A stretch of DNA of 38,908 nt from Acidobacteriota bacterium. Lineage in GTDB: Bacteria; Acidobacteriota; Blastocatellia; Pyrinomonadales; Pyrinomonadaceae. The stretch lies in assembly GCA_029557535.1 (NCBI GenBank), contig JAKQII010000389.1, forward strand, positions 1 to 38,908. The letters run 5' to 3'. Position numbers and translations under genes: made by a program. Positions 1 to 38,908 of the stretch are shown here, piece by piece. The notes beneath the pieces were generated by a model. It had not been told where the DNA came from. It saw only the letters and a list, made by a program, of their open reading frames with translations, and made no database searches. Numbering within the stretch: position 1 is the stretch's first letter; each line of letters opens with the position of its first letter.

Positions 1-1161
1 AACCAGCCCGGCTGCGAGTATCCCGACAAGAATCTTGCCGGCGTCGGCGTCGCCTTCAAGCTCGCCCACGCGCTGTTGCGCGAAAAGGGCCGCGAGAACG
101 TCGTCGACGGATTTCTGAAGGTCGTCGCGATCGGCACGATCGCCGACATCATGCAACTGACCGGCGAGAACCGGGCGATCGTCAAACTTGGTCTGCGCGA
201 CCTTCCGGAAGCCCGTAACTTCGGTCTCAAGGCGCTGATGGAAGTGGCGGATTGCCGATCGGAGATGACGAGCTTTGATATCGGGTTCCGGATCGCACCG
301 CGGATCAACGCCGCCGGCCGCATGGACGTCGCGCGGCAGGTCGTCGAGTTGTTCGAGGCACCGAGTTTCGGCAGGGCAAGGGAACTCGCGGGCGTGCTCG
401 ACAGCCGGAACCGCGAACGCCAGAAGACGCAGCTTGAGATCACGCAACTGGCTCTCGAGGAGTTTCTTGACGCGGGCGGGAGCGAGGTTCAGACGCATTT
501 CGCCGTCGTTGCCGGCGAAGGATGGCACCGCGGCGTGATCGGACTGGCGGCGTCGAGGATTACCGACAAACTTTATCGGCCGTCGATCGTCATTTCGATC
601 GAGGACGGTGTCGGACACGGTTCGGCGCGTTCGATACCCGGATATCACTTGCTGCAGGGGCTCGATTCATGCGCCGAGCTCTTCGAACAGTACGGTGGGC
701 ATGCGGCCGCGGCCGGAATGAAGATCAAGGCGGAAAACATCGACGAATTGCGGATGCGCCTGAACGAACACGCCGTCTCGGCGATCGCCGCCGAGGACCT
801 TGTTCCGGAGTTGCGGGTCGATGCGCGGGTGATGCCCCAGACCATCGATCTGAAACTTGTCGAAATGCTGAAGATGCTAGAGCCGTATGGCGCCGGAAAT
901 CCGAAACCGGTTTTCGCGACGGGCGGCCTGGTGCTCCGCGACGATCCCTTTGTAATGAAGGAAAAGCATTTGAAACTGAAACTCACTGACGGCCAGGGGC
1001 GGTTCTTCGAGGCGGTTTGGTGGGACGGCGTGGAGCGATCAAAGCGGCAAACGCTGAGAGCGGGCTCCGGCATCGAAATAGCCTACACCCCCGAGGCCAA
1101 TACATGGCAGGGAAACACGCGCCTGCAACTTGTTGTTGAGGATTTGAGAGCCGATAATTAG
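1..1161 (+). CDS. recJ: Single-stranded-DNA exonuclease RecJ, C-terminal part (5' truncated by window)
   Basis: The reading frame is open from base 1, so the gene starts upstream and about 386 C-terminal residues are visible. RecJ is the 5'-3' single-strand exonuclease of RecF-pathway recombination and mismatch repair, acting in the cytoplasm. The visible part begins at the end of the DHH core (segment with IGTIADIM). It contains the DHHA1 motif GGHAAAAGMKI, then a C-terminal OB-like region (AGNPKPVF, EAVWWDG). The N-terminal DHH metal-binding motifs lie outside the window. The stop codon is 4 bases before the next start, so it is probably cotranscribed with the LptC-like gene. Identification is firm. 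Confidence 0.95.
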   Translation, partial: NQPGCEYPDKNLAGVGVAFKLAHALLREKGRENVVDGFLKVVAIGTIADIMQLTGENRAIVKLGLRDLPEARNFGLKALMEVADCRSEMTSFDIGFRIAPRINAAGRMDVARQVVELFEAPSFGRARELAGVLDSRNRERQKTQLEITQLALEEFLDAGGSEVQTHFAVVAGEGWHRGVIGLAASRITDKLYRPSIVISIEDGVGHGSARSIPGYHLLQGLDSCAELFEQYGGHAAAAGMKIKAENIDELRMRLNEHAVSAIAAEDLVPELRVDARVMPQTIDLKLVEMLKMLEPYGAGNPKPVFATGGLVLRDDPFVMKEKHLKLKLTDGQGRFFEAVWWDGVERSKRQTLRAGSGIEIAYTPEANTWQGNTRLQLVVEDLRADN

Positions 1162-1165
1162 CAGA

Positions 1166-3909
1166 GTGTCCGAAAGTCACCGGAAGAACCTGAAGAACTT
1201 GGAACTGCGCGCGCGGATGCCCCGCATCGTCAGGAGTGCCGCAGTGGTGATCTTGATCTGCGCGCTTCTCGTGCTTGTCATCGGATTTTACCGCGCCGGG
1301 AATTCGCGGGAATTCCGGATGAGGGGATTTCCGACGACACTTTCGAAAGACGTCGTTGCGCGGATCGAGAATTACGAGCGCGTCGAGACTGAGGGAGAGA
1401 TCAAGAAATACCTGGTCCGAGCCGCAAACGCCGTCACTTTTTCGGACAATCATCAGGAACTTCAGGACGTCTATCTCGAGGTTTTCGATGAGTCGGGTCA
1501 GATGTCGGACAAGATCACCGCGGCGAAGGGCGTCTACGTTCCGCAGGAAAACAAGAACTTCACCGCCTACTTCGCCGGCGCCGTAAATATCGTCACGCGC
1601 GACGATCTCAATGTCCGAACCGAGCAGGTCACGTACCGACGTGATTCAGGGATCGCCGAAGCGGAGGAAGAGGTCAGGTTCGAGCGCGGCAACATTTCCG
1701 GCCGCGCCATCGGTGCGATCGTCCATACCGTCGAAAAGAACCTCCGCCTGATGAAAAATGTCGAGATCGACGCGTTTGCCGCAGATCCTCAGGACCCGCT
1801 GGCGAAAAGCAATATCAAGAGCGCCCGGATCACGGCGGATTCGGCGAACTTCGACCAAGGGGCAGAGACGATCGAATTGACCGACAACGTTTTTGTTTAC
1901 GTGATTCCGAGCGGGGAATCCGCGGCGGGAACGCAACCGACCGAGGTCCGATCCGGCAAAGCGCATGTCAAGCTCGAGGATCGCCAGGTACGGAGGATCG
2001 ATCTCGAGGGAAACGTCGCGGTTGAACAGAAGCCGGCGAACGGCAACCCGCGATGGTCGAAATCGCGTTCCGAAAAGGCCACGGCGGCATTCGACGGCGA
2101 TCTGAAACGGATCGATCTTCTCGGCGGCGTGACCATCGAAACCGGTTCGGCCGACACAAGACCAACGGTGATCACCTGCTCGACCGCGGTTTACGAAAAG
2201 CCTGCAGACAGGTTCGAACTTCACGATTCCGTCCATATTGTGACGACGCAGCAGGAACGCGAAACGCATATCAGATCCGCCGATGCCGTTTATGAACAAA
2301 CAGCCGGCCGGGTGGCCCTGACCGGCATGGCCGAGATCGACAACGGCCAGGAATACCTCAAGGGTGACCGCGTCAACGCAACGCTGTTCGCCGACAGGGC
2401 GATCAAAGACGCACAGGTGATCGGCGCGGCGTATCTCCGACAAACGACAGCCGAGCGCACTACCGAGGTGAGCGGCGACGAATTGAACGCGTCGTTTGCG
2501 GATGATCGGAAGCTCAAAAAGGCAGACGCGACCGGAAACAGCCGGGCGATCCTCGTTCCGGCAAAGACCGACGAATATTCGAAAGTGACGATGGCGGCCC
2601 CGCGCGCGATTCGCCTCGCGTTTCGAGAAGCGGGCATACTGCAGCAGATGACGACCGACGGGCGGACAACGATCACGATCAACGCGCCGCCGGGGGCTCC
2701 CGATGCAGCCGACAAGAGGATCACGGCCGACGTCGTGAAAACGTTCTTTCATGCGAACGGAAAGGATATGCAGCGCGCCGAGGCTGTCGGCAACGCGGAA
2801 CTCTATGTCGAGCCGCTGACCGCGTCGTCCGATAACTACAGAACGACAGTCAACGCGCCGCGCTTCGATTGTGAGTTCTTTGCCACCGGTAACAACGCGA
2901 AACTCTGCGTCGGTCAGGCGAAGACGAAGACCGTCAGGGTTCCGACGGTCCCGGCGGACGATCGCGGTGTACAAACGCTGACGGCGGACAAGCTGACCGC
3001 GACGTTCGATCAGGTATCGCAGGACGTCGAGCAACTGGACGCGATCGGATCGGCGAAGTTCGTCGAGCTCGACCGGAACGGAACGGCGGCACAGATGTCT
3101 TTCGTCGCCAAACAAAAGCTCGTCAAGCTTCGCGGCGGCGAGCCGATGGTTTGGGACTCGAAGGCGCGGGCGAAGGCTGTCGAGATCGATTGGGACACGG
3201 GCAAGAAACGGTCATATCTGCGCGGAACGGTCTCGACGACGTATTACAATCAAAAGCAGACCGGCGGTGCGACGCCGTTCGGCGAGTCGAACAAGCCGGT
3301 CTTTTTGACGGCCTCGAGCGCAGAGATCGATCACGCGGCGGAGACCGCAACATACAGCGGCAACGCGCGCGCTTGGCAGGACGACAATTACGTCCGCGCG
3401 GAGAGGATCGTGATCAAGCAGCGTGAACAGGAGTTTCAGGCTTCGGGCAAAGTTCAGAGCGTGATCTACGACGCGAGATCGTCCGATAGGAAGAACGTGC
3501 CCGTGTTCGCGGCGGCCCAGCAAATGTCTTACGCGCGTGCGACGCGGATCCTGCGATATGAAGATTCCGTGGATATCCGGCAGGCGACCGATCGCGTGAC
3601 GGGTGGAATCGCCGTGATCCAGCTCGATGAAAAGAATGATATGTCGCAGACGACGATAGAGAATAACGTCGTGATCACGCAGCCAAAGCGTCGCGCTACC
3701 GGAACCTGGGCCCAATATACGAACGACTCGGACGTGGCGATACTGCGCGGCAATCCGGCCGTCGTCGAGGATGCTGAGAACGGTTCCACGCAGGGTGCCC
3801 AACTGACGATGTTCAGACGGGACAACCGGGTCGTGACCGAATCCAAGACGAGCCCGAATTCGGCCGGCCGGATCCGTTCCGTCTACAAAGTGAAAAAGAA
3901 TCAGGAGTG

Positions 3910-3910
<1 letters not shown>
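1166..3910 (+). CDS. Giant LptC/OstA-like LPS transport protein (914 aa)
   Basis: A bitopic inner-membrane protein predicted to carry lipopolysaccharide from the LptB2FG transporter into the periplasm. Residues 1-21 are basic and 22-42 form one membrane helix. About residues 45-200 resemble LptC, and the rest is a series of beta-rich OstA/LptA-like segments with recurring A(D/E)…G.A.ve patterns. A normal LptC is about 190 residues and LptA about 180, so this 914-residue protein is several times longer and looks like LptC joined to multiple LptA-like repeats. The start is GTG at 1166, four bases after recJ; an in-frame ATG at 1217 (residue 18) is an alternative. lptB follows with a one-base overlap, which supports the role. 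The number of OstA units is an inference. Confidence 0.82.
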
Positions 3911-4686
<776 letters not shown>

Positions 4687-4698
4687 CGTTTTTGTTTT

Positions 4699-4727
4699 TT
4701 CACATTTCATAACCAAGAGGTTATAAT
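4699..4727 (+). promoter_or_regulatory. Probable sigma-70-type promoter for the rpoN block
   Basis: TTCACA (4699-4704) and a perfect TATAAT (4722-4727) are separated by 17 bases, in the 89-base gap between lptB and rpoN. The expected transcript start is near 4734, about 40 bases before the rpoN ATG. It is the clearest housekeeping promoter match in the window. Confidence 0.65.
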
Positions 4728-4775
4728 TGAGACACTTAGGCCGATCAGAAGCGGCCAGCGACCGCCGACCCGACT

Positions 4776-6338
4776 ATGAGTTCGTTGCGACTCCAAACAT
4801 CCCTGAAACAAAGCCTTGTACTGACGCCGCAGTTGCGTCAGCGCATCGAAATGCTTCAGATGACGTCGCTCGAACTGTCGGAGCTGATCCAGCAGGAACT
4901 CGAATCGAACGTCATGCTCGAGGAGGTTCAGGGCGACGAGGAGCTTCAGGAGATCTCCGAGAAGATCCTTGATCAGAACGCGGATGGCGAAGCGGAAGGG
5001 TTTGCCAACGGCGCGGATGGCGACACTGAACCGTCCGCGGCGGCGGATCGCCAGGAATCCGGTGCCGGCGATTTGCCGGCCGAGTCCCAGACCGATTCGG
5101 GTTCGGAATTCGAAGGCGACTCCGAAGACTTCAATGAGGAGCGGGCCGATTCCTTTGAGGAGATCGATTTCGGGCGCGAATTTCAGGATTATCTCGATCC
5201 CGGTTACAAGACGCAGGAGATCGAATACAAGGAAGACGCTCCGAGCTTCGAGCAGTTCCTGACCCGTTCGGAATCGTTGACGGAACATCTCGAGTGGCAG
5301 CTTCACATGAGTCAGATCGACGACGAGGTGCTTGACGCCGCGATCTCGATCATCGGCAATCTCGACGGCGACGGAAGGCTCAACGCCACCACTGAAGAGA
5401 TCGCCGAAATGAATCGCTGTTCGTTGGAAACCGTTGAGAAGGCGCGCCAGATCGTTTTGCGGCTTGAGCCGGTCGGATGCGGCGCCCGGAACGTAAAGGA
5501 ATGCCTGCTCGCCCAGCTTGAGGCCGAAGGGCTCGCAGATTCGCTCGCCGCGGAACTCGTCCGCGATCATCTTGAAGATCTGCAACCGCACCGTCTGCAG
5601 CATTTGGCGAAACTTACCGGAGTCGAGATTCACGAGCTCAACGACGAGATAAACAAGATCCGGGCGCTCGATCCGTATCCCGGGCGGCGATATTCTTCCG
5701 GCGATCCGATCTACGTCGCGCCGGAGGTTTACATCGAAAAGGTCGAAGAAGACTACGTGATCTATTTCTCGGACGAGGGAAGTCCGCGGCTTCGGATCAG
5801 CAGTTCGTATCAGCACCTGCTGTCTGAAAACGGAGTTTCGAAGGAAACCAAGGATTTTATCAAGGAGCGATTTCGATCGGCGGTCGATCTGCTTCGGAAT
5901 ATTGAGCACCGGCGGTTGACCATCTATCGCGTTGTCGAATGCATCGTCGCCAAGCAGCGCGATTTTCTCGACCATGGCGTCGAGCACCTGAAACCGATGA
6001 TGCTCAAGGATGTCGCCGAGGACATCGGCATGCATCTTTCGACCATCTCGCGCGTAGTGAACCGGAAGTATGCACACACGCCGCAGGGTGTGATCGAATT
6101 GCGGCGGTTCTTCAGCGAGGGGATGCTAAACGAGGACGGCGAAGAAGTTTCAACGCGGATCCTTAAACTGAGGATCAAGAAGATGATCGAGGAGGAAGAT
6201 ACCAAGAAACCATTGACCGATGATCAGATCGCGAAGGTTTTGAGCAAGGAAGGCGTGAAATTGTCGCGCCGGACGGTTGCGAAATACCGCGACCAGATGC
6301 AGATCGTAGGTTCGCGCGAACGTCGCACGGTCATTTGA
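4776..6338 (+). CDS. rpoN: RNA polymerase sigma-54 factor
   Basis: Sigma-54 directs RNA polymerase to -24/-12 promoters and needs AAA+ enhancer-binding activators. The 520-residue protein begins with the glutamine/leucine-rich activator-interacting region (QTSLKQSLVLTPQLRQ and following, residues 5-50). A long acidic segment follows (about 55-140, rich in Asp/Glu), then the core-binding region, a helix-turn-helix (DVAEDIGMHLSTISRVVN) and the RpoN box SRRTVAKYRD at 497-506, one of the most diagnostic motifs known. Start ATG 4776 gives the conserved N-terminus. Next come hpf, hprK, rapZ and PTS genes, an order also common near rpoN in Proteobacteria. The acidic region II is rather long. Confidence 0.98.
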   Translation: MSSLRLQTSLKQSLVLTPQLRQRIEMLQMTSLELSELIQQELESNVMLEEVQGDEELQEISEKILDQNADGEAEGFANGADGDTEPSAAADRQESGAGDLPAESQTDSGSEFEGDSEDFNEERADSFEEIDFGREFQDYLDPGYKTQEIEYKEDAPSFEQFLTRSESLTEHLEWQLHMSQIDDEVLDAAISIIGNLDGDGRLNATTEEIAEMNRCSLETVEKARQIVLRLEPVGCGARNVKECLLAQLEAEGLADSLAAELVRDHLEDLQPHRLQHLAKLTGVEIHELNDEINKIRALDPYPGRRYSSGDPIYVAPEVYIEKVEEDYVIYFSDEGSPRLRISSSYQHLLSENGVSKETKDFIKERFRSAVDLLRNIEHRRLTIYRVVECIVAKQRDFLDHGVEHLKPMMLKDVAEDIGMHLSTISRVVNRKYAHTPQGVIELRRFFSEGMLNEDGEEVSTRILKLRIKKMIEEEDTKKPLTDDQIAKVLSKEGVKLSRRTVAKYRDQMQIVGSRERRTVI

Positions 6339-6387
6339 CAAGGGAATCACCCGCGTTTCGAGAACTCAGCAAATAGAGGGAAACATT

Positions 6388-6741
6388 ATGAAATTCGAAT
6401 ATACGGGAAGACACATTGAAGTTACACCGGCCTTGAAAAAGCACGTCGAAGACCATTTTGCCAGACTTGGGCATTTGTTCGACGGGCAGGCGATCAACGC
6501 TCACACAATAATCGAAGTTGAAAAAGGGCGTCATCGTGCGGAGATGATCGTCAAATGGCGGAACGAGGTTCTGACCGCCGTTACAGTACTTGACGACATG
6601 TACCAGGCGCTTTCGAAGACGATCGACAAAATCGAGAAGCAAGCGCTCCGAATCAAGACGAAGGTCACCGACAAACATCACAACGCCCAGAAACTGAGCA
6701 CAGTCCCCGGAACCACCGGCGAAGCCGGGTCCGCCAAGTAG
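6388..6741 (+). CDS. hpf: Ribosome hibernation promoting factor, short form
   Basis: A cytoplasmic ribosome-associated protein that inactivates 70S ribosomes in stationary phase or starvation. The 117 residues match the HPF/YfiA (sigma-54 modulation protein) fold: N-terminus KFEYTGRHIEVTPALKKHVE, then FDGQAINAHTIIEVEKGRH and a helix ending DKIEKQALRIKTKVTDKHH. It lacks the C-terminal dimerisation domain of long HPF, so it is the short type. A good Shine-Dalgarno (GAGGGAAAC, just before the ATG) sets the start. It lies 49 bases after rpoN, the usual neighbour, and ends just before a strong hairpin. Confidence 0.95.
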   Translation: MKFEYTGRHIEVTPALKKHVEDHFARLGHLFDGQAINAHTIIEVEKGRHRAEMIVKWRNEVLTAVTVLDDMYQALSKTIDKIEKQALRIKTKVTDKHHNAQKLSTVPGTTGEAGSAK

Positions 6742-6756
6742 CAAGAAGTCACAGGA

Positions 6757-6788
6757 GACCGCCGCGACCAGTTCGCGGCGGTCATTTT
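6757..6788 (+). terminator. GC-rich hairpin between hpf and hprK (terminator or attenuator)
   Basis: GACCGCCGCG (6757-6766) pairs perfectly with CGCGGCGGTC (6774-6783), and an additional A-T pair closes the loop. ATTTTG follows, with four T at 6785-6788. The hprK start codon is only 6 bases beyond. The short T-run suggests partial termination, so it may attenuate transcription into hprK or structure its ribosome-binding region. Confidence 0.6.
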
Positions 6789-6793
6789 GCAAG

Positions 6794-7735
6794 ATGCAGA
6801 GCCGTCTGCCGACAATAAGCGTCCGCGAACTGGTCGAAAGCGTCCCGGCCGAAATGCCGCTTGAGGTGCTCGCGGGGCAATCGGGACTTGAAAACCGGAA
6901 GATCGATTCTCCGCGGATCCAGAAACTCGGCCTTGCGCTTGCCGGATTCGCACATTACATCCATGCCGGTCGCGTGCAGGTCGTCGGTCAAAGCGAGATA
7001 AGCTACCTGAACCAGCTCGAACCGGAACGGAAGAACGACGCGCTCGCCTTCCTCGATGTTGACAAGATAAGTTGCATTCTCGTGACCAAGGGACTCGATC
7101 CGCCGACGGAACTCTTGGCGCTCGCCGCCGAACACGGTATCCCGCTGCTCCGGACTCCGCTCGTCAGTTCCATCGCGATCCTTCATTTGACGACATTCTT
7201 GCATGAGACTCTCGCTCCTCAGATGTCCGTGCACGGCGTGCTGATGGAGATGTTCGGCATCGGTGTCCTGATCGTCGGCGATTCGGGGATCGGGAAATCC
7301 GAGTGCGCGCTTGATCTGATCGGCCGCGGTCACCGTCTGATCGCCGACGACTCGGTACGCATCAAGAAGATCGGAACGCTGATCGAAGGATCGGCACCGG
7401 AGTTGATCCGCGATTTTCTCGAGATTCACGGGCTCGGAATCGTGAATGTCAGGGAGATCTTCGGAATCACCGCCATCGGAAAGCCGAAAAAGGTCGAACT
7501 CGCGATAAGTTTGAAAAGATGGGACGAATTCGAGGCTATCGATCGGCTCGGTATCGAAACACAGGAAGAGGAAGTCTTCGGAATCAAGATCCCGAAGTTC
7601 GTTCTGCCGGTTAGTCCGGGCCGGACCATCGCGACCCTCGTCGAGACCGCGGTCAGGATCTATATGCTGAAACTTTCGGGCTACAATGCGGCTCAAAGCC
7701 TGATCGCGAAACACAGGACGATGGTCGGCAGCTAG
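6794..7735 (+). CDS. hprK: HPr kinase/phosphorylase
   Basis: Bifunctional enzyme that phosphorylates HPr on its regulatory serine and removes that phosphate. The 313 residues show the N-terminal HprK domain (1-about 130), the catalytic histidine region SVHGVL (H147), the P-loop GDSGIGKS (162-169) and the K/P signature LEIHGLGIVNVREIFG (209-224). Length is normal. The start ATG 6794 has no adjacent Shine-Dalgarno; the only AGGAG (6753-6757) is on the far side of the hairpin. Its likely substrate HPr is encoded at 9095. In diderms without catabolite control protein A, HprK usually controls PTS signalling rather than sugar choice; that is inference here. Confidence 0.97.
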   Translation: MQSRLPTISVRELVESVPAEMPLEVLAGQSGLENRKIDSPRIQKLGLALAGFAHYIHAGRVQVVGQSEISYLNQLEPERKNDALAFLDVDKISCILVTKGLDPPTELLALAAEHGIPLLRTPLVSSIAILHLTTFLHETLAPQMSVHGVLMEMFGIGVLIVGDSGIGKSECALDLIGRGHRLIADDSVRIKKIGTLIEGSAPELIRDFLEIHGLGIVNVREIFGITAIGKPKKVELAISLKRWDEFEAIDRLGIETQEEEVFGIKIPKFVLPVSPGRTIATLVETAVRIYMLKLSGYNAAQSLIAKHRTMVGS

Positions 7736-7754
7736 CCGATTTCTTCCGCAATCT

Positions 7755-8651
7755 ATGAGTCAAACCGCACAGACAAAACACGGCCCGCCGGCATTCGTCA
7801 TCATCACCGGTCTCAGCGGGTCCGGGATGTCCTCGGCGACGAACGCGTTCGAGGATCTGGGGTATTTTTGCGTCGACAATCTCCCGGTTACGATGTTGCC
7901 GACGTTCGCGCGGCTGCTCTTGCCGAATTCGGAGGAGGTAGTATCGATCGAGAAGGCGGCGCTCGTGATCGACATCCGCGAACGTCATTTCTTTCAGGAC
8001 TTTCCGGACGAATTGAAGCGGCTGCGGCGCAAGAAACTTGACCCGTTCGTGCTTTTTTTCGAGGCGTCGGACGAGGTCCTCCAGCGACGGTTCTCCGAAA
8101 CCAGGCGGCCGCATCCGTTCGACCGCGGCAATGGTCTGCTCGACGCTATCCGGGAAGAACGGCACGCGCTCGAGTCAATTCGCAACATTGCTGACCTGAT
8201 CATCGATTCATCGACCCACACGGTACACACGCTGCGGCATTACCTCGTCAGCCGATTTGGGATTCTTGAGGATGGCAACGCGCTGCATATTCAGGTCATA
8301 AGTTTCGGTCACAAGTACGGCACGCCGGGCCAGGTCGATCTGATGTTCGACGTGCGGCATCTGCCGAATCCGTATTTTGTCGAGGGTTTGAGGGAACTGC
8401 CCGGAACCGATCCCCGCGTTCAGGGGTTTCTCGAAACCCAACCGGAAGTCGGTGAAACGATCGGGCGATTTGCGGATCTTCTCCAGTATCTTATCCCGCT
8501 CTACAAGCGTGAAGGGAAGTCATACCTGACGATCGGCGTCGGCTGCACGGGAGGCCGGCACCGGTCGGTGATGGTCGCGGAACGTCTCGGTGAGAGTTTG
8601 AAATCGGAGGGCGTCGAGTTGTCGGTTCAGCATCGCGACGTTCAGAAATAA
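7755..8651 (+). CDS. rapZ: RapZ-family RNase adapter protein with altered P-loop
   Basis: RapZ (YvcJ/YhbJ family) binds glucosamine-6-phosphate and, in Escherichia coli, steers RNase E to the GlmZ small RNA. The 298 residues carry the family's N-terminal P-loop domain, including GYFCVDNLP. The C-terminal RNA/GlcN6P-binding domain contains GCTGGRHR (263-270). The Walker A motif reads GLSGSGMS (19-26): methionine M25 replaces the lysine normally essential for nucleotide binding (codon ATG at 7828-7830). The rest of the protein is intact with no frameshift. It sits between hprK and the EIIA gene, a conserved context. Nucleotide hydrolysis may be lost while RNA/sugar binding remains; this is inferred. 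Confidence 0.95.
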   Translation: MSQTAQTKHGPPAFVIITGLSGSGMSSATNAFEDLGYFCVDNLPVTMLPTFARLLLPNSEEVVSIEKAALVIDIRERHFFQDFPDELKRLRRKKLDPFVLFFEASDEVLQRRFSETRRPHPFDRGNGLLDAIREERHALESIRNIADLIIDSSTHTVHTLRHYLVSRFGILEDGNALHIQVISFGHKYGTPGQVDLMFDVRHLPNPYFVEGLRELPGTDPRVQGFLETQPEVGETIGRFADLLQYLIPLYKREGKSYLTIGVGCTGGRHRSVMVAERLGESLKSEGVELSVQHRDVQK

Positions 8652-8676
8652 TAAACTCCCAAGAAGAGGAAGAATC

Positions 8677-9102
8677 ATGAAAAAGATCGGAGGAGTCGTC
8701 GTTTCACACGGCCAGGTGGCGAACGAACTGGTTGCCGCGGCCGAGACCGTCGTCGGCGACCTGAGCCATATCGCCGCCGTGTCGATCGGTTGGCACGATG
8801 ATGTCGAGTCGGCGCAGAACGAGATCTCGAGGGCGATCAAGAAGGTTTCGGACGGCAAGGGAGTCTTGTTGCTGACCGACATGTTCGGCGGGACACCGAC
8901 CAATATCTCGGCCATGTTCATCGAGGAGAACGAAGTCGAAATGGTGACCGGCGTCAATCTCCCGATGGTCATTAAGCTCGCTTCCCAGACGAAGGAAATG
9001 ACACTCGAGGAGATGGCGAGGGAAGTGGAATCGCAGGGAAAACAGGCAATCTATCGGGCGAGCGAATTGCTGGTGCCGCAAAAGTTCAAGAAAGATGCTT
9101 AG
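8677..9102 (+). CDS. PTS EIIA component, mannose/fructose family
   Basis: A 141-residue phosphocarrier of the EIIA-Man fold, acting in the cytoplasm. The phosphorylatable histidine is H11 in VVSHGQVA, and the conserved LLLTDMFGGTPTNIS segment follows in mid-domain. It is a stand-alone IIA domain: no IIB, IIC or IID permease gene is nearby. Shine-Dalgarno AGAGGAAG precedes ATG 8677. It overlaps the HPr gene by 8 bases, implying translational coupling. Together with hprK and HPr it likely forms a regulatory phosphorelay; the target is unknown. Confidence 0.93.
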   Translation: MKKIGGVVVSHGQVANELVAAAETVVGDLSHIAAVSIGWHDDVESAQNEISRAIKKVSDGKGVLLLTDMFGGTPTNISAMFIEENEVEMVTGVNLPMVIKLASQTKEMTLEEMAREVESQGKQAIYRASELLVPQKFKKDA

Positions 9103-9367
9103 AGGGCAGGTTTCGATCGTCAACGACCTCGGGTTGCATGCGCGCGCCGCGGCGCAGCTCGTGCGGTTGGCGAGCGGTTTCAGTAGTCGCATCAAACTGC
9201 TCAGGATCGACAATGCAGTGATCGCCGATGCTAAGTCGATCCTCAGTGTGCTGACGCTCGCGGCATCCAAAGGCGTCGTACTTGAGATCGAGATCGACGG
9301 TGTCGACGAAAGCCCCGCATTTTCGGCGATCGAATCGATCTTTGCTAACGGCTTCGGCGAAATGTAA
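9095..9367 (+). CDS. HPr-family phosphocarrier protein
   Basis: A 90-residue HPr protein. The catalytic histidine is H15 in DLGLHARAAAQLV, with the conserved Arg17. The regulatory serine for HprK is S48 in DAKSILSVLTLAA. Both the enzyme I site and the HprK site are therefore present. It starts inside the EIIA coding sequence (8-base overlap) and ends 9 bases before arginase. The sequence resembles HPr and NPr proteins of diderms; which one it is functionally cannot be decided. No enzyme I gene follows, although one often sits here in related operons. Confidence 0.94.
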   Translation: MLRGQVSIVNDLGLHARAAAQLVRLASGFSSRIKLLRIDNAVIADAKSILSVLTLAASKGVVLEIEIDGVDESPAFSAIESIFANGFGEM

Positions 9368-9376
9368 TATTTTTCT

Positions 9377-10336
9377 ATGATTGCCGAAGAGAACTTGCCG
9401 GGCCTGGGGAAAAAGATCGGAATCGTCGGAGTACCGATCGGTTACGGTGCGGGAATGAACGGGAGCGAACTTGGGGTGACGGCCATTCGGCTCGCGAACA
9501 TCCGCGGCCGACGTCTGGTCGATCACGTTCAGGATCTTGGCTACGAAGTCACCGATCACGGTGACGTCGAAATCGTCCGGCCCCGATCATCCGCGGCCCC
9601 CGGAGACAATCCAAGACACCTGGCCGAGATGATCGCTTCAAGCCGGAACTCGGCGCGGACCGTCAAAGCGGTTCTCGACAACGGCGAGATCCCGGTGATC
9701 CTCGGCGGCGATCACTCGATCGCGATCGGGACGTTCACCGGCATCTCGTCGCATTTCAAGGAACGCGGCGAAGAGATCGGACTGGTCTGGTTCGACGCGC
9801 ACGCCGATATCAACACTCCGGAAACGTCGCCGTCCGGCAACATTCACGGGATGCCTCTGGCGACGCTGCTCGGTTACGGTAACGCGGATCTGGTCGGGCT
9901 CGGGGGCTTCTCACCGAAACTGAATCCAAAGTATCTTGCGCACGTCGGAGCGCGGGACGTTGATTCGGGCGAGCGCCAGGAGATCAAGCGGCTCGGCCTG
10001 CGCGAAAACTTCTTCTCAATGAGCGACATCGACCGGCGTGGCATGGTCGCGTGCGTCGAGGAGGCGATCGTGATCGCGTCCCGGGCGCCGGGAGGGTATG
10101 CCGTGACGTTTGACGTTGACATCATTGACCCGCGTTTCGCACCGGGATCGGGCACGCTGGTTCGAGGCGGCATCACATATCGGGAGGCCCATCTCGCGCT
10201 TGAGATCATCGCCGAACACGGCGGGCTGCGCTCGCTCGAGATCGTCGAGGTGAATCCGATGCTCGACGCGCAGAACATCACGGTAGAACTCGCGGTCGAA
10301 CTCATCCTTTCAGGACTGGGCAAAACCATTTTATGA
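9377..10336 (+). CDS. rocF: Arginase (ureohydrolase family)
   Basis: Mn-dependent enzyme expected to hydrolyse L-arginine to ornithine and urea. The 319 residues contain the three ureohydrolase metal motifs: GGDHSIAIGT, DAHADINTPETSPSGNIHG and FDVDIIDP. The NTPETSPSGNIHG loop is characteristic of arginase rather than agmatinase. N-terminal GVPIGYGAGMNGSELG is also arginase-like. It starts 9 bases after the HPr gene, so it is probably in the same transcript. Why a PTS-regulatory block contains arginase is not evident; a link between nitrogen status and the phosphorelay is possible. Substrate specificity is inferred from motifs only. Confidence 0.9.
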   Translation: MIAEENLPGLGKKIGIVGVPIGYGAGMNGSELGVTAIRLANIRGRRLVDHVQDLGYEVTDHGDVEIVRPRSSAAPGDNPRHLAEMIASSRNSARTVKAVLDNGEIPVILGGDHSIAIGTFTGISSHFKERGEEIGLVWFDAHADINTPETSPSGNIHGMPLATLLGYGNADLVGLGGFSPKLNPKYLAHVGARDVDSGERQEIKRLGLRENFFSMSDIDRRGMVACVEEAIVIASRAPGGYAVTFDVDIIDPRFAPGSGTLVRGGITYREAHLALEIIAEHGGLRSLEIVEVNPMLDAQNITVELAVELILSGLGKTIL

Positions 10337-10376
10337 TCGCTCACGCCAGTTTGATCCGGACCCTTTGGTTCAAATT

Positions 10377-11510
10377 ATGAAAAAACTCTTGGTTGGCATT
10401 GTTTTCGGTGGTCGATCCGGTGAACACGAGATCTCGATCCGCTCGGCGAAGTCGGTCATCGAAGCGATCGACCTGGACAAGTACGACGTTGTTCCGATCG
10501 CAATCACGCGCGACGGTCACTGGTTGAATCCGGTCGAATCGCTTGGTTTTCTTCCGCCCGTGACCCAGTCGCTGATGATCGATCGCATCGGCGAGTATCC
10601 GCGCGGGTCGATCGGCGTTCTCGGCGATCCGAAGTATCGCGGCCTTACGAAGCTGGATTCGACCGAAGGACAACAGAGGCTGATGGAACTTGACGTGATC
10701 TTTCCCGTCCTTCACGGGACCTTCGGCGAGGACGGGACGATCCAGGGCCTGTTCGAGATGTGCGACATACCATACGTCGGATGCGGCGTGCTCGCCTCGT
10801 CGTGCGGAATGGACAAGGCGTTCATGAAGGTTCTGTTCCACGATGCCGGTCTTCCTATCTGCAGGCATGTTTGGTTTCTGCGGGGCGAATGGGAAAAGAA
10901 CAATGAGGGGACGGTGCGGCAGATCGAAGCGAAGCTCGGCTACCCGTGTTTCGTAAAGCCCGCCAATCTCGGTTCATCGGTTGGAGTTTCCAAGGCCATC
11001 GATGCAGGCTCGCTACGTGACGCGATCGATCTTGCCGCCCAATACGACCGCAAGATCATCGTCGAAGAGTGCATTGAAATGCGCGAGATCGAGTGCGCGG
11101 TTATGGGCAACGACGAACCGCGTGCCAGCCTTCCGGGGGAATATATTATCAAGGATGAATCGAAGAAGTTTCTCGATTATACGGAGAAGTACTCGGGAAC
11201 GGGAAACAACGAATTCGTGGTACCGTCGCCGATCTCCGAGGAACTCACGCGAAAGGTGCAACAGATGGCGATCACCGCGTTCAAGGCGATCGACGGGGCG
11301 GGCCTCGCACGCGTCGACTTCTTCCTGCGCAAGGACACGGGCGCGTTGCTTGTCAACGAGATCAACACGCTGCCTGGACTGACCGACGCGTCCGGATTTC
11401 CGAAGATGTGGTCGGGTTCGGGGTTGGAGTTCGGCCATGTGATCGATGCGCTGATCACGCTGGCGGTAGAGCGTCACGCCGATCGGGCGCGCAACAAAAC
11501 GAATATCTGA
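10377..11510 (+). CDS. ddl: D-alanine--D-alanine ligase
   Basis: ATP-grasp enzyme making the D-Ala-D-Ala dipeptide for peptidoglycan. Starting at ATG 10377 gives 377 residues beginning [19 protein letters not shown], the expected Ddl N-terminus; a TTG at 10365 is in frame but less likely. Other motifs are [31 protein letters not shown] and [11 protein letters not shown] near the C-terminus. Length is typical. It is the last gene of the + strand block and ends 2 bases before the convergent VWFA gene, with no clear terminator between them. Confidence 0.97.
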
Positions 11511-11512
11511 TC

Positions 11513-12433
11513 CTATTTTTTGGATTTCGAGGCGTAGTAGCCTTTTCTGGATCGCACCGTCAGTCCCTCACGGCTCGTGTTGACCTCGATCTCTCGCCAC
11601 TTGCCGTCTTTCGCTGAATTTGCGGGTGAGTAGCCGATTGTGTACTGAACGCCAAGTTCGGCGACGATTTTCTTGAACGCGTCGCTGAGCGCCCGTCCGC
11701 CCGGAGTTGAGACGAACCGACCACCGGATCTTTCCGCAAATCCTTTCAAGACCGCCTGATTTTGCATCCGTCCGCGGCTGTTATCGCTGACCGCGCTCAT
11801 GTCAACTGTGTAGATGACCGCGTTCGCCGCCAGCGCCGCGCGCAGAGCTTTGTCGGACGAAGCCGAACTGCGCGTGTCCGCGCCGTCCGAAAGGATGATG
11901 ATCGCCCGCCGTTTTTCGGGCCGGTCCTGAAGGGCCTTCGCGCCGGCGAGAACGGCGTCGTTTAGAACGGTCATCCCGTCGGATTTCAGGTCGAAAAAAC
12001 CGTCGACCAGATAGTGAGCCGACGAAAAATCCTGAACCAGCGAGACCTTTGAGTCGAAGTTGTAGATCGCCGCGACGTCGTCAGTGCGAAGCCCCCCAAG
12101 GAATTCGATCGCGGCCGAGCGGGCCATCGAAACGCGTTCTTCCATGCTGCCGGATGTGTCCAACAAGATCACGGCGGCGAACGGGGTCTCCTCGCTGAGA
12201 AAAAATTCGATCTGCTGTAGTTTGCCGTCCTCGAGCACCTCAAAATGCGATTTCTTGAGGCCGGTTGCCGGCTTGCCGTCCGAGGCAGTGACCGTCGCAT
12301 TGATCACGACCAGCTGTGAATCGATCTTTATCGGTTCGTCGTCGTTCTGGGCCGCCGCCGCGACAGCCAGACACAAGACAAAAAATGCCGGCGCGATGCG
12401 TCGGGCAACGGCTTTCATCGAATAAAATTTCAT
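11513..12433 (-). CDS. Secreted VWFA-related domain protein
   Basis: A 306-residue protein with an N-terminal signal peptide (hydrophobic stretch ending AVAAAAQ). A short beta domain follows (INATVTASDGKPATGLKKSH), then a von Willebrand A domain with an intact MIDAS motif DTSGSM. It resembles the VWFA-related domain family that is expanded in Acidobacteriota, whose role is largely unknown (metal-dependent protein binding is presumed). An internal ATG at 12418 could be the true start. The stop codon of the upstream 180-residue gene directly abuts this start (TGAATG), so the two are translationally coupled. Confidence 0.85.
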   Translation of the reverse strand: MKFYSMKAVARRIAPAFFVLCLAVAAAAQNDDEPIKIDSQLVVINATVTASDGKPATGLKKSHFEVLEDGKLQQIEFFLSEETPFAAVILLDTSGSMEERVSMARSAAIEFLGGLRTDDVAAIYNFDSKVSLVQDFSSAHYLVDGFFDLKSDGMTVLNDAVLAGAKALQDRPEKRRAIIILSDGADTRSSASSDKALRAALAANAVIYTVDMSAVSDNSRGRMQNQAVLKGFAERSGGRFVSTPGGRALSDAFKKIVAELGVQYTIGYSPANSAKDGKWREIEVNTSREGLTVRSRKGYYASKSKK

Positions 12434-12976
12434 TCAGTTTCCGATCTTGATGAATTTCAGAACCTTGAGCAACACGTTCGACGTTCGGATCGCCGTAACC
12501 GAAATGCTGTAACGGGTCGATTTCCTGATCTCCTTCAAGAGCGAGGCGGCGTTCGCCTGAAGCGATTTGAACGCGGCGTTCAACGATCTCGGTTTCGGGT
12601 TCGCCACCGGATTCTCGCGATCGTCGTCAGGGTCATCGTCGCTGCCGCCAAGCTCGGAACGAATCTTCTTGACGAGCTTTTCCAGCTTTTCGAGTTTCTT
12701 CGCATCTTCCGCCGATATCGTCTCGGAAGCGGCAAACGTTTTCTCGAGCTCGTTGCTGATCGCAACGGCTTCTTCCGATCGTGCGAGGAGCACTTCGTAT
12801 TCCTTCTTTTCCTGCTCGATCTTCAACCGAGCCCGCGATTCCTTGATGTTCTTTGGCTCATCTTCCTCGACCCTTCGGGACAGCGGATCGACAATCTGCG
12901 CGAGCCCGGCGACGGGCAAAAGGAAGATGAACGCCGCGGCGCAGAAAAAAAGGAATTTGAATAATCTTGCAGACAT
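12434..12976 (-). CDS. Uncharacterised exported coiled-coil protein
   Basis: 180 residues, no family recognised. An N-terminal signal sequence (residues 5-26, ending VAGLAQ) is followed by a highly charged helical stretch (about 40-105, rich in Lys/Glu) likely to form a coiled coil. Then comes an Asp-rich segment (GGSDDDPDDDREN) and a basic C-terminal helix. It lies between a secreted unknown protein and the VWFA protein, with a 6-base gap upstream and 0 bases downstream, so it belongs to that three-gene unit. A structural or partner role for the VWFA protein is a guess from position. Confidence 0.75.
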   Translation of the reverse strand: MSARLFKFLFFCAAAFIFLLPVAGLAQIVDPLSRRVEEDEPKNIKESRARLKIEQEKKEYEVLLARSEEAVAISNELEKTFAASETISAEDAKKLEKLEKLVKKIRSELGGSDDDPDDDRENPVANPKPRSLNAAFKSLQANAASLLKEIRKSTRYSISVTAIRTSNVLLKVLKFIKIGN

Positions 12977-12982
12977 CTGATC

Positions 12983-13603
12983 TCAGTTCTCGCTCGGATT
13001 CTCATCGGGCGAAACGCCCGTCACGTCTTCAACAAGCTTAGTCAGGAAGTCCTCCTCGGCCAGACCGCTGCTTGAGAGCGTTGTCCATTCACTGGAGAGC
13101 CCCGTTCCCGCGAGTCCCTCAACCTTGGCGATCACGGAGACATTGTTCTGGATCCCGTCGATCGACTGGACCTCGATCGTGAGCGAGTACCTGCCGCGGG
13201 TCCAAGAGGTTTCAGACGACGGCACGATCGCGTAGCGTGTGAGTTCGTTCTTCGTGATAACGGCGCCCTTGGCGAAAATGAACGGCTGCGTGACGATCAA
13301 TCCATCCTTGAGACGCGAGGCCGCTTCGTCCACGATCATCTTGCGCTCGCGAAGGATCTCGACAATGTTCTCGACGAGTTGGTCGCGGCGGGAATTGAGA
13401 CGCAACGGATTCTCGACACGCGCGCGGATCTTGGTCTTGTCTTTGCCAAAATCCCAGGAGCGGCTGACGTCGTTCGACCGCGATGTCGTCTTGTTCGTGT
13501 CGTCCTTTATCTTCTGGGTTTGCGAATCAATGCCCTTGGTCTGGGCGGGCGAGCCGACCGAGATCAGCAGCACGGAAATAATTGTGATCAACCCGGATTT
13601 CAT
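12983..13603 (-). CDS. Uncharacterised exported protein, first gene of VWFA cluster
   Basis: 206 residues from ATG 13603 (MKSGLITIISVLLISVGSPA is a good signal peptide). An upstream in-frame ATG at 13624 would lie almost at the predicted transcript start and is less likely. The mature part is mixed alpha/beta with no motif I recognise; about residues 70-110 form a helix (ENIVEILRERKMIVDEAASR) and the rest looks beta-rich. Not identified. It heads a unit with the 180-residue protein and the VWFA protein. Confidence 0.7.
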   Translation of the reverse strand: MKSGLITIISVLLISVGSPAQTKGIDSQTQKIKDDTNKTTSRSNDVSRSWDFGKDKTKIRARVENPLRLNSRRDQLVENIVEILRERKMIVDEAASRLKDGLIVTQPFIFAKGAVITKNELTRYAIVPSSETSWTRGRYSLTIEVQSIDGIQNNVSVIAKVEGLAGTGLSSEWTTLSSSGLAEEDFLTKLVEDVTGVSPDENPSEN

Positions 13604-13632
13604 AAGATTGCTTCGAAGGATCATCCCCGGAA

Positions 13633-13660
13633 ATTATAACGCCTTGAAGGTCGAAACCAA
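13633..13660 (-). promoter_or_regulatory. Probable promoter of the three-gene VWFA cluster
   Basis: On the - strand, TTGGTT (complement of 13655-13660) and a perfect TATAAT (complement of 13633-13638) are 16 bases apart. The predicted start near 13626 gives a leader of about 23 bases to ATG 13603. Confidence 0.5.
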
Positions 13661-13696
13661 AGGTTTGATGTTGGTCACTCAAGGGGCGTTGCTTGA

Positions 13697-14461
13697 TCAC
13701 TCGGCAGAGTTCGGTGCGCCGAGCTTCTGAATTTCGTGCAGCATGAGGTGCTTCAAGAACGCATGGTGAGCGGCAAATCGGGCGATGACGAAACCCGCAA
13801 GTCCGTCCAGAAATCCGAGTTTCAGGATATAGGAACGGATGAACGCCGCCGGACCGGCAAATGCGATCCTCAGCGGCCCGGTGCGGCGTCCGGCGTCGAA
13901 CATCTGCTTGGCGGCGAGCGGCGCGTACCTCTCGCCGATCATGCGATGATGATGCGCGGCATTTTCGACGCTGAAGTGATGGATATCGCTGCGGAGGCGT
14001 CCGACCGGACCCGTGGCGGAAACCGACTCATGAATCACTGCGCCGTTCCAACGTGCCTGACGGCGGTCGAAAAGCCGGAGCTGCAGGTCCGGGTACCAGC
14101 CCGAATGACGGATCGCGCGGCCCATGTAGAACGACAATCTCGGGATTCGGAATCCGGCGTATTTCGTGAGGTCGCCGATCGATGCGATCTCGGAACGCAA
14201 TTCAGGGGAAACCTCCTCGTCGGCGTCAAGACTGACGACCCAATCGTGCTTAGCTTCGTCCGTCCCGAATTGTTTCTGATCCGAGAAACCGCTCCAGTCC
14301 CGGTGGATCACGCGGGCACCAATGGATTCGGCGATCTCGACCGTCCGGTCAGTGCTTCCCGAATCGATCACCAGAACCTCGTCGGCCCACGCGACCGAGC
14401 GCAGCGCCCGCGCGATGTTGATTTCTTCGTTGAGCGTGATGATGACCGCTGAGACCTTCAC
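13697..14461 (-). CDS. Family 2 glycosyltransferase, WaaE/KdtX-like
   Basis: A GT-A fold glycosyltransferase, probably adding a sugar to LPS core or a related envelope glycan. From GTG 14461 the protein begins KVSAVIITLNEEINIARAL, the standard GT2 N-terminus. A TTG at 14491 would extend it by 10 residues. DSGSTDRT and the DXD-type motif SLDADEEV follow, then FRIPRLSFYMGRAI and a C-terminal amphipathic region typical of WaaE-like enzymes. About 254 residues is the usual size. It lies just after the terminator of the tolC-like gene and may have its own weak promoter. Confidence 0.86.
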   Translation of the reverse strand: MKVSAVIITLNEEINIARALRSVAWADEVLVIDSGSTDRTVEIAESIGARVIHRDWSGFSDQKQFGTDEAKHDWVVSLDADEEVSPELRSEIASIGDLTKYAGFRIPRLSFYMGRAIRHSGWYPDLQLRLFDRRQARWNGAVIHESVSATGPVGRLRSDIHHFSVENAAHHHRMIGERYAPLAAKQMFDAGRRTGPLRIAFAGPAAFIRSYILKLGFLDGLAGFVIARFAAHHAFLKHLMLHEIQKLGAPNSAE

Positions 14462-14494
14462 GTTCAGAAGTTTACGGTGATTTGACGCCAAATC

Positions 14495-14532
14495 AAAAAT
14501 GCGGACCCACCAATGAACGGGTCCGCATTTTT
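14495..14532 (-). terminator. Strong intrinsic terminator downstream of tolC-like gene
   Basis: ATGCGGACCC (14499-14508) and GGGTCCGCAT (14519-14528) form a perfect 10-bp stem with a 10-base loop. It is flanked by A's and T's on both sides, so it can work in both directions. It lies just after the tolC-like stop codon (14552) and about 35 bases before the GT2 start. Confidence 0.88.
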
Positions 14533-14551
14533 CCTGTACCTGTCTCGCAGA

Positions 14552-16384
14552 CTATTTCTTGTCCTGCGGCGATTCGACGTCGATGTTGTTCGCCAGGAAA
14601 GTCGTTGACGTTGCGCGTTGCAATTCCGCTACGGCCTTGCTGTAGTCGGTCTCAGCGCGTATCTCGGAGTTTCGCGCGTTCGTCAGCGCGTTCTCGCGCT
14701 GAAAAAGCAGAAAGGTGGTCGATCGGCCGGCCTCGAGCAGTTTGCGTTCGCCTTCGAGCTGGATCTCAGCGTTCTCCCTCGCACGGCGTGCCGACAGAAC
14801 TCGTTGGCGGGCGGTATCAAGCGCCTGGACCGCATTGCGCACCTCGGTCAGCACCGTTTGTTCCTGCGAACGCATTTGCGCGTCGACACGTCCATCCTGA
14901 ATTCGGGATTGCGCAAGATTTGCCTTCGCGGTCTGATTTCGGAACGGGAAACTGATCGTCACGCCGACGGTGAAGTTGGGCGCGTCGGATCGGAAGAAGT
15001 TCCTCAGCGATCGCGAGAAACCGCCGCGGAGGTAGTTCGGCGAGCCGGAAACCGTTACGTTCGGTATCGGGAAGCATCCGGCGGGCGGAGTCGCTCCGCC
15101 GCAGATCAAGCTGTAAAGGTAAGACGTTGAGCTCGTGAAGGGTGCGTTCTGCGCGACCAGCAGCGGTACGATCGAATCAGCGGTGTTGACGTTTCCGCTC
15201 GATAAACCGTCAAGTGAAAAGGTCGTCGTCAGGTCGATCTTCGGCCGAAGCTGGTTCTTGAAATAGTCGATGTCGATCTTGTTGATCTCTTTTTCCAAAC
15301 GGAGACGGCTGAGTTCCGGCCGAAACTGCATCGCGTCCTTCATCGCCGCGTCGAGATCGACCGCATCGGTGCTGAACGTCGGTTTGTCGGTGGGAACCAT
15401 TTGGAAAGACCACTCCGTCGCGGTCGTATCCTTCAGAAGGAGCTGTTTCAGCGCGTTCTCGGCAGTAGCCACGGCTTGGACCGCGAGCAAGAGATCCGAC
15501 TCGCGGTTGGCGAGCTCGGTCTCGACCTCGGCCTTTTGGAGCGGTGCGGCCGCTCCGGCCGCGATCTTCGCCTCAACCTGGCGGAGATTTTCTTTCGACA
15601 GATTCAGGTTGGCGACGCGGTTTTGCTGATCACGAAGAGCGAATACTAGATCCCAATATGCCGATTGAACGCGCGAAATCGTCGTTATCGCCTGACGCCT
15701 GAAATCGGCGTCGGATTGCGACACGCGTTTCCGCTGGATCTTGATCTGCCGCCGCGTCGGATCGACGGAAAAGTTGCGGAGCAGCGGCTGCGTATAGGTC
15801 ACGCCGATACTCGATGTGTAGATCGCGCCGCTCGACGAGGACGTCGAACCGTTGCTGACCTGTTGTTGCGCAAACCGGTTCTCCGTCCGGGTGTTGTTGA
15901 AGAACATCCGGAGATTTCCGCCGCCCTGGCGGACCGGAGCGTTGATGTCGGAATTCACCCTGAAGTCGCGGGTTGCGCCGCTGCCGGTCGTTGAATTCCT
16001 GTCGAAAGTCGGACTGATTGTGACGACCGGATCGTAGGATCCCAGCAGGGAACGCAGACTTTGTTCGGCGATCTTAACGTCCGCACGGGCAATATCTATG
16101 TCGTTGTTGTTCTCGAGCGCGCGTCTGATCGCTTCCGCCAGCGTCAGGGGAAGCGTCTGGGTCGTCTGCACCCCGGGGCGCGCAAGCGACGTCACATAAT
16201 CCGATCCGCCCTTCGAGGCCGCTTCCGATTCGCTCTTTTCGCCACTTTTCACCAACGAAGATGAGGTGTTTTTTGCCAGCTGGGATGTGTTCGTCACATT
16301 TTGCCCGAATACGTCCCCGGCGGATGCCGCGGCGATCAGCCCAAAAAGCAAAAGAGTAACTTTAAAATGACGCAACATTTTCAT
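14552..16384 (-). CDS. TolC-family outer membrane channel protein
   Basis: 610-residue outer-membrane efflux protein of the TolC/OEP family, the exit duct of type I secretion or RND-type efflux. A signal peptide (to about residue 27) is followed by a low-complexity Ser/Lys linker. LTLAEAIRRALENNNDIDIARADVKIAEQSL is the classic first OEP helix, given here only in part by its LTLAEAIRRALENN start; a second repeat carries the RQRVLSARRARENAEIQLEG-type helix. It is longer than E. coli TolC (about 470) because of the N-terminal linker and loops near residues 390-450. GGAG lies 8 bases before ATG 16384. No pump or adaptor gene is adjacent. Confidence 0.9.
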   Translation of the reverse strand: MKMLRHFKVTLLLFGLIAAASAGDVFGQNVTNTSQLAKNTSSSLVKSGEKSESEAASKGGSDYVTSLARPGVQTTQTLPLTLAEAIRRALENNNDIDIARADVKIAEQSLRSLLGSYDPVVTISPTFDRNSTTGSGATRDFRVNSDINAPVRQGGGNLRMFFNNTRTENRFAQQQVSNGSTSSSSGAIYTSSIGVTYTQPLLRNFSVDPTRRQIKIQRKRVSQSDADFRRQAITTISRVQSAYWDLVFALRDQQNRVANLNLSKENLRQVEAKIAAGAAAPLQKAEVETELANRESDLLLAVQAVATAENALKQLLLKDTTATEWSFQMVPTDKPTFSTDAVDLDAAMKDAMQFRPELSRLRLEKEINKIDIDYFKNQLRPKIDLTTTFSLDGLSSGNVNTADSIVPLLVAQNAPFTSSTSYLYSLICGGATPPAGCFPIPNVTVSGSPNYLRGGFSRSLRNFFRSDAPNFTVGVTISFPFRNQTAKANLAQSRIQDGRVDAQMRSQEQTVLTEVRNAVQALDTARQRVLSARRARENAEIQLEGERKLLEAGRSTTFLLFQRENALTNARNSEIRAETDYSKAVAELQRATSTTFLANNIDVESPQDKK

Positions 16385-16495
16385 TATTGAGACTCCGAGT
16401 TTTTCTTCTTGAAATGTGTAAAACGCTTAAAAACTCAATGGGTTACTACGCCGCGGTTTTGCCCAATGTTTCAAAAAACTTCCCGGTTGCGGCCG

Positions 16496-16524
16496 TTGAA
16501 CTTTGAACGTAGATAAGCTAAATT
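16496..16524 (+). promoter_or_regulatory. Candidate gapA promoter
   Basis: TTGAAC (16496-16501), 17 bases, then TAAATT (16519-16524) fit a moderate sigma-70 promoter in the 190-base divergent gap between the tolC-like gene and gapA. A strong Shine-Dalgarno GGAGGA (16557-16562) sits 12 bases before ATG 16575. The -10 match is only 4 of 6. Confidence 0.35.
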
Positions 16525-16574
16525 CAAGACAATAAGATACGAAAATATTATCATCCGGAGGAACTCATAAGATC

Positions 16575-17582
16575 ATGGGAATAAAAGTCGGTATTAACGG
16601 TTTCGGGCGTATCGGGCGCAACGTCCTGCGCACTTGCATTGGCGAGAAAGATATTGATTTTGTTGCGGTTAATGATTTGACAGACACCCGAACGCTGGCA
16701 CATCTGCTGAAATACGACTCGGTGATGGGAAATCTTCACAACGATATTTCGGCCGATGGAGACACCATCAAAGTCGACGGCGACAGCTTCAAGGTTTTTT
16801 CCGAACGCGATCCCGCATTGATCGATTGGGAATCGGTAGGGGCGGAGATCGTCATTGAATCGACGGGACGGTTCACGAAGGCGGAAGACGCCGGAAAACA
16901 CCTGCGCGGCGGGGTCAAGAAGGTGATCATCAGCGCCCCGGCGAAGGGTGAGGACGTTACCATCGTGCTTGGCGTCAACGAAGGAATGTATTCGGCCGCG
17001 AACCATCACATCATCTCGAATGCGTCGTGTACGACGAACTGTCTCGCGCCTGTCGCGAAGGTGATCCATGAGACGTTCGGTATCAAGAACGCGCTCATGA
17101 ACACGATCCACAGTTACACGAACGATCAGCAACTGCTTGATCTTCCGCACAAGGATCTGCGTCGCGCTCGGGCCGCGGCCCTTTCAATGATCCCGACGTC
17201 AACCGGTGCCGCAAAGGCCGTGGCCCTTGTCATACCCGAGCTGAAAGGCAAGTTCGACGGGATCTCGGTGCGTGTTCCGACGCCAAATGTTTCGCTCGTC
17301 GACGTCGTCATGAACGTCGAGAAACCGACTTCGACCGAGGAAGTGAACGCGGTTTTGAAGGAGGCAGCGAACGGCGCGCTAAAGGGAATTCTCGCGTTCA
17401 GCGAGGAACCGCTCGTTTCGATCGACTTCCGTGGAAATTCAAATTCCTCGATCGTTGATGCCGAGAACACGAAGGTCATTGGCGGTACGTGTGTTAAAGT
17501 ACTGGCGTGGTACGACAACGAATGGGGTTATTCGTGCCGCGTTCGCGACCTCGTAAAGTACATTGCGGAGAAAGGGCTCTAA
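16575..17582 (+). CDS. gapA: Glyceraldehyde-3-phosphate dehydrogenase (type I)
   Basis: Converts glyceraldehyde 3-phosphate to 1,3-bisphosphoglycerate with NAD in glycolysis. The 335 residues show the Rossmann motif [10 protein letters not shown] (6-15) and the active-site SNASCTTNC with catalytic C152. They also show the histidine in NTIHSYTND and the C-terminal [12 protein letters not shown]. Length is standard. It leads a cluster with pgk and tpiA, two other triose-phosphate enzymes. A GGAGGA ribosome-binding site supports high expression. Confidence 0.98.
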
Positions 17583-17665
17583 ACAGGGCCGGCGGCGTTT
17601 CGTCAATCGGGTTTCTGTGGTAGATTAGCCGCATCGCCGTCAGTGAGGAAACAAATAGAACAAAT

Positions 17666-18064
17666 ATGCGCAATAAGAATACGCTGAACATCGTCGTCGT
17701 TTTGTTGGTCCTTGTGGTAATGGGATGCAGCTGCAACAAGCTACAGGAACTCACGAACAAGTCGTCGTCGACCCCGAGTTCGTCGCCGTCCACCTCGAGC
17801 AGTCCTTCGAGCACATCTTCGCCGTCGAAATCGTCGGATGAGAAGGCCGCGCTCACGCTGGACAAGTACAACCAGATCAAGAACGGAATGAGCTACAAGG
17901 AAGTCGTCGATATCATCGGTTCCGAAGGGACCGAGATCTCCTCGTCGGGCGAAGGCAAGTACAAGGTCGAGTCGTACAAATGGGACGGCGGCGACTTCAA
18001 GTGGATCTTCGTCACCCTGATGGGCGGAAAGGTGACCGCGAAGACGCAGTCGAATCTCAAGTAG
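17666..18064 (+). CDS. Small lipoprotein with Ser-rich linker and DUF3862/SmpA-like domain
   Basis: 132 residues. A signal segment (LNIVVVLLVLVVMGCSC) ends in a lipobox VMGC, so the protein is probably lipid-anchored through C22. A linker of about 40 residues made almost only of Ser, Pro and Thr follows (built on repeated TCG/AGC codons). The C-terminal domain LTLDKYNQIKNGMSYKEV and following resembles the DUF3862/BamE(SmpA)-like fold with YKW and GGKVTAKTQSNL. Such domains often act in envelope protein assembly, but the function is unknown. It sits between gapA and pgk. Confidence 0.8.
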   Translation: MRNKNTLNIVVVLLVLVVMGCSCNKLQELTNKSSSTPSSSPSTSSSPSSTSSPSKSSDEKAALTLDKYNQIKNGMSYKEVVDIIGSEGTEISSSGEGKYKVESYKWDGGDFKWIFVTLMGGKVTAKTQSNLK

Positions 18065-18080
18065 TAAATACAGGAATCTC

Positions 18081-18130
18081 AGAAGGCGTTTGGAATCGCG
18101 GTGCATTTTGCTCGGATTTCAAACGCTTCT
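18081..18130 (+). promoter_or_regulatory. Long imperfect hairpin in the pgk leader
   Basis: AGAAGGCGTTTGGAATC (18081-18097) can pair with GATTTCAAACGCTTCT (18115-18130), with one bulged G and one G-T pair, around a 17-base loop. It lies 12 bases before the pgk ATG and is followed by a pyrimidine-rich but broken T stretch. It could be an RNA stabiliser, weak terminator or attenuator. Confidence 0.45.
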
Positions 18131-18142
18131 CTTTGTTCTCAG

Positions 18143-19384
18143 ATGAATAAGCAAACTATCAAAGACGTCGATATCAAAGGGAAGCGGGTCTTGATCCGCG
18201 TCGATTTCAATGTGCCGATCAGAGAAGGCAAGATCACGGACGACACGCGAATCCGCGGCGCGTTGCCGACAATAAAGTACGCGTCGGGGCAGGGGGCAAA
18301 GGTGATCGTCGCTTCGCATCTTGGGCGGCCCATAAAGGAAAAGAAAAAGGCCGAGGAGAAGGGAGCCCCGTACGACGCGGCCAAGTATTCGCTGCGGGCT
18401 GTTTACGAGTATTTGCGCGATCTTCCCGGATCAGGGGAGAGCCACGTGAAATTTGCCCCGGATTGCGTCGGCGATGAGGTCAGGGCGATGGCGGACGCGC
18501 TCGAACCCGGACAGGTTCTCCTTCTCGAGAATGTCAGATACCATGCCGGGGAAGAACAGAACGACGAGGATTTCGCGCGTCAGCTTGGCGGTCTTTGCGA
18601 TGTTTATGTCAACGACGCTTTCGGAACGGCGCATCGGGCGCACGCGTCGACCGCAGGGATCACGGGTTTCGTGCCGAAGAGCGTCGCCGGTTTCCTGATG
18701 GCGAAGGAGCTTGATTTTCTCGGCAAGGCGCTTCACGATCCTGACCGGCCGTTTGTCGCGATTCTCGGAGGCGCCAAGGTCTCGGACAAGATCCCGGTGA
18801 TCAAGTCACTTATAGAACGAAAGGTGGACCGGCTCCTGATCGGCGGCGCGATGGCGTACACGTTTTTCAAGGCCAGGGGCTACACGGTCGGCAAATCGCT
18901 GGTCGAAGACGAGATGATGCCGACGGCGCTCGAGATCGAAAAACAGGCCGCGGACGCCGGCGTAGCACTATTTCTTCCGACCGACCATCAGGTGGTAGAC
19001 AGCTACGATCCGCTCAATTCGCGCAAAACGATCCCGATCGATTTCACGAACTCCGGATTGGTCGGGCTCGACATCGGGGCGGAAACGATCGCGACCTTCT
19101 CGGATGCTTTGAAAGACGCCAAAACGATCATTTGGAATGGGCCTATGGGGATGTTTGAGGAGAAACCGTTCGATGAAGGGACACTCGCGATCGCGAAGGC
19201 CGTCGCCGAGGCGACAGACAACGGCGCAACCTCGATCGTCGGCGGCGGCGATTCGGTGGCGGCGGTGAATCAATCGGGGCTCGCCGGTCATATCTCGCAT
19301 ATCTCGACCGGCGGCGGCGCGACCCTTGAGTTTCTTGCGGGCGACGCGCTCCCGGGAGTTGAGGCCTTGGATTCAAAGGTCTAG
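18143..19384 (+). CDS. pgk: Phosphoglycerate kinase
   Basis: Makes ATP from 1,3-bisphosphoglycerate in glycolysis. From ATG 18143 the 413 residues begin NKQTIKDVDIKGKRVLIRVD, followed by FNVPI, the expected PGK N-terminus. An in-frame GTG at 18101 lies inside the leader hairpin and is rejected. Motifs include SHLGRP, LLLENVRYHAGEE, VNDAFGTAHRAH, GGAKVSDKI, IWNGPMGMFE and the C-terminal GGGDSVAAV and STGGGATLEFL. Length is normal. Neighbours gapA and tpiA complete a triose cluster. Confidence 0.98.
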   Translation: MNKQTIKDVDIKGKRVLIRVDFNVPIREGKITDDTRIRGALPTIKYASGQGAKVIVASHLGRPIKEKKKAEEKGAPYDAAKYSLRAVYEYLRDLPGSGESHVKFAPDCVGDEVRAMADALEPGQVLLLENVRYHAGEEQNDEDFARQLGGLCDVYVNDAFGTAHRAHASTAGITGFVPKSVAGFLMAKELDFLGKALHDPDRPFVAILGGAKVSDKIPVIKSLIERKVDRLLIGGAMAYTFFKARGYTVGKSLVEDEMMPTALEIEKQAADAGVALFLPTDHQVVDSYDPLNSRKTIPIDFTNSGLVGLDIGAETIATFSDALKDAKTIIWNGPMGMFEEKPFDEGTLAIAKAVAEATDNGATSIVGGGDSVAAVNQSGLAGHISHISTGGGATLEFLAGDALPGVEALDSKV

Positions 19385-19404
19385 TTCAATTCACGAATTA
19401 AATC

Positions 19405-20166
19405 ATGAGAAAACCCGTTATTGCAGGAAATTGGAAGATGTTCAAGTTGCTCGCGGAGGCTGTCGAGACGGCGCTCGAACTCAAGCCGCTGGTTTCGAAC
19501 GCGAACCACTGCGAGGTCGTCATCGCGCCCGTGTTTGTCCATTTGAAGACGGTGGCTGATCGGCTCGAAGGGTCGAATGTCCGTGTCGCTGCTCAGGATT
19601 GCGCACCGGTTGTTGAACAATCGGCGAACACGGGCGAAGTTTCGGCCGAGATGCTCAAGGACGTCGGATGTTCGCATATCATCATCGGACACTCCGAACG
19701 GCGCCAATTCTATGGAGAGACCGACGAGGGGGTTAACCGTAAAGCACGGGCGGCGCTTGCCGAGGGATTGACGGCGATCGTATGTGTCGGCGAGACACTG
19801 GCGCAACGCGAGAATGGCGAGCTGTTTGACGTTGTGGGAAGACAGGTTCGCGACGGTTTGAGCGGTTTGACAACTTCCGACCTGGAACGTATCATTATCG
19901 CTTACGAGCCTGTTTGGGCGATTGGCACAGGGAAAACTGCCACGCCTGATCAGGCTCAAGAAATGCACGGCTACATTCGTGGACGGGTCGCCGAAATTCA
20001 AGGCGAAGGAGTCGCGAACGATGTCAGGATCCTCTACGGCGGTTCGGTAAAACCGGAAAACATCGCCGAGTTGATGGGTAAGGAAGACATCGACGGTGCG
20101 TTGGTCGGAGGCGCGAGTCTGACGGCTTCCGACTTCTCGAGAATAGTCAACTACAGGCTGGTTTAG
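19405..20166 (+). CDS. tpiA: Triosephosphate isomerase
   Basis: Interconverts dihydroxyacetone phosphate and glyceraldehyde 3-phosphate. The 253-residue TIM barrel has all catalytic residues: K11 in AGNWKM, H96 in IGHSERR, and E168 in [11 protein letters not shown]. The phosphate-binding [10 protein letters not shown] and GGASL loops are also present. It begins 20 bases after pgk and ends 3 bases before the secG start, so pgk-tpiA-secG are probably one transcript. Confidence 0.98.
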
Positions 20167-20169
20167 GTT

Positions 20170-20583
20170 TTGGAATACGTACTTTACACAATTTTCTTTC
20201 TTTCCTGTCTGCTGCTGATGATCGTCATTCTTCTGCAGCCCGGGAAGACGGACGCCGGCGCGTTGTTCACGAGCAATATTTCAAGCAATGCGTTCGGTCC
20301 GCGCGGAACTGCTACGGTTCTCTCCAAGATCACGATCGTCACCGCGACGGTGTTCATGATCACCGCGTTGTTGCTTGCGATGCCGGCGCTTCGAGGTGGG
20401 GGATCGGTTCTTTCGAGCAATCCGGAAGCGCCCGCCGAGGAAGCCATTACTCCGGTCGGTGAGTCGAATACGAACACTGTGACGGCGGAACCCAACACCG
20501 CGACCAATGTGAGCGCGAACGGCGCGTCGAATGTGAATGCCCCGGCTGCCAACACCGCGCCGGAAGCCAACGCGAACAAGTAA
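20170..20583 (+). CDS. secG: Preprotein translocase subunit SecG
   Basis: Small inner-membrane partner of SecYE. The start is TTG at 20170, 3 bases after the tpiA stop; no ATG fits. Two membrane helices (about residues 2-22 and 52-72) flank the conserved cytoplasmic loop LLQPGKTDAGALF…SNAFGPRGTATVLSK. The C-terminal tail of about 60 residues is rich in Ala, Asn and Thr and is longer than in E. coli, as seen in several phyla. The tpiA-secG order, followed by tRNA-Leu, is common in bacteria. Confidence 0.93.
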   Translation: MEYVLYTIFFLSCLLLMIVILLQPGKTDAGALFTSNISSNAFGPRGTATVLSKITIVTATVFMITALLLAMPALRGGGSVLSSNPEAPAEEAITPVGESNTNTVTAEPNTATNVSANGASNVNAPAANTAPEANANK

Positions 20584-20616
20584 GTTGGCGGCTTGAAAAT
20601 TTACCCGTTTTCCCAG

Positions 20617-20701
20617 GCTGAGGTGGCGTAATTGGTAGCCGCGCACGTTTGAGGGGCGTGTGGAGAGATCCGTGCGGGTTCGAGTCCCGCCCTCAGCACC
20701 A
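20617..20701 (+). tRNA. tRNA-Leu, anticodon GAG
   Basis: Acceptor arms GCTGAGG (20617-20623) and CCTCAGC (20691-20697) pair fully; the discriminator A and an encoded CCA follow (20698-20701). The anticodon stem CACGT/GCGTG encloses loop TTGAGGG, giving anticodon GAG, which reads CUC and CUU. A long variable arm, typical of class II tRNA-Leu, precedes the T arm GCGGG-TTCGAGT-CCCGC. It reads + strand 33 bases after secG. Confidence 0.96.
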
Positions 20702-20710
20702 ATTCAAGTA

Positions 20711-20812
20711 GAAAGTGAAAAAGGGGAAAAGTGAAAAAGGGGAAAAGGGGAAAAGTGAAAAAGTGAAAAAGGGGAAAAGTGAAAAAGGGGAAGAGTGACA
20801 AAGGGGAAAAGT
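20711..20812. repeat. Left arm of a large low-complexity inverted repeat
   Basis: Irregular tandem units of the type GTGAAAAAGGGGAAAA, some shortened to GTGAAAAA or GGGGAAAA, with a few point changes near the inner end. The same units occur reversed and complemented at 20869-20941, so the two arms could pair over about 70 bases. There is no coding signal: the antisense reading frames consist almost only of Phe, Pro, Leu, His and Ser. Confidence 0.9.
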
Positions 20813-20842
20813 AACACCTCTTTCAGTCCGGAAAGTTTTCGA

Positions 20843-20873
20843 GCCGTTATGTAATTGTACATAGCGGCTTTTT
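20843..20873 (+). terminator. Intrinsic terminator at the centre of the inverted repeat
   Basis: GCCGTTATGTA (20843-20853), loop ATTG, and TACATAGCGGC (20858-20868) form an 11-bp stem with one T-G pair, followed by five T. It can end transcripts coming from secG and tRNA-Leu. Confidence 0.75.
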
Positions 20874-20941
20874 CACTTTTCCCCTTTTTCACTTTTCCCC
20901 TTTTTCACTTTTCCCCTTTTCCCCTTTTCCCCTTTTTCCCC
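20869..20941. repeat. Right arm of the large low-complexity inverted repeat
   Basis: Units of CACTTTTCCCCTTTTT type, the reverse complement of the left-arm unit, ending 2 bases before the mlaD-like stop codon at 20943. Part of its first T-run doubles as the tail of the central terminator. Confidence 0.9.
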
Positions 20942-20942
20942 G

Positions 20943-22148
20943 TTAAAAGAGCTTGAACTTGATCGTCAGGAACTTCTTCGGATTCTGCCTGAAATCGTAA
21001 AGAAGCTTCGTGCCTTCGCTGGAGAACTGGTTCACGTTCGACATCGTCTGGTTCATATTGTTGTAAAGGGTTTCGTCGGTCACCAGACGCCCGATCGTGC
21101 CTTTTCCGGCGCGAGCGTCGGCAAGGATCGCGTCGAGCTTTTCGGCTGTTGAGCTGAACTTCGACAGCGTATTCTGAACGTCGTCGTACAGCTTATCGTC
21201 CTTCAAAAGTTTCCCGGCGGTTCCGCGGCCTTCGCGTAGGCTTGTCGAGATCTCCTTGAAATCGTCGGCGATCGAGCCGATCTTTCCGACTGAAACACGG
21301 AGATCCGAGATCGCGGCCTTTGTTTCATTGTAAAACGCGTCGTCGGTGACGAATTTTCCCGCTGTTCCTTTGCCTTCGCGAATCTCCTTCGAGATCGCCT
21401 CGAGCTGGGACACGGTCTCCTTCAGACTGTCGTACAGCGCCGGATCGCGGACAAATTTACCGGCGCTTCCGTCTCCCTTGTTCACACTGTCGAGGGTGTT
21501 CTGGAGTTTGAGCATGGTCAGCTTCGCCTCGCCGATCGTCGAGTCAAGGCTTTGGTAGAGCTGATCATTGTTGATGATCTGTCCGAGCGTTCCTTCACCC
21601 TGATTGGCCTTGTTGAGGATCTCGTTCGTCGGTGTCGCGAGTCGATTGATCTGCTGCAGAAGATCGTTTCCGGTCTGCGTCAGCTGATTGATCGAGATCG
21701 CTTCTTTCGATTCAAGAATATCATTCTCTCCAACCGGCTGCCCTTTCTGCGATCCGGGAGAAATATTGATCAACTTGTCGTTGGCAAGGACCGATGTCGA
21801 AACCAATTGTGCCGTCGAATCAGTGCGGATCCTTTCCGTGATAGGCCGGCCGTAAAGGTCGAGGCTGACGGCCATGATCGCCTCGATCTTGAAATCCTCC
21901 GGACTTTCAGGCGGGAGAAGGACCACCTCTTCGACCTTTCCGATGTTGACACCCGCAAGCTGAACCTCGGAACCGGCGCGCAGTCCGTCCGCGGCCGCGA
22001 ATCTCGCCTTGATCCGCAATTTTTTTTCAAACGGATTGAAATCACCGGTCGAGTTCAGTATCAGAAACGCCAGGACCATCAGGCCGAAGAGAACGAATAT
22101 ACCAACGCGAAGTTGGCTCAGGGTCAGGTTCTTCTGGGTTCGTGCCAT
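20943..22148 (-). CDS. mlaD: MlaD-family (MCE domain) lipid-transport protein with repeated C-terminal motif
   Basis: Periplasmic, inner-membrane-anchored substrate-binding subunit of an Mla-type phospholipid transporter. Residues 10-33 form a membrane helix, and about 40-130 is the MCE domain (KARFAAADGLRAGSEVQLAGVNIGK region, first part). Residues 150-380 are helical and carry five copies of a motif of the form G.G(T/S).G…(N)D..(L/F)Y, starting at residues 184, 225, 259, 307 and 348. The spacings are 41, 34, 48 and 41, all differing by sevens. The 401 residues compare with about 180 in E. coli MlaD; longer forms build extended tubes in other MCE systems. Third gene of the mlaE-mlaF-mlaD set. 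Confidence 0.9.
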   Translation of the reverse strand: MARTQKNLTLSQLRVGIFVLFGLMVLAFLILNSTGDFNPFEKKLRIKARFAAADGLRAGSEVQLAGVNIGKVEEVVLLPPESPEDFKIEAIMAVSLDLYGRPITERIRTDSTAQLVSTSVLANDKLINISPGSQKGQPVGENDILESKEAISINQLTQTGNDLLQQINRLATPTNEILNKANQGEGTLGQIINNDQLYQSLDSTIGEAKLTMLKLQNTLDSVNKGDGSAGKFVRDPALYDSLKETVSQLEAISKEIREGKGTAGKFVTDDAFYNETKAAISDLRVSVGKIGSIADDFKEISTSLREGRGTAGKLLKDDKLYDDVQNTLSKFSSTAEKLDAILADARAGKGTIGRLVTDETLYNNMNQTMSNVNQFSSEGTKLLYDFRQNPKKFLTIKFKLF

Positions 22149-22156
22149 AGTTTTGC

Positions 22157-23038
22157 CTATTTCCCTCGGATAAAACGGAGGATGTACGGATCCTCCGTCC
22201 GTCTGAGTTCCTCATCCGAGCCGCTGAAGATTATCTTGCCGTCGCGAAGCATCATGACGCGCGTGTTGATCATGCAGATCTTTTCGCCTTCCTCTTCGAA
22301 GATCACGTTGCCGTCGTCATCCACGGTCGCATATTCCGAACTCAGGTAGTCGAGATTGTTCATCTCGTGAGTCACGAAGATCGACGAGACGTCCTCAAGG
22401 TCCCGAAGCTTGATCGCGAGTTCGCAGATCGTGCGCGCCGTCGGCGGATCGAGCCCGGCGGTCGGTTCATCGAACATCACGATCGTCGGGTCGCCGACGA
22501 GCGCCCGGGCGATACCGACACGACGGCGCATCCCGCCCGAAAGTTCGATCGGCATCTTGTCGATCGCGTCCTCGAGATCGACGAAACGCAACATTCGCCG
22601 AACTTCCTTCTCAACCGTTTCTTCGTCAATATGCTGCTCGTGCAATCGGTACGCGACGTTCTCATAGACCGAAAGCGAATCAAATAGCGCCCCTTCCTGA
22701 AACACCATCCCGATATGCTGTCGGACACCCATCATCTCCTTTTCGGTGTATGCGGTGATGTCCTCGCCGTCTACCAGAATTTGGCCGGCGTCCGGTTTCA
22801 ACAGGCCGAGGATCATCCTGATGATCGTCGATTTGCCGCCGCCGGAACGTCCGAGAATGATCTTAGTTTCGCCTTTGCGGACTTCGAAACTGACGCCGTC
22901 CAGGATCTTCTTATCGTCGAACGAAAGTTCGACATCGCGGAATTCGATCGCCGGGATCATACGGTCCGTACGGTCAATTGGCTGCAGAAAATCCTGTTGA
23001 TCCGGATTTTCAGCAAAGTCTTGGGGCGAAGCCTGCAT
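22157..23038 (-). CDS. mlaF: ABC transporter ATP-binding protein, MlaF type
   Basis: Cytoplasmic ATPase of the Mla-type lipid transporter. The 293 residues include Walker [10 protein letters not shown], the signature [15 protein letters not shown] and Walker [14 protein letters not shown]. The family-typical [19 protein letters not shown] segment comes before Walker A. An internal ATG before [11 protein letters not shown] (22961) may be the true start, since the first 26 residues are Gln/Asp-rich and not conserved in the family. An insertion near residues 225-265 ([15 protein letters not shown] region) is unusual. It lies 24 bases after mlaE and 8 before mlaD. Confidence 0.92.
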
Positions 23039-23062
23039 ATCGAAGTCCGACTATTATAAAAG

Positions 23063-23833
23063 TTAGAGCCTGCCTAAGTCGAGAATCGTCTGAAGCGCCT
23101 TCGAAAGGAAGAAGTCGAAAATGATAACGGCGATCGAGCCCTGGACGACGGCGCTCGTCGTCGAAAGTCCGACGCCGACCGTACCGCCGCGCGTGCTCAG
23201 GCCCCGGTAACACGAGACCCCGCCGATGATCAATCCAAAGAACACCGGCTTGATGATCCCTCCGAGTATGTCCTGCGTTTCAATTCCGTTGCGTACCGAC
23301 GTGATGAACACGTTCGTGTCCTGATTGTAAATGTTCGAAGCGATGACACCACCGCCGATAATGCCGAAAACGTCCGCCGCGACAGTCAGGAGCGGCAATA
23401 GCAGGATCAGAGCGAAGATCCGGGGCGCGACGAGCTTTCGCACCGGGTCGGTTCCAAGCGCACGCATCGCGTCGATCTGTTGCGAGACGACCATCGAACC
23501 CAGTTCCGCGGAAATTGCCGATCCGATGCGCCCCGACACCATCAGCGCACATAGAACCGGCCCTAATTCACGGACCAGAGCGGTTGCGACTGCCTCGCCG
23601 GCCTGGCCCTGGGCGCTGTAATAAGAGAGCGTCGGGAACGTCTGCAAGACGAGAACGCCGCCGGTAAAAAATCCGGTCAGAATAACGATCGGCAACGACC
23701 CGACACCCACGAGATCCATCTGTTTGATGGTTTCGGGGATATATCGCGGCTTCGTGAACAGGGCCATCAGCGCTCCGAACGAAAGAATGCTGATCTCCTG
23801 AAGTTCGAACAGGAATTTCTTGAGCGGATTCAT
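23063..23833 (-). CDS. mlaE: ABC transporter permease, MlaE family
   Basis: Integral inner-membrane subunit of the Mla-type phospholipid transporter. From ATG 23833 (NPLKKFLFELQEISILSFG) it has 256 residues and about five to six hydrophobic segments. The MlaE hallmarks are GFFTGGVLVLQTF, RELGPVLCALMVSGRIGSAISAELG (only its start quoted: RELGPVLCALMVSGR) and SQQIDAMRALGTDP. An upstream in-frame ATG at 23890 overlaps the preceding terminator and is rejected. A possible -10 TGTAAT lies at 23859-23864 on the - strand. No MlaB or MlaC gene is near. Confidence 0.93.
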   Translation of the reverse strand: MNPLKKFLFELQEISILSFGALMALFTKPRYIPETIKQMDLVGVGSLPIVILTGFFTGGVLVLQTFPTLSYYSAQGQAGEAVATALVRELGPVLCALMVSGRIGSAISAELGSMVVSQQIDAMRALGTDPVRKLVAPRIFALILLLPLLTVAADVFGIIGGGVIASNIYNQDTNVFITSVRNGIETQDILGGIIKPVFFGLIIGGVSCYRGLSTRGGTVGVGLSTTSAVVQGSIAVIIFDFFLSKALQTILDLGRL

Positions 23834-23888
23834 TGGCCTAAAATCAACTTGTGCAAAGATTACAACGAACCCGCGAAAAACGACAAAC

Positions 23889-23916
23889 AAAAAAGCCGAC
23901 TTCGATGAAATCGGCT
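23889..23916 (-). terminator. Intrinsic terminator after the LTxxQ gene
   Basis: On the - strand AGCCGATTTC and GAAGTCGGCT form a 10-bp stem (one T-G pair) with a 3-base loop, followed by a T-run (A's at 23889-23893 on +). It separates the sigma factor unit from mlaE. Confidence 0.85.
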
Positions 23917-23945
23917 AACTATCGGCAAAGAAATGACAAAACGCC

Positions 23946-24455
23946 CTAATCGACCGGGATTCTGTTCTGACGGTTGCGCAATCTGTCGATGGGGCGAGCA
24001 GGCTGTTCTTTGATCTCGTTCTTCGGCTGCATCAACCGTTCGCGAAGTTCGCGAAACTTTCCGAGCTGTTCCGGCGTCAGCACTTTGCGGATCAAGACCT
24101 CGGTGAACGTCTTTACACGCGTTACCTCGGCCTGCGCCAATGCGACGTCTTTCATGCGTTCACGAATGACCTCTTCGTTGACGTCATCCGCATAGATCGC
24201 CGCGTCAAGCGCACGATTCGCCAGCCGGAGCTTCATCTGCGCCTGCTGAATCAACGGCTTGCGCTCGACATTGATCCGGCGGATCTGCTGAACCTGTTGC
24301 TGCGTCAGATTGAGTTCGCGCATGATCCGGACCTGTTGGTTCGGGCGGACGTTAGCAGGGGTTTGCGCATTTTCGTCCTGCGCCGACGCGCCGATCGACA
24401 AAAAGAGAGCCGCGCCCAAGGCGAGAAGGATGTTAGAAATGAGTGTTCGTTTCAT
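23946..24455 (-). CDS. Periplasmic LTxxQ (Spy/CpxP-like) protein
   Basis: 169 residues with a signal peptide (to about residue 25, ending IGASAQ). The mature protein is all-helical and has two LTxxQ-type motifs, LNLTQQQVQQI and LTPEQLGKFRELR, as in Spy/CpxP and in CnrX/ZraP-like metal sensors. Such proteins act as periplasmic chaperones or stress sensors. It follows the ECF sigma and anti-sigma genes on the same strand with an 18-base gap, so it is probably their target or sensory partner. That functional link is inferred. A strong terminator ends the unit. Confidence 0.82.
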   Translation of the reverse strand: MKRTLISNILLALGAALFLSIGASAQDENAQTPANVRPNQQVRIMRELNLTQQQVQQIRRINVERKPLIQQAQMKLRLANRALDAAIYADDVNEEVIRERMKDVALAQAEVTRVKTFTEVLIRKVLTPEQLGKFRELRERLMQPKNEIKEQPARPIDRLRNRQNRIPVD

Positions 24456-24473
24456 GTTGGCTTGATTGTCGGC

Positions 24474-25199
24474 CTATTCGCTGCCGATCTCGTCAAACAG
24501 GTCGGCGAGACGAAGCGTGTCGTCTTCATCGCCGCTGTCCTCACCCAACGTCGGTGCTTGTGCCCGATCGTTCTTAGGACGACTGACGTTAGTGTTCCGA
24601 TTGTTGGTGCGCGGGGATTTGTCCGCAACCGATTTCGGCTGACGCTCCGCTGCTTTGACCGGTTTCACGTCGGCCGGAGCTTCACTGTTTTTGCCTGCGG
24701 GAATCGATGAGTTCGCCGGCGTGTCAACCGATTCAGATTTTGCCGCCGGGGTCGATCCGGTCGTCGGCGACGCCTTCGGACGGTTTTGACTGGTTTCAGC
24801 GAGATCATCGTTCTGATTTAGCGTCAACAAGTAGAAGGCCCCGAACCCGACCAAGAGCAGTGCAGCGGCCGAAGCTGCGGCAAGCGACGGGAAACCGGCG
24901 AGATACGCCCGGATTGCATCGAAAACTGACGTCGTCGGGGCAACGGGCAGCGCCGTTTGGCGTTCATCGATTCGGATCGGCGGTGTCGGCATCAGAGCAA
25001 ACTCGCGTTTCCAATCGGCGAACGAGCCGCGCAGGGCCGAGAACGCATCCGCTTCGGACGCACAATCTCCGCAAGCGGCAAGGTGCGATTTGATTCGTCC
25101 GATTTCGTTCGCCGGAAGTTCACCGTAGAGATACGAAAGAACGTCCTCGGCGGACCGGCAACCGGCTTTTTCAATTGATTTGTTGGGCAAATTTGTCAT
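24474..25199 (-). CDS. Zinc-binding transmembrane anti-sigma factor
   Basis: 241 residues. The cytoplasmic N-terminus has the ZAS arrangement with C14, H38, C42 and C45 (HLAACGDC), which normally binds zinc and holds an ECF sigma factor inactive. A membrane helix follows at about residues 96-116 (SLAAASAAALLLVGFGAF), then a periplasmic tail rich in Ser, Ala, Pro and Lys. Its start ATGA overlaps the sigma stop codon by 4 bases, the usual coupling of sigma and anti-sigma. The signal it senses is unknown. Confidence 0.88.
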   Translation of the reverse strand: MTNLPNKSIEKAGCRSAEDVLSYLYGELPANEIGRIKSHLAACGDCASEADAFSALRGSFADWKREFALMPTPPIRIDERQTALPVAPTTSVFDAIRAYLAGFPSLAAASAAALLLVGFGAFYLLTLNQNDDLAETSQNRPKASPTTGSTPAAKSESVDTPANSSIPAGKNSEAPADVKPVKAAERQPKSVADKSPRTNNRNTNVSRPKNDRAQAPTLGEDSGDEDDTLRLADLFDEIGSE

Positions 25200-25774
25200 A
25201 CGACCTCAAGCGCCATCTTCTCGAGTTTCATCCGCAACTGTTTGAGAGCCGTGTACAGTCGGCTCTTGACCGTACTCAGCGGCAGGTCAAGAACTTCGGA
25301 CATCTGTTGGAAGGTCATTTCCTGAAATTCCTTCATGATGATCACTTCCTTCAGATCGACGGGCAGCGTCTGCACTGCCTGTCTGACGAGCCTCGTACGT
25401 TCGTTTTGCTCGATCGACCGCGACGGCGACTTTTCGACCGGCGCGACGAAGTAAACGTTCTCCGAGCCGTCGTCGTCGTCGATGTATGTCTCGGAACGAG
25501 TCTTCGTGCGTCGCTTCTTTGTCAAACATTGGTTCACCGCGATCCGGTGAAGCCAGGACGAGACTTTTGCGTCGCCCCGAAAGTTGCGCAGGTTGCGGTA
25601 AGCGGAAATGAACGATTCCTGAACCGCGTCACGGGCTTCGTCTTCGCGTCCGAGCATGCCGTAACAGAGCGCGAACATCTTGCGCTCCCAACGTTTAACG
25701 ATCTCGCCGAATGCATCCGAATCCTTTGAAACAGCTAATTCGACCAACTGTTCATCCGTTAAGCTTTGCAACAT
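25196..25774 (-). CDS. ECF-family RNA polymerase sigma factor
   Basis: 192 residues from ATG 25774 (a TTG at 25777 is one codon earlier). Sigma region 2 is seen in DAFGEIVKRWERKMF, DEARDAVQESFISAYRNL and SWLHRIAVNQC. Region 4 is LPVDLKEVIIMKEFQ with the DNA-binding helix LDLPLSTVKSRLYTALKQL. It forms a unit with the anti-sigma factor and the LTxxQ protein. I find no convincing autoregulatory -35/-10 pair in the 125-base region upstream, which has only a small CCGGC/GCCGG hairpin near 25838-25853. Confidence 0.93.
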   Translation of the reverse strand: MLQSLTDEQLVELAVSKDSDAFGEIVKRWERKMFALCYGMLGREDEARDAVQESFISAYRNLRNFRGDAKVSSWLHRIAVNQCLTKKRRTKTRSETYIDDDDGSENVYFVAPVEKSPSRSIEQNERTRLVRQAVQTLPVDLKEVIIMKEFQEMTFQQMSEVLDLPLSTVKSRLYTALKQLRMKLEKMALEVV

Positions 25775-25902
25775 CAACTCGTGATCTCAAAGTACGCTTT
25801 CGCACGAGAATCTTATCAAACGTCGCCCCGGCCGCGTAGCCGGTCGTTCCGGCGCACAGTTCTTAGACGCGAAGGGGTTCGTGAAAGTCGGAATTTGTTG
25901 GG

Positions 25903-27021
25903 TCAAACAAGTGCCGACGCGATCTCGATCGCCGAATTCGGACGGGCAAGCCGGAGCGCATTTTCACGCATCGCCGCAAATCGCTCCGGATCGCCGGCAA
26001 GCCGGTCGATCTTGTAGGCGAGCGCCGAGAGATTGTTGCAGCGGATGCCGCAGCCTTCCTCGAGCAGATGGTCCGAATTGCGCTCTTCCTGACCCGGGAT
26101 CGGGTTCACGACGCAAAAGATCAGTCCCTTCGCGAGCGCTTCGGACATCGTCAGTCCGCCCGGTTTCCCGACGATCACATCCGTCGCCGACATATACCGG
26201 TCCATTTCCGTCGTAAATCCGATCGGGTAGAATTGCACGCGCTCGCTTTTCAACTCGGCGTTCGCGTACGCCGCCAGCCTGACCTTCAGTTCCTCGTTCC
26301 GGCCACATATCGCCACCACCTGAGACGGCGTCCGGAGCTCGCTCAACGCTCTCAAGAGCGGCTCTATTTTGCCGACTCCGAAGCCGCCGGCCGAGACCAT
26401 GATCGTCATTCGGTCCGGATCCAATCCCAGCGCGCGGCGCATTTCCCGGCGATCGCGGTGTTCGGCAAAAACCGGGTCGATCGGGATGCCCGTGACTCTG
26501 ATCTTCCCCGGATCGATCCCGGTCTTTTCGAGATGGACCCGGGTTTCTTCGAGCGCGACGAAGTACATCGCGTAATTCCGGCAGAGCCACATCGCGTGGG
26601 CATCAAAATCCGTAACGACGATCGCCTGCGGGAAGTTGGCCTTTCCTTTGGCGGTCAGCCAGGAAATGATCTCCGAAGGCAGAAAATGCGTGCAGACCGC
26701 AAGATCCGGCTTTTCCCGCCGCAGCATCGAGATGAGCGGCTGAGTGTTGAGCCGGTCGAGCGCGAGCCTGCGACGCTCGTTCTCCCACGGTTTGTCGAGC
26801 GAATCGTACATCCAGCCGAGCACCTCAGGCATCGTGTTGACCATATCGATGTAGGCTTTTCCGTAAAGCCTTCGGAAAAGAGGATTCGTCAGGTTCAGGA
26901 CATCAATGTTCTTTACCTCGGACGACGGGTCGATGGTACGGAACGCCTTTTCTAGTGCGTCAGCGGCGCGCGTGTGCCCGGCGCCGACAGAAGCCGACAG
27001 GATCAGGATCTTTTTGCTCAT
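25903..27021 (-). CDS. MGDG-synthase-like glycosyltransferase (GT28 family)
   Basis: 372 residues resembling monogalactosyl/processive diacylglycerol glycosyltransferases and MurG-type GT28 enzymes, which transfer a sugar from UDP-sugar to diacylglycerol at the membrane. The N-terminal ILILSASVGAGHTRAADAL has the family's VGAGH motif. NIDVLNLTNPLFRRLYGKAY, CTHFLPSEI and TDFDAHAMWL follow. The C-terminal donor-binding part has GGFGVGKIEPLL and VGKPGGLTMSEALAKG. The acceptor and sugar cannot be told from sequence. It diverges from the EamA transporter gene. Confidence 0.88.
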   Translation of the reverse strand: MSKKILILSASVGAGHTRAADALEKAFRTIDPSSEVKNIDVLNLTNPLFRRLYGKAYIDMVNTMPEVLGWMYDSLDKPWENERRRLALDRLNTQPLISMLRREKPDLAVCTHFLPSEIISWLTAKGKANFPQAIVVTDFDAHAMWLCRNYAMYFVALEETRVHLEKTGIDPGKIRVTGIPIDPVFAEHRDRREMRRALGLDPDRMTIMVSAGGFGVGKIEPLLRALSELRTPSQVVAICGRNEELKVRLAAYANAELKSERVQFYPIGFTTEMDRYMSATDVIVGKPGGLTMSEALAKGLIFCVVNPIPGQEERNSDHLLEEGCGIRCNNLSALAYKIDRLAGDPERFAAMRENALRLARPNSAIEIASALV

Positions 27022-27090
27022 AGTTTTCGAGGAGACTCCGTTCGAAATGATAATATAATCGTTCGACTTTCGGAACGACCTTCGTCAGCC

Positions 27091-27990
27091 GTGGAGAACT
27101 CAAACCGAATCCGATCCTTTACGATAAATGAGGGCGTCCGTTCGATGTTCCTCTCGACGTTCGCCTTCTCAATGGCGAACGTCTTCGTCAAGCAGGTTTC
27201 GCATCTGCCGGCGATGGAGATCGTCTTTTTCAGGTGCCTTGCCGGCTGTGTGTTTTGCTTTTACGGGTTGCGACGGGCGAATGCGAGCTTTGTCGGTTCA
27301 AACAAGCTCCTGCTCGCGCTTCGCGGGATTTTCGGAACGTCCGCTCTCTATTTCTTCTTCGTCACCGTCCAGAATATTCCGCTTGCGACGGCGATGACGA
27401 TCCAATACCTGTCGCCGATCTTCACGACCGTAATCGCGATTTTCCTGTTGAAGGAGAAGGTCGCGTCGCGTCAATGGCTGTTCTACGCGATCGCTTTCTC
27501 GGGAGTGCTGCTGATCGAACGCGTCGATCCGCGGGTTTCGCCGCTTTATCTGGCGATGGGGATCATCTCGGCGTTCGGTTCGGGAATGGCCTACAATCTC
27601 GTTCGCACGCTGAAGGACCGGGAGCATCCGCTGACGGTCGTTTTTCAGTTCCAGTTCATCGGCATGCTTGCGGGCTTCGTCTTCACGCTTTTCAACTGGA
27701 GTTCGCCCGAAGGTTGGGACTGGTTCTTTCTTTTGCTCGTCGGGATCTTTTCGCAACTTGGACAGGTGTTTCTGACGAACGCTCTCCAGAAGGAACGCGC
27801 GGCGAGCGTCGCGATCATCCTTTACACGGGACTGATTTACGGAATCTCCGTCGGGTGGATATTCTTCGGCGAGGCCCAAGGGCCGTGGACGCTTGCGGGC
27901 ATGATGCTCGTCGTCTTCGGAATCGGACTCAGCGTTCTGTTCGGGCGCGAAAAGATCGAGGTCGGGGAACTTGAGGTGACCAGCGGTTGA
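27091..27990 (+). CDS. EamA-family (DMT) transporter
   Basis: About 299 residues with ten predicted membrane helices in two EamA repeats. The first begins MFLSTFAFSMANVFVK, and the second begins near YLAMGIISAFGSGMAYNL. Typical features are FFRCLAGC and LATAMTIQYLSPIF. It is probably an inner-membrane exporter of a small metabolite; the substrate is unknown. The start is uncertain: GTG 27091 is proposed because ATG 27145 would clip the first helix. Earlier codons overlap the divergent GT28 gene. An AT-rich patch with TATAAT (27054-27059) lies in the shared promoter region. Confidence 0.85.
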   Translation: MENSNRIRSFTINEGVRSMFLSTFAFSMANVFVKQVSHLPAMEIVFFRCLAGCVFCFYGLRRANASFVGSNKLLLALRGIFGTSALYFFFVTVQNIPLATAMTIQYLSPIFTTVIAIFLLKEKVASRQWLFYAIAFSGVLLIERVDPRVSPLYLAMGIISAFGSGMAYNLVRTLKDREHPLTVVFQFQFIGMLAGFVFTLFNWSSPEGWDWFFLLLVGIFSQLGQVFLTNALQKERAASVAIILYTGLIYGISVGWIFFGEAQGPWTLAGMMLVVFGIGLSVLFGREKIEVGELEVTSG

Positions 27991-28027
27991 TTTGGACATC
28001 GTCACTTCTTTTTGATTGAATTTAGGC

Positions 28028-28432
28028 GTGAACGAATTGGAATCGATAAGGCGGATACTCGATGAATGCCGGACGATCGCTGTTGTCGGGCTTTCGTCCG
28101 ACCCGTTTCGGCCGTCGCACGGGGTGGCGGCGTACATGCAGCGCGGCGGTTATCGCGTGATTCCGGTCAATCCGAACGAAAAAGAGGTGCTTGGTGAAAG
28201 ATCGTATGCGAGGCTCGCACAAGTTCCGGATCCGATCGATCTGGTCAATATTTTCAGGAGATCGGACGCCGCCGGCGAGATCGTAGACGAAGCGAACGCG
28301 ATCGGCGCCAAGGCCGTCTGGCTACAGGAAGGCGTGATCGACGAATCGGCCGCAAAACGGGCTTCGGAGGCCGGCTTGATTGTCGTCATGGACCGCTGCT
28401 GGCTGAAGGATCATCACGCGCTGAATCGTTGA
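28028..28432 (+). CDS. CoA-binding domain protein (YccU type)
   Basis: 134 residues from GTG 28028 (a TTG at 28016 is an alternative). It is a Rossmann-like CoA-binding domain with TIAVVGLSSDPFRPSHGVAAY, quoted here only as TIAVVGLS and PSRPSHG-like PFRPSHGVA. YRVIPVNPNEKEVLGERSY, DLVNIFRRSDAA and AVWLQEGVIDE follow. Cellular role unknown; small cytoplasmic single-domain members of the acyl-CoA synthetase alpha fold bind CoA. Its stop overlaps the area of the next ribosome-binding site, so it is likely cotranscribed with the MoaB-like gene. Confidence 0.9.
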   Translation: MNELESIRRILDECRTIAVVGLSSDPFRPSHGVAAYMQRGGYRVIPVNPNEKEVLGERSYARLAQVPDPIDLVNIFRRSDAAGEIVDEANAIGAKAVWLQEGVIDESAAKRASEAGLIVVMDRCWLKDHHALNR

Positions 28433-28437
28433 GAAGA

Positions 28438-28923
28438 ATGGCAAACGTGCAGATCAATGCCGCGATCGTGACCGTCAGCGACTCGCGCACCATCGAAACC
28501 GACTCGTCCGGGGCGGCGCTTGCGGAATTACTCGTCTCGTTCGGAGCGGAGATCGTTGAGCGCCTCATCGTCACCGACGACTTCGACCCGCTTCGTCAAA
28601 CTCTTTATTCGCTGACCGAGCGCGAAGATATCAACCTGATCGTCACCACCGGCGGGACCGGCTTTGCCGAGCGCGACAATACGCCGGAAGCGACGCGCGC
28701 CGTGATTTTGAAGGAAGCTCCGGGAATCGCCGAAATGATGCGGGCCGAGACCGCGAAGATCAACCCGAAGGCAATACTCTCGCGCGGCGTCTGCGGTATC
28801 CGAAACGGCACGCTGATCGTCAACACCCCGGGATCCGAACGCGGCGTCCGCGAGTGTTTCGAGGTGATCCGGCCGATCCTTCAGCATGCCGTGAATCTTG
28901 TTTCCGGGGAGACAAAACATTGA
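28438..28923 (+). CDS. MoaB/MogA-family molybdenum cofactor biosynthesis protein
   Basis: 161 residues from ATG 28438 (GAGAAG just upstream). It has the molybdopterin-binding fold: VTVSDSRTIETDSSGAAL, the TTGGTGFAERDNTPEAT motif, and SRGVCGIRNGTLIVNTPGS. In MoaB/MogA enzymes this domain adenylylates molybdopterin before molybdate insertion. No other molybdenum genes are in the window, so it is alone. Its TGA overlaps the TTG start of the next gene. Confidence 0.92.
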   Translation: MANVQINAAIVTVSDSRTIETDSSGAALAELLVSFGAEIVERLIVTDDFDPLRQTLYSLTEREDINLIVTTGGTGFAERDNTPEATRAVILKEAPGIAEMMRAETAKINPKAILSRGVCGIRNGTLIVNTPGSERGVRECFEVIRPILQHAVNLVSGETKH

Positions 28924-29750
28924 AGTTCAAACCTGTATTCGCGACTCTCTTTTTTCTCATCCCGCTGATCGCGGTCAGTGCCCAAAAGCCGGCGATCGTA
29001 TTTTCGACCCAAGAGGAGATCGGTGCCGAGGTGGCGCTGGCTCCGTGTAAGAAGCGGAACGAGCGTTTGGCGGCGGTTAATGAATTGTTTCTCAAAAAGG
29101 GTGCCGCCGAATCCGACATTTCGATCGAGAAGGTGGACGATACTGAAAACCTCGTGGTTACGAAAAAGGGCTCGACGGGTGAGATCGTGATCGTTGGCGC
29201 ACATTACGACAAATCGGGCGACGGATGCGGTGCCATCGACAATTGGACCGGAATCGTCATTGTCGCCAATTTATATCGGACATTTCGGACTCTCGATACG
29301 AAAAAGACATACGTCTTCATCGCCTTCGATAAAGAAGAACTCGGTGTGTTGGGTTCGAAAGCCATGGCTGAAAGCATCAAGAAGGAAGATCGGCAGAAAT
29401 ACTGCGCCATGGTCAATTTCGACAGTTTTGGCTTTGCCTTTCCGCAAGCGATGGCGAACATTTCAACGGGATCCCTCATGAATTTGGCGGAACAGGCGTC
29501 AAACGACATGAAGATACCGTTCAGCAAAGCAATAGTCGAAGGCGCGAATTCGGATTCGGAGCCATATCGAAAACGCGGAATCCCGGCAATTTCGCTCCAT
29601 GGACTCGACAACCGCTGGAAGGCGTTTCTGCACTCTTCCCGTGACAAGGTTGAGAGCATCGATACCGGAAGTGTTTACCTCGGCTACCGCCACGGCCTTG
29701 TTCTGCTTTCCAAAGTAGAAAACGGGGCGTGCGCGGAACTTCGAAAATGA
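28920..29750 (+). CDS. Secreted M28-family zinc peptidase
   Basis: 276 residues. The start TTG at 28920 overlaps the previous stop codon, with GGGGA 9 bases upstream, and gives a clean signal peptide (KFKPVFATLFFLIPLIAVSA). M28 metal ligands are recognisable: HYD in VGAHYDKSGDG, the bridging Asp in GAIDNWTGIV, the Glu pair in FDKEELGVLGS, Asp in NFDSFGF and a late His in ISLHGLDN. It is expected to be a periplasmic or secreted aminopeptidase. The next gene overlaps its stop by 4 bases. Confidence 0.9.
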   Translation: MKFKPVFATLFFLIPLIAVSAQKPAIVFSTQEEIGAEVALAPCKKRNERLAAVNELFLKKGAAESDISIEKVDDTENLVVTKKGSTGEIVIVGAHYDKSGDGCGAIDNWTGIVIVANLYRTFRTLDTKKTYVFIAFDKEELGVLGSKAMAESIKKEDRQKYCAMVNFDSFGFAFPQAMANISTGSLMNLAEQASNDMKIPFSKAIVEGANSDSEPYRKRGIPAISLHGLDNRWKAFLHSSRDKVESIDTGSVYLGYRHGLVLLSKVENGACAELRK

Positions 29751-30184
29751 TGAAGTCGATGAAGCTATTGCAGATTAGAACGGCCTTCGTGGTCGCCCTG
29801 ATCGTTATTTCAGCGAACCCTGGAATCCGGGGATCGACGGCGGAATTGCCGCGGAAGTTCGTCCGCGTTGAGCTCTATTTCGGCTTCGACCGGAAGGGTA
29901 GCGACCCCGTTTCGGAAGAGGATTGGACGAAATTCCTCGCCGAGGAGGTCACGCCGCGGTTTCCGGACGGATTTTCGGTATTGAAGGCGCTCGGACAGTT
30001 CAGAGGGGACGACGGGTCGATAGTTCGCGAGGAGTCGCGGATTATCCTTTTGTTCTTCCCGAAATCGGACCGCAAAAAGAATGAGGCGCTGATCGAAGCC
30101 ATCCGCGCCGTGTACAAATCAAAATTCAACCAGGAGTCCGTTCTCCGGCTCGACTTCGTGAAAAGCGTCGAAGTCGATTTCTGA
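29747..30184 (+). CDS. DUF3574-like exported protein
   Basis: 145 residues from ATG 29747, overlapping the M28 stop (ATGA). A signal sequence runs to about residue 32. The mature domain resembles DUF3574: VRVELYFGFDRKG, VSEEDWTKFLAEEVTPRFPD, GFSVLKALGQFRGDDG and KSKFNQESVLRLDF. The function of this family is unknown. It converges on the S10 peptidase gene with only 2 bases between stop codons. Confidence 0.78.
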   Translation: MMKSMKLLQIRTAFVVALIVISANPGIRGSTAELPRKFVRVELYFGFDRKGSDPVSEEDWTKFLAEEVTPRFPDGFSVLKALGQFRGDDGSIVREESRIILLFFPKSDRKKNEALIEAIRAVYKSKFNQESVLRLDFVKSVEVDF

Positions 30185-30186
30185 AA

Positions 30187-31695
30187 CTACTTCTGCGCCG
30201 ATCGAATGAACTTCGATACATCCTCGTACAATTTCCGAAGGGAATTCCGCTCGATGTACATCATGTGCCCGGCTTCGTAATACTGCGTCGTCACGTTCTT
30301 CCGCAACGCCGAATCGAGATTCATCGACGACAGCGTGTACTGCGTCGCAAAATACGGCGTCGCCATGTCGTAGTAACCCGACGCGATGAAGATCTTCATG
30401 TATGGGTTCTTTGCCATCGCAAGCTTCAGATTCTGGCTCGTATCCGCATATTGGTTAGCGTTGCCGAAATTCCACGGCGCACCTATGCCGCCGCCGAGGA
30501 TGTAGTACTCAAGATCGCTCTTGAACCCCAACTCGCGCCTGACGTAATCGTTGAAGGCCGATGTATAGGGCGGACGGATCGCTGCCATGCTTGGGTCGAA
30601 ATCGGGTCCGGTCCCGGCCGAGTCGCGGTCGATCCCAAGGAAGCGGCTGTCGAGACGGCCTGTCGTCCGCCGCATTTTCCGAAGCAGTTCCTTGTTGAAT
30701 TCGCCGAGCTCGATTCTGAAATTGTTGTCGAGGACGAAATCTTCGGAAAGTCCGGTCAATCGTGAGTAGTTTGATGCCAGCGACTTTCGTTCCGCATCGG
30801 AAAGCCGGTCGATCCGAAGAAGCGCCGTGGAGTAGTCGCCGATCGCGAACGTCTCCGCATCGTTCAGTACATCGCGCAGCGGCCTGTTCTGCAATTCAGG
30901 CGGAAGCCTCCTGTGATACCAGGCGGTTGCCGTATACGAAGGCAGCATCAGGATGAACGGCAGATCGTTCGTCGCCGAGAAAAGCAACGTCTGGAAGTTC
31001 ATCACCGTCGAGACGAGACAGATGCCGTTAAGAGCGATGCCTTTTTCGAAAAGGTAATTCGAAAGCCCGCTCGCCCGCGTCGTCCCGTACGATTCGCCCA
31101 CGAGAAACAGCGGCGACCGCCAGCGTTCCGCCCGTCCAAGATAAAGTCGGATGAACTCCGCGACCGACTGGATATCACCGTCCAGTCCCCAGAATTTCGC
31201 GCCGAGTTCCGGTTTGGTCGGACGCGAATAACCCGTTCCTACCGGATCGATGAACACGAGATCCGTGTCCGGAAGCCATGTACTCTCGTTGTCAACTAGC
31301 TCGTATGGCGGCGCGGGCATCATGCCGTCGTCAAGCATTTTCACCCGCTTCGGACCGAGCGCTCCAAGGTGCAGCCAGACGCTTGCCGAACCGGGGCCGC
31401 CGTTAAACGAGAACATCAGCGGACGTCTCGACGGATCGGCGACGCCGTCGAGCGTGTATGCCATGTAGAAGATCCGAGCCTCAACAACACCGGTCTGGGC
31501 GTTTCGGATCGGCATGTGCCCGGTCGTTGTCGTGTAATTGAGCGTCTTTCCGCCAACGACAAGCGAATGCCTGCGGACCTCGGGCGGCTCTTCTTTCGCT
31601 TCAGGCGCGGAGACCGGCGGCGGAGTCGAGACTGCGGAAGGCGTGACCGCAGGAACCTGAAAAAAGAACAATGACAAGAAGATCGATGCCAGCAT
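30187..31695 (-). CDS. Secreted S10-family serine carboxypeptidase-like protein
   Basis: About 502 residues from ATG 31695, which gives a signal peptide (LASIFLSLFFFQVPAV). It is an alpha/beta hydrolase of the serine carboxypeptidase (S10) type. FSFNGGPGSASVWLHLGALGP is the S10 oxyanion segment (quoted part: FNGGPGSASVWLHLG). The nucleophile elbow is VGESYGTTRASGLS, with the acid in SGYYDMATPYF and the histidine in EAGHMMYIE. The triad is complete. A Pro/Ser-rich linker follows the signal peptide. An earlier in-frame start at 31749 overlaps the amidohydrolase gene and is unlikely. It is the last gene of the amidohydrolase unit. Confidence 0.9.
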   Translation of the reverse strand: MLASIFLSLFFFQVPAVTPSAVSTPPPVSAPEAKEEPPEVRRHSLVVGGKTLNYTTTTGHMPIRNAQTGVVEARIFYMAYTLDGVADPSRRPLMFSFNGGPGSASVWLHLGALGPKRVKMLDDGMMPAPPYELVDNESTWLPDTDLVFIDPVGTGYSRPTKPELGAKFWGLDGDIQSVAEFIRLYLGRAERWRSPLFLVGESYGTTRASGLSNYLFEKGIALNGICLVSTVMNFQTLLFSATNDLPFILMLPSYTATAWYHRRLPPELQNRPLRDVLNDAETFAIGDYSTALLRIDRLSDAERKSLASNYSRLTGLSEDFVLDNNFRIELGEFNKELLRKMRRTTGRLDSRFLGIDRDSAGTGPDFDPSMAAIRPPYTSAFNDYVRRELGFKSDLEYYILGGGIGAPWNFGNANQYADTSQNLKLAMAKNPYMKIFIASGYYDMATPYFATQYTLSSMNLDSALRKNVTTQYYEAGHMMYIERNSLRKLYEDVSKFIRSAQK

Positions 31696-31697
31696 GA

Positions 31698-32903
31698 TCA
31701 GCGTTTTCCTTCGAAAGCCAACGCGCCGTTGACGATCGTCCCCACGCAATGCGTCGTGAACTCGAACGGATCGCCGTCGTAAAGCGCCACATCCGCGTCT
31801 TTTCCGACCGCAAGTGATCCGACCCGATTATCGATCCCGAGTATTTTGGCCGCATCCACGGTGACGGATGCGAGCGCGTCGCGGAATCCCAACCCGTTCG
31901 CGGCCGCCATGGCGGCTTCAAAAAGAAGCACCCGGGTCTTCGGTACGTAACCTTCGTAGCCGCTTTGGAGCGCGACCGTGATCCCGGCGGCCTTCAGCTT
32001 CGAAGCATTTTCGAGCGTGAGACTCTCGCGCGTTCCGCCGTTGCGGGCCATCGTCGGATGAACGATCACAGGGAACCCGGACGCTTTGATCTCGGCGAGA
32101 ACCTGGACTGCCTCCGAAGCTCCGTCGAGAATGATCCTGATATTGAACTCCTTTGCGATCCTGAGCGCAGTCATGATGTCCTGCGCCTTTTCTGCCGTCA
32201 CCAGCAGCGGGATCTCGCGTTTGAGGACCTTTTGCCACATTTCCTGCTTGAGATCACGCGGCTCACCCTTGTAGTTTCCGGCCTTGATCAGTTCGGCGCG
32301 GAGCATCGCGGCTTGCTTTCCGCGCGTGCCCGGTGCGCGTCCGCCAGCCAGCGTCGAATCGGTCCCGAGGGTGACGGAGATCATCGCGGTCGAAACGAAA
32401 ACGGCTTCCTCGACGTCCTTTCCAAACGTCTTCGCGATCAGCGTCTGTCCGGAAACGAGCGCCGACGGCTGATGGCCGGTATGGATCGTCGTCACGCCGA
32501 ATCCTCGGACCCATTCGATCAATCGCTCCTCGGCGTCGTACGCGTCGATCGCCCTCAGTTCTGGTTGGATCGGCGAACTGCCGTCGAGAGCCATCTGATC
32601 GTGCGGTTGATTGAGATAGCCGTTGAGACCGATCACGGTATGCGCGTCGATCAGACCCGGTGTTACGACCTTCGCCATCAGGACTCGGTAGGCGGAAGGG
32701 ATCGAGATCTGCGATGCCGGGCCGACGGCCTCGATCTTACCGCCTTTGATGAGGACGACCCCGTCCTTGATCGGATCGCCGTTCATTGTCCAGACCGTCT
32801 CACCGCGGACCGCGATCTGCGCGTCGGCCGCCGCCGCGAACGAGACGAGAAGCGCAGCCGATAGAATGTATCGCCGAATTTGCGTTTTAACGTTCCCTTT
32901 CAT
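31698..32903 (-). CDS. Amidohydrolase-like protein lacking metal ligands (probable pseudoenzyme)
   Basis: 401 residues with a signal peptide (to about residue 29) and the amidohydrolase fold: TPGLIDAHTV, SGQTLIAKTF, TVDAAKILGIDNRVGSLAVGK (first part quoted: TVDAAKILGIDNRVG) and GKDADVALYDGDP. The HxH motif is HTV (H88, V90). Aligned with the neighbouring paralogue, positions that carry its other metal or catalytic residues are T236/E238, G261 and a Gly in place of Asp. So it is probably not a zinc hydrolase. Its start overlaps the upstream paralogue's stop by 4 bases, suggesting the two are made together, possibly as a complex. Confidence 0.85.
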   Translation of the reverse strand: MKGNVKTQIRRYILSAALLVSFAAAADAQIAVRGETVWTMNGDPIKDGVVLIKGGKIEAVGPASQISIPSAYRVLMAKVVTPGLIDAHTVIGLNGYLNQPHDQMALDGSSPIQPELRAIDAYDAEERLIEWVRGFGVTTIHTGHQPSALVSGQTLIAKTFGKDVEEAVFVSTAMISVTLGTDSTLAGGRAPGTRGKQAAMLRAELIKAGNYKGEPRDLKQEMWQKVLKREIPLLVTAEKAQDIMTALRIAKEFNIRIILDGASEAVQVLAEIKASGFPVIVHPTMARNGGTRESLTLENASKLKAAGITVALQSGYEGYVPKTRVLLFEAAMAAANGLGFRDALASVTVDAAKILGIDNRVGSLAVGKDADVALYDGDPFEFTTHCVGTIVNGALAFEGKR

Positions 32904-34225
32904 CGCGCACCTCCCTGAATGTCGCCGTCAAAACAGTCGATGTCGGTAAACTTGTCGTTGGTCGCGCCGAAACCGCCGACCGCCAAAAGGTAATCCGCGG
33001 GATTGCCGCGATCGAATACTTTCTTGCCTTCGACCCACGTTTGTTCGACATGCGTGTAAACGCTTAGCGGATCGCCCGACAAGACAACGAAATCGGCGTC
33101 CTTGCCGGCCTCGAGCGAACCGACACGATCCTGAAGCTCGAGCATGATCGCGCCGGCCATCGTCATGCCGTAGAGCGCTTTGTCGCGGCTCATTCCGAAA
33201 CGCACGGCCATCCCGGCCGATCGCAGGAACCAACGCGAATCGGTGATCGAATCGTCAGTGTGGAATCCGGCAAGCGCCCCGGCCTTTTCTAACGCCGCAC
33301 CGTTCGTCATTGAAACATCCACTGTCTCAAGCTTTCCGCCGGGCGAGTCGATCATGATGATCGAAGAGGGAACGCCGGACTTCGCGATCTGATCGGCCAC
33401 CTTCCAGGCTTCCGAAACGTGCTGCAGCACGAGTTTGAATCCGAATTCCTGCTTGAGCCGCAGCACGGTCAGAATATCGTCGTGCCGGTGGGTATGGAAA
33501 TGTACGACGCGCTTGCCGTCGAGGACCTCCGCGAGTGCTTCCATCCCGAGATCCCGCGGCGGCAGTTTGGTCTTGTCGCCTGCCGCCTTGGCGATCTTTG
33601 CCTTGTATTCCTGAGCCTTTATGAACTGTTCGCGGACGAGCGCGGCGCTTTTGGCGCGCGTACCCGGAAAACTGCCGCCACCGGGGCGGATCGGGTTGGT
33701 TCCGTTCGCGAACTTGATTCCGCCGGCATATCTTCCGTCTTTATCGAAGATAAGAAGATCGTCGATCTTCGTCGCGTCGTCGCGGAGCTTGAGATAAAGC
33801 GTCTGTCCGCTGTCGAGATGTCCGGAACCGGGCATTACGTTGACGGTCGTGATCCCGCCGGCCTGGGCGCGTTGAAGACCTGAGGCCTTGACGTTGACCG
33901 AATCGAGAATCCTTACATCGGGTTGGATCGGAGACGAACCGTCGGCGCCGGCCGGCCCGCCGATGTGGCTGTGGGTGTCGACCAATCCGGGCATTACGAC
34001 CTTGCCCTTCATGTCGACGATCTGAACGTCCGCGCTGAGCCTGACGACTCGGGCATCGCCAACGGCCACGATCTTGCCGTTTTGGATCAGCAAAATGCCG
34101 TCCTCGATCGGGGCGCCGACGATCGGAATTATCCGGGCTCCGACAAAGGCGACCGGGCGTGATTGTCCGGCCGCGGAAACGGCGATCGCGCACAACACCA
34201 ATAGGCTGAAGAAATATCGTCTCAT
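32900..34225 (-). CDS. Secreted amidohydrolase (imidazolonepropionase-like)
   Basis: 441 residues with a signal peptide (ends AVSAAGQ). Metal-dependent amidohydrolase fold: HxH as MPGLVDTHSHIGG (H85, H87), histidines in VVHFHTHRHDD (242-248), LQHVSEA (H269) and GFHTDDS (H322, D324). The closing segment is AGAIMLELQDRVGSLEAGKDAD, quoted in part as RVGSLEAGKDAD. The substrate is unknown; related secreted enzymes act on cyclic amides or prolyl dipeptides. It heads a unit with the ligand-less paralogue and the S10 peptidase. AGGAA precedes ATG 34225. Confidence 0.9.
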   Translation of the reverse strand: MRRYFFSLLVLCAIAVSAAGQSRPVAFVGARIIPIVGAPIEDGILLIQNGKIVAVGDARVVRLSADVQIVDMKGKVVMPGLVDTHSHIGGPAGADGSSPIQPDVRILDSVNVKASGLQRAQAGGITTVNVMPGSGHLDSGQTLYLKLRDDATKIDDLLIFDKDGRYAGGIKFANGTNPIRPGGGSFPGTRAKSAALVREQFIKAQEYKAKIAKAAGDKTKLPPRDLGMEALAEVLDGKRVVHFHTHRHDDILTVLRLKQEFGFKLVLQHVSEAWKVADQIAKSGVPSSIIMIDSPGGKLETVDVSMTNGAALEKAGALAGFHTDDSITDSRWFLRSAGMAVRFGMSRDKALYGMTMAGAIMLELQDRVGSLEAGKDADFVVLSGDPLSVYTHVEQTWVEGKKVFDRGNPADYLLAVGGFGATNDKFTDIDCFDGDIQGGAR

Positions 34226-34273
34226 TTGGTTCCTGTTTAACTGGCTAGAATAAGATTGATAAGCAGTCCTAAA

Positions 34274-34299
34274 GTGCTACGAAATCGTCGCACTGTCAA
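34274..34299 (-). promoter_or_regulatory. Palindromic site abutting a TTGACA box upstream of the amidohydrolases
   Basis: GTGCTACGA-AA-TCGTCGCAC (34274-34293) is a 20-base palindrome with one mismatched pair. Immediately beyond it (34294-34299) lies a perfect TTGACA on the - strand, pointing at the amidohydrolase gene. No good -10 box is found at 16-18 bases, so the promoter may be regulated through this palindrome. Promoter status is tentative. Confidence 0.4.
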
Positions 34300-34410
34300 G
34301 AAATCGGACACTATTTCGTGTACGAGAGACATTCCAGAGGATTTGTGACGATGTCCATAAACTCTGTGATGAACCGGTTTACGGGGCATTCAGCCGAAAC
34401 CGCCGAAAGC

Positions 34411-34425
34411 TGGCACACATCTTGA
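34411..34425 (+). promoter_or_regulatory. Candidate sigma-54 promoter for the glycine-zipper gene
   Basis: TGGCAC (34411-34416), five bases, TTGA (34422-34425) resembles the -24/-12 consensus TGGCAC-N5-TTGC with GG-N10 spacing, but the -12 element is GA rather than GC. Transcription would start about 35 bases before ATG 34472. A CTTGA/TCAAG mini-hairpin overlaps the -12 end. Confidence 0.35.
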
Positions 34426-34471
34426 GGGGATCAAGATAACCACGCTGCCATTCAATCTGAGGGAGAAGATC

Positions 34472-34912
34472 ATGAAGAATCGAATATTTATCGCACTCAT
34501 CGCACTATCGCTCATTATTTCGGCAAGCTCGATCTCGATGGCGCAGACCCGCAAGAAACGCAGCAGTTCGAAGGGATTGCTGACGAATCTTGCGATCGTC
34601 GGCGGAAGTACCGCAGCCGGTGCCTTGATCGGACGCGGCCGCAACGGCGCAATGATCGGCGCCGGCGCGGGCCTGCTTTACGCGTCGAGCCGGAAAGGTA
34701 CCAAACGTCGTTATTACAACAGCAATTATCGGCGCGCTGCCAAGATCGGCGGCGGGACGCTGCTCGGCCTGGGAACCGGCGCGTGGCTCGGCGGAAAGAA
34801 GGGAATGATCATCGGCGGCCTCGTCGGCGCCGGCGCAACCTACCTTTACACGAAGAACGGTCGCAATTATTACCGATCGCGCGACGGCCGGGTCTATTCG
34901 GTCAAGCGCTGA
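34472..34912 (+). CDS. Exported glycine-zipper protein
   Basis: 146 residues with a signal peptide (to about residue 25, ending ISMAQ). Two glycine-zipper stretches follow, GGSTAAGALIGRGRNGAMIG and a second near TLLGLGTGAWLGGKKGMIIG, separated by a basic Tyr/Arg-rich linker. It ends in a Tyr/Arg-rich tail. Glycine zippers pack membrane helices tightly and occur in outer-membrane and stress proteins (YMGG/RcnB/OmpA-associated types); the exact role is unknown. GAGGGAG precedes the ATG. Its 3' end overlaps the convergent histidine kinase gene by 19 bases. Confidence 0.8.
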   Translation: MKNRIFIALIALSLIISASSISMAQTRKKRSSSKGLLTNLAIVGGSTAAGALIGRGRNGAMIGAGAGLLYASSRKGTKRRYYNSNYRRAAKIGGGTLLGLGTGAWLGGKKGMIIGGLVGAGATYLYTKNGRNYYRSRDGRVYSVKR

Positions 34913-36747
34913 CCGTCATTCTGCGCGGGTAGAAACACCTTGAACGATGTTCCCGCGGTCCTGCCCCTGACGGCCTCGATGCGTCCGCCGTGGGCGCTGA
35001 CGATCCCATAGCAGACTGCGAGTCCGAGACCGGTGCCGGAACCCGCGGGTTTCGTCGTATAGAATGGGTCGAATATCTTTTTGAGGTCTTCGGCCCCTAC
35101 TCCCGTGCCGTCATCGGTGACGGTGGCCGTGACTTCATCGGTCGTGGCCGTTGTTTCAATGATCAGGTTTCCGCCGTCCGGCATCGCGTCTCGGGCGTTG
35201 AGCATCAGGTTCAGGAAGACCTGGGTCAGCTGATCGGGATCGGCGAGTACATCGGGGATCTCATTGGCGAGTCGGAGTTCGATCCCGAGCCGCTGGAACG
35301 TCTTGTCGAAACTCGCGAGCCGCAACGCCTTGTCGATCAGGGAGTTGATGTCGATTGCGGTTCGTGCCGCGGGCCTCACGCGGGCGAAGTCCATCATGTC
35401 CTTGGTCACCCGCGAGATCCGCTCGATCTGTGTCTCAATGAGCCGGAGGTTTTCGATGTCCTTTTCGTCTGAACTCCGTTTGCGCATCATCTGGATCAGC
35501 GACGAGATCGAGGCCAGCGGGTTGTTGACCTCGTGCGCCAGCCCCGCCGACAGGGTTCCCATCGCCGCCAGTTTCTCGGTTCGTATCAGCTGCTCATTGA
35601 GGTTCTTGAGCTGCTCGATGTCGTCGGCCATTTTGCGGCTCATCTCGTTGAACGACTGCGCCAGGAGGCCGATCTCATCATTGCTGTGGCGTCCGTCGAC
35701 CTCGGTTCCGTAACTTCCTTCGGTAACGCGCACGGCGGCGAATGTGATTCGCTGCAGCGGCCTTGAGATCGTTCTGACGATCAAGAGCAACAAAAGGAGG
35801 TTGGGGACCAACGCCGAAATCACGCTAAACACGAGGTATTTGCGCCACGCGTCGAAATTGATGCCGTCCTGGAACGCCCACCAGACGATCGGAATCTGAA
35901 AAACCGTGAAGCTAACGATCGCGACCGTCGCGATGCTCAGCGCGATCTTGTACGTGATCGGGAACAACCGGAACTGATCGAGCGCGTTCTCGAGCGAAAA
36001 AAGCTTGAAATTTGAGATCGCGTACGCGTAGATCAACACTCCCGGGAGCACGAAGATCGAACTGTACGGCAACAGGAAGTAATAACCGAAGAACGGAAAG
36101 ACGATGTTGGCCGCGGTCTTCAACGCCCCGGTGATCATCAGTCCCCAAATGATCGCGCCGAGTTGCTGGGCCTGTTGCGAGGATCGCAGCGCGCGGTATT
36201 TCCGGAACAGTACGAAAGCGCCGTATCCGAAGATGAAATAAACGTAGACGACGAACGCGTATGCGAGCGGCGCGAGCTCGATCTCGAAATTGCCGTCGCG
36301 TAAGCCGACCTCACGCCATAGCAGCCCGGCGAACGTTGCGGGTATCAGAACCAGTGACGGCGCGAAAAGAATCGCCGCCTTCCGTTTCGGAGTTCGTGAA
36401 TTCTCGGGAAAAACCCAGGCGAACACCGCGAGCGAGCACTGCATCAGGAGGGCGATGATGAAGCTCGACGCGGCCCACCACCCCGCCGCGACATTCGTCC
36501 CGTGAAAATTCCAGAAGATCAGATCTTTGATCGTCCAGAGCGCGAGGAAGGCGATGAAAGCCGCAAACGTCTGGTGCGCCCGGTTGCGCGGATTCGCAAC
36601 GAAAACGTAGAACCCGAGCAGGACGAGCAGAAAAAGGGCAAACAGATGAAGCAGGACCAGCACGGTTCGAGTGTAGTAGCAGCTCGGGTCGAGTGCAATC
36701 GCAATTCGTCTGCGATCGATCCTGAGTTTCAGCGTCGGACCATTCAA
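34894..36747 (-). CDS. Membrane sensor histidine kinase (NtrB-like core)
   Basis: 617 residues. The N-terminus has about seven membrane segments (30-245), resembling the 7TM-type histidine kinase sensor module. Two more helices (266-292 and 304-325) lead into a HAMP-like segment (ISRPLQRITFAAVRV, NDEIGLLAQSFNEM). The HisKA helix has phosphoacceptor H405 in AGLAHEVNNPLASI. The ATPase domain shows N-box NLMLNARDAM, G-box DDGTGVG, FDPFYTTKPAG and GTGLGLAV. The start is TTG 36747 with AAGGAG 4-5 bases upstream; the nearby ATG is out of frame. No response regulator is in the window, so the kinase is an orphan here. Confidence 0.93.
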   Translation of the reverse strand: MNGPTLKLRIDRRRIAIALDPSCYYTRTVLVLLHLFALFLLVLLGFYVFVANPRNRAHQTFAAFIAFLALWTIKDLIFWNFHGTNVAAGWWAASSFIIALLMQCSLAVFAWVFPENSRTPKRKAAILFAPSLVLIPATFAGLLWREVGLRDGNFEIELAPLAYAFVVYVYFIFGYGAFVLFRKYRALRSSQQAQQLGAIIWGLMITGALKTAANIVFPFFGYYFLLPYSSIFVLPGVLIYAYAISNFKLFSLENALDQFRLFPITYKIALSIATVAIVSFTVFQIPIVWWAFQDGINFDAWRKYLVFSVISALVPNLLLLLLIVRTISRPLQRITFAAVRVTEGSYGTEVDGRHSNDEIGLLAQSFNEMSRKMADDIEQLKNLNEQLIRTEKLAAMGTLSAGLAHEVNNPLASISSLIQMMRKRSSDEKDIENLRLIETQIERISRVTKDMMDFARVRPAARTAIDINSLIDKALRLASFDKTFQRLGIELRLANEIPDVLADPDQLTQVFLNLMLNARDAMPDGGNLIIETTATTDEVTATVTDDGTGVGAEDLKKIFDPFYTTKPAGSGTGLGLAVCYGIVSAHGGRIEAVRGRTAGTSFKVFLPAQNDGQRLTE

Positions 36748-36850
36748 AGATCTCCTTCTTGGACCGCCTGAATAGGGTCATCACCTTCGACTCTTGGCGG
36801 TATCGGGTCGAGACCGACCGGAGATCCCGGATGCGATGCCCGGTCCTGGC

Positions 36851-37597
36851 TCAAGCGGCCCGATCTAGAATTTGCGTTTGCGTGGAGGCGATGTTTGCAT
36901 GTGCGGCCAACTCCGAAGCCTCGTGCCGATCGGGCGGCGCAAAATGCTCATCGCCAACGGTTTGCAAGAGATCAGCGAGGATCGTATCGATCGTCGGATC
37001 GCTTCGGCCGGAGTTCGTGAAATGTGATAAGAACTCCGTTCGGGCGAGATCACGGTGCGCGTCGAGGCGACTTCTGTTCCGGCGTTTCCACGTCGCCGAA
37101 ATGGCGTCCGTGGCCCGCCGTCCGGCGGCCGATTGAAATTCCGCGGCGGTGCTCTGATCGCCGTTGGTCCAACGAGAGAGTTCTACACTCAGACCCGCGT
37201 AGCGGTCGAAGTCTTCGCGGAATTCGAAGATCCGCGCCGGATTGTTGCTCTCGAGGTGGATCCGTTCGAGGTCCTTTCTTACGCGCCGCAATTTTTCATC
37301 GAGGTCGAAATCGCGGCCAACCCTCCGCAGGACATATGAATCGAATGATTTCCGAAGCCATTCGCTTCGCACCAGAAGCCGAACGGCATATTGAGGCCAG
37401 AAAACAAAATTCTTCAGGAGTTTCAATGCAAAGGCGGGCTTGCGCTTCTCGATTCGTGAAGTGACGAGGTAATAAACGCCAAATGGGGCTCCGCATGCAA
37501 GGTAGATAATTGATAGTTCGAACGACGTCACGGGTCTCGTCAACGCAACGGACGTGCCAGCATCGTATGCAATCACGCGGTCGGGCAGGTTCTGCAT
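36851..37597 (-). CDS. Uncharacterised protein with one N-terminal membrane segment
   Basis: 248 residues, no family recognised. Residues 26-46 are hydrophobic (ELSIIYLACGAPFGVYYLV); an aromatic, basic stretch KNFVFWPQYAVRLLVRSEW follows. The C-terminal two-thirds is highly charged and probably helical (residues 85-240). It is followed on the same strand by the histidine kinase after a 103-base gap that holds no clear terminator, so the two could be cotranscribed. ATG 37597 is the only sensible start. A weakly supported gene: its codons are clean, but nothing outside the sequence confirms it. Confidence 0.6.
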   Translation of the reverse strand: MQNLPDRVIAYDAGTSVALTRPVTSFELSIIYLACGAPFGVYYLVTSRIEKRKPAFALKLLKNFVFWPQYAVRLLVRSEWLRKSFDSYVLRRVGRDFDLDEKLRRVRKDLERIHLESNNPARIFEFREDFDRYAGLSVELSRWTNGDQSTAAEFQSAAGRRATDAISATWKRRNRSRLDAHRDLARTEFLSHFTNSGRSDPTIDTILADLLQTVGDEHFAPPDRHEASELAAHANIASTQTQILDRAA

Positions 37598-37669
37598 ATG
37601 ATCCAGGCTTTACGGGATTAACTTTCTGTTAAACGTGGAACAAAATGACGCCGGGTCGCGTTTCAAGGT

Positions 37670-37714
37670 TTGCAATTCGCAAAAGAAGCCTGAGGGCTTT
37701 GCAAATTGCAAAAT
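37670..37714. repeat. Pair of palindromic TTTGCAA repeats forming a nested hairpin
   Basis: TTTGCAATTCGCAAAA (37670-37685) and TTTGCAAATTGCAAAA (37699-37714) are 29 bases apart. Each is nearly self-complementary, and they also pair with each other with one mismatch, around the inner GCC/GGC pairing. They lie in the 211-base divergent gap between the unknown membrane protein and the 72-residue gene. A second small palindrome GCGATAAAATCGC is at 37770-37782. Confidence 0.6.
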
Positions 37715-37808
37715 CGATGATGTTGGGCAAAATCCCGGGGATCATCTCGTCTGGGTTGGGACAAGGGGGCGATAAAATCGCAAACACAAGGGGGAAATAA
37801 TTGCAATC

Positions 37809-38027
37809 ATGACTACGAAAGGGAAAATCAAGGTTATCAAGAAGGGTGAGGTTAAAAATCCTGCAAAGACCGGGGCCCGGAACAACCACACCGCGAAGCA
37901 CCAAGTTCGTGAGATGGTCGGCAACGTGACGAACTGGGTGAGTGAATTTCAGCAGCGGAAGAGCGACGAGGCGAAGAACGCATTCGAACAGCTGTTTGGC
38001 CAGCATCCGCAAACCACCGGTGCTTAG
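37809..38027 (+). CDS. Small basic protein of unknown function (72 aa)
   Basis: 72 residues, not recognised. The N-terminal third is Lys-rich and probably extended or nucleic-acid-binding (KGKIKVIKKGEVKNP). The rest is a predicted amphipathic helix (AKHQVREMVGNVTNWVSEF). GGGGG lies about 13 bases before ATG 37809. It stands alone between a palindrome-rich gap and a strong terminator, so it is a monocistronic unit, which supports it being a real gene despite its size. Confidence 0.7.
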   Translation: MTTKGKIKVIKKGEVKNPAKTGARNNHTAKHQVREMVGNVTNWVSEFQQRKSDEAKNAFEQLFGQHPQTTGA

Positions 38028-38067
38028 GAACCGGAAATCCTAAGGAGAATCTCCGTTTTGTGATTGG

Positions 38068-38094
38068 GGCAGTTCGCGTGAACTGCCTTTTTTT
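38068..38094 (+). terminator. Strong intrinsic terminator after the 72-residue gene
   Basis: GGCAGTTC (38068-38075), loop GCGT, GAACTGCC (38080-38087), then seven T (38088-38094). An 8-bp perfect stem, textbook form, 41 bases after the stop codon. Confidence 0.93.
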
Positions 38095-38185
38095 CGTTTT
38101 TGCGATCCTTTTGTCAATTGCCCCCAAATCTTTTAGACTCAAAGCGGACAACGATACAATTGCGGATTTGAAACAGCGCTGAAAT

Positions 38186-38908
38186 ATGAAGGAAAAGGTT
38201 GTTATCGTCACCGGCGCAAGCAGCGGGATCGGGCGGGCCACGGCCGCCCTCTTTGCAAAGAACGGCGCAACGGTCGTGGCCGTCGGGCGGAACGAAAAAG
38301 AACTCGTCGTTCTGCGCGATGAGACGCTCAAGAAGAAGGGAAATCTCAAGATACACCTCGCCGATATCCGAGAGACCACGCAGGTTGAAAGGCTTGTCAA
38401 CGACACCGCCGAAGCGTACGGGCGAATCGATGTGCTGGTCAACGCCGCCGGGATCATCGCCAACGGCTCCATCGAAACGACAACGCTCGACGACTGGGAC
38501 AAGATGATCAATATCAACTTGCGCTGCGTCTTCTACCTCATGCAGAAGTGCGTGCCGCATCTTGAAGCGGTGAAAGGCAACATCGTCAACGTCTCGAGTG
38601 TCGCCGGAACCAGGTCGTTTCCCAATCTGCTTGCATATTGCGTTTCGAAAGCGGCGGTGGATCAGCTGACCCATTGCGCGGCGCTAGATCTCGGGGAGAA
38701 AGGGGTAAGGGTCAATGCCGTGAACCCCGGAGTGGTTGTTTCGAACCTGCATCGTCGAGGGGGGATGAACGAAGAGAATTACGCCGCATTTCTCAAGAAT
38801 TCCAAGAACACGCACCCGATCGGAAGGGTTGGAGAACCTAAGGAGATCGCCGAACTGATATATTTTCTTGCGTCCGACAAGGCGTCTTGGATCACCGGTG
38901 CGACGTAC
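38186..38908 (+). CDS. Short-chain dehydrogenase/reductase (3' truncated by window)
   Basis: An open frame from ATG 38186 to the last base, 241 codons without a stop, so the C-terminus is missing. Classical SDR: cofactor motif TGASSGIGRATA, structural NAAG in LVNAAGIIANGS, active-site Ser in NVSSVAG and the YxxxK pair in AYCVSKAA. NPGVVVSNLH follows, and the frame ends in the SDR motif WITGATY. An NAD(P)-dependent oxidoreductase; the substrate is unknown. The acceptor position after the second strand reads VAVGRNE, which suggests NADP preference (inference). Confidence 0.93.
   Translation, partial: MKEKVVIVTGASSGIGRATAALFAKNGATVVAVGRNEKELVVLRDETLKKKGNLKIHLADIRETTQVERLVNDTAEAYGRIDVLVNAAGIIANGSIETTTLDDWDKMININLRCVFYLMQKCVPHLEAVKGNIVNVSSVAGTRSFPNLLAYCVSKAAVDQLTHCAALDLGEKGVRVNAVNPGVVVSNLHRRGGMNEENYAAFLKNSKNTHPIGRVGEPKEIAELIYFLASDKASWITGATY

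Follow-up and report, generated by a model that had tools for sequence, protein, structure and literature searches.

Heptamer arrays known as short tandemly repeated repetitive sequences (STRR) occupy genome gaps in cyanobacteria and have other units than the arrays considered here. G-rich repeats were described by Rehm et al. 2015 (PMC4692102), with the unit GGGAATC in Xanthomonas and GGGGA(C/T)T in Nostoc. These repeats have a 7-nt unit with a preference for four units and can form quadruplexes, and no function was found for them (PMC4692102). Their G strand is found close to stop codons when in sense and ahead of start codons when in antisense. They can overlap stop codons and are rare in divergent gaps. 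Each Xanthomonas genome has 70-75 inverted pairs in convergent orientation, while few inverted pairs are found in Nostoc (PMC4692102). TAACTGA direct repeats of Beggiatoaceae and cyanobacteria are intergenic heptamer arrays near genes, sometimes lying over stop codons (PMC4679880). Unlike the arrays considered here, they are short, have one fixed unit and are mostly located just upstream of start codons, and inverted pairs are not among their features. Borg tandem repeats are scattered, A-biased on the coding strand and fast evolving, according to the part of the source used here (PMC9879509). In that part, their perfect units are longer than ours and often in frame inside genes, and no gene-flush inverted pairs are described. 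In the open-access literature, we found no description of such arrays in Acidobacteriota.

The window, a stretch of 38,908 nucleotides, comes from a Pyrinomonadaceae genome (4.77-Mb assembly in 404 contigs, with many breaks at arrays). In this window, the gap between a tRNA-Leu(GAG) gene and the convergent mlaD is occupied by two inverted arrays of 8-nt units. The features are as follows.

20617..20701, plus strand: tRNA-Leu (anticodon GAG), the left neighbour (ARAGORN)
20710..20811, 102 nt, plus strand: R arm, a purine-rich array of mixed octamers GTGAAAAA / GGGGAAAA (sequence, repeats)
20812..20867, no strand: spacer between the arms (DNA search of the same genome)
20841..20870, plus strand: terminator-like hairpin GAGCCGTTATGTA-ATTG-TACATAGCGGCTT (terminator scan, RNA fold)
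20868..20941, 74 nt, minus strand: Y arm, T/C-rich, the R-arm octamer array on the minus strand (sequence, repeats)
20943..22148, minus strand: mlaD, the convergent right neighbour (ORF list, Pfam PF02470)

The two facing arms of about 102 and 73 bases reported in the initial annotation are thus correct in position and length, as is their location between a tRNA and mlaD. The right-hand gene encodes MlaD (PF02470, E 9.6e-13), and genes for an ABC ATPase and MlaE adjoin it. Beyond that annotation, each arm is attached to the boundary of its own neighbouring gene. The R arm starts 9 nt from the end of tRNA-Leu with its purine strand directed away from the tRNA, and a single base separates the Y arm, whose purine strand is directed away from mlaD, from the mlaD TAA stop. 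The best-registered arm pair (20733-20803 and 20868-20938) is 71 nt long, 94% complementary and 64 nt apart. The spacer is single copy in a DNA search of the window's genome. The extreme strand asymmetry that had been proposed holds as far as an A/G-rich arm faces a T/C-rich one; "A/G only" is inexact, since the R arm has a T in every GTGA unit.

The array strand of the window folds at -135 kcal/mol (z -13.9; 0/200 dinucleotide shuffles equally good), and the reverse strand folds at -127.5 kcal/mol (z -13.6). Because these energies lie far beyond those of shuffled sequences on both strands, a chance inverted pair is excluded. A huge RNA hairpin or a cruciform, both suggested earlier, is plausible in view of this extreme predicted folding. 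The proposed triplex is weakened: H-DNA calls for a long uninterrupted homopurine mirror repeat, whereas the pure runs here reach at most 23 nt in the R arm and 34 nt in the Y arm, with interruptions by GTGA. A terminator-like hairpin does exist between the arms; it is not at the centre, however, but abuts the Y arm, whose first bases provide its T-tail. Taken alone, this site is not significant, with one in the region and an average of 1.3 in shuffles. In an Rfam scan, only the tRNA scored above the gathering cut-off, and the miRNA-type matches below it merely mirror a long hairpin.

The arrays are dispersed throughout the genome. By pattern search, which underlies all genome-wide counts given here, the 20-mer AAAGTGAAAAAGGGGAAAAG has 64 exact copies in the genome versus 0 for the reversed control, and 125 versus 11 when at most one mismatch is allowed. 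The motif also occurs in five relatives and in named public MAGs, and the public contigs that share the long motif belong to Pyrinomonadaceae and other acidobacterial MAGs; the lack of any copy in relatives, raised earlier as an objection to the feature, is not what is found. The other objection, an assembly artefact, draws on the fragmentation into 404 contigs and on the many arrays located at contig ends. However, many arrays lie deep inside contigs with coherent flanks, and separately assembled relatives carry the motif in the same gene-flush placement. We consider an artefact extremely unlikely and largely refuted, with lengths uncertain only for arrays at contig ends. The surroundings of 34 places, picked for containing arrays, were fetched, and 44 further arrays were delimited in them. 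No tRNA lies beside the arrays at these 34 other loci, so the tRNA association in the window is incidental and a tRNA-linked element was rejected. Among the fetched loci compared, none of the genes flanking arrays with the window's unit at L031-L044 matches a gene beside a G000 array.

The window's genome contains about 40 or more arrays, and the 44 delimited ones have a median length of 112 nt (~14 units). Of 38 arrays with a known neighbour, 29 have the 5' end of the purine strand no more than 30 nt from a gene or tRNA boundary; the opposite end is that close in 0/32, never nearer than 50 nt when L053 is set aside; these counts were made by hand from a simple home-made gene caller without a ribosome-binding-site model. 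The arrays thus run away from genes: they are in sense where they follow a stop codon and in antisense where they precede a start. A gap that bears outward arrays on both sides therefore carries an R...Y inverted pair, and array pairs within the same gap of this genome are R..Y. Purine-outward polarity holds for 42/48 cases from the window's genome and 28/33 from six relatives, but not for G002 (19/32); segments of one array may count separately in these figures, which makes the associated p-value optimistic. Among gaps of at least 80 nt, arrays occur in 9/35 convergent, 11/155 tandem and 0/51 divergent gaps, and the convergent enrichment over the remaining gaps is significant (p 6e-4). This bias fits termination, promoter avoidance, or both. 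At L053:7269-7357, an 89-bp array apparently lies within a minus-strand reading frame, its T/C strand being free of stop codons; it may have been inserted into the gene, or the gene may have been called wrongly. Other short tandem units (GAGCAGT-type and CCGACCA-type heptamers) are seen beside arrays at L059:94-203 and L071:13924-14004.

Like the repeats of Rehm et al., these are tandem arrays of short G-rich units dispersed over gaps, gene-flush and outward, that overlap stop codons and avoid divergent gaps, and inverted R..Y pairs in convergent orientation are present as in Xanthomonas. In contrast, the unit here is 8 nt (GGGGAAAA / GTGAAAAA) rather than GGGNATC or GGGGA(C/T)T, the arrays have a median of about 14 units rather than a preference for four, and the ability to form quadruplexes is not general. 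Because both the defining unit and the preference for four units are missing, we place the arrays outside the Rehm family, as a variant of a broader kind.

The arrays might also act as G-quadruplex or R-loop elements. Quadruplexes or R-loops formed by the purine-rich RNA or by the non-template strand would then stop RNA polymerase or shield 3' ends, as has been suggested for GGGAATC repeats. Twenty-three of 44 arrays are quadruplex-capable if loops may reach 7 nt, as is the complement of the window's Y arm, and Rehm et al. observed that transcripts start or stop more often at GGGAATC-type repeats (PMC4692102). However, the window's R arm fails even a loose quadruplex rule. Relatives also have gene-flush units without G-tracts (AATCCGA, ATTACGA and AAAATCG), so a quadruplex is not the common principle, and we regard such an element as improbable here.

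Arrays also reach into coding ends. The array frequently provides the stop codon (GTGA), and several proteins terminate in array-encoded residues, such as ESEKGEK and VKKGEK. Coding sequence runs into arrays and takes its stop from them at L078:90-1178, L083:8460-9248, L069:2992-3279 and L084:9070-9429. The array-encoded C-terminal tails are rich in Lys, Gly and Glu (KGKSEKGEK, KVKGKK and EKGKRGKVKKGKSEKG). For the MurG-like and kinase genes, the proteins of relatives stop roughly where the array starts. Arrays thus rewrite protein C-termini, and this invasion of coding ends is what neutral mutational debris could produce. If the arrays were such debris, they would be copied and slip freely, their placement, polarity and convergent bias would reflect tolerance (no promoter being hit, and the purine strand giving TGA stops in all frames while the other strand gives none), and the pair in the window would be functionless. 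The same reading is favoured by the unrelated functions among the flanking genes. We hold this explanation to be possible but short of an even chance, and the relatives speak to it on both sides.

In G016, 49 bp lie between the same tRNA-Leu and mlaD, and this gap holds a plain bidirectional terminator but lacks an array; an ortholog that copes with so little is in keeping with debris. In other relatives, different short arrays (GGGAGAC, AAAATCGA and GGCAGTA) directly follow the mlaD stop, and the GGCAGTA array faces an inverted partner on the other side of the gap. When seven relatives were scanned for tandem repeats, many gene-flush pairs with other units, mostly of 7-9 nt, were seen. In seven relatives, strong folding is found in 54% of the convergent gaps, 27% of the tandem ones and 6% of the divergent ones, ordinary terminators contributing to these values. 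In three genomes, the unit of an arm is shared with its own partner to a greater extent than with arms at other places. For arms of the GGGGAAAA class, the match to the partner is no closer than that to arms from other loci, and order-level co-evolution of arms inside this class was rejected on that ground.

The gap between a murG-like and a murC-like gene is a further case. The two genes are co-directional; murG was assigned by Pfam, and the other gene we take to be murC from its recognisable N-terminus. At L193-L205, each species has its own unit (ATTACGA, AATCCGA, AGTGGTC, AGCTGTT and others), mostly in gene-flush inverted arms, and in G010 one arm lies within the final murG codons. The arms are matched overall (0/20000 permutations, 11 species), with L194 and L203 lacking an arm match (2/11 species). 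The architecture of the gap persists while the sequence of the unit turns over between species. The complete turnover of the unit agrees with debris, whereas arms that stay matched despite it argue against debris, unless template switching or a palindromic seed maintains the match. Template switching at quasi-palindromes is a documented route that extends arm identity, according to the part of the source used here (PMC3820800); for the window's arrays it is a suggestion by analogy.

Some arrays appear to have been copied together with adjacent sequence. A 185-bp segment, 98% identical between L051:9350-9535 and L076:1-185, follows arrays at two unrelated genes and is, judged from its sequence, an example of an array and spacer copied together. 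A spacer is also common to L052 and L064. Shared spacers at unrelated loci would be expected of a mobile unit of the REP, REPIN or MITE type, in which array, spacer and array are moved by a transposase such as the REP-associated Y1. G000 has 10 Y1_Tnp matches above cut-off, and REP-like palindromes lie beside some arrays. The palindrome GTCAGTACCGCCTGCGTCAGCGGGCGG (GTCAGTACCGCC...) was seen beside arrays at L066:15513-15759, L062:9863-10200 and L071:4620-4770, and at L066 it occurs twice, alternating with array pieces. However, eight Y1_Tnp loci have neither an array nor a REP-like palindrome within ~1.5 kb, and the link with the Y1 transposase was rejected. The spacer in the window is single copy, and neither fixed element ends nor target duplications were seen around the arrays. 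Mobility of this type is very unlikely.

A dedicated templated process might instead write or rewrite gene-flush inverted arrays, the outward polarity of the strands being telomere-like. We rate such an array-writing activity as improbable. A telomerase-like reverse-transcriptase origin was rejected, since RVT_1 has no match in the window's genome, which is 98% complete; the enzyme would therefore be of a non-RVT_1 kind. If array writing did take place, the architecture of a gap would stay while its unit is replaced wholesale from species to species.

Our preferred explanation, to which we give about an even chance, is that these are dispersed STR arrays grown by slippage, and that at this site they make up an oversized bidirectional terminator and insulator. 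The arrays would spread by copying between loci, as the shared spacers suggest, and change in length through replication slippage in unit number. They would survive where neither coding sequence nor promoters are harmed, being tolerated up to the ends of genes. The match between arms may be kept by a palindromic seed, by template switching at the hairpin or by selection on the stem. Here, tRNA-Leu and the convergent mlaD each bear one array, giving an inverted pair around what would be an ordinary terminator. RNA from either side would form a ~70 bp hairpin with successive CCCCUUUU blocks as its 3' arm. A hairpin of this length with repeated U-blocks in its 3' arm would be expected to stop converging transcription from both sides, keeping the tRNA-Leu and mlaD transcripts apart. 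Judged from the predicted structure, a terminator role at this convergent site is probable. In favour of the explanation as a whole are the dispersal of the 20-mer, the placement and polarity of the arrays, the convergent bias here and among strongly folding gaps of relatives, the shared spacers, the array-free site in G016 and the fold energies of both strands. Against it are the central hairpin, which by itself does not exceed chance, and the arms of the GGGGAAAA class, which show no preference for their own partner. Termination is not the general role of the arrays, because similar inverted arrays also occur in the co-directional murG|murC gaps of relatives, where a strong terminator is unexpected.

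With these arrays, a still unexplained class of bacterial tandem repeats that lie flush with genes now includes Acidobacteriota. They suggest that what unites the class is its placement, the pairing in inverted orientation and, in most of the genomes examined, outward polarity, and not one quadruplex-forming sequence. Orthologous gaps in which the unit has changed and the pairing of the arms has been kept offer a direct handle on stem selection versus template switching versus copying.

Follow-up and report, generated by a model that had tools for sequence, protein, structure and literature searches.

Introduction

Two neighbouring genes in a 38,908-nucleotide stretch of an Acidobacteriota genome (contig JAKQII010000389.1 of assembly GCA_029557535.1; hereafter, the window) encode paralogous proteins that share the amidohydrolase fold, and only the upstream one has the canonical metal ligands of that fold. 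The question raised by this locus is why the bacterium and its relatives would keep, beside a copy with an intact metal site, a full-length copy without one. From a comparison of sequences, we consider it likely that the two products form an obligate, exported, hetero-oligomeric amidohydrolase made of a catalytic subunit and a pseudo-subunit. As the "dead" copy is conserved, paired and apparently fits against the working copy, it is probably a required partner subunit and not debris.

The locus and the fold of its products

In agreement with the original prediction, the ligand-less copy is full length, intact and coupled to the intact gene by a 4-base overlap (Table 1). In the 79 pairs for which both starts could be called (by a heuristic), the overlap is of 4 bp in 17 and of 1 bp in 25. 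The two copies of the window share 32% identity over 422 aligned columns (E 4e-55), and both are above the Pfam cut-offs for Amidohydro_3 and Amidohydro_1, while all matches of either copy to NCBIfam enzyme families (hutI, nagA, prolidase and others) are far below the curated cut-offs. Of the amidohydrolases with a solved structure, 3ooq is the nearest to both, with E values of 2.2e-41 for the ligand-less copy and 4.7e-61 for the intact one. Additionally, when the ligand-less copy was modelled with AlphaFold2 (pLDDT 88.4), 3ooq was the best fold match of the model (TM 0.86), the next entries among the top ten reaching at most 0.56.

The loss of the ligands, and nothing more, is what a decaying duplicate or an annotation artefact would have in its favour. 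Such an origin is hardly credible for a protein without stop codons, with invariant positions in 188 pairs, a model pTM of 0.87 and a mean identity among relatives of 0.59 (versus 0.62 for the intact copies). The possibility of a pseudogene was consequently rejected, the ligand-less copy being conserved across relatives.

Table 1. Features of the amidohydrolase pair and its neighbours in the window (counts refer to the aligned pairs)
Feature	Position	Strand	Basis or conservation
Intact amidohydrolase (TM0814/3OOQ-like), signal-peptide-like N-terminus, proposed catalytic subunit	32900..34225	-	441 aa, ATG
Ligand-less paralogue, proposed pseudo-subunit	31698..32903	-	401 aa, ATG
4-base overlap, stop of intact gene / start of ligand-less gene	32900..32903	-	ORF coordinates
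Intact HxH motif (83-90), H85 and H87	33956..33979	-	kept in 186/186 readable
Intact K171, beta-4 lysine	33713..33715	-	188/188
Intact beta-5 motif HFHTHRHDD (242-250), H244	33476..33502	-	188/188
Intact beta-6 His, H269	33419..33421	-	188/188
Intact beta-8 Asp, D324	33254..33256	-	188/188
Intact W332, coevolves with partner M332 and F382	33230..33232	-	coupling analysis, tree
Ligand-less HTV (88-90) replacing HxH	32634..32642	-	second His absent 188/188 (V 147, T 28, others 13)
Ligand-less HTGHQP (141-146), ligand-less-specific motif, end of beta-2	32466..32483	-	H141 171/188, H144 178/188
Ligand-less TAE (236-238) replacing beta-5 HxH	32190..32198	-	beta-5 His position: T 153, N 15, H 3 of 188
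Ligand-less G261 replacing beta-6 His	32121..32123	-	G 149, S 30, H 0 of 188
Ligand-less QSGYEGYVPK (313-322), rebuilt beta-8 end	31938..31967	-	E317 188/188, K322 186/188
Ligand-less M332, coevolves with intact W332	31908..31910	-	coupling analysis, tree
Histidine kinase, N-terminal 7TM region, upstream of the pair	34894-36747	-	
Peptidase S10 ORF, TTG start, overlaps 3' end of ligand-less gene by 52 bases	30187-31749	-	

The metal site in the two copies

The ligands of the intact copy of the window are H85-x-H87, K171, H244, H269 and D324. In the intact copies of 188 distinct pairs there are no substitutions at these six sites (H, H, K, H, H, D), two rows having a gap at HxH, which bears out the earlier claim that the upstream protein keeps all of its histidines and the aspartate. 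These pairs derive from 203, with L019 (frameshifted), L037 (on a contig without the intact copy) and L056 (short) left out, followed by 15 identical pairs. The list of ligands on which the claim was made had missed K171, presumably the beta-4 metal ligand that is carboxylated in relatives, an assumption to which its invariance here adds.

In the same columns, the ligand-less copy of the window has H88, V90, S176, T236, G261 and, at beta-8, either E317 or G318, according to the placement of a 2-residue insertion in the alignment. The lysine is never present in the 188 ligand-less copies (A 152, V 14, S 11), and the beta-8 Asp column contains Glu in every one of them; the remaining columns are summarised in Table 1. 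As the same losses recur across 188 distinct pairs, they are not due to chance. The first His of HxH was retained in 116 of the 188 ligand-less copies, that of the window being of this type, so the original description of a copy stripped of all its ligands is correct for most of them but slightly overstated. The "G" that it gave for beta-8 depends on the alignment, the aligned residue being the invariant Glu. The canonical site is, thus, gone throughout the ligand-less family, with one His often left.

Co-occurrence and gene order

Two queries, the intact and the ligand-less copy, were searched against the same genome sets, and a ligand-less orthologue was defined as a match of at least 49% identity or as collinear split matches of at least 48%. 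Among 297 genomes of Acidobacteriota, both copies were found in the same 49, and either one alone in none. In Planctomycetota (244 genomes), an intact copy is matched with an E value of at most 1e-80 in 44 genomes, of which 38 have a tandem pair, the remaining six corresponding to five fusions and to G522, where the gene is at a contig edge. In the phylum of the Ignavibacteria locus L044 (Bacteroidota-side; 198 genomes), there are 45 intact-type matches and 43 tandem pairs, the other two being G667, again at a contig edge, and the chimera of G739. Altogether, 138 of the 739 genomes from three phyla have the intact type (130 in tandem, five fused, two at an edge and one chimeric), counts that include the three centre genomes and G298, which were picked for carrying the pair, and that come from a first-pass search that can miss matches.

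Pairing of the intact with the ligand-less gene is, therefore, near absolute. An intact copy of the window type living alone was found in none of the 739 genomes searched. Similarly, the ligand-less copy lacked an intact neighbour in none of the 130 genomes carrying it, and its existence as a solitary gene was rejected; its occurrence alone in many genomes is what the original prediction had named as evidence against a subunit. The co-occurrence that the same prediction had proposed to look for is found as adjacency in 130 and as fusion in five of the 138 genomes with the intact type. The tandem loci number 131, as one genome has two; in every one of them the intact gene lies directly upstream on the same strand, and the gap between the matched parts does not exceed 428 bases.

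The identity matrices of the intact and ligand-less copies are also correlated (79 pairs, r 0.87, a value as high being found in 0 of 2000 permutations), but a high correlation is to be expected for any co-inherited neighbour genes.

The single gene of G739 (L121:9052-10278) has a front of the intact type (HSH, K and the beta-5 motif) and a rear of the ligand-less type (DGAAE, FQSGFEEYVPKTR), and the beta-6 His and the beta-8 Asp are absent from it. It may be a natural chimera produced by recombination or else an assembly artefact.

Export and gene neighbourhood

A signal-peptide-like N-terminus is present in 73 of 77 intact copies and in 77 of 79 ligand-less copies; an extracytoplasmic location would therefore be expected for the complex. 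The neighbours of the pair in Blastocatellia are genes for a 7TM histidine kinase on one side and for an S10 peptidase on the other. Homologues of these flank the pair in 34 (histidine kinase) and 23 (S10 peptidase) of the 80 loci L001-L080, which are the best 80 of 166 relatives. Outside Acidobacteriota, the 10 flanking proteins scanned (of 40 listed) all differ in function, which indicates that the pair itself is the conserved unit. No clue to the substrate was found in the neighbour genes of the 80 related loci or in the 10 flanking proteins from elsewhere. Further along the window, an M28 peptidase (28854-29750, +) is followed by a DUF3574 protein (29729-30184, +), the two reading frames overlapping.

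Fusions and related subfamilies

In five loci of Planctomycetota (L124-L128), the window-type intact and ligand-less copies are fused in one ORF of 851-948 aa, in which R/K287, E317 and K322 are kept and the histidines described below for the barrel mouth only partly so. The design of an intact domain with a degenerate paralogue recurs beyond the subfamily of the window, often in fused form. Among 47 loci of other subfamilies (35 in L081-L120 and 12 in L129-L140, the loci L081-L140 being a non-random set picked by hand from match lists), 46 combine an intact domain with one or two ligand-less domains. L092, L094, L097 and L098 (of the window type) and L096 (a 200-base stub) are left out of this count. 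The remaining locus, L140:3307-4521 (G392), has an intact domain alone, no ligand-less partner being in view on its 5.8-kb contig. Of the 35 loci, 15 have both kinds of domain within a single open frame, as do 6 of the other 12; together with the five of the window type, this amounts to 26 fused loci (21 from other subfamilies).

The order of the domains in these subfamilies may be intact-dead, dead-intact or dead-intact-dead, and the residues lost by the ligand-less partners vary from one subfamily to another, without a common new residue set. In L103, L119 and L129-L131, the dead, intact and dead domains are in one open frame of about 1400-1500 aa. The genome of the window contains a second cluster of its own (contig C299, L081:26-4062), arranged as ligand-less (cut by the contig end), intact and ligand-less.

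Number of origins

In a tree made with all columns, a single branch (SH-aLRT 94) separates the 50 intact domains from the others. When the five ligand-motif blocks are removed, the intact domains need four changes and the two copies of the window type group as sisters (SH-aLRT 97), with an AU p of 0.46 for one intact clade. In a 53-row subset, neither view was rejected: AU p was 0.26 and 0.26 when the window pair was taken as a single clade, and 0.52 when the intact domains were. That all ligand-less copies go back to one ancient event was consequently rejected as a firm claim.

Coevolution between the two chains

A mean-field coupling analysis was performed on 187 paired rows (the 188 minus a gappy one), with an effective number of about 110; a run in which gaps were kept was discarded as a gap artefact. 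The intra-protein couplings are sensible, and between the proteins a single pair stands out, formed by W332 (intact) and M332 (ligand-less). Its score is 1.03, and with the sequences weighted in three ways it ranks 7-13 among all pairs. When partners were shuffled 16 times within sequence clusters, the top interprotein score was 0.68 and that of W332-M332 was never above 0.24. The coupling of W332 with F382 of the ligand-less copy (0.69) is at the level of the null maximum. As M332-F382 is itself strongly coupled, being among the top intra-protein pairs, the three residues form a closed triad. All remaining interprotein pairs were at null level in the comparison with the 16 shuffles, and coupling is weak (0.23) between position 339 of the intact and 325 of the ligand-less copy, the mirror image that a simple pseudo-twofold dimer would predict.

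The combinations found at 332/332 are L-I (64), W-M (36), L-V (32) and L-L (8; n=187). When these columns were left out of the tree, eight supported independent paths had a change of W, and M changes the same way on 6.1 and the opposite way on 0 of them on average. The median p for their joint change is 0.03, uncorrected, for a pair that was chosen after the scan. W332 is at the start of helix alpha-8, eight residues past D324, a position from which the partner would be expected to lie close to the catalytic subunit's active site.

Adjacency and co-inheritance might also be found in mere operon partners, that is, in independent enzymes of the same pathway, the ligand-less copy having a different, metal-independent activity. 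We regard this as improbable in view of the in-frame fusions in at least 26 loci and the coevolving interprotein triad, and of the lack of any other conserved neighbour outside Acidobacteriota (10 flanking proteins scanned), all of which fit better with a closely associated pair.

The rebuilt mouth of the ligand-less copy

Near-invariant residues specific to the ligand-less copies are G95, N98, D102, Q103, H141-P146, H282, M285, R287, Q313-E317, P321, K322, E329 and E381, part of this list having been rechecked in the 188-pair set. In addition to the residues included in Table 1, R287 (186), D102 (185), H282 (184) and Q103 (176) are near invariant in the 188 ligand-less copies. Most of the specific residues follow strands beta-1, beta-2, beta-7 and beta-8 of the AlphaFold2 secondary structure, that is, the mouth of the barrel. 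Consequently, the mouth of the old active site is conserved in a new form, and the pseudo-subunit may do more than serve as a scaffold; the fact that this mouth is both rebuilt and conserved argues against a purely inert one.

Two readings of the role of the pseudo-subunit have to be weighed at this point. It could be a plain scaffold or folding partner, in the manner of the pseudo-dihydroorotase of Pseudomonas, with pocket residues that merely hold the fold. We give this somewhat less than an even chance: the precedent of P. aeruginosa pDHO (discussed below) and the partners in other subfamilies, which lost different residues and have no new set in common, speak for it, but in the subfamily of the window the mouth of the barrel is invariant, and not only its core. 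It is also possible, although rather doubtful, that the ligand-less copy works with a site of its own, the rebuilt mouth binding a ligand or a relocated metal, or completing the active site of the partner. D102, Q103, H141, H144, H282, R287, E317 and K322 are near invariant, are absent or different in intact copies and fall at the barrel mouth on the AlphaFold2 secondary structure, which speaks for such a site. Nevertheless, their clustering in space is putative, the ligand-less partners of other subfamilies lack this residue set and the five fusions of Planctomycetota keep the mouth histidines only in part.

As a tentative and broader proposal, which we would hold unlikely as a whole, a widespread branch of exported amidohydrolases might work only as a catalytic subunit with one or two degenerate paralogous subunits, in tandem or fused. 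In the subfamily of the window, the rebuilt pocket of the degenerate subunit (D102, the HxxH of 141/144, H282, R287, E317 and K322) would then help to bind the substrate, provide a site for a second ligand or a relocated metal, or supply residues in trans to the active site of the partner.

Proposed model and implications

In the obligate hetero-oligomer that we favour, the upstream product, in which the AHS metal site is complete (HxH, Lys, His, His, Asp), would be the catalyst. The downstream product would keep the barrel fold, be unable to hold the canonical metals and pack on the catalytic subunit, with contacts at least where helix alpha-8 begins, eight residues beyond the catalytic Asp. 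This partner would be needed for the folding, the stability or the substrate handling of the catalytic subunit. Ligand loss, conservation, obligate adjacency, recurrent fusion, co-inheritance and one coevolving interprotein triad are the observations behind this model, and from them we infer the physical complex, the catalytic role of the intact copy and its need for the partner. Three features to be expected of the pseudo-subunit of a heteromeric enzyme were found, as the ligand-less copy never occurs without its partner in the 130 genomes carrying it, has natural fusions with it and shows interchain coevolution in one triad. Weighed against the model were the presence of a single triad above the null, the weak mirrored coupling, the locus L140 and the matrix correlation that is expected in any case. 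The original suggestion that the dead copy is retained as a structural or regulatory subunit gains from the fusions and the triad as far as a partner subunit is concerned; a purely inert scaffold fits poorly with the conserved mouth.

Both proteins are called simply "amidohydrolase" in databases, where the second is annotated as an enzyme that it cannot be, and the intact copy may appear dead when assayed alone. Were the pairing obligate, the partner would have to be co-expressed in any assay of this branch, and this may help to explain why the 3ooq family was found without an assigned function. In at least the three phyla sampled, the degenerate paralogues are retained beside their intact sister, and natural fusions and split forms are available for comparison.

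Comparison with known systems

3OOQ of Thermotoga maritima MSB8, which we take to be TM0814, resembles the intact copy, as its HxH, Lys, His, His and Asp align. It differs from the pair in being an intact-type protein known as a structure only, and we know of no partner for it. No paper mentioning 3ooq together with "amidohydrolase", nor any publication describing the pairing of an intact with a ligand-less amidohydrolase, was found among open-licence PMC papers. The COG1228-type dipeptidases and arginine carboxypeptidases (3mtw, 3mkv, 3feq) share the fold and part of the sequence match, but their matches are far weaker than that of 3ooq, with TM values of 0.54-0.57 to the ligand-less model, and they are known as single-gene enzymes. 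Pairs of active and inactive paralogues exist among other hydrolases, as in the M16B peptidases, in which a subunit that holds the metal goes obligately with a paralogue lacking the metal motif; fold and family are unrelated to those described here.

PMC13058870 concerns an unrelated M20 enzyme. A parallel is found in P. aeruginosa, where, according to PMC7053772, the pseudo-dihydroorotase pDHO is inactive yet necessary for ATCase activity. Pseudomonas PyrB-PyrC' is, thus, similar to the pair described here in having a subunit of the amidohydrolase fold that lacks the zinc ligands and is required by its partner (PMC7053772), but that partner is an unrelated transcarbamoylase, while here it is the intact paralogue of the dead subunit. 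The outline of a pseudoenzyme acting as a partner subunit is known, and the present pair is a new and unusually consistent case of it, in which live and dead subunits are paralogues of each other and always have adjacent or fused genes, in three sampled phyla and in several subfamilies.
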